From positions 62,001-126,000 of the forward strand of contig RDYP01000003.1 in NCBI GenBank assembly GCA_004293445.1: DNA of 64,000 nt. Reading direction: 5' to 3'. The notes beneath the pieces were generated by a model, which was not told the DNA's origin, searched no databases, and worked only from the letters and a program-made list of their open reading frames with translations. The translations under genes were made by a program, and so were the position numbers. The DNA is from Verrucomicrobiota bacterium (GTDB lineage: Bacteria; Verrucomicrobiota; Verrucomicrobiia; Verrucomicrobiales; Akkermansiaceae). The stretch's first letter is position 1; the number at the start of each line of letters is the position of its first letter. Of the stretch, positions 1 to 64,000 are shown piece after piece.

Positions 1-233
1 CCTACCAGGCGGAGCGCTGCGAAGCCTTCTACCGCGAGGCGGTGGAAGTCATGCCAAAGTCCGATGCCCGCGCACTGGTCCCCGCCGAGATCATGCGCTC
101 GGTCTATCAAAGCCTGCTTGAAAAAATGAAACGCGGCGGGTTCAAGGTCTTCGACCACCGCTACCGCCTCTCGAAAGCCCGCAAGATGGCGATCTTTTCC
201 AAGCACCTGCTTGGTTTCGGTTCCGCCACCTGA
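1..233 (+). CDS. Squalene/phytoene synthase family protein, C-terminal end (partial)
   Basis: Only the last 76 or so codons are present; the reading frame is open from position 3 and the start lies outside the window. The fragment ends a trans-isoprenyl diphosphate synthase of the squalene/phytoene synthase family. Visible family features are the run DARALVPAEIM, then a helix with VYQSLLEKMKRGGF, then VFDHRYRLSKARKM, which match the final helices of HpnD/HpnC-like head-to-head synthases. These enzymes condense two farnesyl diphosphates on the way to squalene and hopanoids, or two geranylgeranyl diphosphates to phytoene. The catalytic DxxxD motifs lie upstream and cannot be checked, so the product cannot be decided here. 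Confidence 0.8.
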   Translation, partial: YQAERCEAFYREAVEVMPKSDARALVPAEIMRSVYQSLLEKMKRGGFKVFDHRYRLSKARKMAIFSKHLLGFGSAT

Positions 234-266
234 AGATCCCGAGCGACCAACCCTCCGCTGCCCGCC

Positions 267-752
267 ATGAAATCCCTGCTGCCTCCATCCATCGCCCTGC
301 TCTTGGTCGGCTGTGTCTCGCCCCTGCCCTACGCCGACCAGCCGCCGCCACGCCTTCCGAATGGCGAGGTGTACTACCCCTACGCAACGGGTCGACCGGC
401 ACCGTACGCCGAGACCGGCCCACCGGGCACGGCGACACCCGCACCGACGCCCGCTCCCCCGCTGGACAGCGAAGTCGGCGTGTACGAAGCCCTACCCAGC
501 AACGCTCCAACTTCCCGGCCCACGCCGGGTCCAGCTCCCGCTCCAGCTCCAGCACCTCCCCTGGACAGCGCGGCACCCCGTCAGCCGCAGACCACACCCA
601 CCGCACCCGGCTATCCCTTCGCCAAGCGCACCGAAAATCCCAATCGAGTCGTCAGCCCATTCGCACCCTACAACGTGATCGACGTCGAAGGCTTCAAAAG
701 CGGGGCCCTCGCCAAGGATCCCTCCAACGGGAAGATCTTCCGCGTTCCCTGA
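267..752 (+). CDS. Proline-rich lipoprotein
   Basis: A 161-residue protein with a short signal peptide and a lipobox (LLVGC, Cys at residue 16), so it should be lipidated and anchored in the envelope. The middle (about residues 20-125) is low-complexity and rich in Pro, Ala and Thr, with repeated PAPAPAP-like runs. The last 30 residues change character and read SPFAPYNVIDVEGFKSGALAKD, then NGKIFRVP. A tail of this kind recurs, as far as I know, on small verrucomicrobial lipoproteins and may be the functional part. The gene follows the isoprenoid synthase by 33 bp. No Shine-Dalgarno sequence is seen; the ATG sits behind a C/T-rich stretch. Function unknown. Confidence 0.75.
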   Translation: MKSLLPPSIALLLVGCVSPLPYADQPPPRLPNGEVYYPYATGRPAPYAETGPPGTATPAPTPAPPLDSEVGVYEALPSNAPTSRPTPGPAPAPAPAPPLDSAAPRQPQTTPTAPGYPFAKRTENPNRVVSPFAPYNVIDVEGFKSGALAKDPSNGKIFRVP

Positions 753-798
753 GCCGCCCGCCTCTGCCGCGAGCGACTGCTCATGCCGTCTCTAAAAA

Positions 799-850
799 GG
801 GGAGCACACGCGCCCCCGCGTGTCGTTTCCGGCGCCCCCGCCGGAAACCG
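799..850. repeat. 51-bp double-hairpin repeat, copy 1
   Basis: Two adjacent stem-loops are written into one short segment. The first pairs ACACGCG with CGCGTGT, the second pairs GTTTCCGGCG with CGCCGGAAAC, each around a C-rich loop. The reverse complement of this copy matches the copy at 1734-1784 with a single mismatch. It lies in the gap of about 350 bases between two lipoprotein genes. The paired-hairpin form resembles REP-type intergenic repeats; no transposase is nearby. Confidence 0.8.
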
Positions 851-910
851 ACCCGCCTCCTCCCAAAGGTCTCGCCCCCGCCACAGCGCAATCGCCTCCC
901 CATCGCCAGC

Positions 911-990
911 CCCTACCATTTCATAAAAGGTAGGGCGAGGACCGCCGGGCCTGCCGACTTCGCCCGCGAAGCGACCTCAGGGGAGCAGTC
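911..990. repeat. Diverged copy of the GGTAGGG palindromic repeat
   Basis: CCCTACC (911-917), an A/T-rich spacer of about 11 bases and GGTAGGG (929 onward) reproduce the junction between the two tandem units at 61558-61811. The sequence after it (GGACCGCCGGGCC, then GCCGACTTCGCCCGCGAAG) follows the left arm of those units, but the right arm is missing. This looks like a decayed or partial member of the family. The rest of the gap before the next gene shows nothing else recognisable. Confidence 0.65.
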
Positions 991-1101
991 CTTGAATTCT
1001 GAATTTCTGCTTGGCAGGATCTTGGAAGCAACGGAACAGGCGATTTTTCTACAAATTCATCGCAATGACGCGGTGACATCCCATCTAACGTGAGGAAACC
1101 C

Positions 1102-1518
1102 ATGGCGAAGCTCCCACGAACAGCCGCACTGCTTGCAGCATCCCTTTGCCTTGCAGGCTGTGTGCTACCCATTCCTCATCGGCGGCTGCATTCGGCAGGC
1201 ATCGAAGCGACGGTTGTCGATGCTGACACGGCTTCGCCCGTTAGCGGGGCCAAGGTTTCAACTCCAGATGGAAGCAACCTACTGACGAGCACAAATGCCA
1301 AGGGGCGTTTTGAGATACCGTCCCGATATGGCTGGCACGGAGCGTATTTGATCGGGCCCATTTCCTATTCGCTGCTCCCTTACTTCGACATTCCCTCTCC
1401 TCAAGCTCCACTGAAGATCGAGGCAACTGGCTACCGGTCTCGGACCATCCAGCCATTCGATGAGATGCAGACCGACAAGCAGACTGGACAAGCGCTGATC
1501 CGACTTGAAGCCAAGTGA
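1102..1518 (+). CDS. Lipoprotein with carboxypeptidase-regulatory-like fold
   Basis: A protein of 138 residues with signal peptide and lipobox (CLAGC). After the lipidated Cys the sequence EATVVDADTASPVSGAKV ... TSTNAKGRFEIPSRYG has the pattern of a carboxypeptidase regulatory-like (transthyretin-like) beta-sandwich, common in surface lipoproteins. The ATG at 1102 is preferred to an in-frame GTG at 1090 because GAGG at 1092-1095 stands at Shine-Dalgarno distance. The gene is bracketed by an inverted pair of nearly identical double-hairpin repeats. Role unknown; envelope location is inferred. Confidence 0.75.
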   Translation: MAKLPRTAALLAASLCLAGCVLPIPHRRLHSAGIEATVVDADTASPVSGAKVSTPDGSNLLTSTNAKGRFEIPSRYGWHGAYLIGPISYSLLPYFDIPSPQAPLKIEATGYRSRTIQPFDEMQTDKQTGQALIRLEAK

Positions 1519-1733
1519 TCGAGCGCGCTCCGAAAAGGACCCTCGAGGGTCGGTCCTTGAATTTGGAATCAACCAAAATGCCGGGCAGACATTACCCACA
1601 AAAATCGTAAATCCCCGGAAAATAAGCGAAGAACTACGATTGAAGCAGGTCGGACGAATTGGGGCTCTTGGGGGCGGATGAAAAGACCCCGCCTGGGGCA
1701 TTTCTGGAGTTGGCTGGGTGGGGGGCTAAGGCA

Positions 1734-1784
1734 GGTTTCCGGCGGGGGCGCCGGAAACGACACGCGAGGGCGCGTGTGCTCCCC
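1734..1784. repeat. 51-bp double-hairpin repeat, copy 2 (inverted)
   Basis: Begins GGTTTCCGGCGGGGGC and ends GTGTGCTCCCC. It is the reverse complement of 799-850 with one base changed (G to A in the second loop). The two copies face each other across the lipoprotein gene at 1102-1518. The remainder of the gap from 1519 to 1910 is G-rich around 1655-1735 and otherwise without recognisable features. Confidence 0.8.
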
Positions 1785-1910
1785 GAAAGACCGAACTCTT
1801 TCCCCGAAAACCGGAGTAATCGAAGCCCGGGAAAATGCTAGAGCCGAGATCAGAACCAGCGCAGTGACGTGTCGCTGGCGTCATGCACAGTCCTTCGCTA
1901 GGAACGTGGA

Positions 1911-2399
1911 ATGACTGCTTCATTCACGATCACTCGCACGTTTTTACGCAGGTCCTACCTCAGGCGGATGTTCCACCGCTGGTGGCTGAATTTGATCGCG
2001 ATCGCGATGATCTCTCCGTCAGTGATCAGTGACTTGCAGAGGGGCACTTTGAGCAACATCTCGACGTTTGGCATCGCAGCAGTGTCGATACTGGTCTTGC
2101 GCCATGCGACTGCATGGTATCGCCAATCCCAAACCATCGACGACTGGATATCCAAGCAAGGCGAGGCCCCGATTCATTATCAGTTCGGAGCGGACGCGAT
2201 CACGGTGGAATCGACGATCGGGAAGAGCACCCTCAAATGGAGTGCCTTCAAGCGGTTGACCATCACGCCCTTCCACCTGTTGCTGGAATTCCCTCGCCGC
2301 CAAGGCGCGCTGAGCTTGCCGGCGAATCAAGTCACGCCTGAGGTGTGCACCTTCATCTGCGATCGATTTTCAGAAAATGGCCTGACCGTTAAGAGATAA
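1911..2399 (+). CDS. YcxB-like membrane protein
   Basis: A 162-residue protein. Two hydrophobic segments lie near residues 24-42 and 48-64, followed by a soluble C-terminal half. In that half, FGADAITVESTIGKSTLKWSAF then LLLEFPRRQGALSLPANQ fits the YcxB-like C-terminal domain, a small beta-rich domain found on integral membrane proteins of unknown function. AGGA at about 1901-1904 supports the ATG start. It stands alone between two repeat-containing gaps. The family has no settled biochemical role, so none is assigned. Confidence 0.7.
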   Translation: MTASFTITRTFLRRSYLRRMFHRWWLNLIAIAMISPSVISDLQRGTLSNISTFGIAAVSILVLRHATAWYRQSQTIDDWISKQGEAPIHYQFGADAITVESTIGKSTLKWSAFKRLTITPFHLLLEFPRRQGALSLPANQVTPEVCTFICDRFSENGLTVKR

Positions 2400-2742
2400 G
2401 GCATTGCAGCACGGCAAGAGCCAAGCGTGGGGGAACCACGGCCCTTTCCTCGCTGGCAGCACTTGCGGCGACACGACGGGAAGGGACTGGGTCTTCGGGA
2501 AAAGTCATGGCACGCCTTATCGTGTTCTCTATCGCAGTCCCCGCTCAGGAAGAAGTGGGCAGGCCCCGCCCCACCGGGTTTGGGGGTGGCTGCCGCCCCT
2601 TGCTTGTTCATCCAGCATCGCTTGTTCCGGCTCTGGTCCAACGCATTTCTTCACCCACGCTGCTTGCCTCATCCATACGCGGCGAGCTGCATCAGGAATG
2701 ATCTTTCCATCGTCGGGGCAGGTGCCAGCCTTGGGGCGATCC
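2400..2742. other. Gene-poor gap with GC-rich hairpin
   Basis: An open frame runs through this gap into the next gene, but its translation is not protein-like and the F-domain homology starts only at 2743. An imperfect hairpin occupies 2558-2594, with GGCAG pairing with CTGCC and CCCACC pairing with GGTGG. No promoter or RNA motif could be recognised. Confidence 0.45.
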
Positions 2743-3726
2743 ATGAAATTCAGCCACGCGCGGAAGCATTTGTTCTACACCGAACTGGCCAAGCTGATCA
2801 CGGCCGGTTTCGGGATCCGCGATGCAGTCCGGGTCATGCTCGATGCGCGCCCGCAGGGTGCGGAGGCCACTTTGCTCGATGCGCTGGATCGAAGCCTGGC
2901 ATCCGGAACGAGCATCACCGGGGCCTTTGCCGCGAATGGGTCCGCCATTTCGGAACTCGAGCAGCGGCTGATCGGTGCCGGCGAGCGTGCAGGTCGTCTC
3001 GGTCCCGCCTTCGAACAACTCGCCGACTACTTCGGAATGCTGGCCGGCGCGCGTCGGGACGCTTTGGCCGGGATGGCCTATCCGCTGTTCTTGCTCCACC
3101 TCGGGCTTTTCACCGCGGTTCTGGTGCCGGGGCTGATGAGTCAGGCGGGGCTGACCTCGATCCTTGCGGACTTTTTCATCCTCATCGTCTTGCTCTATGC
3201 CGGGCTCGGCGGGATCGGGATGGGCCTGCGTGCCTTGATGGCTACGGCACGGCATCAGGCGGGGCGGGATCGACTGCTAAATGCCCTGCCACTGGTCGGG
3301 CGGACGCGTCGCGCTCTGGCCATGGCCCGCTTCACCAAGGTCTATCACGGATGCCTGCTCGCCGGACTGCCGATGGCGGAGACGGTGGAAACCGCCGCGC
3401 AGGCATCGGCCAGCGGCGCGCTTGCTGAGGCGGGTCGACAACTCCTGCTAGCCCTTGGCCGCGGTGCCGCGCTGGGGCCGGTCTTTCTATCGTGCGATGC
3501 CTTCCCGCCAGCTTTCGCGCGGTCCTACTCGACCGCCGAAGAGTGCGGCGGCCTCGACACGGACCTCGCCCGCTGGTCGGCATGGTATCAAGAAGAAGCG
3601 GCCACCGCGATGAAGCTCACCGGCAGTCTGCTCGCGAAAGGGTTTTACTTCATCGTGCTGATCTTCGTCGCCTGGACGGTGCTCCGCGCCTACGGCGGCT
3701 ATCTCGCGGAGTTGGACAAAATTTGA
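2743..3726 (+). CDS. Type II secretion system F-domain protein
   Basis: A 327-residue protein with two copies of the T2SSF fold. The first begins FYTELAKLITAGFGIRDAV near residue 8. The second begins MARFTKVYHGCLLAGLPMAE near residue 195. Hydrophobic segments lie around residues 115-165 and 295-315, as in GspF/PilC platform proteins of type II secretion and type IV pilus machines. It is shorter than GspF (about 400 residues). No GspE ATPase, pseudopilin or secretin gene is next to it, so it either joins components encoded elsewhere or is an isolated paralogue. The ATG at 2743 is chosen because homology begins there. Confidence 0.8.
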   Translation: MKFSHARKHLFYTELAKLITAGFGIRDAVRVMLDARPQGAEATLLDALDRSLASGTSITGAFAANGSAISELEQRLIGAGERAGRLGPAFEQLADYFGMLAGARRDALAGMAYPLFLLHLGLFTAVLVPGLMSQAGLTSILADFFILIVLLYAGLGGIGMGLRALMATARHQAGRDRLLNALPLVGRTRRALAMARFTKVYHGCLLAGLPMAETVETAAQASASGALAEAGRQLLLALGRGAALGPVFLSCDAFPPAFARSYSTAEECGGLDTDLARWSAWYQEEAATAMKLTGSLLAKGFYFIVLIFVAWTVLRAYGGYLAELDKI

Positions 3727-3746
3727 CGCACTGAGCTCCCCCCATC

Positions 3747-4013
3747 TTACTTGCGCAAGGCCTTGCCGATCGCCAGCAGGGTCCACGCCCCAACGCTGGC
3801 GGTGATCAGCGACTTAGCGGAGGGCAGCCAGACGCCGGGATCGGCTGCCGGCAAAAAGCCCGTATGACGACCGACCCAGCCGCCCAGCATGGCACCGGCG
3901 ATCCCGAGCACGGTGGTTCCCAAGAAGCCGGTCTTCCGTCCGCCCCGAATCAGGATGCGAGCGATCAAACCTGCAAACCAGCCGAGCAATATCCAAGCAA
4001 CCAGATCCGCCAT
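3747..4013 (-). CDS. GlsB/YeaQ/YmgE family membrane protein
   Basis: A small 88-residue membrane protein. WILLGWFAGLIARILIRGG, FLGTTVLGIAGAMLGGWVG and a C-terminal hydrophobic segment give three membrane helices rich in Gly. This is the pattern of the GlsB/YeaQ/YmgE (transglycosylase-associated) family, which is often linked to stress response but biochemically undefined. The start at 4013 (MADLVAW) is preferred because the upstream extension is not protein-like and would run through the divergent intergenic space. The gene converges on the T2SSF gene with a 20-bp gap and is divergent from the gene at 4193. Confidence 0.8.
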   Translation of the reverse strand: MADLVAWILLGWFAGLIARILIRGGRKTGFLGTTVLGIAGAMLGGWVGRHTGFLPAADPGVWLPSAKSLITASVGAWTLLAIGKALRK

Positions 4014-4192
4014 GCTTGCGAGTTTAAGCAAGCCTGCCTCCCTCCGCACAAGCTTTGAGGATCGATCCCGGGCTGAACCGCATGGCATGGCGACCCGCTG
4101 ATGGGTCGCGGGAGCTTCCCCCATCCGATCCATCGGGGGGCCGGAATGGATTCGCATCGACGCCCCGGGCGGGGGGCTCCACGCTCCGCGCC

Positions 4193-6151
4193 ATGGGCGA
4201 GGCCAAGAACAAGAAGCAGCGGGAATGTCCGGCCAAGGGCGGCATCATCAGCCCCGACGAATGCGGGCGCGGAAGAAACTCGGTGTTCACCTGCCCCACG
4301 GACTGCGTCCACAACCCCTTCGCGACGGCGAATTTCGCGAGCCACTACGCCCCGCTCGAAGCGCGCGTGACGGAAAACCTCAGCCGCAAACTCGGCAGCG
4401 AACTCACGCCAGCCCAGCTCCGCGAACTCGCCGACGCGATCGACCAGCACGACGGGTTCACCTGCCATGCGCTCCACGTGTGGCACGTCCACGGCGAAGG
4501 GCGGCTCACGCGCTGGATGGCCGACGCTTTCCAACGCGGCTGGAAAAACGACGAGCAGGTGATGCTTTCCCATCTGGCATCGATCCGCCCCGCCCTGCTT
4601 GAATTCCGCGAAGTGCGGGACGACCTGTCCTGTGTCGCCGTCGATCTCTTGCACCCCGAGTCGCCCCCCTTCGTCGCGATCGATCCCGCGGCGGCATCGA
4701 GGCTCGGCCGCTTCGCGGTCATGCTCGGCTGGCGGCATGACCTTCCCAACGGGCAAAGGATCAGCGGCGAATTGCTGGAGCTGCCGCTGAGCCCCGGTCA
4801 GGATCCGCTGGCAAGTTTCCACGCGCTGCTCGAGCAACTCGGCGCACCCGCCGACGATCGCGACGCGTGGCTGATGGAACACATGCCCTTGCTGGCGGAA
4901 GCCTTCACGGCGATCGAAGCCGCGCGACAAGAAAAACGGGTCACCGCCACCGACTTGCAAAGCTTCGTCCTCCACCATCGGATCGAACCCTCCGCAGCCG
5001 CGACCCTGCCCGATCTCCTCCGCGAGCATCCCCGCCTCTTCCACGGAGCACCGCAGGATGGCAAGGCTCTCCTGCGAGCCGGTCTGCTCGACGAGTCGTG
5101 CGACCGCGATCACGACGAGCATGCCGACATGGTCGCCGTGCTGACGGTGTATCCCGACCACTTGGAAGTCGAAGCAATCGGCGAAGCCAAGGCCGCCCAA
5201 GCCCGGCGCTTCATCGCTTCGCTCGGAGTCGCGCTGGGCCCCGAAGAATGCACGATCGAGGACCTCGCGGCGAGCCTGCCCAAACAAGAGTACGATCCCG
5301 AACTCGTCCCGGCGTGCTTTCTCGAAAACCTCGAACCACTCGAACCCGACAGCCCCGTCGTGCTCAAAGACCCGGCCGGTCCGACGCTGGCCTGGCGGTA
5401 TCGAAACTTCGCCCACACCGCGCTGCCGATTTTGAAGAACCGGACCCCGCGTGAGGCGGCGGCCGATACCACCCTGCGGCCGCAGCTGGTCCAACTGATG
5501 AAAGGTCATCTGCGCGCCTGCGACATCGAACGCCGGACCCGCGGAACGGACTTCGACCTGAACCCCCTGCTCGGCGAGCTCGGGCTCGACGAACTGATCC
5601 TGCCGCCACCTCCGCTCGGCTGGCTGGCCGAGGACGAGACCGAGGACGACGCGATCCCCCTCGACCCGCCACCGCCACAAGCGCTGCTGGACGGCGAAGA
5701 GCTGTCGCGGCGGATCGAACTGGTCACCAGCGACGAGGCGCTTTGGAACCGGCTCGACATCCGTCTGGCGGACGTGCTCGACGCCTTCAACGACCTCTCC
5801 GAAAAGCTCAACCCGCACGAACTGGAAGCCCTGCAGACCACCGTGTTGGCCGCGCTCGGTGCCCTGCACATCGAGCAGGTTCCCGGCTACGAACCCGATC
5901 CCGAGCGGATGCTCGCCCGCTACGAGGCGTGGATCCGCAGCGGCGACGATGAGGAAGAACTGGCGGACTACGTGGAGAGGATTTTCGAGGGCAGCTGCCA
6001 ACCCCGACTCTGCGAGGCGGCTGCGGACCTGCTCTTCGTGCTGGAAAAAGAGTGCGGGAAGAAATTCCGCGCCAAACGGCTCGACGTCATCCTGACCGCG
6101 CTGGCCGCAGCCGTGTGGGAGGCCGCCCATTGGCCGCCACTGCCCGGCTAG
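4193..6151 (+). CDS. Large hypothetical protein with N-terminal Cys motif
   Basis: A 652-residue cytoplasmic protein with no signal peptide or membrane segment. The first 45 residues are Lys-rich and carry a Cys cluster, CPAKGG ... CGRGRNS ... CPTDCVHNPF, which looks able to bind zinc and recalls the start of a group of uncharacterised verrucomicrobial proteins. The rest is acidic and predominantly helical, with Leu-rich segments and a Pro-rich linker (about residues 465-500). No catalytic motif was recognised. The start at 4193 is where the Cys motif and conserved-looking sequence begin; upstream in-frame ATGs would add a sequence of a different, shadow-like composition. Function unknown. 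Confidence 0.7.
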   Translation: MGEAKNKKQRECPAKGGIISPDECGRGRNSVFTCPTDCVHNPFATANFASHYAPLEARVTENLSRKLGSELTPAQLRELADAIDQHDGFTCHALHVWHVHGEGRLTRWMADAFQRGWKNDEQVMLSHLASIRPALLEFREVRDDLSCVAVDLLHPESPPFVAIDPAAASRLGRFAVMLGWRHDLPNGQRISGELLELPLSPGQDPLASFHALLEQLGAPADDRDAWLMEHMPLLAEAFTAIEAARQEKRVTATDLQSFVLHHRIEPSAAATLPDLLREHPRLFHGAPQDGKALLRAGLLDESCDRDHDEHADMVAVLTVYPDHLEVEAIGEAKAAQARRFIASLGVALGPEECTIEDLAASLPKQEYDPELVPACFLENLEPLEPDSPVVLKDPAGPTLAWRYRNFAHTALPILKNRTPREAAADTTLRPQLVQLMKGHLRACDIERRTRGTDFDLNPLLGELGLDELILPPPPLGWLAEDETEDDAIPLDPPPPQALLDGEELSRRIELVTSDEALWNRLDIRLADVLDAFNDLSEKLNPHELEALQTTVLAALGALHIEQVPGYEPDPERMLARYEAWIRSGDDEEELADYVERIFEGSCQPRLCEAAADLLFVLEKECGKKFRAKRLDVILTALAAAVWEAAHWPPLPG

Positions 6152-6178
6152 CCGCTCGGGAGTGCCGGGAGCAAGCGG

Positions 6179-6643
6179 TCAGCCATCGAAGCCGTGGTCG
6201 GGCAGCAATTCGCGGCCGGTAGCGGCGGCCACGGCGAGCACGTCGCAGCGCTCGTTTTCTTTGTGACCGGCGTGGCCACGCAGCCATTTCCAAGTGATCT
6301 GATGGCTGGCGGTGGCAGCCGACAGGCGGAGCCAGAGATCCTGGTTTTTCACCGGCTGATTGGCGGCGGTTTTCCAGCCCTTTGCCTTCCAGCCCTTGAT
6401 CCAGTTTTTCGTCATCGCATCGATGACGTAGCGCGAGTCCGACAGCAGCTCGATGCTGCACGCTTCCTTGAGGGTCTCCAGCGCCACGATCGTGGCGAGC
6501 AGCTCCATCCGGTTGTTGGTCGTGCGGGCATAGCCCTTGGACAGCTCCAGTCGATGTCGGCCGCAGACCATGACCACGCCGTAACCGCCGGGGCCGGGGT
6601 TGCCTTTGCAGGCACCGTCGGTATGGATGACCACGCTTTTCAT
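6179..6643 (-). CDS. rnhA: Ribonuclease HI
   Basis: A 154-residue protein matching the full length of bacterial RNase HI, which cleaves the RNA strand of RNA-DNA hybrids such as Okazaki primers and R-loops. The metal-binding carboxylates are all visible: Asp in HTDGACKGNPGPGG near the N-terminus, Glu in NNRMELLA, Asp in LLSDSRYV and Asp in NERCDVLA. The basic handle region NWIKGWKAKGWKTAANQPV is present, as in E. coli RNase HI. It lies 117 bp downstream of the exported thioredoxin-like gene, beyond a terminator, so it probably has its own promoter. A second RNase H (type HIII) is encoded at 55.8 kb. Confidence 0.95.
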   Translation of the reverse strand: MKSVVIHTDGACKGNPGPGGYGVVMVCGRHRLELSKGYARTTNNRMELLATIVALETLKEACSIELLSDSRYVIDAMTKNWIKGWKAKGWKTAANQPVKNQDLWLRLSAATASHQITWKWLRGHAGHKENERCDVLAVAAATGRELLPDHGFDG

Positions 6644-6707
6644 TTTGCGGACGGGAGCGAAGGGCGAATGAGAGGGCTTGCGGGCAATGTTTTCACGCGA
6701 ATGGGCA

Positions 6708-6728
6708 CGAAAAAGCCGCCCCGGCGGC
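6708..6728 (-). terminator. Rho-independent terminator downstream of the TlpA-like gene
   Basis: On the minus strand a GCCGC/GCGGC stem around a short G-rich loop is followed directly by TTTTT. It lies about 33 bases past the stop codon of the gene at 6761-7261 and separates it from rnhA. Confidence 0.7.
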
Positions 6729-6760
6729 CCGGAACGGCATTCGGGAAAAGTGCGGGCGGA

Positions 6761-7261
6761 TCACTTCTTGGCAGCGGCCTTGAGAGCGTCCTTCACCGAG
6801 TCCTCGAACTCATCGTCGGCGGGATGGCCGTGCCAGACGAGCTTGCCATCGCTGCCGAAAACCAAGGCGTGGGGAATGCCATCGCTCGGGACGGGAGTGG
6901 AGCCGCCGGCCATGACCGGATATTTCACTTTGGCCTTTTTGAGCACCGCGAGGATCTGCTCTTGCGAACTGTTCTGGCGTTCCATGCCGACGACCACGAG
7001 ACCCTTCTTTTGGTAGCGCCTCGCCAGCTTGGCGAGCTCCGGCAGGCTGGCGATGCAGGGCGGGCATTGGACGCCCCACTCCTCGACCACCACGACCTTG
7101 CCGTCGAGGGCGGCGGCGTCGAAAGCGACGTCGTTGATGACTTCCGTCCAGCGCACTTGGGAGAGCGAGGCATCCGGCACGGAAGGCTTGTCCTTTTTGC
7201 CTGCGAAGGCAGGGGCGGCGCACGCGAGAAGCGCGCAGAAGAGGGTGGCAACGGTTTTCAT
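6761..7261 (-). CDS. Exported TlpA-like thioredoxin-fold protein
   Basis: A 166-residue protein with a cleavable signal peptide (ending PAFAG) and a thioredoxin fold. The redox motif is CPPC in EEWGVQCPPCIASLPELAKL near residue 65. The cis-Pro region follows in SDGIPHALVFGSDGK. Proteins of the TlpA/ResA group act in the periplasm as thiol-disulfide reductants, for example in cytochrome c maturation. It lies downstream of lysC on the same strand, and a second exported CPPC protein lies upstream of lysC, so the three may share transcription. The physiological partner is not evident; no cytochrome maturation gene is close. Confidence 0.85.
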   Translation of the reverse strand: MKTVATLFCALLACAAPAFAGKKDKPSVPDASLSQVRWTEVINDVAFDAAALDGKVVVVEEWGVQCPPCIASLPELAKLARRYQKKGLVVVGMERQNSSQEQILAVLKKAKVKYPVMAGGSTPVPSDGIPHALVFGSDGKLVWHGHPADDEFEDSVKDALKAAAKK

Positions 7262-7368
7262 AGCGGTACGGTTGAGGGACGGCCCCGGGATGGAGCTTCC
7301 GAGCGGATGGGAGTGTGCACGGGATCCGCCGGGCAGGCGAGAAAATCCCCGCGAGCCCGAGGAGCGGC

Positions 7369-8598
7369 TTACTTGACCGGCTCCTTGTCGAGCTGGAAGG
7401 CATCGTGCACCGCGCGGGCGGCGTCTTCGATGCGGGTCTCGTCGACCGTCACCGCGATTTTGATCTCGGAGGTGGAAATCATGCCGATGTTGATGCCCGC
7501 GTCGCCGAGGGCCTTGAACATGGTGGAGGCGACGCCCGAATGGGAGCGCATGCCAATACCCACGGCGGAAAGTTTGGCGATGCCGCCTTCGGTCTCGATG
7601 CGGGCGGTCGCGCTGAGTTCGGCGAGCACCGGCTTGAGCGCGGCTTGGGCCTTGCCGAGATCGCTCGAATGCATCGTGAACGAATGCCGGGCGAGGCCGT
7701 CGCTGGCGATGTTCGACACGATCATGTCGAGGTTGATTTCCGCATCGGCCAAGGCGCCGAGGATCCGGCCGGACATGCCGGGGACATCGGGGATGCCGGT
7801 GAGGGTGACACGGGCTTGGGAGCGCTCGATGGAGACTCCGCGGATGACGACGTTTTCCATGGCAGGATGTTCTTCGAGCACCAAGGTGCCCGGATTGTCA
7901 TTGAGGGATGAGCGGACTTCGAAGACGACGCCGTATTTTTTGGCGAATTCCACCGACCGCGACTGCATGACCTTGGAGCCGGACGATGCCATTTCGAGCA
8001 TCTCGTCGTAGGAGATTTCGGGCAGCTTGCGGGCGTTTTTCACGATCCGCGGGTCGCAGGTGTAGACGCCGTCGACGTCGGTGAGGATTTGGCAAACGTC
8101 GGCCTTGAGGGCAGCGGAAATGGCGATCGCGGTGAGATCGGAGCCGCCGCGGCCGAGAGTATGGATCATGCCCTCGGGCGTGACGCCTTGGAAGCCGGCG
8201 ACGACCAGGGTCTTGCCCGAGTCGAGCTCGCTTTGCATGTAGGCGGGGTCGATGTCCTCGATCCGGCCGCGGGTGTGGGAGCCCTTGGTGGAAATGCCCG
8301 CTTGCCGGCCGGTGATGGAGACGGCATCGACGCCGATCTCGTGGAGGGCCATCGCGACGAGGGCGATCGACTGCTGTTCGCCGGTGGAGAGCAGGACATC
8401 GAGCTCGCGTTCGGACGGGTTCTCGCCAAGTTCCTTGGCCATTTTGATCAGGCCGTCGGTGATGCCGGACATCGCGGACACGACGGCGACCACCTGGTTG
8501 CCGGCATCGCGGGTGCGCTTGAGGCGCGCGGCGACGTTGCGCATGCGGTCGATGGAGCCGACGGAAGTGCCGCCGTATTTTTGTACGATGAGGGCCAT
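7369..8598 (-). CDS. lysC: Aspartate kinase
   Basis: A 409-residue aspartokinase, which phosphorylates aspartate as the first step toward lysine, threonine, methionine and diaminopimelate. The amino-acid kinase domain opens with IVQKYGGTSVGSIDRMRNVA and contains GFQGVTPEGMIHTLGRGGSD. Two C-terminal ACT domains follow (about residues 265-335 and 345-405: DVPGMSGRILGALADAEI and SHSGVASTMFKALGDAGI), so allosteric feedback by lysine and/or threonine is expected. The start at 8598 (MALIVQKYGG) matches the usual N-terminus, with AAGG just upstream. No lysine riboswitch is apparent in the 187-bp gap before it. Confidence 0.95.
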   Translation of the reverse strand: MALIVQKYGGTSVGSIDRMRNVAARLKRTRDAGNQVVAVVSAMSGITDGLIKMAKELGENPSERELDVLLSTGEQQSIALVAMALHEIGVDAVSITGRQAGISTKGSHTRGRIEDIDPAYMQSELDSGKTLVVAGFQGVTPEGMIHTLGRGGSDLTAIAISAALKADVCQILTDVDGVYTCDPRIVKNARKLPEISYDEMLEMASSGSKVMQSRSVEFAKKYGVVFEVRSSLNDNPGTLVLEEHPAMENVVIRGVSIERSQARVTLTGIPDVPGMSGRILGALADAEINLDMIVSNIASDGLARHSFTMHSSDLGKAQAALKPVLAELSATARIETEGGIAKLSAVGIGMRSHSGVASTMFKALGDAGINIGMISTSEIKIAVTVDETRIEDAARAVHDAFQLDKEPVK

Positions 8599-8785
8599 GG
8601 CCTTGAAGCGGGCGGGAGTGAATGCGGGGCGGCGCGACTTGGCAAGCCCGCGGTGGGGCATGGCGAAAGCGGAGCAAGAAGGCCCGGGAGCCATTGCCGC
8701 ATGCAGAGAGTCCCTTCGGCCCTGCCTGCCACCGGGCCGCGAGAACGCGACCCGGGACATGCGGGCGGACCACTTGGCGGAAACT

Positions 8786-9244
8786 TCAATCGAGCTCTTT
8801 CTTGGCAAGCACCTCGTCCAGATGCTTCAGGAAGAGGTCGGTCTTCGGATACTCGGACGCAAAGAAGCGGCTGAACTCCTTGCCCTCGGCATCGAAGAGA
8901 ATGACGGTCGGGAATCCCTCGATTTTGTATTTCTCCGCGTAGGGTTCGTTCTTCGCCTTCAATTTTTCGTCGCCTTCGGGAAAGTCGAGTTCCACGAGGA
9001 CGAACTTCTTGCTGGCGGCCTGAACGAAGTCCTTTTGTGAGAACACGTTCTTCCGCATCGCGATGCAGGGCGGGCACCAATCGGATCCGGTGAATTCGAC
9101 GAGCACGGATTTCTTTTCCTTTTTGGCTTGGGCGAAAGCCTGTTCCAGATCGGTGGACCAGCCTTCGAGCTCCTTGGCAAAGGCGGAGCTGACCATGGCG
9201 GCGGTGCCGAGGGTGAAGGCGGCGAGGTAAGTGATGGCTTTCAT
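8786..9244 (-). CDS. Exported thioredoxin-like protein (CPPC)
   Basis: A 152-residue protein with a signal peptide ending SSAFA and a thioredoxin-like domain. It carries FTGSDWCPPCIAMRKNVFSQ (active-site CPPC near residue 57) and the cis-Pro segment IEGFPTVILFDAEGKE. The SDWCPPC context is typical of the thioredoxin_7/DsbD-gamma-like group, which reduces or shuffles periplasmic disulfides. It lies upstream of lysC on the same strand with 187 bp between, and is divergent from rdgB. No dedicated substrate can be assigned. Confidence 0.85.
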   Translation of the reverse strand: MKAITYLAAFTLGTAAMVSSAFAKELEGWSTDLEQAFAQAKKEKKSVLVEFTGSDWCPPCIAMRKNVFSQKDFVQAASKKFVLVELDFPEGDEKLKAKNEPYAEKYKIEGFPTVILFDAEGKEFSRFFASEYPKTDLFLKHLDEVLAKKELD

Positions 9245-9323
9245 TGCAGGGATATAGGCGTTGCGGGAGCCGGGAATATTTCAAAAATCTTGGCCGGTCT
9301 TTGCACGACGGCTAATCGAGGCC

Positions 9324-9947
9324 ATGCAAACCGACCGGCCGCTCCTCGTCATCGCCACCCGCAACGCCCACAAAAGCCGGGAGATCCGGGAAATGATCGG
9401 CGATCGTTACGAGGTGCGCGACGCAAACGATTTCCCCGGACTGCCGGAGGTCGAGGAGACCGGATCCAGCTTCCTCGAGAATGCCACTCTCAAAGCGCTG
9501 GCGATCAGTCGCCTGCTGCCCGGGCTGGTGCTTTCGGACGATTCCGGCTTGGAGGTCGATGCCCTGAACGGCGCTCCAGGCGTCTGGTCGAGCAGCTTCG
9601 GCGGCGAGGAAGGCAATCATACGAAAAACAATGCCCGCCTGATGGCCGAAATGGCCGGGCAGCAGGAGCGGACCGCGCGTTTCCGCTGCACGATGGTGCT
9701 GGCGGAGGGCGGTGTGGTGCTGGCGGATTTCAGCGGGACGGTCGAAGGGACCATTCTTTCAGAAGCCCATGGAGCGGGCGGCTTCGGTTACGACCCGCTG
9801 TTCGCGCCGGAAGGGCATGAGCGGAGCTTCGCCGAGCTGGGTCCGGAGGTGAAAAACGCGATGAGCCATCGAGGGCGCGCGCTGGCCCTAGTGCGGGAAT
9901 GGCTGGAAGCTAACGCGGCGATTCGGGCGCGCGAAGGCACTCCTTGA
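9324..9947 (+). CDS. rdgB: dITP/XTP pyrophosphatase (RdgB/HAM1 family)
   Basis: A 207-residue member of the Ham1 family, which hydrolyses dITP, ITP and XTP to monophosphates and keeps deaminated purines out of DNA and RNA. Family signatures are the N-terminal IATRNAHKSREIREMIG, the LSDDSGLEVDALNGAPGVWSS block and the C-terminal SFAELGPEVKNAMSHRGRAL. The last of these holds the conserved Ser-His-Arg. The ATG at 9324 starts directly at the fold; an in-frame extension upstream is not conserved-looking. The 3' end overlaps the convergent small gene by 38 bp. Confidence 0.93.
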   Translation: MQTDRPLLVIATRNAHKSREIREMIGDRYEVRDANDFPGLPEVEETGSSFLENATLKALAISRLLPGLVLSDDSGLEVDALNGAPGVWSSSFGGEEGNHTKNNARLMAEMAGQQERTARFRCTMVLAEGGVVLADFSGTVEGTILSEAHGAGGFGYDPLFAPEGHERSFAELGPEVKNAMSHRGRALALVREWLEANAAIRAREGTP

Positions 9948-10191
9948 TGCGGACTTCCAGGAACTCGGTCACCGAGGCGAGCGAAAGCGTGCCTTCCATC
10001 GGCGATTCAAAAATCGAGGTGCTCTCTGCCGCGGCTTTGTCCGCAGGGCCGGGCTCGGCAAGCATGACGAAGCGGGGGAAGCGACTGGGCAGCCAGACGA
10101 TCTCGGTTGCTTTGGCGAGGGACTTCACCAGTGCCTCGATTTGAGGACGGCGCGATTCCGGGATGGAGCTGGTATTGAGCGTGATTTTCAC
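9910..10191 (-). CDS. Small hypothetical protein
   Basis: A possible 93-residue protein starting with GTG (VKITLNTSSIPESRRPQIEA); a longer GTG start at 10230 is also in frame. The sequence has alternating polar and hydrophobic segments that look protein-like, but I recognise no family. It converges on rdgB and overlaps its 3' end by 38 bp, so either the two genes truly overlap or this frame is fortuitous. No ribosome-binding site is evident. Confidence 0.45.
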   Translation of the reverse strand: MKITLNTSSIPESRRPQIEALVKSLAKATEIVWLPSRFPRFVMLAEPGPADKAAAESTSIFESPMEGTLSLASVTEFLEVRIKECLRAPESPR

Positions 10192-10297
10192 GGAGCGAGA
10201 TGACGGTCCTGCCTCAAGTGGCGATAGCACGTCACCGCGCTGTAGGCCGCGGCCTGCCGTGAAGCGAGAAGATTAGTTTCCATCTGCGCCGGTCCGC

Positions 10298-11614
10298 TCA
10301 AGGGGGCGGTTCCGACTCGAAGGCTCCGGGCTCGGGAGCGCGACCTTGAAAAGGACTGTCGAGCGGTAGCCCGCGGTCGATGATTTTTCCACGCGGAGTC
10401 GGGCGCAGCAGCGGGACCATCGGTAGCGAACCATCGGGCCGACGCGCTGCAACCAGCCCGGCACGATCGAGCCCCAAGAAATCGCGGGACGATAATGTGC
10501 CGCCAAACAAATTGCCGGCCAGCTCACAGCGGGCGGGATCGAGCTCCGCGACCTCGGTCCGCGATTTGAAGCTGAGGTTGTTCCGGATCACATGACCGTA
10601 GCCGGGCACGTCGCCGCCGTCGCGCAATCGGCAGAGGAAGTTGAAATTCGCGCGGCCGTTGGCGTGGGCGCTGTTGTGGATCCAGTCGCCGCCACCCGGG
10701 TGGTGGTTGGCATAGAAACCGTTCATTTTATTGGCGACGGCGAGACAACGGACGACCACATGCCGCGGGATGACCTTGGGGAGACGCTCGTCCGGCGTAG
10801 AGGCGTAGCCGCCGATCTTGAAGCCGTTGCCGTCCGCGAGGCTTTTGAAATCGGGCCTGTAGCCATTGTGAAAGGCCCAGCAGCCCTCGAAACGCACGCT
10901 TTCGCCAGCGACGATGCAATCGAATCCATCGTCTGCATTGAACCACGCACGGCAACCGCGGAACACATTGCCGACATCGCCGACCCGCGGATGAGCACCA
11001 AAGCCATCGACATTTCCCCCGAGCCGGTTGCCGGAGATCGGATCGTGGTTATTCCACGCGTCGCAATTGAGAATCAGATTCCCTCGCCCGCGGGAGAGGT
11101 AGAAGCCGATGCCCATGCCATCGTGCATTGAAAGCCGTTCGTAGATGTTGTGGCTGCCGCTGTTGGAGAAGCAGATCGACTGGGTATGACCGGTCGCGGT
11201 GACCTGGACGCCGATGACCTCGATGCCTTCGAGATGGAGATAGGAACCCCGGACTTCGAAAGCGTGGACCCGCAGGCCCGGCGGCTTGACCGCAGAGAAA
11301 TCGAAGACCGGTCGCGCGCCCGGCGCCGCCCGGTAACGGATCGGCCTGCCGGGAAGGCCGCTTTTATCGAGCAGGATGACATGAGCCCAGCCGGAGTCGC
11401 GGCGGGCGATCATGGAATCGCGCATCGGGTAAATGCCGCCATGAAGGAGCACCGTGTCACCGGCCGTGGCGGCTTGCTGGGCGCGGGCGATGCTCGCGAA
11501 AGGCCGCTCGCGGGTTCCCGGCGCGCTATCATCGCCACCCGGCGCGACGTGGAAGTCGGCCCCTGGCGAGATCCGAGTCAGCACGAGGAAGAGGAAGAGG
11601 AGACGAAGCAGCAC
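10298..11614 (-). CDS. Secreted right-handed beta-helix protein, polysaccharide lyase 9-like
   Basis: A 438-residue exported protein beginning at GTG, with a Leu-rich signal peptide ending SPGA. After FHVAPGGDDSAPGTRERPFA, the typical opening of DUF1565/pectate-lyase-like beta helices, repeated beta-strand turns follow. The block AWFNADDGFDCI ... FEGCWAFHNG ... GNGFKIGG closely resembles the calcium-site aspartates and catalytic Lys region (GNGFKxGG) of family 9 pectate lyases such as Pel9A. A role in cleaving pectate or a related uronate polymer outside the cell is therefore likely, though substrate choice cannot be read from sequence. The gene is divergent from the beta-repeat surface protein, with 313 bp between them. 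Confidence 0.8.
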   Translation of the reverse strand: MLLRLLFLFLVLTRISPGADFHVAPGGDDSAPGTRERPFASIARAQQAATAGDTVLLHGGIYPMRDSMIARRDSGWAHVILLDKSGLPGRPIRYRAAPGARPVFDFSAVKPPGLRVHAFEVRGSYLHLEGIEVIGVQVTATGHTQSICFSNSGSHNIYERLSMHDGMGIGFYLSRGRGNLILNCDAWNNHDPISGNRLGGNVDGFGAHPRVGDVGNVFRGCRAWFNADDGFDCIVAGESVRFEGCWAFHNGYRPDFKSLADGNGFKIGGYASTPDERLPKVIPRHVVVRCLAVANKMNGFYANHHPGGGDWIHNSAHANGRANFNFLCRLRDGGDVPGYGHVIRNNLSFKSRTEVAELDPARCELAGNLFGGTLSSRDFLGLDRAGLVAARRPDGSLPMVPLLRPTPRGKIIDRGLPLDSPFQGRAPEPGAFESEPPP

Positions 11615-11927
11615 GGGGCAAAGGGTGGCGCGGCAATGGGCCGCCGGGCAAGGCTAGGTCCCGCGGCAGGCAAATCTTCCCCACCACTTCATCCCACGCC
11701 CCCCCTGATCAGGGGATGAAAATACCCCCCATCGGCCGCATCGACAGAGGGGGGCGATGCTTTAGTGTGAAAGATCGACCCGTTTCTCGATTCCTCGAAA
11801 TCGGGTCCATCACCAAACCCACCGGGCTCCGCCCTGCCCGACTCCCAGCGAGCAGCAAGGAAGCCAACCCGATCAAGACCTCGATGCCGGATACCCAAAT
11901 CGGCCGTTTCTCGAACCCAAAAATCCA
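11615..11927. other. Divergent intergenic region with 14-bp palindrome
   Basis: This gap lies between two divergently transcribed genes for exported proteins. It holds the perfect palindrome CCCCTGATCAGGGG (11702-11715) with flanking CATCCC/GGGATG that could lengthen the stem. A second G/C run follows at 11727-11757. The palindrome could be an operator shared by the two genes. No convincing -35/-10 pair was found. Confidence 0.45.
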
Positions 11928-14900
11928 ATGAAAACACCATCGCATCCATATCCATCCGTCGCCGTCACCCGCGGCCGACTCCTCGCCCTCGCCTCAACGT
12001 TCCCCTTGCTGCTGGGCCTTGGCTCAGAGGCCGTAGCCGGCCAATACCAATGGGGAGGTGCCACGAGCACCGACTGGGCGACCGCTGGCAACTGGACAAC
12101 AGGCACCAACCTCACGGCGGGACCCGCGCCGACCGGCGCGTCTTTTTCGCACCGCCTTAACGTTTTAAATGGCAACAACAACAAGCTGGTCTACACCTCC
12201 AGTCTTGGCACGACCACCTACGCCAACACGGTGACAACCACCGCTGGCGGCGGCGGCAGAGGCTTGGTCATCGGTAGCGGCACGAACGTCAAAGGCGAAT
12301 TGGAAATCACCGGGGGCACGCTTTCCACCTTGGGATCCGTCGGACAGGACATCATCGGAAACGGTGATGGCTCTACCGGAAGCCTCACTGTCAGCGGCGG
12401 TTCCTACATCGGCACGAATGTCGGCACCTCGATGAACCTAGGCGGAAGCACCACATCCGGCCGCGTCTCCAATCTCACCGTGAGCGGCAGCGGTTCCGTC
12501 ACGCTCGCGACCCTCTTTCTCAACGGAGTCACCCTCAATGTGAATCTCAACGGCGGGAGCATGGAGCTGAACAACTTTGCCAACACTTCGATCGTTGGAC
12601 CTGGGAAAATCCGTCTCAACGGCGGCGTTCTCAAGGCGCGGCAAAGCAACGCAACCTTCATTGTCGCCAACGCCAACCTCGAAACCCTGGTCCAATCCGG
12701 AGGTGCGGTGATCGACACCAACGGGTTCAACATCACCATCGCCGAGCCACTGCTGGAAGACGCCACTTCGACCGGAGGAGGATTCACGAAAAAGAGCGCC
12801 GGGATGCTGACCCTGAGCGCGCCCAGCACCAGCACAGGGCCGGCCTTGATCGAGGCTGGCGGACTCAGCCTCAGCGCTGGAGCAACGTCGTGGAGCCCGT
12901 CGAGCTTCACCCATGCGGGCGATACGCTGAATTTCAATCTTGGGGTCTACGATCCGGCGAATCCCACTGTGATTGCAACCGGAGCACTCAATCTTGCAGG
13001 ACCGATCACTGCGAATCTCTCTGGCACGCAGTTCCAAGTCGGTCAGGTGCCACTGATCAGCTACACCAGCAAATCCGGCAGCGGCTCCCTGACGCTCAAC
13101 CAAGCCACCTTACCCGCCGGGCTGATCGCCAACATCGTCGATGATGGAAACGGTCTGATCTATCTGGATGTCACCCAAGCGGCGACCGTCTTCACGTGGA
13201 ATGGCGACGCCAATCCCGACGGCAGCGGCGATTGGGATCTCGCTAGCAGCAACTGGAACGGGAACACTGCGGTTTACAGCGAGGCCAACAGCACCCTCGC
13301 CATTTTCCCGGACATTGCAGGCGGCGGGCTGGTGCCCATCCTCACCAACGTCTCCCCCATCAGCATCACGCTCAACAACGCGGCCGGGAATCCTTACAGC
13401 TTCGAAGGGACCGGGCTGATCACTGGCGCGACGACCCTTACCAAAGACGGCACGGGCATTGTCGCCTTCAACGGAGGCGCCCACGACTACAGTGGTGCCG
13501 TCGCCATCAATGCGGGTGCCCTGAAGAAACAAGTCGCCGATGCCACCTCCGGTAACATCACCGTCGCCAACAACGCGACCTTCGTGCTGGAAGGCGGGGT
13601 AAGCGACGGGGCGGGCCAAACGCTCACCCTCACCGGCCCGGGTTCCGTCACCGCGAATTATTTCTACGCGGGCTCGGCCGTGCAACGCGGTGCCCTGCAA
13701 TCCCAAGGTGGTGCGAATACGTGGGCGGGTGACATTGTCCTGACAGCCGTCAACACCAACGTGCGGATCGGTGTGCAGGACGGGTCCTCGCTCACTCTTT
13801 CCGGCAATATCTCGGAAAGCACGCCCGGCGTGTCACCTCTCTTCCGCCTCGGTACTTCGGGGAACGATATCACTCTGAACGGAGTCTGCTCGTGGACGGG
13901 CGTCAGCCAGATGTTCTCGCTCGGTGGTGCGCTGATCCTGGGCGGCAACGACCGACTGCCGACAGGTTCGCCGTTCTCTCAGAACTACGGCTCGAGTCCG
14001 GTCCCGAATAGCATCCTCGATCTCGGGGGCTTCCACCAGACCGTCGCCGGACTTCGCAACGGCCAAGGCAGGATCACCAACAACGGCAGCGCCCCATCAA
14101 TCCTGACCTCCTCCCCAATCGCCGCATCGACCTCCTTTTACTACGGGATCATCGAGGACGGAAACTCGCAGCTTTCCTTCGTCAAAGGCGGCGAGGGAAT
14201 CCAGCAACTTTCCGCTCCAAACACCTACAGCGGAACCACCACGGTCAACGCCGGTCGTCTGGAGATCCTTGAAACCCAAATCGGGACCGGTGATGTGATC
14301 CTGAATGGTGGTGCCCTGAAGCTTGGCTACGGCAAGACCCTCGCCAGCGGCGTGAATCTCTCGATCGCCAGCGGGGCCTTCTTCTATCCGGACGGTAGCA
14401 ACCAGACGCTCGGCAAGCTCGAAGGCAATGGCACGGTGGACTTTACCTTCACCGACGCCGGCACCGACACACTCAGCGTCGGCAGTGGCGATGCCAGCAG
14501 CACCTTCGGCGGGGTGATCCAGCAATCGACCGCCCGCAGCCACGCGCTGACCAAGATTGGCACCGGCACCTTCACCCTTACCGGACTGAATACCTACACC
14601 GGTAACACCACGATCGAGGACGGCGTCCTGAGCGTGGCCCAGTCGAACTTCGCCGATGCCTCCACCGTGACCATTGGCAGCGTCGCGGCGTCGTCCGCGG
14701 TCCTCGACCTGCCGAATGCAGGCACCGACCTCGTCACTGCCCTGGTCATCGATGGCGTGAGCCAACCCGCCGGTGTCGTTTACGATTCCTCCAACTCCAA
14801 CGGAGCCATCACCGGCAGTGGTAAAATCCAAGTCATCCAGCCCGATCCTTTCATCGGCTGGATCGATGGCTTCTTCGCCGGTTCCACCGACCCGGCCGTG

Positions 14901-15314
14901 GTCGGAAAAACCGCCGATCCCGACAGCGACGGTATCGATAACCTCACCGAGTTCGCCCTCAAAGGTGATCCATCGAGTGCTGCCAACAAGGGCCTGACCG
15001 CGATGCTGGTCCAAGACGCAAGCGCTCCCGCCGGGAACGAGCTCACGCTCATCGCCGCCATCCGCGACGGCGCCGTCTTTGCTGGCAGCCCCTCGCCAGC
15101 GGCCACCCTCGACGGCTTGACCTACACGGCGCAAGGATCGCTGGACTTGGTCTTCCCGGGCTCCGCCGTCTCGGTTTCAGCCGCCAGCGATACCGCACCT
15201 GCCGCCAGCAGCCTGCCCGATCTGACAGGTAGCGGCTGGGAATATCGCACCTTCAAGCTCGATGCCTCCGAAGGCCTCTCCGGCAAAGGCTTCCTCCGCC
15301 TGAAGGTCGACTGA
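11928..15314 (+). CDS. Autotransporter-associated beta-strand repeat protein
   Basis: A 1128-residue exported protein. An N-terminal signal (ending AVAGQ) is followed by QWGGATSTDWATAGNWTTG, the usual opening of such proteins. The body is a long beta-solenoid with autotransporter-associated repeats such as LTKIGTGTFTLTGLNTYTGN, NTYSGTTTVNAGRLEI and AHDYSGAVAINAGALKK. From about residue 973 a tail with DPDSDGIDNLTEFALKGDP (calcium-binding type) leads to a beta-rich C-terminal domain ending GKGFLRLKVD. There is no classical autotransporter barrel, so export and surface attachment must use another route. Such proteins are expanded in Verrucomicrobiota and Planctomycetota; adhesion or polymer binding is the usual guess. 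Confidence 0.88.
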   Translation: MKTPSHPYPSVAVTRGRLLALASTFPLLLGLGSEAVAGQYQWGGATSTDWATAGNWTTGTNLTAGPAPTGASFSHRLNVLNGNNNKLVYTSSLGTTTYANTVTTTAGGGGRGLVIGSGTNVKGELEITGGTLSTLGSVGQDIIGNGDGSTGSLTVSGGSYIGTNVGTSMNLGGSTTSGRVSNLTVSGSGSVTLATLFLNGVTLNVNLNGGSMELNNFANTSIVGPGKIRLNGGVLKARQSNATFIVANANLETLVQSGGAVIDTNGFNITIAEPLLEDATSTGGGFTKKSAGMLTLSAPSTSTGPALIEAGGLSLSAGATSWSPSSFTHAGDTLNFNLGVYDPANPTVIATGALNLAGPITANLSGTQFQVGQVPLISYTSKSGSGSLTLNQATLPAGLIANIVDDGNGLIYLDVTQAATVFTWNGDANPDGSGDWDLASSNWNGNTAVYSEANSTLAIFPDIAGGGLVPILTNVSPISITLNNAAGNPYSFEGTGLITGATTLTKDGTGIVAFNGGAHDYSGAVAINAGALKKQVADATSGNITVANNATFVLEGGVSDGAGQTLTLTGPGSVTANYFYAGSAVQRGALQSQGGANTWAGDIVLTAVNTNVRIGVQDGSSLTLSGNISESTPGVSPLFRLGTSGNDITLNGVCSWTGVSQMFSLGGALILGGNDRLPTGSPFSQNYGSSPVPNSILDLGGFHQTVAGLRNGQGRITNNGSAPSILTSSPIAASTSFYYGIIEDGNSQLSFVKGGEGIQQLSAPNTYSGTTTVNAGRLEILETQIGTGDVILNGGALKLGYGKTLASGVNLSIASGAFFYPDGSNQTLGKLEGNGTVDFTFTDAGTDTLSVGSGDASSTFGGVIQQSTARSHALTKIGTGTFTLTGLNTYTGNTTIEDGVLSVAQSNFADASTVTIGSVAASSAVLDLPNAGTDLVTALVIDGVSQPAGVVYDSSNSNGAITGSGKIQVIQPDPFIGWIDGFFAGSTDPAVVGKTADPDSDGIDNLTEFALKGDPSSAANKGLTAMLVQDASAPAGNELTLIAAIRDGAVFAGSPSPAATLDGLTYTAQGSLDLVFPGSAVSVSAASDTAPAASSLPDLTGSGWEYRTFKLDASEGLSGKGFLRLKVD

Positions 15315-15365
15315 TCCGCCCGACTTCCCGGCTATTTCCGGCCGTGACCGTGTCGCCCGACGCGG

Positions 15366-15767
15366 TCACGGCCGTTTCGCGTCGATCCGGTCAAGCCACT
15401 CGGCCAACAGCGGCACATCAGCCTCCGCCCAGTCCAAGGCCATGAGTTCGGAAGCAGCGCACCAGCGGATTTCCGAATGCTCGCGCGGCTGAGGGCTGCC
15501 GTCGGCGATGCGGCAAACAAAGGCGTGTAGCCGGAGCGGTCCGCGGCCGTAATCCCAGATGACCGGATGGAGCGCGGCACCAAGTTCCACATCGATGCCG
15601 AGTTCTTCGTCCAACTCCCGAATCAACGCCGCGCCCGGACTTTCCCCAGACTCCAGCTTGCCACCGGGAAATTCCCACTTGCCACCAAGCGCCTTGCCCG
15701 GCGGACGCCGACAGGCCAGGAGACGGGCCTCGCCGTCTTCGATCAAGCCTGCGACCACCTCGATCAT
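15366..15767 (-). CDS. Nudix hydrolase, MutT/CTP pyrophosphohydrolase-like
   Basis: A 133-residue single-domain Nudix protein. The Nudix box is complete, GGKLESGESPGAALIRELDEELGI in two parts (GGKLESGESPGAAL, then IRELDEELGI), preceded by LGGKWEFPGG as in MutT-type enzymes that hydrolyse oxidised or non-canonical (d)NTPs. The start codon overlaps the stop of the upstream phosphoesterase by four bases (ATGA, 15764-15767), so translation is probably coupled. The natural substrate may be 8-oxo-dGTP or a modified pyrimidine triphosphate. Confidence 0.88.
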   Translation of the reverse strand: MIEVVAGLIEDGEARLLACRRPPGKALGGKWEFPGGKLESGESPGAALIRELDEELGIDVELGAALHPVIWDYGRGPLRLHAFVCRIADGSPQPREHSEIRWCAASELMALDWAEADVPLLAEWLDRIDAKRP

Positions 15768-16486
15768 CGACCGTCGGCGAGCCGCTCGGCCAGCATCGCG
15801 GGAAGCTTGGCTTCGAGCACCTTCCGCTGGGCGGTAGCGATGTCGTATTCGACGCGACGAAAGACGATCATGCGGTGGTCGAGATCATAAATCGCGTAAG
15901 AAGCCCGCCAATCCCCATCGCGTGGTTGGCCGACCGAGCCGACATTGACGAAATACTTCGCGCCGTCTTCGACCACCACCGACTCCGCAGGGACTTCCTG
16001 CACCTTGTCCGCCTTGACATAAACCCGCGGCACATGGGTGTGGCCGTGGAAGCAGACCTGCGTGAACTGGTAGGAAAAGTTCGACATCGCGTCGAAGCGG
16101 TTCGTCACGTAGTTCCAGTGGGTCGGTTGATCCAGAGTGCTGTGGACCACGGTGAAATCCTCGACTTGGCGAACCATCCGCAGCCGACGCAGCCAGGTGC
16201 GCTGCTCATCCGAAAGCTGGGCCCGGGTCCACTCGAGGGCGAAGGCAGCGATGGGATTCATCGAGTCCAGCGAGTGGTTGCCGGAAGCGTCCTCATCATG
16301 ATTCCCCTTCACCACCGGGCAGTCCATGGCGCGGACCCGCTCCAGACAGGCGGCAGGATCGGCATTGTAGCCGACGATGTCCCCCATGCAGACGTAAGAG
16401 TCGCAGCCCTGCTCCGCGGCATCGGCCAGCACCGCCTCGAGGGCTTCGAGGTTGGCGTGAATGTCACCGAAAAGAGCAATTCGCAT
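15764..16486 (-). CDS. Metallophosphoesterase (YfcE/MJ0936-like)
   Basis: A 240-residue calcineurin-like phosphoesterase. All metal-binding motifs are visible: FGDIHANLEAL (GDxHxN), MGDIVGYNADP (GDxxGY), VKGNHDEDA (GNHD) and VCFHGHTHVPRVY (GHTH). FVNVGSVGQPRDGDWRASY near the end is typical of the group. The start at 16486 (MRIALFGDIHAN) fits the family N-terminus exactly; the longer frame upstream is not conserved-looking. It overlaps the downstream Nudix gene by four bases. Phosphodiesterase or protein phosphatase activity is likely, substrate unknown. Confidence 0.9.
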   Translation of the reverse strand: MRIALFGDIHANLEALEAVLADAAEQGCDSYVCMGDIVGYNADPAACLERVRAMDCPVVKGNHDEDASGNHSLDSMNPIAAFALEWTRAQLSDEQRTWLRRLRMVRQVEDFTVVHSTLDQPTHWNYVTNRFDAMSNFSYQFTQVCFHGHTHVPRVYVKADKVQEVPAESVVVEDGAKYFVNVGSVGQPRDGDWRASYAIYDLDHRMIVFRRVEYDIATAQRKVLEAKLPAMLAERLADGR

Positions 16487-16548
16487 GGCAAGAAAGGGCG
16501 GAAGAAGGCTTAGGGGACGGGTCGGGCGGCTGTCGAGCCAAACCCGGC

Positions 16549-17508
16549 CTATCGAAAAGGGCTGAGCTGCTCCGGCAGGTGGTCGCGTTTGAAAATGAAG
16601 GAGCGCGGGTCTTCGGGAGGGATCTGTTGATGGTGCTCGAGCAGCCGCACGGCGGTCTCCACGCCATCCATCGGCAGTCGGTCGTGGATATTTAGAAGAT
16701 AACCGCCCAAATTGCGCAGTGCTTTCTCCTGGGTGCCGAAAATTTCTAGCGTCCGGGCCAGAGGGTCGGCCGGAGCTTCCAAGCGGCGCTCGAGCGTGTA
16801 GGCGAGGCAAAGCAGGGTCGGCACCCGATTCCTCGGCTCCCGGAGGAGCTGCCGGATCTCGGCCAGAGTCCGTTCAGGATGCTCCGCCGCCCGGGCCTCG
16901 GCGATCAACCGGGCACGATGCACGGAAAGCGGGGCCTCGCCACTGGCGGCCGCCCGTGCGTATGCAGCGGCAGCCCGTTTGTCATCGGGAAACCGATAGG
17001 AGTCCGAGCAGAGACTGCCGAGGGCCGCGGCGAGCCTCCAGTCATAGGGGTTATTGCGGATCCCGCGCTCGAAAAATTCACGACCTTTCTCCACCCAACG
17101 TCGCGACTCGGCCCGGGCCCGCAAGGGTGGCAGCCCGGACTCGGTGCGATACCACGCCGAAGCATTCACCCCGATGTGCCAGCCACCGATGTCCCAGTAA
17201 TACGAGGCCCGCGGTGCCAACTGGACGGTGGTTTCCATCGCCTTGGCCAGATCGGTCCAGCGGGTCGAGTAAAAGTCATCGGTCGCCTGCAAATGCGTGA
17301 AGGTCGCCACCAAGGTGCGCAGCCCGGCGAGGGCGACCGCCGAGCTGTTTTGCCCGATCTTTTCCCGAAGCCCGATCTCCAAGGGCTCGTCGAGCAATCC
17401 GTCACGGCGGAAGGATTCGCTCACCGACTGCTCGATCCCCAGCCGCAGTCCACCCGCAGCGAGGAGGACGAGGGCGGCGAGAAGCGGCGGACGGAGGCGC
17501 GGATTCAT
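16549..17508 (-). CDS. Membrane-anchored helical-repeat protein of an ABC transporter operon
   Basis: A 319-residue protein with an N-terminal signal anchor (LLAALVLLAAGGLRLGIEQ) followed by a helical, TPR-like region. In it, WTDLAKAMETTVQLAPRASY, REFFERGIRNNPYDWRLAAA and AAAAYARAAASGEAPLSVH suggest paired helices. Its ATG at 17508 lies one base after the TGA of the ABC permease gene, so the two are translationally coupled. It is the third product of an ATPase-permease-accessory operon. I do not recognise a named family; a periplasmic partner of the permease is the simplest reading. Confidence 0.7.
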   Translation of the reverse strand: MNPRLRPPLLAALVLLAAGGLRLGIEQSVSESFRRDGLLDEPLEIGLREKIGQNSSAVALAGLRTLVATFTHLQATDDFYSTRWTDLAKAMETTVQLAPRASYYWDIGGWHIGVNASAWYRTESGLPPLRARAESRRWVEKGREFFERGIRNNPYDWRLAAALGSLCSDSYRFPDDKRAAAAYARAAASGEAPLSVHRARLIAEARAAEHPERTLAEIRQLLREPRNRVPTLLCLAYTLERRLEAPADPLARTLEIFGTQEKALRNLGGYLLNIHDRLPMDGVETAVRLLEHHQQIPPEDPRSFIFKRDHLPEQLSPFR

Positions 17509-17509
17509 C

Positions 17510-18421
17510 TCAGAATTCCTTTTTGGCAAACACCAACCACGAGACGAAGAGGTGGAGCACCACGTAAAACGCGCTCAGTCCGGCCAGCATGGCGATCGCC
17601 GACGGCGGAAGCGAAGCGCCCTCGATCACGGCATCGATCACGTTGAAAAGTTGGAAGTCCGGAAAAACCACTGCCACCGCCAGTCCGCCGAGTTTTTCGA
17701 TGGGGCCGATGCCCCCCGCCCCGAGATACATCCCGCGGGCATCCGCTTGGAAGTTGCCGATGAAATAAATCAGGAAGCCGGTGATGGTGGTAAACAGCGT
17801 GCTGGTGGAAAAGGTCGAGACGAGCATCGCCGTGGATGCGATCACTGCCGCTCGCAGAAAGACCGCCAGCGAGGCACCGTGCAAACTCCAGCTCGCCCCC
17901 TGATCGAGGATGGCTTGGCGCAAAGCCTCGCGCTCGTCGGCGGGCCAGCCTTTGGCAATGCTGCCGAGTTGTTCTTCGACCAGCAGCCGGCTGCGAATCA
18001 CGAGCACCCCACTCATCAACAGGTCCATGACAAGCAGCGAGACGAAGATGAGCAACAGCACCCCGCCGAGCTTGCCGATGAGGTAATCGAGCCGCGGCAC
18101 CGGCTTGGCGAGAATGGTGTAAAGGGTCCGGTCCTCCACGTCTTTCGGCAGCAGCAACCCGGTCGCCACCACCGCCAGTACCACCGAGAACAGGGTCATG
18201 GTCCCCAGCGACCAACTGCGGATCGAGCGCAGGACATCGATCCCCTCCAAGTCGGGACGGCCGAAGGTCTGGATATTGAAAAGATTGCTGCCGAGAAGAA
18301 TCACCGCGAAGAGGCCGAGGAAATAGAAGACTTTCATCCTCACGAGTTGGGTGAAAGTGTGCATCACGATCACGCCGATGCGACGGGGATGGAGCGGGCG
18401 GTTGGGCGCGGTTCGGCTCAT
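17510..18421 (-). CDS. ABC-2 type transporter permease
   Basis: A 303-residue integral membrane protein of the ABC-2 class, with about six hydrophobic segments (near residues 28-48, 75-95, 120-140, 190-212, 215-230 and 280-300). The cytoplasmic stretch LLPKDVEDRTLYTILAKPVP is characteristic of ABC-2 permeases that export drugs, polysaccharides or lipids. It stands 14 bp downstream of its ATP-binding partner and is followed by the coupled helical-repeat gene. The transported substrate cannot be inferred. Confidence 0.88.
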   Translation of the reverse strand: MSRTAPNRPLHPRRIGVIVMHTFTQLVRMKVFYFLGLFAVILLGSNLFNIQTFGRPDLEGIDVLRSIRSWSLGTMTLFSVVLAVVATGLLLPKDVEDRTLYTILAKPVPRLDYLIGKLGGVLLLIFVSLLVMDLLMSGVLVIRSRLLVEEQLGSIAKGWPADEREALRQAILDQGASWSLHGASLAVFLRAAVIASTAMLVSTFSTSTLFTTITGFLIYFIGNFQADARGMYLGAGGIGPIEKLGGLAVAVVFPDFQLFNVIDAVIEGASLPPSAIAMLAGLSAFYVVLHLFVSWLVFAKKEF

Positions 18422-18435
18422 CGGATGGGAAAGGT

Positions 18436-19290
18436 TCAGGGCTCGGCGCGGTCAGCGGTTTCCCGCAGAAAAAGGCTCTCCAAGGTGGTACGTGGGCGAC
18501 CGGATCGGAGCAACTCCGCCCGACCGTCGGCGGCAACCAGGGCCCGGATTTTTTCCAACAACTCCGGCGAAGCGTCGCGCAGGACCAACTCGCTCTGATC
18601 GCTCAAGGCCAGCAATTCGTCCAAGGGTCCGTCTTTCACCATCCGGCCACGGAAAATGATGCCCACCCGGTCGCAGACTTCCTGCACCTGCTCCAGCAGA
18701 TGCGAGCAGAGAAAGACGGTGATCCCTCGACTCTTCAGATCGAGAATCAAGTCGCGGATCTGCCGGGAGCCGATCGGATCGACACCGGCAGTCGGCTCAT
18801 CGAGGATGACCAGCCGCGGTTCCTGAACCAGCGCTTGGGCAAGACCGATCCGCTGCAACATGCCCTTCGAGTAGCCGCCCAGACGACGATCCCCAGCGCC
18901 TTCCAAGCCCACCAATGCCAGCAGTTCCTTGACCCGCCCATCCAGCACTGCGCCGCGCAGTCCGCAGAGTTTGCCATAAAAGCGCAGGGTCTCCGCCCCG
19001 CTCAGATGCTTGTAAAAATAGGGGTTCTCCGGCAGGAAGCCGACCTCTTGGCGGGAATCGACCACCAGCGAGTCGTTGCCAAAAATCCGGCAACTCCCGG
19101 CGTCCGGCTGCACCAGCCCCAGCAAGGCCTTCATCGTCGTCGACTTGCCGGACCCGTTCGGCCCGATCAGTCCGTAAACCTCTCCCGGCGCGATTGTCAG
19201 CGATACGCGATCCACCGCCCGCAGCGGCTGCTTGCGGCCCGCGGGTCGGAACTCCTTCACCAGATCTCGGATTTCTACGGCGTAATCCAT
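18436..19290 (-). CDS. ABC transporter ATP-binding protein
   Basis: A 284-residue ATPase subunit. Walker A is [15 protein letters not shown], the signature motif is LGGYSKGMLQRIGLAQ, Walker B is LVILDEPTAGVDPIG and the switch His is in VFLCSHLLEQ. A C-terminal extension of about 70 residues follows, as in CcmA/YhaQ-type exporters. The start at 19290 (MDYAVEIRDLVKEF) begins at the fold; longer in-frame starts would overlap the divergent lipoprotein gene. It heads the operon with the permease and helical-repeat protein. Confidence 0.93.
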   Translation of the reverse strand: MDYAVEIRDLVKEFRPAGRKQPLRAVDRVSLTIAPGEVYGLIGPNGSGKSTTMKALLGLVQPDAGSCRIFGNDSLVVDSRQEVGFLPENPYFYKHLSGAETLRFYGKLCGLRGAVLDGRVKELLALVGLEGAGDRRLGGYSKGMLQRIGLAQALVQEPRLVILDEPTAGVDPIGSRQIRDLILDLKSRGITVFLCSHLLEQVQEVCDRVGIIFRGRMVKDGPLDELLALSDQSELVLRDASPELLEKIRALVAADGRAELLRSGRPRTTLESLFLRETADRAEP

Positions 19291-19402
19291 CGCTTGCGGG
19301 TGGAAAGATGCAGGATGCCCGGCGCGGCGGCAATGGGTTTCGAGCGAACTCCAGCGCGACGCCTTGCCAAAATCCACAAGCCCGCCAAGCTCGCAGGCAC
19401 CG

Positions 19403-20254
19403 ATGAAAAAGATCATGCAACTCGCCGCCGCCGCGGTCCTCACGCTCTTCGCCTCGTCCTGCATCGAGCACACCTCGACCATCCGCCTCAACAAGGACGG
19501 CAGTGGCACCATCACCGAAGAAACCCTGCTCAGCGCTGAAGTCACCGCCATGATCGCCCAAATGGGCGAAGGCGCCGAAGACCCCGCTGAAAAAATGGCC
19601 GATCCCAAAAAAGCCGCTGCTGCCGCCAAAAAGATGGGCGAGGGCGTCAGCGTCGAAAAAGTGCAGAAAATCGACAAGGACGGCCGCAAGGGCGCCCGCG
19701 TGATCTTCAAGTTCAAGGACATCAACGAAGTCCAATACCGCTTCGGCGAGACCATGTCCGACAAGGAAGACGACGCCGGCGAACCCGGAGCCGCCGGCGA
19801 TGCTCCGGACGACGAAGCGGCAGCGCCGCAAAACCAGCCCATCGCCTTCCGCTACAAGAATGGCAAACTCAGCTTGGCGAACCCCGTGAACCAAAACGCC
19901 GCCGACAAAAAGCCCGCCGACAAAGATGCAAAGAAGGACGCGGACACCATCGATCTGAGCGACGAACTCGACGAGGAAGCGATCGCCAACATGAAAAAAG
20001 CCTTCAAGGACATGCGGATGGCCCTCTTGATCGAACTCCCCGGCGGCATCGCCGAGACCGATGCCAGCCACGTCGAAGGCAGCACCGTCACCCTCATGGA
20101 CGTGGCCTTCGGCAAGCTGCTCTCCGATCCGAAGAACCTGAAAAAGCTCAGCGCCATGCAAGGTGCCAGTCCGACCAAAATGGCAGCAGCTTTCAAAGGG
20201 ATCGAAGGGATCAAGATCGAGACCCGCGACACCATCACGGTGGAATTGAAATAA
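19403..20254 (+). CDS. Lipoprotein with charged low-complexity regions
   Basis: A 283-residue lipoprotein (lipobox FASSC near residue 19) beginning at 19403. After the lipid anchor comes IEHTSTIRLNKDGSGTITEE, a short beta-rich start seen in several uncharacterised bacterial lipoproteins. Long Ala/Lys/Asp-rich segments follow (about residues 65-90 and 115-200), probably disordered or helical. The C-terminal 80 residues are more ordered (VTLMDVAFGKLLSDPKNLK). It is divergent from the ABC transporter operon by 112 bp. Function unknown. Confidence 0.75.
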   Translation: MKKIMQLAAAAVLTLFASSCIEHTSTIRLNKDGSGTITEETLLSAEVTAMIAQMGEGAEDPAEKMADPKKAAAAAKKMGEGVSVEKVQKIDKDGRKGARVIFKFKDINEVQYRFGETMSDKEDDAGEPGAAGDAPDDEAAAPQNQPIAFRYKNGKLSLANPVNQNAADKKPADKDAKKDADTIDLSDELDEEAIANMKKAFKDMRMALLIELPGGIAETDASHVEGSTVTLMDVAFGKLLSDPKNLKKLSAMQGASPTKMAAAFKGIEGIKIETRDTITVELK

Positions 20255-20357
20255 AGGGGCGTTGGATGACGGAATCATCCCCAAGGATGCCTTCTCCATC
20301 CTAGCGCCACCCAGGGAGCCGGTGGAAGATCTCCAGACTTCCGCCGCTCCCATCGTC

Positions 20358-23300
20358 ATGCGAAACCCAACTCGCCTCCTCAGCCGCTGCCTCGCGCTGG
20401 CCCTCGCGCCTGCCGCCTCGGCCGGCCTGATCCACCGCTGGTCCTTTGACGAGACCTCGGGCACAACACTCGCCGACAGCATCGGCGGCACCCCCGCCCA
20501 AGTGGTCGTCCAGCCCGGCGGCGGTGGCCACACGCTGGGCGGCGGCGGCATCCGGCTCGATGGCGGCGACCGGGCAAGCGCCGACTACGTGGCCATGCCC
20601 GAAAGCTGCTTCGACGGGCTGAGCGACGTCACCATCGAACTCTGGGCCGCGCCCCACTCCTTTCCATCCTGGGGCCGGGTGCTCGACATCGGCCCCGGCG
20701 ATGGCCCCGCAATCGTCGCCGGCCAGAACCTGCTGCGCTGGTCCTTTTCACAGAACAACGACGGCAACTTCCAACGCGCCGGGGTCTGGGGCCTCGATGC
20801 TCTCAACAGCGCCCTCCCGACCACCGTCGACCAGCGCTACCACTACGCCGTCAGTTGGGATGCCGATGGCGGACCCGGCGGCAGTGGCCTGCTGTCTTTC
20901 TACCGAAACGGCGCACTGATCGGCACCCAGAACACTGGAGCCACCCGCATCGCCACCCTCGCATCCCTCGCCAATACCTCTTTCTGGCTCGGTCGCAGCC
21001 ACTTCGGCAGCGACGGGACGGCAAACGCGACCTTCGACGAGTTGCGAGTCTATGACAGCGTGCTCGATGCCGCCGCGCTCCAAGCCAATTTCATCAGCGG
21101 GCCCGACAGCGGGAGCGCCATCCCGCTCAGCGGCCTACTCCATCGCTGGAACTTCAACGGCAACCTCAACGACCAAATCGGCGGCCGCACCGCCCAAATC
21201 ATCGACCCCGACGGAAATCCAGCCACCGGCGGCGGCGGCAACCTCATCACCGACTCAGGCTCCATCCGGCTCGGTGGCGGCGACCGCGCCAGCTCCGCCT
21301 ACATCTCGCTCGGCACCAATCTGCTCGCCGGCCGGAACACGCCCATCACCTTGGAGGCTTGGGCCACCCAACATTCGCCGAAAGTCTGGAGCAGGATTTT
21401 CGACTTCGGCAGCGGCCCGGCCGAGAACCTGTTCATGGCCTGGACGATCTACAACGACCTCAATGCCGATCGCCTTGGCTTCGCCGATCTCGGTCAGGAG
21501 ATCAAAGCGGACGGGACCAACGCACCCTACGCCATCGGAACCGAATACCACATCGTGATGACCTTGGAGCCCGGCGCGGGCGACAACGGCCAAACCCTTG
21601 TCACCTGGTATTCGTCTCCCGCCAACGATACCAGCACCAGCGCCGCCAAAGGCAGCTTCTCCGCACCGCATAGCATCGTCAACTTCAGCGACCCGAATGC
21701 CTGGCTCGGACGCTCTCAGTATGATGGCGACGAAACCGCCGACGCCAGCTACAACGAGTTCCGCATCTACGACCGCGCCCTCACCCCGGAGGAAATCCTC
21801 GCCCACCGACTGAGCGGCCCGAACCACGTCGCCATCGAGCCACCCACCGCCGTCGCCGACAGCGCCGAACTCCGTCGCGGTGCCGCGGTCCGCATCGAGG
21901 TGCTCGCCAACGACAGCGGGCAAGGCATCGATCCCTCGTCGGTGGAAATCACCAGCCCGCCCAGCGCGGGAAACGCCAGCGTCCAGCCGGACGGCAGCAT
22001 TCTCTACCGCCACCAATCTGGCATCCCTTCGACGAGCATCGATACCTTCAGCTATCGCGTCGCGAACTACACCGGCAGCTTTTCCGAGCCGGGCACCGTC
22101 AGCCTCGTCCTGAGCGATGCCCTCCGCCTTGCAGCCCCCTCCTTGGCCCTGCCCGCGGAACCACCTGCGCTCGCCATTTCCACCACCGATGCCTTTCCCG
22201 GTCTCTTCTTCGAGGACGCGCTCTGCATCCGTCACATCCCGGGCGAGACCAGCCGCATCTTCATCGGCGAGCGGCGCGGCGTCATTTCCTACGTCCCCGA
22301 CATCCACGCCGCGGTCCCGGAACGCAAGGTGCTGCTCGACCTGTCCGCCCAGGTTGCTTTCGACAATAGCAACGAAGGCGAACTCGGCCTGTTGAGCTTC
22401 GCCTTCCACCCCGACTTCGCCGAAAACGGCCACCTCTTCGTTTTCTACACCGCCCCCGGCGCTCCTTACTTCGACCGCGTCTCCCGCTTCACCGTGGCTC
22501 TCGACGGCAATCAGGCACCCGTCCTGACCAACCCGACCGCCAGCACGGCAACCGAGCGGATCTTCATCAATCAGATCGACGAAGTCTTCAACCACAACGG
22601 CGGCGACATTCACTTCGGCCCCGATGGCTTCCTCTACATTGCCATGGGCGACGAAGGCGACCAGATGAACGCCCGCCTCAATGCGCAGCGGATCAACAAG
22701 GACCTTTTCTCCTCGATCCTGCGCATCGATGTCGACCGCTTGCCCTCCGGCAGCGAACCGAACCCCCATCCTGCGATCCCCACCGACGCCGGCGTCGCCC
22801 GCTTCAAGATCCCCGCCGGAAATCCCTTCACCGCCGCCGCCGGCTGGGACGGCACCTACAACGGCATCGCCATCCCCGATCTGACGAAAGTCCGCACGGA
22901 AATGTTCAGCACCGGCCTGCGCAGTCCATGGCGGATGTCCTTCGACCCACAAACCGGAGAACTCTGGATCGGCGACGTCGGCCAATACACCTACGAAGAA
23001 GTCCACGTCGTCGATGCCCCGGGTCAAAATCTCGGCTGGGCCTACCGCGAGGGCTTCCACCCCACCCCCGGCACGCCCACAGCGGAGATTCCAACTCCGC
23101 CGCCCGGCTTCAGCGCCATCGATCCCGTCTGGGAATACACCCACCCGGGCGGCGCGAATCCCGCCAACTTCAGCGGCCAATCCATTACCGGCGGCGTGGT
23201 GTACCGCGGCACCCGCATTCCCGCTCTATCCGGAGCCTACGTCTTCGCCGACTACGTCTCCGGAAATATCTGGGCCCTGCGTCGGGACCCGAGCGGCCCG

Positions 23301-24740
23301 CAAGTCGAGCGCATCGCCGGAGACGCCGGGATCGCCAGCTTCGGGATCGACCCCTCCAACGGCGACGTCCTCCTCGCCGACTATGCGGAGAACAAAATCA
23401 AACGCCTGGTGGTCAGCGACGTGTCCGGCAGCGACTTCCCGGCCAAACTTTCCGACACCGGAATCTTTGCCGATGTCGCCACCCTGAGCCCGAATCCAGG
23501 CATCGAGGCCTACCAACCGAACGTTCCGTTCTGGTCCGATCACGCGATCAAGACCCGCTGGTTCGGCCTGCCCGACCTCGCCGGAACCATCGGCTACTCT
23601 CAGGATGGGAACTTCAGCTTCCCCGTCGGCATGGTATGGGTGAAGCATTTCGACCTCGAACTGACCCGCGGCGACCCGGGCACCCGCAAGCGGATCGAAA
23701 CCCGCGTGCTGGTCCGCAATGCCGACGGAGCCTACGGCGTCAGCTACAAGTGGAACGAGGCCGGCACCGAAGCCTACCTCGTGCCCGAAGCAGGCGAGAC
23801 CTTCCCGCTTTCCATCGAAGTTTCCGGGAGTGCCACCACCCAGACCTACGAGATCCCCTCGCGAGCGAACTGCCTGCAATGCCACACCCCCGTCGCCGGT
23901 CACGCCCTGAGTTTCAATGCCCGACAACTCCACCGCGAGGGCCTGCTCGCCGGACGCTACGGAAACCAGCTCGATACCCTGCGGCTCGCCTCCTACCTCA
24001 GCGGCCCCGCGCCGGACCTCGCTGCCTTCGCACCTCTCGCCGGGGCGGACGATGCCACGAGCAGCTTGGAATTCCGAGTGCGCTCGTACTTGGCGGTCAA
24101 CTGCGTCGCCTGCCACCAACCCGGCGGCAGCGCGCCCTCGACCTGGGACGCCCGCCCGGAGCTGACGCTCGAAAACAGCGGACTGATCCGCGGGCTCGCC
24201 AACCGCCCCGGCAACGATTCCGCAAACCGCCTGGTGGTGCCCGGCGACCCCGCACGCTCGATCCTCCTGAGCCGCATCGAAGCAACGAATGGCTTCACCC
24301 GCATGCCGCCCACCGGCTCGCACGTGCTCGATGCCCAAGCAATCGAGCTCGTCAACGCGTGGATCACCAGTGAGCTGCCGGGCCGCGTGTTTTACTCCGA
24401 TTGGGCCGCAGGCCACCCCGGCCTCGGCGCACGGGGCGACGATCCCGATGGCGATGGAGCGACCAATTACGACGAATTCGTCCGCGGCACTTCGCCCCTC
24501 CGACCAGACGCCGCCGCCGGGCCTGGCCTGAGCATGGCTGCGGGGCAGGTCGTGCTCGACTTCGTGCAGCCACCGCATCGAGTGGCGATCGTGGAAAGCA
24601 GCGGCGACCTCGCCACTTGGCAGGACTGGCCGGTCGACGACAATCTACCAACCCATCCCGCCACCGGTATTCCACGCCTGCTGCAAGGACCCGCCGATCC
24701 CTCCCGCCGCTTCTTCCGCATCCGTCTGAGCGAACCTTGA
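20358..24740 (+). CDS. LamG - glucose/sorbosone dehydrogenase - diheme cytochrome c fusion protein
   Basis: A 1460-residue exported protein. In order it has a signal peptide (ending ASAG), two LamG-type sugar-binding domains (about residues 24-250 and 255-490, both opening GLxHRWxF), a cadherin/Big-like domain (about 495-595), a glucose/sorbosone dehydrogenase propeller (about 611-1015, with FNHNGGDIHFGPDGFLYIAM), a domain like that of the SO2930/HNE_0200 cytochromes (1020-1360), and a tail with DDPDGDGATNYDEF. Two c-heme motifs are present, CLQCH at 1172 and CVACH at 1249. Oxidation of a sugar in the propeller with electron transfer to the hemes is a natural inference. The ATG at 20358 directly precedes the signal peptide. 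Confidence 0.88.
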   Translation: MRNPTRLLSRCLALALAPAASAGLIHRWSFDETSGTTLADSIGGTPAQVVVQPGGGGHTLGGGGIRLDGGDRASADYVAMPESCFDGLSDVTIELWAAPHSFPSWGRVLDIGPGDGPAIVAGQNLLRWSFSQNNDGNFQRAGVWGLDALNSALPTTVDQRYHYAVSWDADGGPGGSGLLSFYRNGALIGTQNTGATRIATLASLANTSFWLGRSHFGSDGTANATFDELRVYDSVLDAAALQANFISGPDSGSAIPLSGLLHRWNFNGNLNDQIGGRTAQIIDPDGNPATGGGGNLITDSGSIRLGGGDRASSAYISLGTNLLAGRNTPITLEAWATQHSPKVWSRIFDFGSGPAENLFMAWTIYNDLNADRLGFADLGQEIKADGTNAPYAIGTEYHIVMTLEPGAGDNGQTLVTWYSSPANDTSTSAAKGSFSAPHSIVNFSDPNAWLGRSQYDGDETADASYNEFRIYDRALTPEEILAHRLSGPNHVAIEPPTAVADSAELRRGAAVRIEVLANDSGQGIDPSSVEITSPPSAGNASVQPDGSILYRHQSGIPSTSIDTFSYRVANYTGSFSEPGTVSLVLSDALRLAAPSLALPAEPPALAISTTDAFPGLFFEDALCIRHIPGETSRIFIGERRGVISYVPDIHAAVPERKVLLDLSAQVAFDNSNEGELGLLSFAFHPDFAENGHLFVFYTAPGAPYFDRVSRFTVALDGNQAPVLTNPTASTATERIFINQIDEVFNHNGGDIHFGPDGFLYIAMGDEGDQMNARLNAQRINKDLFSSILRIDVDRLPSGSEPNPHPAIPTDAGVARFKIPAGNPFTAAAGWDGTYNGIAIPDLTKVRTEMFSTGLRSPWRMSFDPQTGELWIGDVGQYTYEEVHVVDAPGQNLGWAYREGFHPTPGTPTAEIPTPPPGFSAIDPVWEYTHPGGANPANFSGQSITGGVVYRGTRIPALSGAYVFADYVSGNIWALRRDPSGPQVERIAGDAGIASFGIDPSNGDVLLADYAENKIKRLVVSDVSGSDFPAKLSDTGIFADVATLSPNPGIEAYQPNVPFWSDHAIKTRWFGLPDLAGTIGYSQDGNFSFPVGMVWVKHFDLELTRGDPGTRKRIETRVLVRNADGAYGVSYKWNEAGTEAYLVPEAGETFPLSIEVSGSATTQTYEIPSRANCLQCHTPVAGHALSFNARQLHREGLLAGRYGNQLDTLRLASYLSGPAPDLAAFAPLAGADDATSSLEFRVRSYLAVNCVACHQPGGSAPSTWDARPELTLENSGLIRGLANRPGNDSANRLVVPGDPARSILLSRIEATNGFTRMPPTGSHVLDAQAIELVNAWITSELPGRVFYSDWAAGHPGLGARGDDPDGDGATNYDEFVRGTSPLRPDAAAGPGLSMAAGQVVLDFVQPPHRVAIVESSGDLATWQDWPVDDNLPTHPATGIPRLLQGPADPSRRFFRIRLSEP

Positions 24741-24851
24741 ACCACCAGCATTTATCGCATTCATCCCGTCCATCGCGGTACCGAAGCCTTGCTGGGCCTT
24801 GGATATCCCGTTGACCCTCTTCGGGACGCGTGGCAGCTTGGGCCCATCGTC

Positions 24852-25397
24852 ATGAAGAGCCATTTACTCCAACTCGCCACCATCAGCCTGCTGCTCGCTT
24901 CGTGTGAAAACGGAACCATGGTCGGCGGTGGGGACTTCGATCCCCTGACCCCGCCGGGCTCCGGAAATCGACCGACCCTCGCGCAAAGCGGGTATCGGCC
25001 CGGAAGTTTCGTGCGAAGCGTGATGGACAACACCGCGTTCTTCGACAAGCGCCCGAAAGGCGATGCGGACGCCGACCGCCTGCTCCCCGTGAACACCGAG
25101 ATGAAGGTGATTTCCGACGATGGGAGTTATGTGAAAGTCGAGCTGAACAGCGGTGAGGTCGGCTTCGTCCCCACCGTCCTCGTCGCCCTTCCAGAAACCC
25201 TCTCCCAACCCGGCGAGACCCCGCCGCCGGGCACGATTCCGATCCAACCCGGCGTGTCGGCCCTGCCGGACAGCCCAACCCTTCCGCCAGTGATCGATCC
25301 CGACGCCGCGCCGTCCCCCGATGACGCCATTCCTGCCCCCACAGGCAGCCCGACCCCACTCCCTCCCGGCAACGAAGCAGAGGGCAGCAACCCTTGA
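24852..25397 (+). CDS. Lipoprotein with SH3-like domain
   Basis: A 181-residue lipoprotein (lipobox LLASC near residue 17). The central part, FDKRPKGDADADRLLPVNTE then MKVISDDGSYVKVELNSGEVGFVPTVLV, reads as a bacterial SH3-like domain of the kind that binds peptidoglycan or proteins in the periplasm. The C-terminal 60 residues are Pro-rich and probably unstructured. The start at 24852 is directly before the signal peptide. It is followed by a strong terminator and may be read with the large dehydrogenase gene 111 bp upstream. Confidence 0.75.
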   Translation: MKSHLLQLATISLLLASCENGTMVGGGDFDPLTPPGSGNRPTLAQSGYRPGSFVRSVMDNTAFFDKRPKGDADADRLLPVNTEMKVISDDGSYVKVELNSGEVGFVPTVLVALPETLSQPGETPPPGTIPIQPGVSALPDSPTLPPVIDPDAAPSPDDAIPAPTGSPTPLPPGNEAEGSNP

Positions 25398-25408
25398 TTC
25401 TACTCATC

Positions 25409-25445
25409 AAAAAAGGCCGCGGGAGAAATTCCAGCGGCCTTTTTA
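25409..25445 (+). terminator. Rho-independent terminator after the SH3-like lipoprotein gene
   Basis: AAAAGGCCGC pairs with GCGGCCTTTT around a 13-base loop and is flanked by A and T runs, so it can work on both strands. It begins 12 bases after the stop codon. It starts with the same 15 bases (CATCAAAAAAGGCCG) as the terminator at 26541. Confidence 0.9.
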
Positions 25446-25573
25446 TTTGACTCCGATATTAGGATTTCGCTCCTTACCTACGCTAATTGAAATCCAAGAA
25501 ATTCTATTGGCAAATATAGCAGGGTTAAAAACAGCCCCGCTAGAAATCACATCAAACCACCCTACTAATTCAG

Positions 25574-26341
25574 ATGAAGAAAATTGTGATGGCAACGATC
25601 GCGCCCCTTCTGGGAGTCGCTTCCGCATTTGCAGGTGAAGAAGAGGTAAGCATTCCAGCTGTTCCTGCCCCAGTTGTCGCACCTGCGCCTACCGCCGGAG
25701 CTTTCAACCCATCCTTGGGAGTGAGTGGCGTGATCGGAGAGCTTACTGAAAACCTCGGCGGAACAACCTACGATGTTGCAGGCTTTCGCGTCGACGCAGG
25801 CAACGATTTCGGCAATGGTTTCTCATTTGCAGGTCGTTACGAGCTTCTTGAAGGCGACGTTCCCTATTCCTACAGCTCCTACGTTCCCGGCTTGGGCCAA
25901 GTTGCACAACTACGGAACATCGACGTGGAAAGCGAAGAGCTTCGCCTCCTCATGAACTATGAGCGCGAAGTCTCCCAAGGACTCTCGGTCTTCGGCGGCG
26001 TGGGTTACGGCTGGCAGCGTCACGAGGCAACAATGGCTGGCAGCCCCTTGCTCAAAGTCTCTGGCAACGGCGTTCTGCTCAACGTGGGTGCAAACTATCA
26101 GAGTGGATCCATTTTCGGCAGCTTGGTTTACACCCATGCACTGACCGTTAACAGCAAGCTCACCTCGATCGCTGGACCTATCCAAGGAGAAGATGAAGAT
26201 CTCGGCTTTGTTGAGCTTACTACTGGCTACAACATTAATGAGCAACTCGCTGCTACCCTCGCGATCGAAACTCAGGTGCTTGGTGATACCGTTATCGAAG
26301 AAGATTGGACCGCTGCTCTTGGCTTGAAATACGACTTCTAA
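25574..26341 (+). CDS. Outer-membrane beta-barrel protein
   Basis: A 255-residue exported protein with a signal peptide ending ASAFAG, a short Pro/Val-rich linker (about residues 25-42) and then a run of alternating amphipathic strands ending in the aromatic YDF. A C-terminal Phe is the usual sorting signal of outer-membrane barrels. Strand pairs such as GFSFAGRYELLEGD, LSVFGGVGYGWQRHEA and GSIFGSLVYTHALTVN suggest about eight strands, like OmpA/OmpW-sized barrels. Its GC content is visibly lower than the neighbours and its leader (25447-25573) is AT-rich. It is isolated by terminators on both sides and is probably a single-gene unit. Confidence 0.75.
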   Translation: MKKIVMATIAPLLGVASAFAGEEEVSIPAVPAPVVAPAPTAGAFNPSLGVSGVIGELTENLGGTTYDVAGFRVDAGNDFGNGFSFAGRYELLEGDVPYSYSSYVPGLGQVAQLRNIDVESEELRLLMNYEREVSQGLSVFGGVGYGWQRHEATMAGSPLLKVSGNGVLLNVGANYQSGSIFGSLVYTHALTVNSKLTSIAGPIQGEDEDLGFVELTTGYNINEQLAATLAIETQVLGDTVIEEDWTAALGLKYDF

Positions 26342-26373
26342 ACGTCGGGAAACGCTAATTGCTGACAAACTCG

Positions 26374-26403
26374 AATCCACCCCCCACGGGGGTGGATTTT
26401 TTA
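26374..26403 (+). terminator. Rho-independent terminator of the barrel protein gene
   Basis: ATCCACCCCC pairs with GGGGGTGGAT around a very short loop and is followed by a run of T. It begins about 33 bases after the stop codon at 26341. Confidence 0.88.
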
Positions 26404-26540
26404 TGTTTGATGCATTACCGAAGGATATTGTACGACAAACTGCATATACTTCGATATCCGCGTCAGTGACTTATCTTTAAAGCAAGCGCGGTGAGCAATC
26501 GCAAGCCGCGCAAGGCCTTTGATGAGGGTAGCTTTCCATC

Positions 26541-26578
26541 AAAAAAGGCCGTGGGAAACGAGTCCTGCGGCCTTTTTT
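26541..26578. terminator. Bidirectional terminator, mainly for the peroxiredoxin gene
   Basis: AAAAAAGGCCG pairs with CGGCCTTTTTT around a loop of about 16 bases. On the minus strand it lies 22 bases past the peroxiredoxin stop codon. It repeats the first 15 bases of the terminator at 25409-25445, which suggests a copied or recombined terminator. Confidence 0.88.
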
Positions 26579-26600
26579 CGTTGGATGCTTGGAACAAAGC

Positions 26601-27095
26601 TCAGGCGAGGGCCTGGAGGGCGGCCTTGACGGCTTCGAAGTCGGGCAGGTCCTTCGGGTGCTCTTGGACTTCGGCATAGCGGACGATGCCCGTTTTATCG
26701 ATCACGAAGGCCGAGCGCTTGGGCACGCCGCCCATGATGAGATTCGCCTCGGGCAGGAATTGCTCATACGCCACGCCGTAGGCCTTCGCAGCGGCATGCT
26801 CGTAGTCGCTCAGCAGGGGCAAGGTGATGCCGGACTGCTTGGCCCACGCCTCTTGAGCGAAGGGATTGTCGCCGGAAATACCGAAGACTTGGGCATCGAG
26901 CGCCTCATATTCCGCGATGCCACCGGAAATGTCGCACAGCTCGGTGGTGCAAACGCCGGTGAAGGCCATCGGGACGAAGAGCAGGACGATGTTCGACTTG
27001 CCGATGAGTTCCGACAGCTTGACCAACTGAGGGCCTTCGGCGGTTTTTGAAACGAGGGTGAAATCAGGGGCGTGGTCGCCGACTTGGAGTGCCAT
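26601..27095 (-). CDS. Peroxiredoxin (AhpE/PrxQ-like)
   Basis: A 164-residue thiol peroxidase that reduces hydrogen peroxide and organic peroxides. The core motif is LFVPMAFTGVCTTELCDISG: the peroxidatic Cys is in TGVC, and a second Cys five residues later sits where PrxQ/BCP enzymes keep the resolving Cys. The opening LQVGDHAPDFTL and the block VFGISGDNPFAQEAWAKQSG are typical of AhpC/TSA proteins. The start at 27095 (MALQVGDHAPDF) is clear by homology; the frame continues upstream only as a shadow of the aminotransferase gene. The gene is divergent from avtA by 72 bp. Confidence 0.92.
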   Translation of the reverse strand: MALQVGDHAPDFTLVSKTAEGPQLVKLSELIGKSNIVLLFVPMAFTGVCTTELCDISGGIAEYEALDAQVFGISGDNPFAQEAWAKQSGITLPLLSDYEHAAAKAYGVAYEQFLPEANLIMGGVPKRSAFVIDKTGIVRYAEVQEHPKDLPDFEAVKAALQALA

Positions 27096-27167
27096 GTGTT
27101 TGGAAGGTTGTTTGGGAACAGCGGCGACTATAGGTAGGGGCATCGCCCGGTCAACGGCCCCCATTCC

Positions 27168-28451
27168 ATGAATCACGAATTCTCCCTTTTCGGTCGGCAG
27201 CTCGCCGGTGTCAGCGGCATCGGGGAACTGATGGAAGATCTTGGCAACGCGCTGGCATCCGGGGGACCGGACCTTTGCATGCTGGGAGGCGGCCAACCCG
27301 CCCACATTCCAGCAGTCAACGCACGATGGCGGCAGCGAATGGAAGACATCCTCGCCGAGCCCGGCGCGCTGGAGCGGGTGCTTGCGAACTACGACCCACC
27401 CCGCGGCAACCCGAAGTTCATTGCTGCCCTCGCCGCCCTGTTCCACCGCGAGTTCGGCTGGGACCTCGGCCCGGAAAACATCGCGATCACATCGGGCGGA
27501 CAGACGGCCTTCTTCTTTCTTTTCAACCTCCTGGCGGGCGAAATGCCCGATGGCCGGCGCAAGAAAATCCTGCTCCCGCTGGTGCCCGAATACATCGGCT
27601 ACGCCAATCAAGGAGCAGGCGGCGACTTGTTCCGCGCGGTCCCGCCAAAGATCGAAATCACCGGGCCGCACGAGTTCAAATATCGGGTAGACTTCGAGGC
27701 GCTGGAGATCGGTGACGACATCGCGGCGATCTGCGTTTCGCGGCCGACGAATCCGACGGGCAATGTGCTGACCGACGGCGAAATCGCGCGCTTGTCCGAA
27801 CTCGCGAAGACTCATGGCATCCCGCTGATCATCGACAATGCCTACGGTGCGCCCTTTCCGAACATCATCTTCACCGAGGCCGCTCCGGTCTGGGACGAGC
27901 ATGTAATCCTGACCCTGAGCCTGTCGAAACTGGGCCTGCCGGGAACGCGCAGCGGCATCGTGGTCGCCCACCCGCGGATCGCGGCAGCCCTGGCTGCGAT
28001 GAGCGCGATCATCGGTCTGGCAAACCCGAATATCGGGCAAGCGATCGCCCTGCCCTTGGTCGAAAGCGGAGAAATCCTACGGATCGCGAACGAAACGGTG
28101 CGCCCTTTTTACATGGAGAAATCCCGTCAAGCGCGGGACTTCGTGGCAGAGATTTTCGGAGACTCTTTCGACTACTACATTCACCGTAGCGAGGGCGCCT
28201 TGTTCCTTTGGCTCTGGTTTCCGGGGCTGCCGATTCCATCGCGCGAGCTTTACGAGCGACTGAAGCGACGCGGAGTGCTGATCATTTCGGGGCATTACTT
28301 TTTCTTCGGCCACGACGACGCATCCTGGCGTCATCGGCACGAGTGCCTGCGGATGACTTTCACGATGGACGAAAGCGTGGTCCGCCGCGGGATCCAAGCG
28401 ATCGGCGAGGAAGTGCGGCGGGCCCATCGAGAGGCATCCGCCGAAGCCTAA
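27168..28451 (+). CDS. avtA: Valine-pyruvate aminotransferase (AvtA-like)
   Basis: A 427-residue fold-type I PLP enzyme closely resembling AvtA (transaminase C), which makes valine or alanine by exchanging amino groups between pyruvate/alanine and 2-oxoisovalerate. Visible features are the N-terminal LGGGQPAHIP, the cofactor-binding SRPTNPTGNVLTDGE, DNAYGAPFPNI, and the PLP-binding Lys in LTLSLSKLGLPGTRSG. The C-terminal HRSEGALFLWLWFPGLPI and GVLIISGHYFFFG are typical of AvtA. The gene ends four bases into the convergent large STAND-like gene. Confidence 0.92.
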   Translation: MNHEFSLFGRQLAGVSGIGELMEDLGNALASGGPDLCMLGGGQPAHIPAVNARWRQRMEDILAEPGALERVLANYDPPRGNPKFIAALAALFHREFGWDLGPENIAITSGGQTAFFFLFNLLAGEMPDGRRKKILLPLVPEYIGYANQGAGGDLFRAVPPKIEITGPHEFKYRVDFEALEIGDDIAAICVSRPTNPTGNVLTDGEIARLSELAKTHGIPLIIDNAYGAPFPNIIFTEAAPVWDEHVILTLSLSKLGLPGTRSGIVVAHPRIAAALAAMSAIIGLANPNIGQAIALPLVESGEILRIANETVRPFYMEKSRQARDFVAEIFGDSFDYYIHRSEGALFLWLWFPGLPIPSRELYERLKRRGVLIISGHYFFFGHDDASWRHRHECLRMTFTMDESVVRRGIQAIGEEVRRAHREASAEA

Positions 28452-31400
28452 TGCTTGCGGGCGGCAACGGCGAGCAGGCACTGGCGGAGGGCAGCCGGCC
28501 AGTCGAGGGCCTCGAGCGCGGAGGAATCGCCCCAATCCGGCGCAGCGGCGACGAGTTGGCGGAAGGTCTGGTCGGCACGTTCGCCGCGGCCGGTTTGCTC
28601 GGCGGCACAAACCAGCATGGCGAGGGCGATCGGCATTTGTTCCGCGGTGAAGGGGATGGTGAAGCCGTGCTCTAGCAGGATACCGGCTTCTTCCGGGCGA
28701 GCGGCACCGAGCAGCAGCCAGGCGGCCTCGTGAGCGAAGAGCGGGTCGGCGGGGAAGCGGTCCTTGCCGCGGAGAAGCAGTTCGACGGCGGCGATGTCCT
28801 GGGCATCGTGGAGGACGCAACGGGCGGCTTCGAGATGATCGGAGGCACGGGCGGCGGTGGCTTGGGGATCGATCACTTGGAGCCAGCGACCATAGGCGGC
28901 ACTGAAATTTCCAGTGGCCATGAGGCTGCGCGCCTCGATCCGCAGGCAGTCGAGCGGATCCGCTCCGGCGAGGCGGGCGCTGTCGAGCAGGCGGGCGACT
29001 TGCTTGGCGTCACCGGGTTCATGGGCGAGGGCCAGACCGCAAGCGACCATGGCATCGCGGACGCGGCGGCTGCCAAAGAAGGACCGGGTCGCGGGGTCAA
29101 GCAGGCGCTCGGCCAAGGCGCGCAGGTCCGCGGGAGAGGCCCCGGGCCCGACTTGTAGGGTATCGAGCTGCTGTTGGAGTTCGGCGAGGAAGGCCTTCCG
29201 CTCGGCGTCCGGCAGGGCATTCTCCCAGCCGCGCCAGTCGTGGGTATTTTGAAAATCGTGATCGCGCGGCAGTTCGCCGGGCCAGAGAGCAAAGACCTCG
29301 GCCGAGCGCCCTTGAGCCCAGAGGGCACGAGCGGTGGCGTGCTCGCGGATCGGCGAGGGCAGTTCGCGGGCGAATTCTAAGGCGCGGGCGATGGCGGCAC
29401 TGTCGCCGGCGCGGAGCGATTGGTGGAGAGCGGTGATGGCGGCGAGGCCTTGACCATCGACCGCCTGCATGACGCGGGCGACGCGGGTGGCGAGTTCAGG
29501 ACTGTTGGCCCCAGTCAGCCAAGCGCTCCACAGCCAAGGTGAGTCGAGCTTTTCCACCGCATGTTCAAGCGGCCCGGGGCAGGCATCGGCGAGACCGGAT
29601 GCGAGGAGGAAATGCGCTTGCGATAGAGTCAGGGAAACATCGGCCCGAAGCTCGGCACGCAGGAAATCGGCCGCCTTCGTCCGCTGTCCCCGCAGGGCCA
29701 GTGCTTCGGCATGCTCGATGGCGTGAGCCGGGCTGGGATCGAGCTGCCACGCGGCATGGGTGGCGGCGACGTGAGCGTCGAGAATGGCCGTCGGCGATTT
29801 CAGGTCGCTGGGTATTGGAGGCTGGGCAAGCGCCTGCCAAGCGGCCCGCTTGAGACGCTGGAGTTCTTCGCGGTCACCGACGATTTGATGGAGGCGGGCG
29901 ATCTCATCGGCCCGCAAACGGAAGAATGCTAGGGCGTCTTCGCTGCTGTTTTTTATGCCACGCTGCCGACGGTAGAGGTCTTGGTCAGAAGCCGCGATGC
30001 GCCCGCGAAGAAATGCTTGGAACCAAGGGTGCTCGCGACCGAGGCCCGCAGCGGCGGTGGTCACCCAGGCGTGCGCGGCATCGCCGTCGAGGACGAGCCT
30101 TTCCCAGAGCGGCATCCAAAGTTCGGGCGATGCAACGCTGCGATGATTGGAACCGAGCCGCAGGATTCGGTCGAGCACGGCACCCGCTCCGGGCAGGAGG
30201 GCTTCGAGCAGCTCGGGATCTGCGGCGGTCGCATGAGCGATACGATCCGCCGCAGCAAGAAATTCGGGACTGCGGGGATCTGCGGTGGATCGGATGCCGG
30301 CGACGCTTCCCACGAAGTACCGGAGAGCGGCGAGGCGACGCGGGTCCATCCCCGCCGTGCGGGCGAGGGGAAGAAAGCAGGTGTCCTGGAAAGCGAGCCC
30401 GAGGATGCCGTCCCGCTCCGCGAAAGACATCGAGCCGGCACTTTCCGGCAACTCGATCCCGGCGACCAAGGCTTGGCGAGAGTTCAGAGACCAGAGATCC
30501 AAGCGACGACCGCGGCGACAAGCCAGCCAGCCACGGGTCGCGTCCTCGGCCCAGGCATCGCGCGGGACGGGAGCGCTCTTTTCAGAAACGAGCGGCGAGG
30601 TGGGCAGGCGGGCGACGAGAGAAAAATCCCGTTCATCGAGGAGCTGGACCTCGTTTGCGGTGGCGACGGCCAGCCATCCCCGCGAGGCCAGGCGATGGAC
30701 CGAGCGGACATCCGGAATCGGGATAGCGGCGAGGAGCGCGGAGTTCCTGCGCGAGGGCGAGTCGGGGATGGCCGGTTCAGAATCCACTGGCGCGGCATCA
30801 GCGGGTGGGCAGCGCTGGCCGAGGCGGGGGAGGATTTCGTGGACAAGAAGCTGGCCTGAATCCGTACCGAGGGCGACCCGATCGTTGGAAAAGGCCGCGG
30901 AAAGAATGGACGATGCCGCGCGAAAAGGTGCGTGAAAATCGGGACGGCCATCGATCTCCAAGAGGACCAGGCGGCTGTCGTCGGCAAGGAGTCGAGGCGG
31001 GGTATCGCGGCCGAGCAATCCATTGCCGAGTCCGGGCAGGCGGGAGAGGAGGGAGCGCGCGGAGGTCCAGTCGGTGGCGATGGAAGGCGGAACCGCTTCC
31101 AGATCGATATGCCCTTTTCCCGAGCGGACGCGGAGGGAATAGTGCTGGATCAGCGCCGCCCTACCGAGTGGACGAGCGAGCAGCTCGCCACCATCGGGAC
31201 TGAAAACAGCGAGATCGAAAGGGCCGACCGATGAGGCGCTGAGGCTCGACGGCCGGCTACTTTGCAAGGGCAGTTCCAGCAGCGAGCCATCCACGGCAAG
31301 CGCGCGCAAACGAAAGACATCCAGCTGGGCAGCGAGAGGTGCGACTGGTGAGGGATCGGACTCCCGGATGCTGCGACCGCGGGTGCTGTCGATGATTCGC

Positions 31401-32467
31401 CAAATCAGGGACGAGGGTTCCGGGCCTGCCGCCGGATGAGCGAGCAGGAGGCCATCGGGCGACCACGCGAAGCAGCTCGCGGGGATTTCATGGTCGGGGG
31501 CGACGGGTAGGATGGCGATGATGCGTATCGTTTCCGCGTCGCAGAGGAGAAATTCCGAGGTCTCGCGGCGGGTCCGACGGACGACCATCCGCTTGCCCGA
31601 GGGCGAGACGGAGAGCATTGAGATCGGAGCTGCCGGGCGGGTGGCGAGGATTCCGCTGATGACCGGCTTTCTCAAATCCCAGCGCAAAACGGACTCGGGC
31701 ATTTCGTCGGGCGAACGGCAGGCGGCGAAGAGCGTGTCGGGATCGGCTCCGAAGGAAATCGCCCGCAGCGGCGATGGGTGCCGAATTTCGAGCCGTGGGA
31801 AATTCCAAGCCGTGGCGCGGAGGGTCGCGAGAAGGAGTGCTTGGGCATCGAGGTTCGCGGGGTCCTGCTCAAGAGCCGCGAGGAGGTAGGGCAGGGCCTC
31901 GTCGCGAGCAGTGGTCGGCGCGGCCGCGGTCGCAAGGTAGGAATTGGCGAGCGCGCGACGGGTCTCCCGGGCGAGTTCCTGAGCCTTGGCCGCGGTCGCC
32001 ATGGCTTCCCGCTGGCTCGGCCGGGACAGAATGCCGAGCATGCCGGCTCCCGCCACCACGCCGACGCAGAGCAGGGCGGCGGCTTGGCGGAACTGGAGTT
32101 TGCCACCCAATCGGCCAAACTCGGCTTGGCTCGATTGAGATGGAAGAGCTTCGCGCAGCAGGTGGTCGAGGTCGCGCTCGAAGTCGTTCAAAAGCGTCGC
32201 GAGGGCCTGCGACGATCCGATTTGCCAATCGATGCGGATTTCCGCGGCAGTCGGGACGGCTTCGTTCAGGGGATCGCTGCAAAAACCCGCGCCTAGGATG
32301 CGGACCACGAGATCGGGCCGGGAGCCCGCAGGTACGATGCCCTCAAGACAATCGATGCGGATCCGCTGCCGGTAGCGCGCTTGGAGGCGCTCCACGACGG
32401 CAGCGAGCCCATCGCGCGCTTCGGAAACGTCGCCCATGGCGCTGACCAAAATTGTGAACGTCCGCAT
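28448..32467 (-). CDS. Giant membrane protein: DUF4062-like N-terminus, WD40-type propeller and TPR solenoid, no NTPase
   Basis: A 1339-residue protein. Residues 1-110 (FTILVSAMGDVSEARDGLAA, VVERLQARYRQRIRI, PDLVVRILGAGF) resemble the DUF4062-like effector domain found at the N-terminus of STAND proteins. A transmembrane helix follows (about 127-147, ALLCVGVVAGAGMLGIL). Residues 155-215 (AQELARETRRALANSYLATA then LPYLLAALEQDPANLDAQAL) and the following WD40-like propeller (about 220-720) again match the C-terminal half of such proteins. The rest, to 1339, is a TPR-like helical solenoid. The nucleotide-binding NACHT/AP-ATPase module expected between is absent: I see no Walker A or B motif. Signalling or defence is inferred from relatives only. 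The gene converges on avtA with a four-base overlap. Confidence 0.72.
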   Translation of the reverse strand: MRTFTILVSAMGDVSEARDGLAAVVERLQARYRQRIRIDCLEGIVPAGSRPDLVVRILGAGFCSDPLNEAVPTAAEIRIDWQIGSSQALATLLNDFERDLDHLLREALPSQSSQAEFGRLGGKLQFRQAAALLCVGVVAGAGMLGILSRPSQREAMATAAKAQELARETRRALANSYLATAAAPTTARDEALPYLLAALEQDPANLDAQALLLATLRATAWNFPRLEIRHPSPLRAISFGADPDTLFAACRSPDEMPESVLRWDLRKPVISGILATRPAAPISMLSVSPSGKRMVVRRTRRETSEFLLCDAETIRIIAILPVAPDHEIPASCFAWSPDGLLLAHPAAGPEPSSLIWRIIDSTRGRSIRESDPSPVAPLAAQLDVFRLRALAVDGSLLELPLQSSRPSSLSASSVGPFDLAVFSPDGGELLARPLGRAALIQHYSLRVRSGKGHIDLEAVPPSIATDWTSARSLLSRLPGLGNGLLGRDTPPRLLADDSRLVLLEIDGRPDFHAPFRAASSILSAAFSNDRVALGTDSGQLLVHEILPRLGQRCPPADAAPVDSEPAIPDSPSRRNSALLAAIPIPDVRSVHRLASRGWLAVATANEVQLLDERDFSLVARLPTSPLVSEKSAPVPRDAWAEDATRGWLACRRGRRLDLWSLNSRQALVAGIELPESAGSMSFAERDGILGLAFQDTCFLPLARTAGMDPRRLAALRYFVGSVAGIRSTADPRSPEFLAAADRIAHATAADPELLEALLPGAGAVLDRILRLGSNHRSVASPELWMPLWERLVLDGDAAHAWVTTAAAGLGREHPWFQAFLRGRIAASDQDLYRRQRGIKNSSEDALAFFRLRADEIARLHQIVGDREELQRLKRAAWQALAQPPIPSDLKSPTAILDAHVAATHAAWQLDPSPAHAIEHAEALALRGQRTKAADFLRAELRADVSLTLSQAHFLLASGLADACPGPLEHAVEKLDSPWLWSAWLTGANSPELATRVARVMQAVDGQGLAAITALHQSLRAGDSAAIARALEFARELPSPIREHATARALWAQGRSAEVFALWPGELPRDHDFQNTHDWRGWENALPDAERKAFLAELQQQLDTLQVGPGASPADLRALAERLLDPATRSFFGSRRVRDAMVACGLALAHEPGDAKQVARLLDSARLAGADPLDCLRIEARSLMATGNFSAAYGRWLQVIDPQATAARASDHLEAARCVLHDAQDIAAVELLLRGKDRFPADPLFAHEAAWLLLGAARPEEAGILLEHGFTIPFTAEQMPIALAMLVCAAEQTGRGERADQTFRQLVAAAPDWGDSSALEALDWPAALRQCLLAVAARKH

Positions 32468-32524
32468 CCCGCGCGGAGTTAAAACCGCCGGAGGCCGAAT
32501 TTCTAAGTGGGAAATCCGTGAATT

Positions 32525-32992
32525 TCAGGGTGTGCGCGCGGCGGGTGCTTCGGGATCGGCGAGCTGGCTCAGGGGCAGGACCTCACCGATCTTTTCCGCC
32601 CGGGCATGAAGATCGACGGCCATCCGTGCGGCGGCCGCCTCGACCCGCGCGGCGGGCGCCTTGGCACGAAGCACGACGATCGGGAGGTAGGCGTGGAATA
32701 CGCGGCCGCTTTGGGTTTCGACATCCCCGACGATGCCCATAAGTGCGACTTCCGCGCTCGTCTTACCCTCCAAGTCCGGAAAATATCGCCACACCAATGT
32801 TTCCGGCGTCACGCCTGCGAGCAATTTCTCATCGATCGCCAACAACTGCGAAGGAAGGGCCGCAGCCCCCTTTGCCACACCCGGCACCCGGAGGACCACC
32901 GGCTCACCGGCCGGAGTGGCCATGGGAAAGGCCGCGGTGTGAACACAAGAAATGAGTCCGCCGGCGAAGATCAGGGGGAGCAGGCTTTTCAT
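32525..32992 (-). CDS. Small lipoprotein
   Basis: A 155-residue lipoprotein with signal MKSLLPLIFAGGLISC, the Cys being the lipidation site. The mature part reads as a compact mixed fold (PVVLRVPGVAKGAAALPSQ then TPETLVWRYFPDLEGKTSAE) with an Ala-rich helical C-terminal region. No family is recognised. It lies 57 bp upstream of the giant STAND-like gene on the same strand and might be co-transcribed with it. A start 21 bases earlier (MGFRTHP) is also possible. Confidence 0.65.
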   Translation of the reverse strand: MKSLLPLIFAGGLISCVHTAAFPMATPAGEPVVLRVPGVAKGAAALPSQLLAIDEKLLAGVTPETLVWRYFPDLEGKTSAEVALMGIVGDVETQSGRVFHAYLPIVVLRAKAPAARVEAAAARMAVDLHARAEKIGEVLPLSQLADPEAPAARTP

Positions 32993-33256
32993 GGGATGGG
33001 TACGAAAACCCATGATGTCAGCTTCCACAAGGGGGAAGGATTCCCGAAAAGTCGCCGATTTGACAAGCCATGGCGGGGCGGATAACTCTGTGGCAACGAT
33101 TCCCTCCTCCCGCTTCGTCCCCCGTGCCCGCGGCATGGTTCGTCGGCGGTTTGGCGGAGTGGATCGGGGGAAAGCTTCCTCCACGCCCCTCGCCTCGCCC
33201 GCTTCGGCCGCACCGAGCGGGCTCTTTCGTCTCCCCTCCTTTCCCCTTCCCGATTC

Positions 33257-34621
33257 ATGAACCTTTCCCGTCTGCTCGCCGAAAGCCGCAGCACCATGCG
33301 TTTGGCGGTGCCGCTGATCATCGGCCAACTGGGCCAGATGCTGATCAGCCTGTCCGACACGCTGATGCTCGGCTGGCTGGGCGTGACCCCGCTGGCCGCC
33401 TGCTCATTCGCCAACACCTTGATCTATCTGCCCATGATGATCGGCATCGGGATGTCGATGGCGGTGTCGATCCGCGTCTCGCAGGCGCGCGGTGCCGGGG
33501 ATCCCGCAGCGGCTCGGGCGGCGCTGCGCCACGGGCTTTTCATCGCACTGGTGCTCGGGCTGCTGACCTTGGCAGGCGCCTGGGCACTGCTGCCGATGCT
33601 CGATCTCTTCCAGCAGGACCCGCGGGTGATCGCCGTGGTGCCGGATTTCCTGCTGCTCGTCGCCGCTTCGATGATTCCGGCGATGGCCTCGATGGCGGTG
33701 AAAAATCACGCCGATGCGATGAACCGGCCCTGGCCGGTATTCTGGATTTCGATCGGGGGCGTGGCCTTGAATATCGTGCTCAACTGGATCCTGATCTTCG
33801 GCAAACTCGGCGCGCTGGCGATGGGACTCGAAGGCGCGGCGCTGGCAACTTTGATCGCGCGAAGTGTGGCTCTGGCCGGGATGATCGCCTGGTGCCGCGG
33901 CGACGCAGCATTGAGGGAATGGGTGCCAACCCGCTGGTTGCGCGCGCCCGAGTGGTCGGGCGTGAAAGACCTGCTGCGCAGTGGCTTTCCGGCCAGCATG
34001 CAATTGCTCGCCGAAGTGAGCGCCTTCGTCGCAGCCACGCTGATCATCGGTCACATGGGCGAGGCGGCACTGGCCTCTCACCAAGTCGCCATCCAATGCG
34101 CCGCCACGGTGTTCATGATCCCACTCGGGATTTCAATGGCCCTGACCGTGCGAATCGGCGAGGCCTTTGGAGCGCGGAATTTCAAGGCCATGCGCGCGAT
34201 CGTGGTCAGCGGTTGGAGCATGGGCGTGGCCGTCATGCTCGTGACGGCCAGCTCGTTCATCTTTTTCAATGACCCACTGGCGGGACTCTTCATCGACGAC
34301 CCTGCCGTGCGACGCATGGCGGCCTCGCTTTTGGTCGTCGCTGGGGCCTTCCAATTCTGCGATTCGATGCAAGTCATCGCTGCCGGAGCCCTGCGCGGCT
34401 TGGACGATGTGAAGACCCCGGCTTGGTTGGCCATGGGGGCCTACTGGGCGGTATCGATCCCCGTCGGCTGGCTGCTCGCCTATCCCGTCGGCCTCGGCGT
34501 CACCGGCATGTGGTGGGGCATCACGCTGGGACTGACCATCACCGCAGTGCTGTTAGGCCGACGGATCTGGAGCAAAACGTCGGCGCGCAGGGATTGGGAC
34601 CGCGGGGAGTTTAGAAACTGA
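33257..34621 (+). CDS. MATE family efflux transporter
   Basis: A 454-residue multidrug and toxin extrusion protein with twelve hydrophobic segments in two homologous halves. The halves open with RLAVPLIIGQLGQMLISLSD and LLRSGFPASMQLLAEVSAFV. It exchanges cationic compounds for Na+ or H+ in the NorM manner. Family residues include SFANTLIYLPMMIGIGMSMA and, in the second half, LASHQVAIQCAATVFMIPLG. The leader before the ATG is almost pure C/T. The last 11 bases overlap the end of the convergent TonB receptor gene. Confidence 0.93.
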   Translation: MNLSRLLAESRSTMRLAVPLIIGQLGQMLISLSDTLMLGWLGVTPLAACSFANTLIYLPMMIGIGMSMAVSIRVSQARGAGDPAAARAALRHGLFIALVLGLLTLAGAWALLPMLDLFQQDPRVIAVVPDFLLLVAASMIPAMASMAVKNHADAMNRPWPVFWISIGGVALNIVLNWILIFGKLGALAMGLEGAALATLIARSVALAGMIAWCRGDAALREWVPTRWLRAPEWSGVKDLLRSGFPASMQLLAEVSAFVAATLIIGHMGEAALASHQVAIQCAATVFMIPLGISMALTVRIGEAFGARNFKAMRAIVVSGWSMGVAVMLVTASSFIFFNDPLAGLFIDDPAVRRMAASLLVVAGAFQFCDSMQVIAAGALRGLDDVKTPAWLAMGAYWAVSIPVGWLLAYPVGLGVTGMWWGITLGLTITAVLLGRRIWSKTSARRDWDRGEFRN

Positions 34622-36839
34622 TCTCAGCACCGCCGAAGATCATGCGCGGAGCATTCGTGCGGGGGCCTTCGGGGATGCGGCTGACGATGGCCCGCTCATC
34701 GAGGAGATTCTGCACCCCGGCGAGCAGCTTGACGTTTTCGTTCAACTGATAGTGGCCACTGAGGTCGAACTGGCACAGTGCCTGGATCTTCCCATCGCGA
34801 CTGGTCGGGGTGGACTCGTTGGCCGCTGTGGCGGGGTTGTCGACACGCGGACTGCCGTTCCAACCGCTGCCCCAGGAGCTACCGAGGTAATGAAGATCGA
34901 GGTTCATCGCCCATTTTCCGCCGCTCAGTCCGATACCAGCGGCGAATTTCCATTCTGGGACGTATGGAATCTCATTGCAGTCTCGACCTCCGGCGTAGAT
35001 CGCATCGCCACCGCCTGCGAGGAAGGACGAGCTGTTCTTGAACTCCGCGGTCGTCCAAGTGGCGCTGAGATAAAGTGGCAGGCCAAGCGACCAGCCAGCC
35101 GCCTGCCCGGCATCGTACTGGACCAGCGATTCGAGCCCGAAGACATCGGCCGCACCGGCATTCTGGCTGGCAGATGCACCCGATGCACCAAGGCCGGCGT
35201 CGGTGGAAATCAGTTGGTCGAAGTCCGTGTAGAAACCCACCAGTTCGGCATTGAAGAAATCCCCGCGGTGCCGATAGCCCAGCTCGTAGCCGAGGCTCTC
35301 CTCGTTTTCGGTGCCATTGGCAAGATAGGCCTGCGGACTGGGCGAGGCAACGCCCCGGAAGACGCCGCCGAAGAGCGAGCGGATGGCATCGAGCTCGTAG
35401 TTCGCACCCATCCCGCCAGCGAAGAGATGCTCGTCCCCCGCGAACTGGAGGCCGGTTTTGTCGGTGTAGTCGAGCTCCAGAAGCTCGTAGCGGAGGCCGG
35501 GCCGCAGGGTAAGCTTACCCAGCTGAATTTCGTCTTCGGCGTAGAGCGCTGTGGCGAAGGTTTCGTTGATGCCATTCGGCGTGATCGCACCGGGCTGACC
35601 GGGACTCAGGACGAAGCCGCCATTCCCAAGCGCATTGTAAGTCGCGACCTGCTGCTGCGCATCGGCCCGATCGTAATGAAAGCGCGCGCCAAAAGCCAGA
35701 TCGTGCTCGAGCGATCCGGTGGCGAACTTGAAATTCGCCTGATTCTGCCAACCATAGGCCTGATGATCGCGAAGATTCGCGGTGCTACGAGTGGTCCCGA
35801 CAGCGCTGCCGTCGAGCACCGCGATCAGCGCGGGATTGAGCAGCGCCTGATGAAGTGAGGTTCCATTGACCCGATCGAGCTTGTCCCAGTTGCGACGAAA
35901 CTCATTGAAATACACGGCCGACTCGATCCGCAGCGCATCGCTCGGCTCACCGATCCATTTCAGGTAGCTGCGCCACTGGCTGGACTCGAACTCATCGAAC
36001 TTAGTAGCGGCGTAGCGGCGGTCCGGCGTGGAGCGAACGTCCACTTCGCTGAGGCCGGTGTAAGTCTCGTTGGCGTCGAAGTCCGTGTAGCCGGCCTTCA
36101 CCTCGATCCGCTGCTTGAGCGCGCTGTCCGGCTCCCAGAAGAACTTCAGCATGGGCTCGATGAGATCGAATCCGCTGTCGCCGCCGAAATCGATATCGCG
36201 ATAGCCGTCGCTAGTCTGCGAGTGGAGCTCCAGCAAGTAACCAACGCGGCCAGACGCCGTGTCCACGCTGTCACCATACCAACTGTGATTGAAAGCGGTA
36301 TTGAAACTGCCGTAGGTCGTCCGTGAGTAGAATTTCGAGTCTTCCGGGATTTCGGTGGAGAGGAAATTGATCACCCCACCCGTCGTCTGCGGGCCGTAGC
36401 GCACCTGCGACGAGCCTTTGAGCACCTCGATCCCGGCCATGCGTGCGGGTTTTGGCGAATAATAAGCGGCCGGCGCGGAATAGGGCGAAGGTGCGGTCAG
36501 GATGCCGTCCTCCATCACCGTGACCTTTTCACTGCGCGTGCCATCCGCGCCCCGCAGCGAGACGTTGGGGAAATTGCCAAAGCCATCCTCCTCACGGACA
36601 TACACACCCGGCACCTTCGCCAGGACCTGCCCGAGGTTCGTGTAACCTCGCTCACGGAACTCCTCCGCATCGACGTAAGCCGCAGCCCCCGCCAAGGTCC
36701 AAACCGCCTCGGCACTGCCGACCACGGTCATCGCTTCGAGATTTGCCACCTCACTCGCAGCCTCATCGGCGACGGCAAAGGAAGCAGCGGAGAGAAAAGT
36801 CGCGCTGGCGAGCAGCTCAAGACGGATCGAAGGCTTCAT
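34611..36839 (-). CDS. TonB-dependent receptor, FecA-like
   Basis: A 742-residue outer-membrane receptor: signal peptide ending FAVADE, a TonB-box-like LEAMTVVGS, a plug domain (about residues 45-170) and a 22-stranded barrel ending in EISF. LAKVPGVYVREEDGFGNFPN, VSLRGADGTRSEKVTVMEDG and VLKGSSQVRYGPQTTGGVIN match FecA-type iron-citrate receptors rather closely. Energised by TonB-ExbBD encoded elsewhere, it likely imports ferric-siderophore or ferric citrate. There is no extra N-terminal signalling domain as in E. coli FecA. A Fur-type palindrome stands 33 bases upstream of the ATG, which supports iron control. Confidence 0.9.
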   Translation of the reverse strand: MKPSIRLELLASATFLSAASFAVADEAASEVANLEAMTVVGSAEAVWTLAGAAAYVDAEEFRERGYTNLGQVLAKVPGVYVREEDGFGNFPNVSLRGADGTRSEKVTVMEDGILTAPSPYSAPAAYYSPKPARMAGIEVLKGSSQVRYGPQTTGGVINFLSTEIPEDSKFYSRTTYGSFNTAFNHSWYGDSVDTASGRVGYLLELHSQTSDGYRDIDFGGDSGFDLIEPMLKFFWEPDSALKQRIEVKAGYTDFDANETYTGLSEVDVRSTPDRRYAATKFDEFESSQWRSYLKWIGEPSDALRIESAVYFNEFRRNWDKLDRVNGTSLHQALLNPALIAVLDGSAVGTTRSTANLRDHQAYGWQNQANFKFATGSLEHDLAFGARFHYDRADAQQQVATYNALGNGGFVLSPGQPGAITPNGINETFATALYAEDEIQLGKLTLRPGLRYELLELDYTDKTGLQFAGDEHLFAGGMGANYELDAIRSLFGGVFRGVASPSPQAYLANGTENEESLGYELGYRHRGDFFNAELVGFYTDFDQLISTDAGLGASGASASQNAGAADVFGLESLVQYDAGQAAGWSLGLPLYLSATWTTAEFKNSSSFLAGGGDAIYAGGRDCNEIPYVPEWKFAAGIGLSGGKWAMNLDLHYLGSSWGSGWNGSPRVDNPATAANESTPTSRDGKIQALCQFDLSGHYQLNENVKLLAGVQNLLDERAIVSRIPEGPRTNAPRMIFGGAEISF

Positions 36840-37189
36840 GGGAGAGTCGAGGTGAGTGACAAAATCGTTATTGAGACGCAGTCTCAGGAACGATGTCTCG
36901 AAAAGAACGGCTGGGGTCAATCGAAAATTAAGCGAGCAGGTCGCTTGGAAAAAATCCTCCCTGATTCAGGCGTGGAATTTTCCACACGTGCAGAAACGGA
37001 TATCTTGTTCCGATAAAGCTGCGTCCGCCCTGAAAAAGCGGTTGGACTCAGCGGCCTCTAGCAGCTCACGAACTCGATCGAACCTCGGAAATCCGCCACA
37101 GCCCGGGATTGCAAATCCAGCGTCTTGGGATGAGATATCCCTAGGCGTCGATCTGTCCGGATGCCTCTCTCCACCCAATCCCCATTCCC
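36840..37189. other. Divergent intergenic region between FecA-like and alpha-2-macroglobulin genes
   Basis: Beyond the Fur-like palindrome at 36872-36886 this 350-base gap shows no RNA motif or further repeat. The last 60 bases before the alpha-2-macroglobulin ATG are C/T-rich. A promoter for that gene must lie here but could not be placed. Confidence 0.4.
36872..36886 (-). promoter_or_regulatory. Fur-like operator palindrome
   Basis: TGAGAC-GCA-GTCTCA is a perfect inverted repeat that can also be read as 7-1-7, the symmetry of the Fur core (TGAnAATnATTnTCA). It lies 33 bases before the FecA-like start codon on the divergent side, in a suitable place to repress transcription when iron is plentiful. 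No clear -35/-10 pair could be assigned. Confidence 0.6.
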
Positions 37190-40100
37190 ATGCGCCCCAT
37201 CGTCGTCTTGTTGGCGGGCCTCTCCATCCACGGTGCCTCCGCCGCACCGCGTCTCCAACTTTCCACAGAAGCCCTCGCACCGGAAAGCCGCATCGAGCTG
37301 GTCCTCGATCATGCTGCGGCCGGCGAGGACCGCATCGGCAAGGAAGCCCGCAGCGCGTGGCTCGATATCCAACCGGCCTGGCCTGGTAGCCTGTTTTGGA
37401 AAGAAGCCAACGTGCTCGAATTCCGACCCGCGCAAGCGCCCGCTCTCGGCACGACCTATCGCTTTCAACTCATCGGCCAACACGCCCACCTCGACGGCAG
37501 CACGATCCCGAACGGCGAGCTCGCCCGCATCAAGAGCGAACCGTTTCAAATCGACTACGCCACCTTGCTCGACCGCTACGAGGACGACTGGAGCCCACGC
37601 AGTGCCGCGTATTTCCTCCGCTTCAACGGCGATGTCCTTCCGGAAAAAGCCGCGCCCTTTTTGTTCTTCGAGGCCGATGGCGGCAAGCGAGTCGCCGCCC
37701 GCACCGAACGCGCGAGCTTCGCCCGTCTGAAGCAGCCCGGTTACCTCGGTGCCTCGTGGAGCGAACGCTTCGCCCACCGCGGCCAAGCCCCGGCCACACC
37801 CGAGCTTACGCCCGAACTCGAACTTCCAAACGGCCTGATCGTCACTCCCCTCCAGCCCCTCCCGATCGGTCAGAACTGGCGACTCTCGGTGCTCACCGGC
37901 CTGCCCGACGCCTCGGGCAAAGCAAAGTTTCCGCAAGACTCCACACGCTACCTTGGAGAGATCGATCCTCTCCGCGTGGAACGCTTGGTCGCCCGTGTCA
38001 CCGCCGACGCCCCACGCCGCATCGTCGCGGACTTCAATGTCAGGCTACCCGCAGACCTGCCGACATCCATGGTCCGCATCGAACCAACGCCAAAGGATCT
38101 TCGCATCGAAGTCCGCGGCGACGAACTCCATATCTTAGGAGACTTTGCGGGCGAAGCGAACTGGCACGTCACTCTCGACGCCGCGCTTGGCTCTTTCGAC
38201 GGCCGTGCGCTCGGCCAGCCCTTCGCGAAATCGATCGAATTCCGCCCACTCAAGCCGGAGCTCGCCATCGCCAGTCAGGACGAAAGCCAGCTCGCCTCCG
38301 GGACCCGCAAGTACCGCGTTCAAACCGTGAACCTGGACCTTGTCAAAGTCCGGGTAAAACGCCTCGACGCCACTCAATTGATCCGCGCCCAGCAAGGCTA
38401 CCGCCACTACACCGGCAACGGACACGACGGGAAAACACTCAAACCCACCCACCTCATCCCCTACGAAATGCTGGCCGGCGAGACCATCGTCGAATTCGAC
38501 GTCCCTCTTGCCAACGCCCTCGATACCACCCAAGCGCTGGTGCTCGATTGGGATCAAGTCCTCGCCGACGACGCCAAGCCTTTCACCCTCGGCTTCCCGA
38601 AAAACGCAATCGCGCCACCCCTCGTCGCCAAGCCCGCCGCCGCCTTCTTCCTCGAAATCGCCGGCACCCCAAAGGTCGGCACGAAAGCAGAAAAAAACGA
38701 CAACCCCAACGATGGCGAGAACGACGGACCGCCCAAGTCTCCCGTCGTCCAAGCCCTCGTCCAACTCACCGATATCGGACTCGCATGGAAAATCATCGAC
38801 GGCGAAGCCCGCGTATTCGCCTTCTCCTGCCTCAGCGGCAAGCCGCTCGCTGACGTATCCCTCGCCACCTTTGGCGAAGATGCCAAGCCCCTCCAACAAA
38901 CGAAAACCGGACCCGATGGGATGGCCCTTCTCCCACGCGATGCATCCGCTCGGCACCTGCAGGCAAGCCTCGGCGACGATCGCTACAGCGTCGCCTACGA
39001 CACTACCCTGCCCACCGTCGGCCTCTGGCGCTTCCCGGTGCGCTACTCGTGGGAGCCAACCGCATTGGAAAAGCGGCGCGTCTTCCTCTTCACCGATCGC
39101 TCGCTTTACCGACCGGGCGAAAAGGTCCACCTCAAGGGCATCGTTCGCCGGCAAAGCGGCAACGAAATCGGCGCTCAGCCAGCTGCAAAATCGCGGATCG
39201 TAGTCACCGATCCCACAAGCCGCGAAATTCTCTCCAAAGAAGTGAACCTTTCACCGAAGGGCGGCTTCGACCTCAGCTTCGACCTCCCCGCCGAAACGAC
39301 AGGCTACCACCGCATCACTTTCGAATACCCCGACGAACTCGCGACGCTCGACGGGCTCGAAGACTGGTCGGAGCGCGCCTTGATCGAAAGCAACTCCCGT
39401 TTCCAAATCGGCCTGCGGGTCGAGGAATTCCGCCGCAATGCCTTCGAAATCAAACATCAACTCGCCACTCCTCAGCCCGGCGCCAAGGAAGTAAGCCTCG
39501 ATCTCCAAGCTCGCTACTACCAAGGCCAGCCGGTCGCCAAAGGCGAAGTCGAAACCTTCACCCACATCACCGAGACCAATTTCTACCCGGAGAAATTCCG
39601 CGACCACCTCTTCGGCGACCATCGCTTCCAAGACTTCGGTTACTGGTATCACTACTTCGGCTACCGCTGGGACGACGCCCAAAACACGCGTCAAAACCAA
39701 AGCGAATCCACCAAGACCACACTCGCCGACGACGGCAGCGCGCACGTTGTCGCGAAGTTGCCAGATACCGAATTTCCCATGGCTCGCACGGTATCCATCT
39801 CCACTGAGGTGACCGACGCGAACCGCCAGACGCTCGGCAAAAGTACGGAAGCGATCGTACATCCATCCTCGGTCTATGTCGGCATCTCCCGTCTCGACCG
39901 ACTTGTCCGGGTCGGCGATCGAATCCCGCTCGAAATCGTCGCACTCGGCATCGATGGCGAAGCCATCCAGAGCGAGCTGAAGATCGACGCCAAGCTCTCC
40001 CGCGAGGTCAACGACCAGGTCCGTATCGACACCGGCAAAGGCCGCTCCGCACTGCGCAACGAAACCCGTCGCGAAGAGCTATCGACCACCCCGCTGACCT

Positions 40101-42970
40101 TGGCCGACGGCTCGCGCACCGAATTCCTCTTCGCCCCCCAGAGTGCCGGACTTCACCAGATCGAACTCCGCGGCCGCGACCCCGAAGGACGCCCCTTCGC
40201 CACCGCAATGTCCATCCACGTCTACGGCGGCGACGAATACCCCTGGGCCTACGAAGACGGCATGCGGATCAAATTGGTACCCGAGAAAAAACTCTACCAA
40301 CCCGGCGAAACCGCACGCGTGCTCGTCCTCTCCCCGATCGAGGGCACCGCGCTGGTCACCGTCGAACGCGAGAAAGTCCTGCGCTCCTTCATGATCGAAC
40401 TCAAGGCCGACAAGCCGGTCATCGAAATCCCATTCAGTGACACCGACGCTCCGAACGCCTTCGTCTCCGTCCTCGTGGTCAAGGGCGCCCAAGACAGCGC
40501 GCAACGCTTCAAGGAGCCCCAGCTCCGTCTCGGCTACTGCGAACTGATGGTGGAAAACATCCGCGACAAACTCGCCGTGAAACTCGACCTGCCGACCGAA
40601 AGCGTGAGGCCCGGCACGGAGCTTGAAATCGCAGGAAGCATCGTCCTCGCAGACGGCCAGCCCGCAGCCAATGCCGAAGTTACCCTCTACGCCGAAGACG
40701 AAGGCACTCTCGCCGTGATGGGCTACGAAACGCCAAACCCCATGGCGCACTTTTACGAGCCCCGCGAGCTGCGGGTGAACTGCGGCACCACCCTCGACAA
40801 ATTCATCCCCGAATCCCCTGACGAGCAGACTCTTTACAACAAAGGCTTCTTCATCGGCGGCGGCGACGACGAGTTGGGCGGGATGTCACCGGCGATGCGC
40901 AGCGACTTCAACCCCTGCGCCGGCTGGCGACCCGCAATCACCACCGACGCCGCAGGCAGGTTCGCCGCGACCTTCAAGATGCCCGACACCTTGACCCGCT
41001 ACCGCGTCATCGCCATCGCCCACCACGGCGAAACCCGCTTCGGCCACACCGATTCGGAGCTCGTCGTCAGCAAGGAACTGATGATCGAACCCCAAGCCCC
41101 CCGCTTCGCCAATGAGGGCGATACCCTCACGCTCCGCGCACTGGTGCAGAACGCATCCGACCACTCCGGCACTTGGAATGTCAGCTTCACCGCCAACCCT
41201 CCTGGCTCCGATCCCATCGCCACCCTCGTCGGCACGGAGAGACAAAAAACCATCGCTCTCCCCGCAGGCGGGTCCGCCACGGTGCTCTTCCCCATCACCC
41301 TTCAAAATACGGGTGAAGCCGTCGTTTCCTGGAAGGCCGAACCGCTCTCACTCGACACCACGGAACTCACACCCGCCCTCGCCACCAAGCTGCAGGACCA
41401 AGTGGAGTCCCGCTTCCAAGTCCAATACCCCGTGCCACTGCTGCGCCAAACCCGACTCGTGAACCTCGGTGGCAGGCAGATCGACTTGCTCAAAGAACTC
41501 GACCCCTCGCTGTTGAAAGGCCGCGGTCACATCGAGCTCGAGTTCTCCCGCTCGCTCCTCGCCGAAGCCGCAGGCTCGGTCGACTATCTACTAAGTTACC
41601 CGTACGGCTGCGTCGAACAGACGACGTCCTCGATGATGCCTTGGCTTGCCGTCGACCAACTGCGCGACGTGGTGCCCTCCTTTGAGAAATACCCCGAAGC
41701 CAAGGTGAAGGCGGCCTTGCAAAAAGGCGTCGATCGCCTGCTCTCGATGCAACAGCCCGACGGCGGGTTCAGCTACTGGCCGGGCAACCACGAAATCGTC
41801 CCCTGGGCCAGCGCCTACGCCGGACTCGGCCTCGTCCTAGCCGAACAAAAGGGTGCCGTGGTCCCCCATGCCTCACTCGCCGCACTGGCCACCCACCTCG
41901 AGACCTCCCTGCGGGGACTCGGCAGCACCACTTCCTCCTACGAACTCGAAAACGTCTGCCGCGCCGTCTGGATCCTCGCCATTCTCGATCGCCAGCCCGC
42001 CGCCGCCATCAACGCTCTGAAGGACCGCATCGCCGACCTCAATCCCCGCGCACGCTGCCTGCTCGCCCTCGCCGCGCATACCGCGAAGATCGGTAATTCC
42101 GCCGACATCCTTCGCAACAAAACCAAATGCCGTCTCAAGGACGACGCGTGGATGCCGTGGCAAAACGACCACGCGATGTCTCTCTTCGCTTGGTCCGTCA
42201 TCGATCCCGAAAGCCCCGAAACCACCGCCGCCCTCCACAAACTGATCAGCGACCGCAATCCCTACGGCCACTGGCGCACCACCTGGGTCAACGCTTGGGC
42301 CCTGCTCGCCCTCGGCACCTACGCCGAACATCAAGAGGAGGCAAAACCCGCCACCATCACCCTGACCAGCAACGAAGGTCCGCGCACCCTCACTCTGGAA
42401 GCCGGCAAGCCCGCACCCGCCCTCGACTTCCCGCTCGGCAGCAGCCTCACCCTCAAGGCCAACTCGGACGAAAGCGCGTACGTTCGCGTGAAACTTTCCT
42501 CCAAGCCCGACCTCACACCGCAAAAACCTGTCGCGAAAAACGGCATGCAAATCACCCGCTTCTACGAGCGCGTGAAATCCGATGGCAGCACCGAACCATT
42601 GGCGAAACCAAAACTGGGCGATCTGGTACGCATCACCCTGCGGGTCGAACTGCCCGACGACGACTCGCGCTACCTGATCGTCGAAGACCGACTGCCAGCG
42701 ATCTTCGAGGCAGTGAACAACGACTTCGCCAGCCAATCCGCCCACAGCAAGACAGGAACCACGAGCGAACAGGATTGGAGCGTATCGCATTCCGAACTCC
42801 GCTCCGATCGCGCCCTCTTCTTCTTCGATCGCGTCTGGAGCAAGGGCCGCCAAGAAATCCACTACCTCGCCCGCTGCACCATGGAAGGCAAGGCGGTCGC
42901 CCCGCCAGCGAAAGTGGAATCGATGTACGACCCCGACCAGACAGCGCTTTCCGCCTCACGCGAATTCTAA
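37190..42970 (+). CDS. Bacterial alpha-2-macroglobulin family protein
   Basis: A 1926-residue periplasmic protease trap. The signal peptide ends GASA without a lipobox, unlike E. coli YfhM. MG2-type macroglobulin domains carry the hallmark FLFTDRSLYRPGEKVHLKGI (about residue 625). The thioester domain has YPYGCVEQTTSSMMPW, with Cys1474 and Gln1477 intact, so a reactive thioester able to link to attacking proteases can form. LSMQQPDGGFSYWPG, a helical-toroid repeat, follows. The C-terminal ~150 residues form the receptor-like domain. It lies 7 bp upstream of a PBP1C gene, the pairing seen widely in Gram-negative bacteria, where PBP1C is thought to repair peptidoglycan after breaches. The ATG is behind a C/T-rich leader with no Shine-Dalgarno. 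Confidence 0.93.
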   Translation: MRPIVVLLAGLSIHGASAAPRLQLSTEALAPESRIELVLDHAAAGEDRIGKEARSAWLDIQPAWPGSLFWKEANVLEFRPAQAPALGTTYRFQLIGQHAHLDGSTIPNGELARIKSEPFQIDYATLLDRYEDDWSPRSAAYFLRFNGDVLPEKAAPFLFFEADGGKRVAARTERASFARLKQPGYLGASWSERFAHRGQAPATPELTPELELPNGLIVTPLQPLPIGQNWRLSVLTGLPDASGKAKFPQDSTRYLGEIDPLRVERLVARVTADAPRRIVADFNVRLPADLPTSMVRIEPTPKDLRIEVRGDELHILGDFAGEANWHVTLDAALGSFDGRALGQPFAKSIEFRPLKPELAIASQDESQLASGTRKYRVQTVNLDLVKVRVKRLDATQLIRAQQGYRHYTGNGHDGKTLKPTHLIPYEMLAGETIVEFDVPLANALDTTQALVLDWDQVLADDAKPFTLGFPKNAIAPPLVAKPAAAFFLEIAGTPKVGTKAEKNDNPNDGENDGPPKSPVVQALVQLTDIGLAWKIIDGEARVFAFSCLSGKPLADVSLATFGEDAKPLQQTKTGPDGMALLPRDASARHLQASLGDDRYSVAYDTTLPTVGLWRFPVRYSWEPTALEKRRVFLFTDRSLYRPGEKVHLKGIVRRQSGNEIGAQPAAKSRIVVTDPTSREILSKEVNLSPKGGFDLSFDLPAETTGYHRITFEYPDELATLDGLEDWSERALIESNSRFQIGLRVEEFRRNAFEIKHQLATPQPGAKEVSLDLQARYYQGQPVAKGEVETFTHITETNFYPEKFRDHLFGDHRFQDFGYWYHYFGYRWDDAQNTRQNQSESTKTTLADDGSAHVVAKLPDTEFPMARTVSISTEVTDANRQTLGKSTEAIVHPSSVYVGISRLDRLVRVGDRIPLEIVALGIDGEAIQSELKIDAKLSREVNDQVRIDTGKGRSALRNETRREELSTTPLTLADGSRTEFLFAPQSAGLHQIELRGRDPEGRPFATAMSIHVYGGDEYPWAYEDGMRIKLVPEKKLYQPGETARVLVLSPIEGTALVTVEREKVLRSFMIELKADKPVIEIPFSDTDAPNAFVSVLVVKGAQDSAQRFKEPQLRLGYCELMVENIRDKLAVKLDLPTESVRPGTELEIAGSIVLADGQPAANAEVTLYAEDEGTLAVMGYETPNPMAHFYEPRELRVNCGTTLDKFIPESPDEQTLYNKGFFIGGGDDELGGMSPAMRSDFNPCAGWRPAITTDAAGRFAATFKMPDTLTRYRVIAIAHHGETRFGHTDSELVVSKELMIEPQAPRFANEGDTLTLRALVQNASDHSGTWNVSFTANPPGSDPIATLVGTERQKTIALPAGGSATVLFPITLQNTGEAVVSWKAEPLSLDTTELTPALATKLQDQVESRFQVQYPVPLLRQTRLVNLGGRQIDLLKELDPSLLKGRGHIELEFSRSLLAEAAGSVDYLLSYPYGCVEQTTSSMMPWLAVDQLRDVVPSFEKYPEAKVKAALQKGVDRLLSMQQPDGGFSYWPGNHEIVPWASAYAGLGLVLAEQKGAVVPHASLAALATHLETSLRGLGSTTSSYELENVCRAVWILAILDRQPAAAINALKDRIADLNPRARCLLALAAHTAKIGNSADILRNKTKCRLKDDAWMPWQNDHAMSLFAWSVIDPESPETTAALHKLISDRNPYGHWRTTWVNAWALLALGTYAEHQEEAKPATITLTSNEGPRTLTLEAGKPAPALDFPLGSSLTLKANSDESAYVRVKLSSKPDLTPQKPVAKNGMQITRFYERVKSDGSTEPLAKPKLGDLVRITLRVELPDDDSRYLIVEDRLPAIFEAVNNDFASQSAHSKTGTTSEQDWSVSHSELRSDRALFFFDRVWSKGRQEIHYLARCTMEGKAVAPPAKVESMYDPDQTALSASREF

Positions 42971-42977
42971 ACCCGCC

Positions 42978-45272
42978 GTGAACGTCCGCTCCCGCCTTCG
43001 CCGCAAGCGCGTCCTCATCCCCGGACTCTCCCTCGCGACAGGAGCCTTTGTCTGGTTTCTCCTTCCGCTCCTCCTACCCTTACCCTCCGATCTAACAGAA
43101 AATCCCGCCGCGTCGCCGATTCTTCGCGACCGCCACAATCGACCCCTGCGCCATCTCGTCCTACCCGACTCCACGCGCAGCGCGCCAGTCGCACTCGACC
43201 AGATTCCCGCCGACCTCATCGCCTGCACCCTGGCCGCCGAAGACAAGCGCTTTCACTCCCACGGCGGGATCGATCTCCTAGCGACCTTGCGCGCCATCAA
43301 GGACGCTCTTCTGCAGCGAAAAGCCGCTTCGGGCGCATCGACCATCACCCAGCAGCTCGTCAAACTCTCATCCCCCCGCGCTCCCCGCACGCTCTCGACC
43401 AAACTGCGCGAAGCCTTGGTCGCCCGGCACCTCGAAATGAAGTGGTCCAAAGACCTCATCCTCACCGCCTATCTCAACCACTTGCCCTACGGCAACCAGA
43501 GAACCGGCCCGGCGGAAGCCGCCCGCTTCTACTTCCAAAAACCGCTTGGCGATCTGTCACTCGCCGAATGCGCTTTACTGGCAGGACTCCCGCAGGCTCC
43601 GAGCCGGCTCGATCCCCTGAAACACCCGGACCGCGCACGCGCGCGACGCTCCGTGGTGCTGGACCGCGTGGCAGCAAACTACGACGCATCTCGTATCTCA
43701 GCCGCACGCGCCGAGTCGATCAGGCTCCGCCCTCTGCCCGAAGAGACACTCGCACCCTGGTTGCCCGGATTCATCGAAACTCATGGCCGCGTGACGCTCG
43801 ACGCCGATCTCCAGCACGACCTCGAAGCCATCGTCCGCGAAGAACTCGACAAGCTCTCCCATTCCAATCTCAGCCACGCCGCGCTCGTCGTTCTCGACAA
43901 CTCCAGCAGGGAAATCCTCGCCCTTGTCAGCTCGGGCGATTGGCACGATCCCCGGGGCGGCCAAATCAATGGCGCTCTCGTCCACCGCTCCCCCGGTTCC
44001 GTACTCAAACCCTTCACCTGGCTGCTCGGCTTCGAAAAAGCCGGCCTGCATCCGGGCTCAATCGTCGCGGACATCCCGACCCGCTTCCGCACCGAAGAAG
44101 GGCTCGACGCGCCCGAAAACTACGATCGCAGCTTCCGCGGACCCGTCTCCGTCCGCGAGGCCCTCGCCTGCTCGCTCAATGTCCCTGCGATGCGCGTCCT
44201 CAACGAACTCGGAGGCCCCCGACCGCTCCACCAACTCCTCCTCAACCTCGGGCTCGACAGCATCGGCCCCGATCCTGCTCCCTACGGACTCGGCCTCACC
44301 CTCGGCAACGCACCCGTTCGACTGCTCGATCTCACCAACGCCTACGCCACGCTCGCGGAAGGCGGGGTACACCGCGCGACGCGACTCTGGATCGAAAGCG
44401 AAAACGCTACAGATCATGCGACCCCGAAATCTGAAATCGATCCTCCCCCATCCATCATCTGCCAACCATCTTCCGCCTACCTCATCGCCGACATTCTCGC
44501 CGACCCGCTCGCGCGCGCACCCTCTTTCGGCCGCGGCGGACCTCTCGAACTCCCCTTCCGCTGCGCTGCAAAAACCGGCACCTCGTCCGATTTCCGCGAC
44601 AACTGGTGCCTCGGCTTCACTGCGGAATTCAGCGTCGGCGTGTGGGCCGGGAACTTCGACAACTCCCCGATGAAAGGACTCTCGGGTGTCGCCGGTGCCG
44701 GCCCCATTTTTCATCGTGCCATGCTCCGCCTCCACCGCGGTCGCAGCGCGCGCTGGCTGACAAGGCCGGATGGACTCGTCGACGTCGCCCTCGATCCCTC
44801 CACCGGAAAAAATGTCGGCGAGATCGGACAACGTAAGACCCAAGGAATCGCGGCCAGCATCGAGGCCGTCCCGAATGATCGAATTCCCCTCACCGCCTCA
44901 CCCGCCGACCGCGATACCGAAGGACGGGTGCTACTGGATTCCTCGTATCAAGAATGGCTCGGCTCCCCGCACAATCGCCGACGTACCGAGTTCGCCCTCG
45001 CCGAACATCGCCCGGCCGAACAGGCGCTGCGCATCCTCGGGCCGCGCGATGGTAGCGTCTGCCTGCTAGACCCGGAGTTGCCAAACGGCGGCCTGCTTCA
45101 CCTAAGCAGCAATCTCCCCAAAAGCACCCGCTGGTCCAGCCCAACGCTGGAAGTCTTTTCCGGCGGCACCGAAGCCATCGCCCGGCTCGAACCCGGCAGC
45201 CACATCCTCACCGCAACCGACCTCCGCAACGGTCACCACAAGCAGGTGACCATCCACGTGAAACCCCGCTGA
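42978..45272 (+). CDS. pbpC: Penicillin-binding protein 1C
   Basis: A 764-residue bifunctional peptidoglycan synthase starting with GTG. An N-terminal membrane anchor (residues 13-35) is followed by the glycosyltransferase family 51 domain, with catalytic Glu in LAAEDKRFHSHGG and GASTITQQLVKL. The transpeptidase domain carries SVLK (Ser341/Lys344), SLN (399-401) and KTGTS (532). A C-terminal PBP1C-specific BiPBP_C domain (about 690-764) ends TIHVKP. All catalytic residues are intact. It is coupled to the alpha-2-macroglobulin gene by a 7-bp gap and converges on sufD with 17 bp between. Confidence 0.95.
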   Translation: MNVRSRLRRKRVLIPGLSLATGAFVWFLLPLLLPLPSDLTENPAASPILRDRHNRPLRHLVLPDSTRSAPVALDQIPADLIACTLAAEDKRFHSHGGIDLLATLRAIKDALLQRKAASGASTITQQLVKLSSPRAPRTLSTKLREALVARHLEMKWSKDLILTAYLNHLPYGNQRTGPAEAARFYFQKPLGDLSLAECALLAGLPQAPSRLDPLKHPDRARARRSVVLDRVAANYDASRISAARAESIRLRPLPEETLAPWLPGFIETHGRVTLDADLQHDLEAIVREELDKLSHSNLSHAALVVLDNSSREILALVSSGDWHDPRGGQINGALVHRSPGSVLKPFTWLLGFEKAGLHPGSIVADIPTRFRTEEGLDAPENYDRSFRGPVSVREALACSLNVPAMRVLNELGGPRPLHQLLLNLGLDSIGPDPAPYGLGLTLGNAPVRLLDLTNAYATLAEGGVHRATRLWIESENATDHATPKSEIDPPPSIICQPSSAYLIADILADPLARAPSFGRGGPLELPFRCAAKTGTSSDFRDNWCLGFTAEFSVGVWAGNFDNSPMKGLSGVAGAGPIFHRAMLRLHRGRSARWLTRPDGLVDVALDPSTGKNVGEIGQRKTQGIAASIEAVPNDRIPLTASPADRDTEGRVLLDSSYQEWLGSPHNRRRTEFALAEHRPAEQALRILGPRDGSVCLLDPELPNGGLLHLSSNLPKSTRWSSPTLEVFSGGTEAIARLEPGSHILTATDLRNGHHKQVTIHVKPR

Positions 45273-45289
45273 GGCCGAACCGCACACTC

Positions 45290-46600
45290 TCAAGCGCCAC
45301 CGCTGGCAATCCGGGCGAACTTGTCGTCAAGAAAGCGGAGCACCATCTCCTCCACCTTCTCGTCGCCCAGGCGTTCGATGACTTCCACGCTGAAACCACG
45401 GGCAATCAACTGACGGGCGCGGACGGGATCGATTCCTCGAGCGCGGAGGTAGAAAATCTCCTCATCACTGATCGCGGCACTCGTGCTGCCGTGAGAACAC
45501 TTCACATCATCAGCGTTGATCTCCAAGCCGGGCATTGAATTGGCCTCGGCGTCTTCGCTCATGAAAAGATTACGACAAGTCTGGTAAGCGTCCGTCCGGT
45601 GCGCGCCTTCATCGACGAAAATCAGGCCGGAGAAAATGGTACGAGACTTATCGTAGAGCGAATTCTTGTAGAGCAGGTCGCTGTAGGCCCCGGGGCTGAC
45701 GTGATGCTGGAATGTCCGCTGATCGTATTCTTGAGCGCGGGCGGGAACGCTGACCGAGAGCATGTCGGAACGAGACCCTTCGCCGTCCAGACGGCTGAGC
45801 GATTCGTTGCGGGCCCATGCGGCTCCGATATTGAGGATGAATCCGGTGGCGGACGCATCTCTGGCGACGCCCGTTTCGTTGACTTGAATGACGCGGGTGC
45901 GCTCGTTGAAGGCCTGGATCGCGAGGTAGTCGAGCTTCGAACCGGGGCCGGCAATGAGGTCGTTGACGGCAACGCAGAGGCCGGCCTCGTCGTCGTTGAC
46001 CGATTGAAAATAGTCGACCACGCGCACCTTCGCGTTCGCACCGGTGACCACCAGGGTGTGGGGGAAAATCGTAGCGTTCTCACCGCCCAGCCAGTGGAAG
46101 ACCTCGATGCTGCCGACAACTTCGACGTTGGCGGGCACGTGGACGAAGAGGCCGTTGCTCAGGTTCGCTTCATGCAAAGCGGTCCATTTGGCGGAACCCA
46201 GACGGCTATCCTGCTTCATGAAATGCTCACGGACCAAATCACCGTGGGTCACCAGGGCTTCGGCAAGCGGCAGGCAAAGCACTCCTTGGGGGAGCTTGGA
46301 TTCGGCGTGAAGGAGCCGATCGTTGACGAAGACGAACTTTGCGACGGGGGATTCGAGGGCCGTAGAGCGCTGGACGATGGCTACGGACGAGTCGCCCGCA
46401 CCTCCCTTCGTGAAGACCGAGAAGTCGAGCTGCTTGAGAGTGGAAAAACGCCACATCTCGTCCCCGCGCTTCGGAGTCGGAGTATCGAGGAAGCGCTGCC
46501 AAGCGGCGCGCTGACGGTCGGCGAACCAGGCGGGAAACGCAGCGGGCGTCTCCGGTGCGGAGTCGAGAAGAGAAGAGGAGTGTTCAAGCACGACGGACAT
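45290..46600 (-). CDS. sufD: Fe-S cluster assembly protein SufD
   Basis: A 436-residue scaffold component of the SUF Fe-S assembly system; SufD pairs with SufB in the SufBC2D complex and is needed for iron entry. The beta-helix core is visible (FVHVPANVEVVGSIEVFHWL, LNIGAAWARNESLSRLDGEG), as is the family's C-terminal block, KCSHGSTSAAISDEEIFYLR with its conserved Cys-Ser-His-Gly, followed by ARGIDPVRARQLIARGFSVE. It is the last gene of the minus-strand operon in this window; no sufS or sufU follows before the convergent pbpC. The leader just before ATG is C/T-rich (CTTTCTCCC). Confidence 0.93.
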   Translation of the reverse strand: MSVVLEHSSSLLDSAPETPAAFPAWFADRQRAAWQRFLDTPTPKRGDEMWRFSTLKQLDFSVFTKGGAGDSSVAIVQRSTALESPVAKFVFVNDRLLHAESKLPQGVLCLPLAEALVTHGDLVREHFMKQDSRLGSAKWTALHEANLSNGLFVHVPANVEVVGSIEVFHWLGGENATIFPHTLVVTGANAKVRVVDYFQSVNDDEAGLCVAVNDLIAGPGSKLDYLAIQAFNERTRVIQVNETGVARDASATGFILNIGAAWARNESLSRLDGEGSRSDMLSVSVPARAQEYDQRTFQHHVSPGAYSDLLYKNSLYDKSRTIFSGLIFVDEGAHRTDAYQTCRNLFMSEDAEANSMPGLEINADDVKCSHGSTSAAISDEEIFYLRARGIDPVRARQLIARGFSVEVIERLGDEKVEEMVLRFLDDKFARIASGGA

Positions 46601-46653
46601 GGGAGAAAGGAAGTCAGAAAGTCGAAGAGAGGTTCTTTGAGGTCCTCGAGGAT

Positions 46654-46752
46654 TTAAACTTGGATCGGGTAACCGGGATATCCGTCGAGATGGCCGAAGA
46701 AGTGATCACCGTCTTGCCGATCGGCGAATGAAGCTTCCTCGGCTTGCGCCAT
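46654..46752 (-). CDS. 32-residue small ORF between sufB and sufD
   Basis: A short frame whose ATG overlaps the sufB stop codon by one base (TGATG), the classical arrangement for translational re-initiation. It ends with TAA 53 bases before the sufD start. The predicted peptide is acidic at the start and rich in Asp, His, Gly, Tyr and Phe ([19 protein letters not shown], then GHLDGYPGYPIQV). Codons follow the third-position G/C bias of the surrounding genes. I do not recognise a family. It could be a conserved SUF accessory peptide or simply spacer sequence. Confidence 0.5.
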   Translation of the reverse strand: MAQAEEASFADRQDGDHFFGHLDGYPGYPIQV

Positions 46753-48188
46753 CAGCCGACCGATCCTTCCATTTCTAGATCGATCAGGCGCTTGAGTTCG
46801 ACAGAGTATTCCATCGGGAATTCGCGGACGAGGTCGTTGATGAAGCCATTGACGGCGAGCGACATCGCCTGGCCTTCACTAAGGCCGCGCTGCTGCATGT
46901 AGAACAGCATGTCCTCCGATACCTGCGAGACGCTGGCCTCGTGCTGGGTGGCGTGCTGATTGCCCTTAACGGTGATCGCCGGATAGGTGTCGGTGCGGCT
47001 CTTGGTGTTGATCAGCAAGGCGTCGCACTCGGTGTTGTTTTTGCAACCCTTGAGGTGCTTCGGAATGTGAACCTGACCGCGGTAGGTCGAGCGACCCTCG
47101 CCGACGGAGATCGACTTCGACACCACGTTCGATGTCGTGTGATTGGCGGCGTGAATCATCTTGGCGCCGGTGTCCTGATGCTGGCCGCTGTTCGCCAGGG
47201 CGATCGAGATCACCTCGCCGCGGGCGCGTTCGCCCTTCATGATGACGCCCGGATACTTCATCGTCAGGCGGCTACCGATGTTGCAGTCGATCCAGCGAAC
47301 CTCGGCATCTTCCATCGCGAGGCCGCGCTTTGTGACGAGGTTGAAGACATTGCTGCTCCAGTTCTGGACGGTGACATACTGGATCTTCGCGCCTTTCAGC
47401 GCGACCAGTTCGACCACCGCCGAGTGGAGGGTAGCCGTCTCGAACTTCGGCGCGGTGCAGCCTTCCATGTACATGACCTCGGCACCTTCGTCGGCAATGA
47501 TGAGCGTGCGCTCGAACTGGCCGAAGTTCTCGGAATTGATGCGGAAGTAAGCCTGGAGCGGTTGCTTCAGCTTCACTCCTTTCGGGATGTAGATAAAGGA
47601 GCCGCCAGAGAAGACCGCACTGTTGAGAGCGGAAAACTTGTTGTCGCCGGTGGGGATGACTTTGCCGAACCAAGGGCGGAAGATTTCCTCATGCTCCTTG
47701 AGGCCTTCGGTGGAATTCACGAAAATGACGCCGAGCTTGGTCAGCTCTTCCTTCATGTTCGAGTACGCCGCCTCGGAATCATACTGAGCTTCGACACCTG
47801 CGAGGAAAGCGCGCTCCTGTTCCGGAATGCCGAGACGCTCGAAAGTTCGCAGCACTTCTTCCGGGACCTCGTCCCAAGAGCGCTTCGGCTTTTCGCCGTC
47901 GGAGAGGTAGTAGCGAATGACATCGAAGTCGATGTTCTCCAAGTCTTGGGTCGCCCAGTTGGTGGGCATCGGCTTTTCGCGGAAGACCTTGAGCGCGCGA
48001 TGGCGGAACTCGCGAATCCACTGCGGCTCGCCCTTCACGTCGCTGATGTAATCGACGGTGCGCTCGGTGAGGCCGCGGCCAGCATCGAACTTGTGACGCT
48101 CGGGAAAGCTGAAGTCGCCCTTGCTGCGATCGATGTCGATGGCCTCCCTGGTTTCGGCGTCGAGATTACTAGAAGTGTCGTAAGACAT
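46752..48188 (-). CDS. sufB: Fe-S cluster assembly protein SufB
   Basis: A 478-residue SufB, the main scaffold on which SUF builds Fe-S clusters. The protein shows the long family N-terminal helical region ([20 protein letters not shown]) and the beta-helix core ([32 protein letters not shown]). The cluster-building Cys near the C-terminus is seen in [20 protein letters not shown], followed by [20 protein letters not shown]. The ATG at 48188 begins at the family start; the upstream extension is not conserved-looking. No Shine-Dalgarno is present and the leader is C/T-rich. It lies 25 bp after sufC. Confidence 0.95.
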
Positions 48189-48213
48189 GGAGGTGAGAGG
48201 AAAGGGGCGGGAA

Positions 48214-48972
48214 TCAGGCGGGAACCAACTCGGTTTCCTTGAGGAAATCGTAGCCGTTTTTCTCAAGCTCGAGCGCGAGCTCGGGGCCGCCGGAGCGGAC
48301 GATGCGACCGGCAGCCATGACGTGGACGTAGTCCGGCGCGATGTAGTCGAGCAGGCGTTGGTAGTGGGTGATCAGCAACATGCCGCGCTCGGGCGAACGC
48401 ATGGCATTGACGCCTTTGGCCACGATTTTCAAAGCATCGATGTCCAGACCGGAGTCGGTCTCGTCGAGGATGCTGTATCGCGGTTCCAGCATCATCATTT
48501 GAAGGATTTCGTTCCGCTTTTTCTCGCCGCCTGAGAAGCCCTCATTGACCGAGCGGGCGGTGAATTTCCGGTCCATCTCGAGATGGTCCATCTTCGCGTA
48601 GAGGTTCTTGTAGTAGGCAACCGCATCGATTTCCTCGCCCTTTGGAAGGCGCGACTGAAGAGCGGCGCGGATGAAGTTGGCGTTCGATACCCCCGGAACT
48701 TCGGCCGGATACTGGAAGGCGAGGAAAATGCCGGCACGCGAGCGCTCGTCGATGCTCATGGCAAGCAGGTCCTGGCCGTCCATGGTCACCGAACCGGAGG
48801 TAACGACGTAGCCTTCATGACCGGAGATCACCTTCGACAAGGTCGATTTGCCGGAACCATTGGGCCCCATGATGGCGTGCACCTCGCCAGCGGGGATTTC
48901 AAGGGTGACTCCCTTGAGAATTTCAGTTCCGTCTTCGAGGGAGGCGTGGAGGTCGTTGATGAGCAAGGACAT
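48214..48972 (-). CDS. sufC: Fe-S assembly ATPase SufC
   Basis: A 252-residue ABC-type ATPase that drives the SufBC2D complex. Walker A is [14 protein letters not shown], the signature is [14 protein letters not shown], Walker B is [15 protein letters not shown] (the SufC form, with Glu-Thr in place of Glu-Pro) and the switch His is in [31 protein letters not shown] is a SufC hallmark. The gene lies 17 bp after the fur-like regulator and 25 bp before sufB, so it is the first structural gene of the operon. Confidence 0.96.
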
Positions 48973-48989
48973 GGGAAATGGAGAGGAGA

Positions 48990-49430
48990 TTACGAATGGG
49001 CGGTAGGGAGTTCACCGCGAAGGGTGATCTCGATGTCGGTGATAAGAGTGCCAGGCGGCAGCTCGAGGACGTCGGCGAGTTGGACGCCGGGCTTGAAAGT
49101 CACGTCGTGGATGGTCCCGCTGCGTTTGTCGTGGAAGTGACCGTGCTCCTCCAGATTCGGGCAGAAGCGGGAAGACTCGCGTTCGAAATTCACCTGCCGA
49201 ATCGCGCCGTGCTGCACCAGCGCCTCCAGGCAGTTGTAAACCGTGGCGAGCGAAATGTTCGGCAGCCGGTCCTTGACCCGCATGAAGACATCGTTCGCCG
49301 TCGGATGATCGCGCTGCTCAAGCAGCAGACGGTAGACCTCCCAGCGCTGGCGGGTCATGCGCAGGCCTGAAATCTCGGCCGGCATGTCCGACGGGGATTC
49401 CTGGGTGCTCTCGGAGGCTTGATTGACCAT
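48990..49430 (-). CDS. Fur-family transcriptional regulator heading the suf operon
   Basis: A 146-residue Fur-superfamily repressor. The winged helix is clear ([59 protein letters not shown]). The metal/dimerisation domain has [20 protein letters not shown]. In most Fur/PerR proteins this place holds HHHxxCxxCG; here the CxxC is replaced by DKRSG, and no second Cys pair is found at the C-terminus. The structural zinc site is therefore missing and sensing may differ. Being first in the suf operon, it probably controls Fe-S synthesis in response to iron or oxidative stress. Confidence 0.88.
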
Positions 49431-49822
49431 GACGGGCGGCGGACGCTAGCCTTGGGCAAAGCTTGTTCAAGAATAATTCCAATTTTCATTGGTGAAATCC
49501 AGACGGCGAAGGGCGCGTCTTGCAGTGATTCCGATGCAAAACCCTCAGCTCCTCCGTTCCTTGCGGCGCGTCGCGGGCGGGCGATCGCTGGAGTCGCTTG
49601 CTAGGCCCGGAAAGTCCGGTCTTTCCCCTCGACAGCCCCCAGCACCGCGGCCAATTTCCAGCTCGTGACGTCGATTTCTCATGAGCTCCTCAAGCCATGG
49701 CCGCTCCTCCTAGGGCTGGCCTCCCGCTGATCGTCGCCTCTTTCCCACCATCGTCACCCGGACCGCCGCCCATCGCGCGCCTTCCCTGCTTCACCGGCCC
49801 TTGACCCTCGCCACCGCTCCCT
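49431..49822. other. Divergent regulatory region between fur-suf and leuA
   Basis: AT-rich sequence at 49468-49500, close to the fur-like start, contains the inverted repeat CCAAT-TTTC-ATTGG (49479-49492), a candidate operator for the suf operon. The leuA side is C/T-rich with no attenuator hairpin that I can see. A short frame at 49697-49804 contains Leu, Ile and Val codons but no run of them. Nothing else recognisable. Confidence 0.4.
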
Positions 49823-51517
49823 GTGAATCCTGCTTCGATTTCGAAATACCGGCCTTTTCCTCCCGTCCATCTGCCCGATCGCACTTGGCCGGACCAGACC
49901 ATCACGCACGCACCGCTCTGGTGTTCCGTCGACCTCCGCGACGGCAATCAGGCCCTGCCGCAACCGATGTCGATCGAGGAGAAACTCGAATTCTTCGATC
50001 TCCTTTGCCAAGTCGGCTTCAAACAAATCGAGGTCGGTTTCCCCTCCGCCGCGGATACGGAATTCAATTTTTGCCGCCGTCTCATCGAGGAAAACCGCAT
50101 CCCCGATGACGTCACGATCCAGGTCCTGGTCCAAACCCGCGACCATCTGATCCGTCGCTCCTTCGAGGCCATCGCCGGAGCCAAGCGCGCGATCATCCAC
50201 ATCTACAACTCCACTTCACCGCTGCAGCGCCGCGTCACTTTCAACGACGCCACGCGCGAGTACATCCGCGATATCGCAGTCGAGGGAGCCAAGCTGGTGA
50301 AAGAGCTCACCCCAAGCCTGCCCGGCACAGAAATCATCCTCCAATACTCGCCGGAATCCTTCTCCGATACCGAGCTGGACTTCGCCCTGGAGTGCTGCAA
50401 CGCGGTGATTGAAGTCTGGCAACCGACGCCAGAGCGCAAGATGATCGTCAACCTGCCGGACACCGTCCAGTGGACCACTCCGAACGTCCACGCCGACCAG
50501 ATCGAATGGATGTGCCGCCACCTCGAACGCCGGGATTCGCTGCTCGTCTCGCTCCACACCCACAACGACCGCGGCACCGGCACCGCCGCCACCGAGCTGG
50601 GCCTGATGGCGGGTGCCGACCGCGTGGAAGGCACGCTCTTCGGCAACGGCGAACGCACCGGCAATCTCGACATCGTCAACGTGGCCCTGAACATGAACAG
50701 CCACGGCATCCCAACCGGGCTGGATTTCTCCGACCTCAACCGCCTGCGCGAGGTGTACGAACGCGTCACCCGCATGAGCGTCGGGGAACGTCATCCCTAT
50801 GCCGGAGAGCTGGTCTTCACCGCCTTCTCCGGCTCCCACCAGGACGCCATCAAGAAAGGCCTCGACCGCCGCGAAAAAGAGTCGCAGAGCAGCGGCATCC
50901 CGCTCGACTCGCTGCCTTGGGCCGTCCCCTACCTCACCATCGACCCCCAGGACATCGGTCGTTCCTACGAGGCCATCATCCGCATCAATTCCCAGTCCGG
51001 CAAAGGCGGCATCGCCTACATCCTCGACCGCGAACACGGCCTCGACCTGCCCAAGACCATGCACCCACAAGTGGGCAAGCGGATCTACGACCTCGCCGAC
51101 GAACTGGGCCGCGAACTGGGTGCCGACGAGATTCGCGACGCCTTCTACCAGCTCTTCGCCAACCTCGAAGCACCACTCTCGGTAAAGGCCTACGAACTCG
51201 TCCACCACAGCGTCGAGCGCGGCCTCGTGGAATGCAGCGCCACCATCGTGCTCGCCGGTGAGGAAAAACACATCCACGGCAGCGGCAATGGCCCCATCAA
51301 TGCCTTCGTCCACGCCCTCGCCGGCATCGACCTCAAGGACTTCAAAGTGACCGACTACCGCTCCCACGCGATCCGTGGCGGCTCCGACGCGAACGCCGCC
51401 GCCTACGTCCAGGTCCAGCACGATGACGGCAGGATCCTGTGGGGCTGCGGCATCGACCCCTCGATCGAAATGGCCGGCCTCAAGGCTCTGGTCACCGCTT
51501 GGAATCTCCTCCGCTAA
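49823..51517 (+). CDS. leuA: 2-isopropylmalate synthase
   Basis: A 564-residue LeuA of the longer (actinobacterial-like) type, starting with GTG. It condenses acetyl-CoA with 2-oxoisovalerate in the first committed step of leucine synthesis. The TIM-barrel has APLWCSVDLRDGNQAL (metal Asp and catalytic Arg), VEVGFPSAADTEF-like FKQIEVGFPSAADTEFNF, and metal-binding HTHNDRGTG. GNGERTGNLDIVNVALNMN is a family signature. The C-terminal LeuA dimer (regulatory) domain, about residues 430-564 with SGNGPINAFVHAL, implies leucine feedback. leuD lies at the right edge of the window, 12 kb away. Confidence 0.95.
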   Translation: MNPASISKYRPFPPVHLPDRTWPDQTITHAPLWCSVDLRDGNQALPQPMSIEEKLEFFDLLCQVGFKQIEVGFPSAADTEFNFCRRLIEENRIPDDVTIQVLVQTRDHLIRRSFEAIAGAKRAIIHIYNSTSPLQRRVTFNDATREYIRDIAVEGAKLVKELTPSLPGTEIILQYSPESFSDTELDFALECCNAVIEVWQPTPERKMIVNLPDTVQWTTPNVHADQIEWMCRHLERRDSLLVSLHTHNDRGTGTAATELGLMAGADRVEGTLFGNGERTGNLDIVNVALNMNSHGIPTGLDFSDLNRLREVYERVTRMSVGERHPYAGELVFTAFSGSHQDAIKKGLDRREKESQSSGIPLDSLPWAVPYLTIDPQDIGRSYEAIIRINSQSGKGGIAYILDREHGLDLPKTMHPQVGKRIYDLADELGRELGADEIRDAFYQLFANLEAPLSVKAYELVHHSVERGLVECSATIVLAGEEKHIHGSGNGPINAFVHALAGIDLKDFKVTDYRSHAIRGGSDANAAAYVQVQHDDGRILWGCGIDPSIEMAGLKALVTAWNLLR

Positions 51518-51536
51518 GCCACCCGCGGCGCCACCG

Positions 51537-51728
51537 TCAGGCTTCGAGCTTCGGCAGCTTCCCCAGCAGCCGCGTCAATTCGTGCGGCTTCAAGCGCGAC
51601 GCATCACGAATTTCCCAGCCGGTGGCCTGACAGTAGGCACAATCGGTAGAACCCGTCCGCCCTAGCCCGGAGCAAGAAGGGCAGGGGAAGGCAATGCGGA
51701 TGTCCGTTAGAGTTCGGGGCTTTTCCAT
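51537..51728 (-). CDS. Small zinc-ribbon protein
   Basis: A 63-residue protein with two Cys pairs, CPSCSGLGRTG and CAYCQATGWEI, matching the CxxCxGxG repeat of the DnaJ/HSP40 zinc-binding domain. A short helical tail follows. Such single zinc-ribbon proteins occur in many genomes, and some bind other proteins or tRNA-modifying enzymes. It converges on leuA with an 18-bp gap. No Shine-Dalgarno is seen. Function unknown. Confidence 0.6.
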   Translation of the reverse strand: MEKPRTLTDIRIAFPCPSCSGLGRTGSTDCAYCQATGWEIRDASRLKPHELTRLLGKLPKLEA

Positions 51729-51812
51729 GGCGCTGCACGCAAAGCATCACCTCATCCCGCCCGCTAAGGCAATGCCAGCCTGCACCCGCTACCGGACCCG
51801 ATGCCATCGGCC

Positions 51813-52940
51813 TCAGCCACGCCATTCGCCGCGCTCGTCCTCCTCAAGCTGAATCCGATCGTTCAAATTGCGCGCCTTGACCCTACTATTGCGCTTCGCC
51901 CAGCGCTCAACCGTCATTTGCCGCTTCTTCGCGAGGTGGCGCAGCTTTTCGATCTCATCATCCAGATTCAGGAAACTCTCCAAGCGCTGGAGATCAAGCT
52001 TCCCCTCCGCCACCGCCGCACGGATCGCGCAGCCCTTGTCCTGGCCATGCTTGCAGTCGGCGAAACGACACTCCGCGGACATGGCTTCCACATCGGCAAA
52101 ACTCTCCCGCAGCGTCTGCTCGTCGGTCCACATCTGGATTTCCCGCATCCCGGGATTGTCGATCAGCATGCCACCCTTCGGCAGCGGAACCAACTCACGC
52201 GAAGTGGTGGTGTGGCGACCCTTGCCCGTCACGTCGTTCACCTCGCTCGTCCACTGCCAATCCTCGCCGTAAAGCTGGTTCACCAAGGTCGATTTGCCGA
52301 CACCGGAGGAACCGACGACACACATCGTGACGCCCGTTTTGAGATACTTTTTCAGCAGGTGCAGCCCCTTCCCGCCAAGCGCGCTGGTCACATGGACATC
52401 GGCCTCCGGACAGAGTTCTCGCAACTCGTCCGCACAGGCCTCGTTGTGTGCCTTGGGAAAAAGATCCGCCTTATTCACCAGCACCACCGCCTTCGCCCCA
52501 CTGCGAGCGATCAACGCAAAATAGCGCTCCATCCGCCGTGGATTGTGGTCGGGACCGGAATCGGTGACCACCGCAACGACATCGACATTCGCCCCGATGA
52601 CCTGCTCTTCGACCGTCTTGCCGGGCATCTTGCGGGAAAAGCATGATCTCCGCGGCAAGCGGGCACGGATCACATGGTCCGTGTTTTCATCCCCAAGCTC
52701 AACCGCCACCCAATCCCCAACCGCGGGCAGATCGGCATCCGTGGCCGCCTCGTGCCACACCTTACCGGCAAGCACGCAGTCGATCTCCTCGATCTCGTCG
52801 CCGCCATCCTCGTCGGGCACGAAGGCGCTGTAATTGATCGGCGTCTCACGGATCAAGCGCGCGGCCACCCACCCCCTCGCCGCATACGGAGCGAAGGCCC
52901 TGGCGAAATTTTCATCCCATCCGAGTTCAGCGAAAGTCAT
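51813..52940 (-). CDS. rsgA: Ribosome small subunit-dependent GTPase A
   Basis: A 375-residue circularly permuted GTPase that helps mature the 30S ribosomal subunit. An N-terminal OB fold is followed by the permuted order G4 (VLVNKADLF), G5 (TSALGGKGL), G1 (VVGSSGVGKSTLVN), G2 and G3 (MLIDNPGMREIQ). The C-terminal zinc knuckle is CRFADCKHGQDKGCAI. Compared with E. coli RsgA it carries a basic C-terminal tail (MTVERWAKRNSRVKARNLND). It stands alone, divergent from the toxin-antitoxin module. Confidence 0.95.
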   Translation of the reverse strand: MTFAELGWDENFARAFAPYAARGWVAARLIRETPINYSAFVPDEDGGDEIEEIDCVLAGKVWHEAATDADLPAVGDWVAVELGDENTDHVIRARLPRRSCFSRKMPGKTVEEQVIGANVDVVAVVTDSGPDHNPRRMERYFALIARSGAKAVVLVNKADLFPKAHNEACADELRELCPEADVHVTSALGGKGLHLLKKYLKTGVTMCVVGSSGVGKSTLVNQLYGEDWQWTSEVNDVTGKGRHTTTSRELVPLPKGGMLIDNPGMREIQMWTDEQTLRESFADVEAMSAECRFADCKHGQDKGCAIRAAVAEGKLDLQRLESFLNLDDEIEKLRHLAKKRQMTVERWAKRNSRVKARNLNDRIQLEEDERGEWRG

Positions 52941-53024
52941 CCGCCCGCAAACATAACGACACGACGACGCCTGTCGATCCTCCCGCCCCGGTGCCCTGGC
53001 AAAGGCCCCACCGAAAATACCTTT

Positions 53025-53062
53025 TTGACAAATCCAGCCCGGTAAAACATGGTTGAACCATG
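53025..53062 (+). promoter_or_regulatory. Promoter and palindromic operator of the abrB-doc module
   Basis: A perfect -35 hexamer TTGACA lies at 53025-53030. Seventeen bases on, 53048-53053 (CATGGT) is a weak -10, which would put the transcription start at about 53060, the A of the ATG. The 15-bp palindrome CATGGTT-G-AACCATG (53048-53062) covers both the -10 and the start codon. No Shine-Dalgarno is present. This suggests an autoregulated and possibly leaderless transcript. Confidence 0.6.
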
Positions 53063-53287
53063 ATCAAGTCCATCGCCAAAATCGGCAACTCCCACGGCAT
53101 CATTTTCGATACCGCCCTCCTCCAGCTCGCCCACCTCAAGCCGGGCGACCAGGTCAATGTGGAGGTGCATCCCGGCGGAACCATCACGATGACGCCTCTG
53201 GATCCTGTTCCTGCGCCTGCTGAATTCAGCGCCAAGGTCGAGGATCTGATGCAGCGCTATGCTCAAACTATGAAGCGATTGGCATGA
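53060..53287 (+). CDS. AbrB/MazE-type antitoxin
   Basis: A 75-residue SpoVT/AbrB-like DNA-binding protein. The swapped-hairpin barrel is seen in IKSIAKIGNSHGIIFDTALL, QLAHLKPGDQVNVEVHPGG and TITMTPLDPV. A helical C-terminal tail (FSAKVEDLMQRYAQTMKRL) could neutralise the toxin. Its stop overlaps the toxin start (ATGA, 53284-53287), and a palindrome covers its own start codon, both typical of autoregulated antitoxins. Confidence 0.9.
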   Translation: MIKSIAKIGNSHGIIFDTALLQLAHLKPGDQVNVEVHPGGTITMTPLDPVPAPAEFSAKVEDLMQRYAQTMKRLA

Positions 53288-53682
53288 ACGCGAATCCTGA
53301 TACCTGCCTTCACCTGACGCCCGATCAGATTATCGAGATTCATGCAGCAGCCATTCGCCTCTTCGGCGGATCGCTTGGACTGCGCGATTCGGCATTGCTT
53401 CAATCTGCCGCAGCCGCCCCACGCGCCACCTTCGGCGGCAGCTCCACTTTTACGGACACGGTAGAAATCGCAGCGGCTTATCTCTACTACCTTTGCAGCA
53501 ATCACCCGTTTATCGACGGCAACAAACGCGTCGCTCTCGCTTCCTGCCTGATGGTTCTCGAACTCAACGGCTACAAGCCGACACCCGACAGCGAAGACTG
53601 GGAAACCCTCACCCTAGCCGTTGCCGCAGGACTGCTCACCCGGGATGAAATCACCGCCACGCTGCGCAAGCTGCTGGCCTGA
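53284..53682 (+). CDS. doc: Doc/Fic-type toxin
   Basis: A 132-residue death-on-curing protein of the Fic fold, which in phage P1 phosphorylates and inactivates elongation factor Tu. The catalytic motif is HPFIDGNKR (residues 74-82), the Doc form of HxFx(D/N)xNxR with the key His present. Upstream are the family segments LTPDQIIEIHAAAI and GLRDSALLQSAAAAPRATF. The pairing with an AbrB-type rather than a Phd antitoxin is a known variant. The toxin seems intact. Confidence 0.92.
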   Translation: MNANPDTCLHLTPDQIIEIHAAAIRLFGGSLGLRDSALLQSAAAAPRATFGGSSTFTDTVEIAAAYLYYLCSNHPFIDGNKRVALASCLMVLELNGYKPTPDSEDWETLTLAVAAGLLTRDEITATLRKLLA

Positions 53683-53737
53683 ATCCCACGACTTTTTCCT
53701 GTCCCGGCCGACGCCGCGATCGCATCGTCCACCCCGC

Positions 53738-54799
53738 TTGGCCACCGCACGGAATACGCAACTCGACGGCTGGCGCGCCTTTGCCGTGCTGGGCGTGATC
53801 TGGCTGCACTGGGCGCCACGGGAGTGGCGTGGCGACCTGCCCTTCGAGATCGGACTCTTCTTCTTCCTCACCCTCACCGGTTTCCTCATCACCGGCGGCC
53901 TGCTGCGGGACCGGGCGCGTGGCGAAGCCACAGGTCGTCCATGGCGAAAGGCGGCACTTCGGGATTTCTTCAAACGCCGCGCGACCCGCATCTTACTGCC
54001 CTGCTACGTGGCCATGCTTTTCGCTTGGCTCTGCGGTGCGCCCGACCTGCGGGATCACCCGCTGCCCTACCTCACTCACTGGGTAAATTTCCACATCGCC
54101 ATGCTGCCGAGCTGGCCCTCGGGCACGGCACACTACTGGACGCTGGCGATTCAGGTGCAGTTCTATCTGCTTTGGCCTTTCATCGTCCACAGCATCCCTA
54201 AGCGGGCGCTGGCGTGGCTCTTCGCTGCCATGGTCGCCCTCGCGCCTTTGACCCGATGGCTGCTGCTCCACCATTTCCCACAAGTCCACCATCCGGGAGC
54301 CATCACCAGCGCAGCAGCGGACTATCTGGGAATGGGTGCCCTGCTCGCACTCGCGATGGAACGCGGTATGCCGGCGGGCGACCAAAGACTGGCCCGCGCG
54401 GCCGGGATCGCCGCCATCGCCTACCTCGCGCTCTACTCTTTCGAGCAGACCGGCCACCCCCTACCCGGACTGCGACATTTCCAGCAAAGCCTCGTCGCAC
54501 TGGCCTTCGCCGGACTCATTTCAGCCACTCTGCGCGGAATTCGCGGACCCCTCGGCCGGGCACTGGAGCACCCCACCGTGCAACACATCGGACGTTTGAG
54601 CTACGGCCTCTACCTGTTCCACACCCCGATGCCCCTGGCGCTGGGCTTCGTGCTGCCCTTTCTCTGGCATCCCGCCCTCGATGGCCCGCTGCTGGCCATC
54701 CGACTCGCAGTCTTCGGCCTCGCATCTTGGGCGGCGGCCTGGCTGTGCTGGCGCTATCTCGAACAAGCGCCCGGCCGACGAACCCGGCAGAACCGCTGA
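53738..54799 (+). CDS. Acyltransferase family 3 membrane protein (OafA/YrhL-like)
   Basis: An integral membrane acyltransferase of about 353 residues, with the opening QLDGWRAFAVLGVIWLHW (catalytic His) and about ten hydrophobic segments, such as IGLFFFLTLTGFLITGG and HYWTLAIQVQFYLLWPF. IGRLSYGLYLFHTPMPLALG near the end is typical. Such enzymes acetylate surface polysaccharides or lipids. No ATG lies near the homology start; the TTG at 53738 (translated MATARNTQLDGW) lies 55 bp past the doc stop and is the best candidate. An in-frame TTG at 53621 and ATG at 53645 lie inside doc and would add residues lacking similarity. Confidence 0.85.
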   Translation: MATARNTQLDGWRAFAVLGVIWLHWAPREWRGDLPFEIGLFFFLTLTGFLITGGLLRDRARGEATGRPWRKAALRDFFKRRATRILLPCYVAMLFAWLCGAPDLRDHPLPYLTHWVNFHIAMLPSWPSGTAHYWTLAIQVQFYLLWPFIVHSIPKRALAWLFAAMVALAPLTRWLLLHHFPQVHHPGAITSAAADYLGMGALLALAMERGMPAGDQRLARAAGIAAIAYLALYSFEQTGHPLPGLRHFQQSLVALAFAGLISATLRGIRGPLGRALEHPTVQHIGRLSYGLYLFHTPMPLALGFVLPFLWHPALDGPLLAIRLAVFGLASWAAAWLCWRYLEQAPGRRTRQNR

Positions 54800-54810
54800 A
54801 CCGCCCGCAC

Positions 54811-55380
54811 TCAGAACAGCCCGAAGAACCACTTCCGCCGTGCTTGGCGCTTGTAGCCGCCATCGCCGACCGACAGCACCCTGACCTCCACCTCGGCCAA
54901 GCCCTCACCTTTGAAGCCAATTCGCTTCGCGGCACGAGGCGAGAGATCGATGATCCGCTTGCCGATGAAAGGACCACGATCATTGACCCGGCACTTCACC
55001 GATCTGCCATTTGCCAAATTCGTCACCTCCACCATGCAGGGCAGCGGCAGGGTCTTGTGCGCGGCGATCAAATGCCACGGCATGACCTTCTCGCCGAGCG
55101 ATGTCTGACCGCGCTTCAGCCCGAAAAAGCGGGATTCGTCATACCACGAGGCGGTGCCGGTCTCCACGTGATGAATGGCCTGCTCGACATCCATCGGATG
55201 GTAACGCGAACCACGCACCGTGTAGGGTGCGTCCATGTAGCCGCGATACCCTCCGCCCGGATAGGCACAGGAGCCGACCAAAAGAAACGGCACGAGGCGC
55301 AGAGCCAACTGCCAAGGGACCGAGGCCTTCCTCGCCCCGCTGGCGAGCCCGGAAATCGCGCGACTCGTCCCCATCTTCAT
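54811..55380 (-). CDS. rlpA: RlpA-like lytic transglycosylase lipoprotein
   Basis: A 189-residue lipoprotein (lipobox VGSC at about residue 36) with the double-psi beta-barrel of RlpA, which cleaves denuded peptidoglycan strands at division sites. The core is ETGTASWYDESRFFGLKRGQ, then EKVMPWHLIAAHKTLPLPCM, then VNDRGPFIGKRIIDLSPRAA; catalytic Asp in NDRGPF and His in AAHKTLP are present. The usual TANGE is here TSLGE. There is no SPOR domain, unlike E. coli RlpA. It lies 7 bp after the HU gene and is probably co-transcribed with it. Confidence 0.88.
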   Translation of the reverse strand: MKMGTSRAISGLASGARKASVPWQLALRLVPFLLVGSCAYPGGGYRGYMDAPYTVRGSRYHPMDVEQAIHHVETGTASWYDESRFFGLKRGQTSLGEKVMPWHLIAAHKTLPLPCMVEVTNLANGRSVKCRVNDRGPFIGKRIIDLSPRAAKRIGFKGEGLAEVEVRVLSVGDGGYKRQARRKWFFGLF

Positions 55381-55387
55381 TTCCCGC

Positions 55388-55705
55388 TCACTTCTCCCGC
55401 TCGCGGATCATCGGCAAGGTGCTAGCCACCTGATCCTTCATCTCCTTGCCGGGCTTGAACTTCACCACCGCGCGAGCCGGGATCGGCACGTCCTTACCGG
55501 GATCTTTCGGGTTCCGACCAATCTTCGCCTTGGTCTCTTTCACCTGAAAGGCGCCGAAGTTCCGCATGACCACGGTATCGCCGTTGGACAGAGCTCCAGT
55601 GATCGAATCGAGGGTTCGCTGGATCACATCGAACACTTGCTGCTGGGTGAGACCGGTTTCGTTGGAGATCTTGATGACAAGCTCGCGCTTGGTGATGGTA
55701 GCCAT
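55388..55705 (-). CDS. HU/IHF family DNA-binding protein
   Basis: A 105-residue nucleoid protein with the full HU fold, TKRELVIKISNETGLTQQQV then FGAFQVKETKAKIGRNPKDP. The Pro for DNA intercalation follows in the arm region (GKDVPIPARAVVKFKPGKEM). The extra 10-residue tail after the HU core is short and charged. It begins at ATG 55705, where homology starts. It is followed closely by rlpA. HU-type proteins bend DNA in replication, recombination and gene control. Confidence 0.92.
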   Translation of the reverse strand: MATITKRELVIKISNETGLTQQQVFDVIQRTLDSITGALSNGDTVVMRNFGAFQVKETKAKIGRNPKDPGKDVPIPARAVVKFKPGKEMKDQVASTLPMIREREK

Positions 55706-55789
55706 GACTGCTCGGATAAAGTGATGTTGCCGTGAGACGCGGGGATGGGAGACCATAGGAACGGACTTTTGTCCCGCGAAAAATCCGAT

Positions 55790-56731
55790 TCATGCGGAAT
55801 CCGTGCCAGAGCCATCCGAATTCCCGATGACCGCGGCACTTGTCTTGAAATGAAGCTTCGCAACCCTGCCGAGAGCTTCCACCCCATGTTTCGCGACCAC
55901 TTGCCGCGCAGCATCGACCACCGCGGACGAGGCACCCAGTGGCAGCACGACGCCGCCAGCCGCCGATGTCTTGTCGATCCAGTCGATGAAACGCTCGCGG
56001 GCGAGGATCGATGCCGCCGCCACCGCGATGTCCGACTCGCCCTTCGTCCGTTGTTCCAACTCGATGCCGATACCCTGCTGCTTCAAGGCGCGGGCCAACA
56101 CCTCCGGGCGGGCAAACTGGTCGCTCAGCGCGCGCGGGCAGTCAGGCCGCTGGCCAGCGAGGTTGCCGATCACTTTCGCATGACCCCAAGCCAACAGGCG
56201 GTTGAGATTGCGGAACGATCCGAAAAGCTCGTTGTAGCGCTCCGGACCGATCGCCACCACCGAGGTCGCGATACCCGGCACCGCGCGAATTTTCTCCGCC
56301 AACTCGCGGATCCGCCGACCACTGGCGATCCGCTTGGAATCCATCACCCCAGCCGCCTTCAGAGCCCGCGCCACGCCGGCATCCGTGTAAACGCCGGCAA
56401 CCACCAGCGGCCCGAAATAATCACCCTTCCCACTCTCATCGATCCCGAAATGCGGCGCAAACATCGCAGGATCCAACTCCTCCTCGTAGCCCAACTTCGC
56501 CTCACCCAAAACCTCCGGCTCCAGGAGAAATCGAATAAAGTCCTCCGTCTCCCTACCCTGCACCAGCACCTTCGGACCCTTCTCATAGACCGCCACATGC
56601 AGCTTCCCCTTCTTCGCCGCATAAAGCGTATGCGGCTTCGGCTCGAACTCATAACCACGCTCCTCCAGCAACTCGCGCAGGCGCGCCGCTTGAGCGGCGG
56701 TCAAAAGCGCGGTGTGCGAAGTCAGGGCCAC
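55790..56731 (-). CDS. rnhC: Ribonuclease HIII
   Basis: A 313-residue RNase HIII. The N-terminal TBP-like substrate-binding domain (ERGYEFEPKPHTLYAAKKGK, LHVAVYEKGPKVLVQG) is followed by the RNase H domain, opening with HFGIDESGKGDYFGPLVVAG, whose DESGKGD carries the first catalytic Asp/Glu pair. Asp in AAGVMDSKRIAS and Asp in KGESDIAVAAASILARERF complete the site. The GTG at 56731 is the most likely start; an upstream stretch in frame has no similarity. The gene is divergent from mutY by 77 bp. Confidence 0.9.
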   Translation of the reverse strand: MALTSHTALLTAAQAARLRELLEERGYEFEPKPHTLYAAKKGKLHVAVYEKGPKVLVQGRETEDFIRFLLEPEVLGEAKLGYEEELDPAMFAPHFGIDESGKGDYFGPLVVAGVYTDAGVARALKAAGVMDSKRIASGRRIRELAEKIRAVPGIATSVVAIGPERYNELFGSFRNLNRLLAWGHAKVIGNLAGQRPDCPRALSDQFARPEVLARALKQQGIGIELEQRTKGESDIAVAAASILARERFIDWIDKTSAAGGVVLPLGASSAVVDAARQVVAKHGVEALGRVAKLHFKTSAAVIGNSDGSGTDSA

Positions 56732-56808
56732 GGCACAAAAGCAAACCGGAATGCGGCATGCGGAAAGCGGAAATTTGTATTCCGCCCGATCCCACCCATC
56801 CTCCGTCC

Positions 56809-57852
56809 GTGCTGAAACCCTCCGCCACCCGATCCCCGCTCGACGCAAGCGCCGAATTCCGCGCGGCCATCCGCACCTGGTTCGAAAAGGAAGGCCGCGA
56901 CTACCCCTGGCGGCGCACCCGCGAACCCTATGCCGTACTGGTCTCCGAGGTGATGCTCCAGCAAACCCAAATCGCCACCGTTCTCGGCCGCGGATTTTAC
57001 ACCCGCTTCCTCGAACGATTTCCCGAGGTCACGAGCCTCGCCGCCGCGGACGATGACTCCCTGCTGAAAGCCTGGGAAGGCCTCGGCTACTACCGCCGCG
57101 CCCGGATGCTACGGGAAACAGCCCGCGCCGTGATCGCACGCCACGACGGCCGCTTTCCCACCGAGCCCGATGCCCTGCTCGCCCTCCCGGGTATCGGCCC
57201 CTACACCGCCGGTGCACTGCTGTCCTTCGCCTTCGAAATCCCCGCTCCATTGGTCGATGGCAATGTCGCCCGCGTGCTCTCGCGCCTCCTCGACCACTCC
57301 GCCCCCATCGATGCCGGACCCACCTTAAAATGGCTCTGGGACATCGCCGGACAGCTGCTCGATCCCGACCACCCGCGCGCCTACAATTCCGCACTGATGG
57401 AGCTCGGCCAGACCCACTGCCGCCCGGGCGTCCCCGATTGCCTCGCCTGCCCCGTCGCCCACTTTTGCCAAACCCGCGACCCCGCCAGGCTACCCGTAAA
57501 AGCCAAACGAGCGACGATCGAAGCCATCGACGAACACGTCATCCACAGCCTGCACGAGGGGCAAATCCTGCTCTCCCGCCAAGGCAAAGGCCGCCGCGAA
57601 GGCATGTGGCGCCTGCCCGTCCGAGACCCGGCCCTACTGGCCGATCTTCCCCTGCTCCATCGCCGGAAATACGGCATCACCCGCTATCGCGTCACCCTCC
57701 ACGTCCACAGCTGCCCGCCCGACCATCCCGCCGCCCAAGCGGGACCGGACGACGCGTGGGTCGATCTGGATGAAATCGCCACCCGCGTCATGCCACCCGC
57801 CGACCGGGCCGCTCTTGCCGCTCTGGACCCCGACGCGGAAGAAATCGCGTGA
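56809..57852 (+). CDS. mutY: A/G-specific adenine glycosylase
   Basis: A 347-residue MutY, which removes adenine mispaired with 8-oxoguanine. The catalytic Glu is in VSEVMLQQTQIATV, the HhH-GPD motif is LLALPGIGPYTAGALLSF, and the catalytic Asp is in APLVDGNVARVLSRLL. The [4Fe-4S] cluster ligands are CRPGVPDCLACPVAHFC (Cx6Cx2Cx5C). A C-terminal Nudix-like domain for 8-oxoG recognition runs from about residue 240. A GTG at 56809 and an ATG at 56758 are both in frame; GTG is nearer the conserved fold. Fe-S dependence ties it to the SUF operon. Confidence 0.93.
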   Translation: MLKPSATRSPLDASAEFRAAIRTWFEKEGRDYPWRRTREPYAVLVSEVMLQQTQIATVLGRGFYTRFLERFPEVTSLAAADDDSLLKAWEGLGYYRRARMLRETARAVIARHDGRFPTEPDALLALPGIGPYTAGALLSFAFEIPAPLVDGNVARVLSRLLDHSAPIDAGPTLKWLWDIAGQLLDPDHPRAYNSALMELGQTHCRPGVPDCLACPVAHFCQTRDPARLPVKAKRATIEAIDEHVIHSLHEGQILLSRQGKGRREGMWRLPVRDPALLADLPLLHRRKYGITRYRVTLHVHSCPPDHPAAQAGPDDAWVDLDEIATRVMPPADRAALAALDPDAEEIA

Positions 57853-57886
57853 GAGCAGCGCCTTCCTTTGCTTCATTCCTCCCCAG

Positions 57887-58669
57887 ATGACACTCCTCGC
57901 GCGCTGCACTTCCGCCGCTCTCGCAGCGGCCCTGCTGTCGGCCTGCGCCATCACCCCACCCAGCCCCGCTGCCGACCCCTCCCCACCAGGCAGCGCCGTG
58001 CGCCGCGAAGCCGCCGCCCGCCTCTGCGCCGTGATCGTCTCCGACAGGTCGACCCTCGATCCCTGGATGTCGGCATTCTCCTCACAAAGGCACACCCCCG
58101 ACGATGCCGATGGCGGCTCTGGCATCCCCATCAGTCCCGACGGCTACTTCCTCACTGCAGACCACGTGCTCGCCCGCTCTTCTGGCAAAAACGTTTTCAT
58201 CATCCACACCCAACAAGGACCACCGCGCGCCACCCGCGCCCGTATCGTCTGGCGCTCCGCATCCAGCGACCTTGCCCTGCTCCACATCCCCCTTCCCACA
58301 CCACGCCACTACCAGTGGACCGACCCCGACCAATGGCTGCCACTCGGCACCCCCGTCATGCACTCCGGCATCGCCACCGGCCACCGCAGCCGACCGGGAA
58401 AACTCGTCACCCCCGTCCCTCCAGGCCGACCCGCCCGCTTCAAACATGACATCCCACTCGAACCCGGCGATAGCGGAGGCGCGGTGATCGATGCCCAGGG
58501 CCGGCTCGTCGGTGTGAATTCCGCCGTCGAATTCCTCATCCCCATCGACACCGCGTTTTTCATCGAGTCCGAGGCCAACCGCCCCAATCTCCGCGGCCTG
58601 CAGCGGGTGATCGGGGCCGATCGCCGGCGCCACCCATCCCCCACCCGGCTCGCCGCCGCCACGCCATGA
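57887..58669 (+). CDS. Trypsin-like serine protease lipoprotein
   Basis: A 260-residue lipoprotein (lipobox LLSAC near residue 20) with a trypsin-like/DegP-type protease fold. The catalytic triad is complete: His in FLTADHVLARS, Asp in SASSDLALLHIP and Ser in LEPGDSGGAVIDAQ. There is no PDZ domain. It begins at the ATG 57887, 34 bp after mutY, and overlaps the next lipoprotein gene by four bases (ATGA, 58666-58669). A role in envelope protein processing is likely, substrate unknown. Confidence 0.85.
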   Translation: MTLLARCTSAALAAALLSACAITPPSPAADPSPPGSAVRREAAARLCAVIVSDRSTLDPWMSAFSSQRHTPDDADGGSGIPISPDGYFLTADHVLARSSGKNVFIIHTQQGPPRATRARIVWRSASSDLALLHIPLPTPRHYQWTDPDQWLPLGTPVMHSGIATGHRSRPGKLVTPVPPGRPARFKHDIPLEPGDSGGAVIDAQGRLVGVNSAVEFLIPIDTAFFIESEANRPNLRGLQRVIGADRRRHPSPTRLAAATP

Positions 58670-59070
58670 GACTCCTCCCCCTGCTGGTGCTGTCACTCGC
58701 CGCCTGCGCACCGACCCCACAAAACTGGGCCGCCAGCTGGTCGGAACACGCCGCCAAGGACCGCATCATGCTCGTCCGCACCACGCCCGAAACCCTCGGC
58801 CATCGCCGCCTCATCCATCAAAGCAACGCCCACCCCGATCTCGACCAATTCCTCAAACGCAAGGGATTTCCCGACTTCATCGCCGAGGCCTCCAGTGAAG
58901 ACCGGCAGTACCTGATCCTTTATTACCTCGACTCCTCCCTCGCCTTCTCCGGCCGCACCCGTCGCAGCCCCGGCACCCGCATGGACTTCGATGGACCGTA
59001 CCCGATGACCGGACACGAATGCTCCCTACTCCGGGAACTCCAGCGCTCCAGCGAGGCAGGAAGCCACTGA
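58666..59070 (+). CDS. Small lipoprotein
   Basis: A 134-residue lipoprotein (lipobox LAAC, Cys at residue 14). The mature part contains QNWAASWSEHAAKDRIMLVR and a compact region LDQFLKRKGFPDFIAEASSE then QYLILYYLDSSLAFSGRTRR. No family is recognised. Its ATG overlaps the stop of the protease gene, so the two are translated together and may act together at the envelope. It precedes the TonB receptor gene by 60 bp. Confidence 0.7.
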   Translation: MRLLPLLVLSLAACAPTPQNWAASWSEHAAKDRIMLVRTTPETLGHRRLIHQSNAHPDLDQFLKRKGFPDFIAEASSEDRQYLILYYLDSSLAFSGRTRRSPGTRMDFDGPYPMTGHECSLLRELQRSSEAGSH

Positions 59071-59130
59071 TCCCAGCACAGCGAAATTTTCCCCCAAGAA
59101 AACCGCCGCCGCCCCGTTCCGCTCCCAGCC

Positions 59131-61224
59131 ATGCGCTTGCTTCACTTCCTGGCCTTCGTGCCGCTCGCCGTCCACGGTCAAAACCTGCTCGTCCCGCTCG
59201 TCACCACCGCCTCCCGCATCGAAAGCACGGCGACCGATAGCACCCACACGATCTCACGCATCCCCGCATCCTTCCTCGAAGAAAATACCCGCCGCACCCT
59301 CCCGGAGGCCCTCCAATTCACACCCGGCATCCTCGTTCAAAAAACCGCCCACGGCCACGGCTCACCCTTCGTCCGCGGACTCACCGGCCGCCAAAATTTG
59401 CTGCTGGTCGACGGCGTCCGCCTCAACAACTCCACCTGGCGCGGCGGCCCCGTCCAATACTGGAACACCATCGACCCCTACTCCATCGACCACCTCGAAC
59501 TCGTCAAAAGCCAAGGCTCCGTCCTCTTCGGCTCCGACGCCGCCGGCGGCACCCTCAACGCTTCCAGCAAATCCGCGGACTTCGATGATTTCGACGACGA
59601 CACTCTCTTCCATCACGGCTCCGCCTACTACGGATATCGGAGCAATGGCAACGGCTCCCACATCGGCCGCATTGAAGACGCTTTCGGGGTCGGTGGAAAA
59701 TTCGGACTCTTCCTCGGCCTCAGCGCGAAGGACTACGGCGACATCCGCGACTCCGCTGTCGGACGGATGCGCGGCACCGGCTACCCCGAACAGGACCTCG
59801 ACTTCCGCTTCGACCTCGCCCTCGACCCCCAGACCACCCTCACCCTGCTCCACCAACAGGTGAATCAGGACGAAGTGCCACGCTGGCATTCCACCCTCGC
59901 CAACCCCGGCTGGCAACACGCAGGACACCTCAGCGCCCCCGGCACCTGGCTGGCGCGCACCCTCGACCAAGAACGTTCACTCAGCTACCTGAGGATCGAT
60001 CGCGAAAATACCGACGCCTCCCTCGTCAAACGCTGCAGCGCCACTCTTTCCTACCAAACCGGCCGCGATTCCGAATCGCAAATCCGCTCCGCCACCGACC
60101 ACCGCTACCAAGTCGCGGAAGTCGACACCCTCGGCCTCGACCTCTCCTTTGAATCCCCTATCGGCAACGACGACCTCGTTTACGGCATCGATTACTACCA
60201 CGACCGCGTCGACTCCGAAGGCTACCGCAAGCGCGGCGCTGGCGCCCTCCTGCCCGATCCCTCGAACCGCCCGCTCGCCGACGATTCCAGTTACGATCTC
60301 TTCGGCGCTTACAGCCAGTATCTCTGGCGTCCGCACGATGCCTTCGAGCTGAGCGCAGGGGCCCGCTACACCCACGCCGCTGCCGAGCTCGGGCGCTACT
60401 ACGATGCTAGTACCCGGACCGATGCCTTCGATGCCGGGCGCGACTGGGACAATCTCGTCGGATCCCTGCGCGGCCTCTACCGCCTCAGCGGCTCTTGGAG
60501 CCTCTACGGCGGCGCCTCCCAGGCCTTCCGCGCGCCCAATCTCGACGACCTCTCCGGCAACCTCACCACCCGTTCCGGCATCGCCGCCACAGGCTCGGCC
60601 GACGTTGCGCCGGAAAATTATCTCACCTACGAGCTCGGCGTCCGACACGCCAGCGAGCGAACTTCCCTCAATCTCGCCATCTTCCATACCGATATCGACG
60701 ACCTCATCGTCGCCGTGCCAACCACCGACGGAGGCGCCACCACGGTCGCCACCAACGGCCGCGACGGCTACCTCTACGGCGTCGAACTGGAAGCAGCCTG
60801 GACCTTCCACCCCTGCTGGACCCTATCCGGCTTCGCCGCCTGGCAAGACGGCCGGACCGCGACGAACACCTTCATCGGCGGCCCGCTCCTCGACGAACCG
60901 GCTTCCCGCCTGCTTCCCCTCAGCGGCTCCCTCGCCCTGCGCTGGACCGCAGCCTCGGAGAAATTCTGGATCGAAGGCCGCCTCCTTGCCTCAGCCGAGG
61001 AAAACCGCCTCAACATCTCCGACCGCGCCGACACCCAACGCATCCCCAGCGGCGGCACTCCCGACTACCACGTCTGGATGCTCCACGCCGGCTGGCGCGC
61101 AAACGAGCACCTCGAACTCACCACCGGCCTCGAAAACCTTGCCGATAGCGACTACCGCATCCACGGCTCCGGCCAGAACGAACCCGGCTTCAACGCCATC
61201 CTCGGTGCCAAAGTCATGTGGTAG
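59131..61224 (+). CDS. TonB-dependent receptor (BtuB/heme-receptor-like)
   Basis: A 697-residue outer-membrane receptor. The signal peptide ends HGQ, a TonB-box-like PLVTTASRIES follows, then the plug (LPEALQFTPGILVQKTAHGH, VRGLTGRQNLLLVDGVRLNN, ELVKSQGSVLFGSDAAGGTL) and the barrel to VMW. The plug's R-x-L-T/F-G-R-x-x-L-L-L-V-D pattern is seen in heme, colicin and vitamin B12 type receptors. Substrate cannot be decided. No cobalamin riboswitch or Fur box could be placed in the 60-bp upstream gap. It may be co-transcribed with the two lipoprotein genes before it. Confidence 0.9.
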   Translation: MRLLHFLAFVPLAVHGQNLLVPLVTTASRIESTATDSTHTISRIPASFLEENTRRTLPEALQFTPGILVQKTAHGHGSPFVRGLTGRQNLLLVDGVRLNNSTWRGGPVQYWNTIDPYSIDHLELVKSQGSVLFGSDAAGGTLNASSKSADFDDFDDDTLFHHGSAYYGYRSNGNGSHIGRIEDAFGVGGKFGLFLGLSAKDYGDIRDSAVGRMRGTGYPEQDLDFRFDLALDPQTTLTLLHQQVNQDEVPRWHSTLANPGWQHAGHLSAPGTWLARTLDQERSLSYLRIDRENTDASLVKRCSATLSYQTGRDSESQIRSATDHRYQVAEVDTLGLDLSFESPIGNDDLVYGIDYYHDRVDSEGYRKRGAGALLPDPSNRPLADDSSYDLFGAYSQYLWRPHDAFELSAGARYTHAAAELGRYYDASTRTDAFDAGRDWDNLVGSLRGLYRLSGSWSLYGGASQAFRAPNLDDLSGNLTTRSGIAATGSADVAPENYLTYELGVRHASERTSLNLAIFHTDIDDLIVAVPTTDGGATTVATNGRDGYLYGVELEAAWTFHPCWTLSGFAAWQDGRTATNTFIGGPLLDEPASRLLPLSGSLALRWTAASEKFWIEGRLLASAEENRLNISDRADTQRIPSGGTPDYHVWMLHAGWRANEHLELTTGLENLADSDYRIHGSGQNEPGFNAILGAKVMW

Positions 61225-61366
61225 CCACCGCAGCCAAGCCACCCACCCCAAGCCGCCGCCATCACAGCCTCTTGTCACGATACGCGACTCAATAAACTCC
61301 AGCGCCCTGCATGACTTTTACCGATTTCATGCCCGACATTTTTTCTTCATCTTCGCCTGAAGCGAC

Positions 61367-61449
61367 GAGCCAGGAGCCAGGGGTCAGGAGCCAGGGGCCA
61401 GGGGTCAGGGGTCAGGGGTCAGGGGGTCGGGGGTCGGGGGTCGGGGGGC
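61367..61449 (+). repeat. G-rich minisatellite (G-quadruplex candidate)
   Basis: Imperfect copies of a unit near GAGCCAGGGGTCAG give way to 7-base units GGGGTCA and then GGGGGTC. On the plus strand at least seven G-tracts of four or more are separated by two or three bases, so a stable G-quadruplex is possible. It lies about 140 bases after the TonB receptor stop codon. Confidence 0.9.
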
Positions 61450-61557
61450 AAAGCCAAATGGGGGCAGCCATAGGAGTGCCGAATTGCAGTCGGCTTGGAC
61501 GGTCGGCGCAAATGAACCGCCACCGAACCGCCCATCGGCAGCCGCCGCCTAAAACCC

Positions 61558-61678
61558 GGTAGGGCTGGACCGCCGGGCCGGCCCACTTCACCCCCGAAGG
61601 CGAATCGCCCAAGAATCGCCAATCCCCCGCCTCCACCACCAATGGCAAAGTGGGACCGCCTAGCAGTCAGTCCCTACC
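61558..61678. repeat. Palindromic repeat, unit A (121 bp)
   Basis: Opens GGTAGGGCTGGACCGCC and closes with GTCAGTCCCTACC; the ends are inverted repeats (GGTAGGG/CCCTACC) with a GC-rich left arm and the right arm GTGGGACCGCCTAGCAGTCAG. The two ends can pair into a long hairpin around a variable centre. An 11-base A/T-rich spacer separates it from unit B. Confidence 0.85.
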
Positions 61679-61689
61679 ATTCCAAAAAA

Positions 61690-61811
61690 GGTAGGGCTGG
61701 ACCGCCGGGCCGGCCGACTCTCACCCCCGTGGGCGAATCGCAGAAGCACCCGCCGAGGAACTGCCCTTCCGCCGCCGGTAAAGTGGGACCGCCTGGCAGT
61801 CGGTCCCTACC
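61690..61811. repeat. Palindromic repeat, unit B (122 bp)
   Basis: Same ends and arms as unit A (GGTAGGGCTGGACCGCC at the left, GCAGTCGGTCCCTACC at the right), with a divergent centre. The two units are direct tandem copies. A diverged relative lies at 911-990. No coding capacity; possibly a non-autonomous mobile repeat. Confidence 0.85.
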
Positions 61812-61862
61812 ATTCATCAATCCCCCAACCCATCACCTTTTCCCGACTACAAAGAAAAAATG

Positions 61863-61894
61863 CCTGTCCCTTTGTTTGCCTGTCCCTTTGTTTG
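61863..61894. repeat. 16-bp tandem duplication
   Basis: CCTGTCCCTTTGTTTG is present twice, head to tail, without a mismatch. It follows an A-rich stretch and lies just before the short hairpin at 61973. Confidence 0.9.
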
Positions 61895-62341
61895 CGCTCA
61901 TCAGAACATGGCGCATGTAGCCGATGTCCAAAATGGGCTGGTCGGGGAGTGTGATCTGCATGATATCGCCGGGAAAGTTGCAGAAATGGCAACTTTCACG
62001 AAAAAATCCAGCATTATCCACGACGGCGTCGCAGCGAGCGATTCGCGCTGTCATGGATTTTTCTTAGCGGGAAGTCGCGAGCGCCATCCGCAAGCGGCCG
62101 ACCGCCACCTGAAGCGCAAGCATGATGCTTTCGCGGGTGGTCACGTCTTCAATGTATTCGAGCTTGTTGACCAGGGTGACGGACGCTTTGTCGCAGGTCC
62201 GGCAGAAAAATGCCAAGCATCCAGTCGCAAGCAGGCTCAGGGGGTTGCTCCATAGAACAACGCCTCCCAATGGGGATTTAGCCTATTTATGCCTTTAAAA
62301 ATGATCAAATATGTCATTCTAGCTGGTCTTCATCGGCCGAA
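61895..62341. other. Repeat-rich gap before the AT-rich gene
   Basis: Includes a perfect 9-bp stem (GAAAGTTGC/GCAACTTTC) around a 7-base loop at 61973-61997. Two frames without any recognisable similarity cross the area (61833-62054 and 62064-62270, both minus); the second begins at TTG and could be a small protein of 68 residues, but support is weak. The base composition moves toward A/T from 62275 on. Confidence 0.4.
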
Positions 62342-63007
62342 ATGAATTTCTCGGGGCCTGTGAGCGAAACCCAAGAAAATCCGGAACCAGTGCTTCGCTC
62401 TCAACCAAGTGAATTGAGCTCGTTCGGTTCCCTACCCAAGTCAAAGAACAAACAGAGGCCAGCTAAAAACGAATTCGATTTTGACGACATTATTCAATCC
62501 ATGGAGGCTGATCTCGGCCCGGATTTCAGACTACCACCGCAGACTTTTGAAAATCAGCAAACTCGCTCAAAAAAAGAGCCAGATGTATTGAGGGTGGAGC
62601 CTAGCGAGCACAGAGCTACGGCGCGCCAAGATGGTACGATCGATCACAAAAAAACACCAAAGGGCGGCGAAAAAACGCGCAAAACTGTATCTGATCCTTG
62701 GAGAATCAACCGGTTCATGGATCTTTGGTCGTTTTTCGGCCCAATGCTGACCTGCCTATTCGCAACACAGCTTTACACCGGCTTCATGCTCAGTCGATTC
62801 CTCAAAAAACGACGATTGCTCCCGGAAAATTTAGACCTTTATCAGACCACGCCCACGATCGGTGTTTTACTCGCGTTCACTAGTTGCCTAGCGCTCCGCA
62901 CTTTTCGCGGACGCCATTATGAGAATTTTGCACCAATCCTAATCATCCTCATAGCCATTAGCGCGATCTCCGCTTTCTTGCTCTATTTGGCTCTAGATGT
63001 GATTTAG
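62342..63007 (+). CDS. Orphan membrane protein in AT-rich segment
   Basis: A 221-residue protein. The first 125 residues are polar and charged (FDFDDIIQSMEADLGPDFRL, then Lys/Arg/Glu-rich), probably disordered and cytoplasmic. The C-terminal part has three hydrophobic segments, near residues 130-150, 170-186 and 198-220. Base composition is clearly more A/T-rich than the rest of the window and codons such as AAA, ATT and TTT are common, so recent acquisition is possible. No family recognised. It lies between repeat clusters. Confidence 0.6.
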   Translation: MNFSGPVSETQENPEPVLRSQPSELSSFGSLPKSKNKQRPAKNEFDFDDIIQSMEADLGPDFRLPPQTFENQQTRSKKEPDVLRVEPSEHRATARQDGTIDHKKTPKGGEKTRKTVSDPWRINRFMDLWSFFGPMLTCLFATQLYTGFMLSRFLKKRRLLPENLDLYQTTPTIGVLLAFTSCLALRTFRGRHYENFAPILIILIAISAISAFLLYLALDVI

Positions 63008-63174
63008 AACGAGGCTTTGAGGGTCAGTATTACCAAAGCGTGGAAAATGCCAAGCATACCGTCGTATCGGCTTATGCAACAAACTGAAAATGAACTGGAT
63101 GAGGGTATGGTCGGGCTTAGGGCAGGTCTGGGCTTTGTGAGGTGGGGGCGGGTCTTTTTGGGTAGAGTTGCGCC

Positions 63175-63213
63175 GGTTTCCAACGATGGCACCGGAAACG
63201 ACACGCGGGGGTT
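63175..63213. repeat. Diverged copy of the double-hairpin repeat
   Basis: GGTTTCC, an altered loop, then CACCGGAAACGACACGCGGGGG reproduces in two parts the order of the copy at 1734-1784, but the second arm is lost. The rest of the gap 63008-63462 shows only G-rich sequence upstream (63140-63160) and the leuD terminator. Confidence 0.65.
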
Positions 63214-63401
63214 TCCCGGAAGGCGGATGCGTCGCAGCGACATGGCCACGCCGCCCTCCCGAAAACAGCTGCGCGTTATTTCCAGCGATCCCTGCTCTAC
63301 CCGCCTCTGCTGCATCAGACGCCACGCACAGCTCACCCACCCCGGAGATGAGAGAATTGCAGCCGAGGTCGGCGGATTCTCCATAAGGAGAAGCCAGACA
63401 C

Positions 63402-63435
63402 GAAAAGAGCGCAACTTGCGAAGTGGCGCTCTTCT
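63402..63435 (-). terminator. Terminator downstream of leuD
   Basis: On the minus strand AAGAGCGC and GCGCTCTT pair, with an inner ACTT/AAGT stem, and are followed by TTTTCG. It lies 27 bases past the leuD stop codon. Confidence 0.85.
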
Positions 63436-63462
63436 CGGCTTGGGAAGTTCGGCGATGCGGTC

Positions 63463-64000
63463 TCAGGCGTAATGCAGCTCCTTGGCCTTGGCCGCGATCT
63501 CGCTTTCGCGGTCGAGGAGCTCCTGGATCGGATCCCAGCGACCGGCAACCAGGGCGTCGCGGGCGGATTCGGCGATGTTCAAGGCGAAGTCCAGACCGGT
63601 GGATGAGCGAACGCGCTTATTGACCAGATCGATGCTGATTTCCACCGAAGGATCGGCCTCAACTGCTTGGCGCAGCTGGTCGATCTCGCCGGCGCTGAGC
63701 GTCACGCAGGGCATGGCGAGGGTGGTCGAGTTGCCAAAGAAGATCTCGGCGAAGGACTCGGCGATCACCGCGCGGAAGCCATACTTCGCGAGCGATTGCG
63801 GAGCGTGCTCGCGAGACGAACCGCAGCCGAAATTCACGCCGGCCAGCAAGATGCTTGCCTGGCTGAAGCGGTCATCGTTCAGCGGGTGATCGGTCTTTTC
63901 TCCCGTGTCGGGATTGAAGCGGACATCGTAGAACGCGAACTCGCCGAGACCGTCGAAGGTCACGCATTTCATGAAGCGTGCCGGAATGATGCGGTCGGTA
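63463..64000 (-). CDS. leuD: 3-isopropylmalate dehydratase small subunit (5' end outside window)
   Basis: The C-terminal 178 residues of LeuD, the small subunit that with LeuC isomerises 2- to 3-isopropylmalate in leucine synthesis. The frame stays open to the window edge and reads TDRIIPARFMKCVTFDGLGE there, the usual aconitase-like swivel start, so only about the first 20 residues are missing. ILLAGVNFGCGSSREHAPQS is the family's signature. FRAVIAESFAEIFFGNSTTL and a C-terminal helix follow. leuC is expected to the right, on the same strand, outside the window. Confidence 0.93.
   Translation of the reverse strand, partial: TDRIIPARFMKCVTFDGLGEFAFYDVRFNPDTGEKTDHPLNDDRFSQASILLAGVNFGCGSSREHAPQSLAKYGFRAVIAESFAEIFFGNSTTLAMPCVTLSAGEIDQLRQAVEADPSVEISIDLVNKRVRSSTGLDFALNIAESARDALVAGRWDPIQELLDRESEIAAKAKELHYA

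Follow-up and report, generated by a model that had tools for sequence, protein, structure and literature searches.

A conserved, putatively leaderless promoter-operator upstream of AbrB-Doc toxin-antitoxin genes in Verrucomicrobiota

Where does the messenger of a toxin-antitoxin operon begin when its promoter lies so close to the first start codon that almost no room is left for a leader? This question is raised by a locus in the 64,000-nucleotide stretch of DNA analyzed here (the window), in which an AbrB/MazE-like antitoxin gene and an overlapping doc gene follow a set of closely packed elements whose coordinates are collected in Table 1. From the comparisons presented below we hold it very probable that the pair constitutes a type II AbrB/MazE-Doc operon with a sigma-70-like leaderless promoter, an operator for the antitoxin dimer embedded in that promoter, and coupled translation of doc. 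What the compared loci show directly is how the sequence is laid out, how far this layout is conserved, the families to which the proteins are assigned, and the order of the genes.

Table 1. Features of the AbrB-Doc locus, numbered from the first letter of the window
Feature	Position	Strand	Basis
RsgA-type GTPase gene, upstream neighbor	51813-52940	-	ORF and family match
-35 element TTGACA	53025-53030	+	Sequence, plus family conservation of exact TTGAC
Spacer, 17 nt	53031-53047	+	Between TTGACA and CATGGT
Conserved operator-like inverted repeat GTAAAAC-ATG-GTTGAAC	53042-53058, center 53050	+	Family consensus GTAAWAC-N3-GTWTTAC
Probable -10 CATGGT	53048-53053	+	17 nt past -35; same-spacing hexamers in family
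Palindrome CATGGTTGAACCATG, CATGGTT-G-AACCATG	53048-53062	+	Perfect 7+1+7, one unpaired center base; not conserved
TGAACC	53054-53059	+	Six bases between CATGGT and ATG
Predicted transcription start	53060 (A of ATG, +/- about 2 nt)	+	From spacing
Antitoxin gene, 75 aa, AbrB/MazE-like	53060-53287	+	ORF; TIGR02609 (doc_partner) match below curated cut-off
Doc toxin gene, 132 aa, motif HPFIDGNKR	53284-53682	+	ORF; 4-nt overlap (ATGA) with antitoxin end

Doc/Fic toxins carry a motif of the form HxFx(D/N)(A/G)NKR, and the downstream gene of the pair scores 63 bits against Pfam Fic (cut-off 24) and matches the death-on-curing protein chains 3k33, 3dd7, and 3kh2 at E-values of 5.7e-14 to 9.7e-13. Measured against the NCBIfam pair TIGR02609 (doc_partner) and TIGR01550 (DOC_P1), the window's Doc passes the latter (52.8 bits, cut-off 38.65), whereas its antitoxin stays under the curated cut-off of the former (28.3 bits against 55.9, E 1.7e-6) and likewise under that of MazE_antitoxin (19.1 bits against 24.7). 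Among the aligned antitoxin members, however divergent the window's own, all 23 match TIGR02609 and 22 of 23 match MazE_antitoxin at E ≤ 0.01, and a profile search with the antitoxin reaches MazE and PemI-like chains with E-values between 0.008 and 0.05. The monomer model of the antitoxin is of modest confidence (pLDDT 74.6, pTM 0.39), with SpoVT-AbrB and MazE chains as its top Foldseek matches at E 0.17 or worse. With its score below the cut-off, the window antitoxin is probably a divergent branch of the doc_partner family. The gene order, with the antitoxin first and the toxin overlapping it, is that of AbrB/MazE-Doc (TasAB-like) systems, and the AbrB-Doc module recognized in a preliminary description of this DNA is supported.

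That description had also noted a perfect TTGACA with 17-nt spacing to a weak -10, CATGGT at 53048, and both are indeed present. CATGGT shares three of six letters with TATAAT, including the A at position 2 and the T at position 6, and the promoter was not listed by a consensus promoter scan of the window because this hexamer falls under the scan's 4-of-6 rule for the -10; TTGACA itself appears in 3.6% of the sequences obtained when the 125-nt region is shuffled by dinucleotides. An in-frame TGA (53054-53056) stands two codons before the ATG at 53060, which is therefore the earliest possible start, and the reported lack of a Shine-Dalgarno (SD) sequence holds, with no SD-like stretch upstream of this ATG in the window sequence. 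On the minus strand the divergent rsgA gene has a TCGACA-N16-TATGTT of its own (52940-52977), which ends 9 nt before the rsgA ATG and, as a promoter, would leave a leader of only a few bases.

In light of this layout, we propose that a sigma-70-like promoter of the form TTGACA-N17-xAnnnT would begin transcription on the first base of the ATG or no more than about 2 nt away from it, and that the mRNA would be leaderless because the promoter adjoins the antitoxin gene so closely, leaving the ribosome to start on a 5'-terminal AUG without the aid of an SD. An antitoxin dimer on the 17-bp repeat GTAAAAC-N3-GTTGAAC would cover the -10 and exclude RNA polymerase, as the position of the repeat and the protein family suggest, and doc would be translated by coupling via the ATGA overlap.

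To set the locus among its relatives, the antitoxin was searched in 97 related genomes (match in 29) and, in the form of an alignment, in both 387 genomes of the phylum (match in 78) and a named genome collection, from which 80 of 247 loci were kept; going by their names, we take these 80 to come from Verrucomicrobiota (74), Acidobacteria (2), a Kapaibacterium (1), and organisms called "bacterium" only (3), which makes a verrucomicrobium the probable host of the window. Removal of duplicates of the stretch around the start reduced 136 locus entries to 125 distinct loci, 110 of which belong to the window's own subfamily A (window counted) and 15 to more distant groups. A further 40 distant loci were added (of 51 further places; one more was L030, already in the set), two were left out (L086, whose antitoxin frame is broken after 10 codons, and L231, for which no start was found), and the subfamily comparison covers 163 antitoxin loci in five subfamilies sorted by antitoxin type. 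Doc lies directly downstream of the antitoxin in 105 of the 110 subfamily A loci, its start extrapolating to the 4-nt overlap in 63 of those 105. The codon at the homologous antitoxin start is ATA in L021 and L022 and ACG in L102, not ATG.

Across subfamily A, 90 of 110 loci have exact TTGAC at -36 to -33 relative to the start codon, against 0.33 by shuffling, and 99 have TTG there with at least four of six consensus letters; of the 20 loci without exact TTGAC there, 12 carry TTGC at about this place. When the upstream sequences are clustered, 65 of 83 clusters have at least one member bearing exact TTGAC in place, and the sequence between the elements is close to random, with 0.28 as the mean pairwise identity. 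In 87 of the 90 loci TTGAC is followed after 16-19 nt by a hexamer of the form xAnnnT, and 17 nt is the best register in 73 of all 90, the count being generous because the best of four registers was chosen; TAnnnT at spacers of 16-19 nt occurs in 63 of 90 loci compared with 9.5 in shuffles. At the window's own -10 spacing, CATTGT stands in 9 loci and TAGTTT or TAGTAT in many. The -10 overlaps the conserved operator, so that its conservation could belong to the operator instead. That repeat, GTAAWAC-N3-GTWTTAC, scores at least 12 of 14 in 96 of the 110 loci. The window's copy lies across the -10, stops a single base short of the ATG, and is the sole site that a loosened pattern, built to include it, picks up in the own genome of 3.35 Mb. 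SD-like 4-mers upstream of subfamily A starts were found at just 1 of 110 loci. In L126 and L079, two exceptions to the common placement, promoter and operator are shifted upstream by about 13 and 3 nt, respectively, without an evident SD. A C at -1, present in 83 of the 110 loci, was dropped as support for a leaderless start: it adds little because it is also common genome-wide (326 of 558 genes in the own genome). Set side by side in this way, the upstream regions of relatives keep the -35-to-start layout across the family, and this conserved distance lends support to the earlier placement of the promoter for an mRNA with no leader or one of 1-3 nt.

Is the -35 truly held at a fixed distance from the ATG? 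The gap test used the 87 loci with both elements, leaving out the 23 of 110 without an in-range TTGAC or an adequate operator score, and TTGAC-to-start is 33-36 nt in 84 of them. The operator starts at -20 in one group and at -18 in the window's group, with TTGAC at -35 in both. Over all 87 loci the variance of the TTGAC-to-start distance is 1.22, as opposed to 2.73 with the two gaps permuted, and none of 10,000 permutations is as low; the corresponding values are 4.01 and 6.23 for 21 cluster representatives (p 0.018), and 1.85 and 3.24 for the 20 representatives within -40 to -31 (p 0.025). The lock of the -35 on the ATG is nevertheless partial, because in the cluster set it is the operator-to-ATG gap that varies least, with a variance of 1.46 that lies below the 4.01 for TTGAC-to-ATG.

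The steadiness of that second gap, the operator-like repeat being 17-20 nt from the ATG in 85 of 86 loci, would also suit an mRNA with a leader that lacks an SD, whose true promoter lies further upstream and for which TTGAC and the repeat form a composite site of the antitoxin or another regulator. Furthermore, Akkermansia is printed among SD-scarce organisms in the available part of PMC10783764, so a missing SD need not mean a missing leader and is, taken alone, weak evidence for a leaderless start. Against such a leader speak the combination of TTGAC, 17-nt spacer, and xAnnnT, which is a sigma-70 layout, and the -35-to-ATG distance, which is largely kept when the operator shifts; a third argument comes from the other subfamilies. 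The -35 lies at -33 to -36 in 99 of 110 subfamily A loci and in 26 of 30 B1 loci (GNSxGIVLPKE type), with a single SD-like site in A and none in B1. Conversely, it is found there in 2 of 14 B2 (HGNS), 0 of 3 B3 (VFPKE), and 0 of 6 C loci (WGNSQG), or just 2 of 23 combined, and these carry SD-like sites in 12 of 14, 3 of 3, and 4 of 6 cases (19 of 23 together). In 15 of the 19 SD-bearing loci, exact TTGAC stands further from the start, at -52 to -78. We consider a leader without an SD unlikely.

Taken over all 163 loci, 124 have a -35 at -33 to -36 and no SD, 19 have neither, 17 have an SD and no such -35, and 3 have both (Fisher p 1.4e-10, uncorrected for relatedness), so that the -35 at the start-codon position occurs almost exclusively where an SD is absent (124 of 127). 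The three loci with an SD-like 4-mer as well as a -35 at -33 to -36 count against the leaderless operon that we propose, as does the poor -10 of the window. Related antitoxins that look leadered thus also occur in the phylum, namely in B2, B3, and C; no Doc motif was found behind the antitoxins in the 6 loci of subfamily C. Many B1 antitoxin genes (among L127-L137 and L193-L232) show, by eye, another half-site, GTTATAAC, in the same promoter frame. One could tentatively extend this contrast to two initiation classes in the phylum, in which A and B1 would keep their promoter fixed some 33-36 nt ahead of the start codon, with a leaderless mRNA and an operator sliding inside, B2, B3, and C would mostly use a leader and an SD, and selection would have made leaderless initiation part of the switch. 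We regard this extension as possible but on the doubtful side; were it true, it would place antitoxin synthesis on a translation route unlike that of most of the cell's genes when translation is disturbed.

The specificity of the arrangement was assessed with a strict pattern, TTGAC plus GTAAWAC-N3-GTWTTAC, to which the window's own sequence does not conform. Run over 384 genomes of the class, it yields 18 sites in 17 genomes (reversed control 0). Each of the 18 stands ahead of an AbrB-like start codon, at a distance of 33-36 nt for 17 sites and of 37 nt for the remaining one, with a Doc motif behind 14 of them; because at least 5 sites lie in genomes that supplied pattern loci, this search tests specificity and not independence. 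Among viral contigs, none of 18 stretches with the -35/operator pattern (L233-L250) stands before an AbrB-like ORF, and the motif is therefore not specific in the viral collection. Some of the viral sites are followed by an SD-like stretch, and other regulators may use a look-alike operator.

For the genomic background, genes were called by codon usage, giving 558 genes for the own genome (741,488 bases sampled, the window among them) and 224 for a genome of the same genus (400,000 bases); an ORF-length caller found too few genes (217 ORFs) and was set aside in favor of the codon-usage caller. For the 401 of these own-genome genes whose upstream DNA is clear, TTG is enriched at -41 to -35 (106 in 7 positions) and TAnnnT at -16 to -12 (28 in 5 positions), with hints of a 3-nt periodicity. 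Many genes of this genome may thus have a very short leader or none. The strict leaderless promoter pair occurs at 5 of 797 in-frame ATG/GTG codons, 0 of 237 TTG codons, and 15 of 13,993 other in-frame codons in the own-genome sample, and at 2 of 360 ATG/GTG versus 2 of 5,566 other in-frame codons in the same-genus sample; exact pairs are few in the own genome, a point against the proposed leaderless operon.

The arms of the window's operator are complementary at only 5 of 7 positions and its -10 is weak, as might be expected if the pair were no longer an active toxin-antitoxin module and had simply inherited its layout. Such decay is quite improbable: both frames are intact, HPFIDGNKR and the 4-nt overlap are retained, and TTGAC and the repeat occupy the same places in the nearest relatives identified, whose antitoxins are 84 and 83% identical to that of the window. 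The preliminary description had assigned operator function to the palindrome CATGGTTGAACCATG, whose bound dimer would cover the start codon, and although this perfect 7+1+7 repeat is present in the window and turns up in 0.67% of cases when the 125-nt region is shuffled by dinucleotides (1.9% for any 7+(0-3)+7 repeat; four perfect 7+1+7 repeats in the 64-kb window), we rejected it as very improbable, since of the 110 loci the window alone has an exact copy and just 3 (the window, L004, and L036) reach at least 6 of 7, in contrast to the conserved repeat centered 5 bp upstream with its 96 of 110. As to the accompanying idea that one bound dimer could block both polymerase and initiation, a repressor on the DNA would stop transcription but would not prevent translation once an mRNA starting with the ATG had been made.

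AbrB-Doc pairs, leaderless transcripts in Akkermansia, and leaderless toxin-antitoxin genes in mycobacteria are already known, and what the comparison of these sequences points to as new is a conserved leaderless promoter-operator for the AbrB-Doc family in Verrucomicrobiota. Among the matches listed from the open-access literature, we found neither leaderless AbrB-Doc operons nor leaderless toxin-antitoxin genes in Verrucomicrobiota, and terms for the phylum are absent from PMC3160421. With a precise operator and predicted start site given, the question of whether selection favors leaderless antitoxin genes becomes directly testable, and the SD-bearing sister families within one phylum offer a natural contrast to the putatively leaderless AbrB-Doc family.

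Of the systems described earlier, the composite mazE-doc TasA-TasB of Bacillus thuringiensis pGI1 (PMC1626090) has the same pairing of an AbrB/MazE-type antitoxin with a Doc-type toxin; upstream regions of 232 and 311 bp were cloned in that study, and the terms leaderless, palindrom, inverted repeat, ribosome binding, and transcription start are all absent from its main text as available. AbrB-Fic pairs occur more than three times above expectation according to the accessible part of PMC2701414. The Phd-Doc system of Enterococcus faecalis (PMC13034048, main text as available, in which the word leaderless is absent) differs from the window in that its operator is a 10-bp palindrome. An operator at the -10 has precedent in PMC9477884, the available portion of which describes binding there by mycobacterial MazE6, of the ribbon-helix-helix kind, and also by E. 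coli MazE at a palindromic operator. In PaaR2-PaaA2-ParE2 of E. coli O157:H7, the toxin-antitoxin regulator gene paaR2 is leaderless by 5' RACE (PMC8630535, in the part available), but that three-gene locus, unlike the window, has a separate cI-like regulator and proteins of other families. The sections available of PMC3898074 give 32 of 37 mycobacterial toxin-antitoxin genes as leaderless, and these Mycobacterium tuberculosis modules belong to another phylum and have measured starts, whereas the window is known from comparative sequence. Finally, Akkermansia muciniphila belongs to the phylum of the window's named relatives, and in it roughly 10% of the start sites are leaderless and lie at annotated gene starts, a genome-wide figure that is given without a named toxin-antitoxin operon in the accessible text of PMC4782308.
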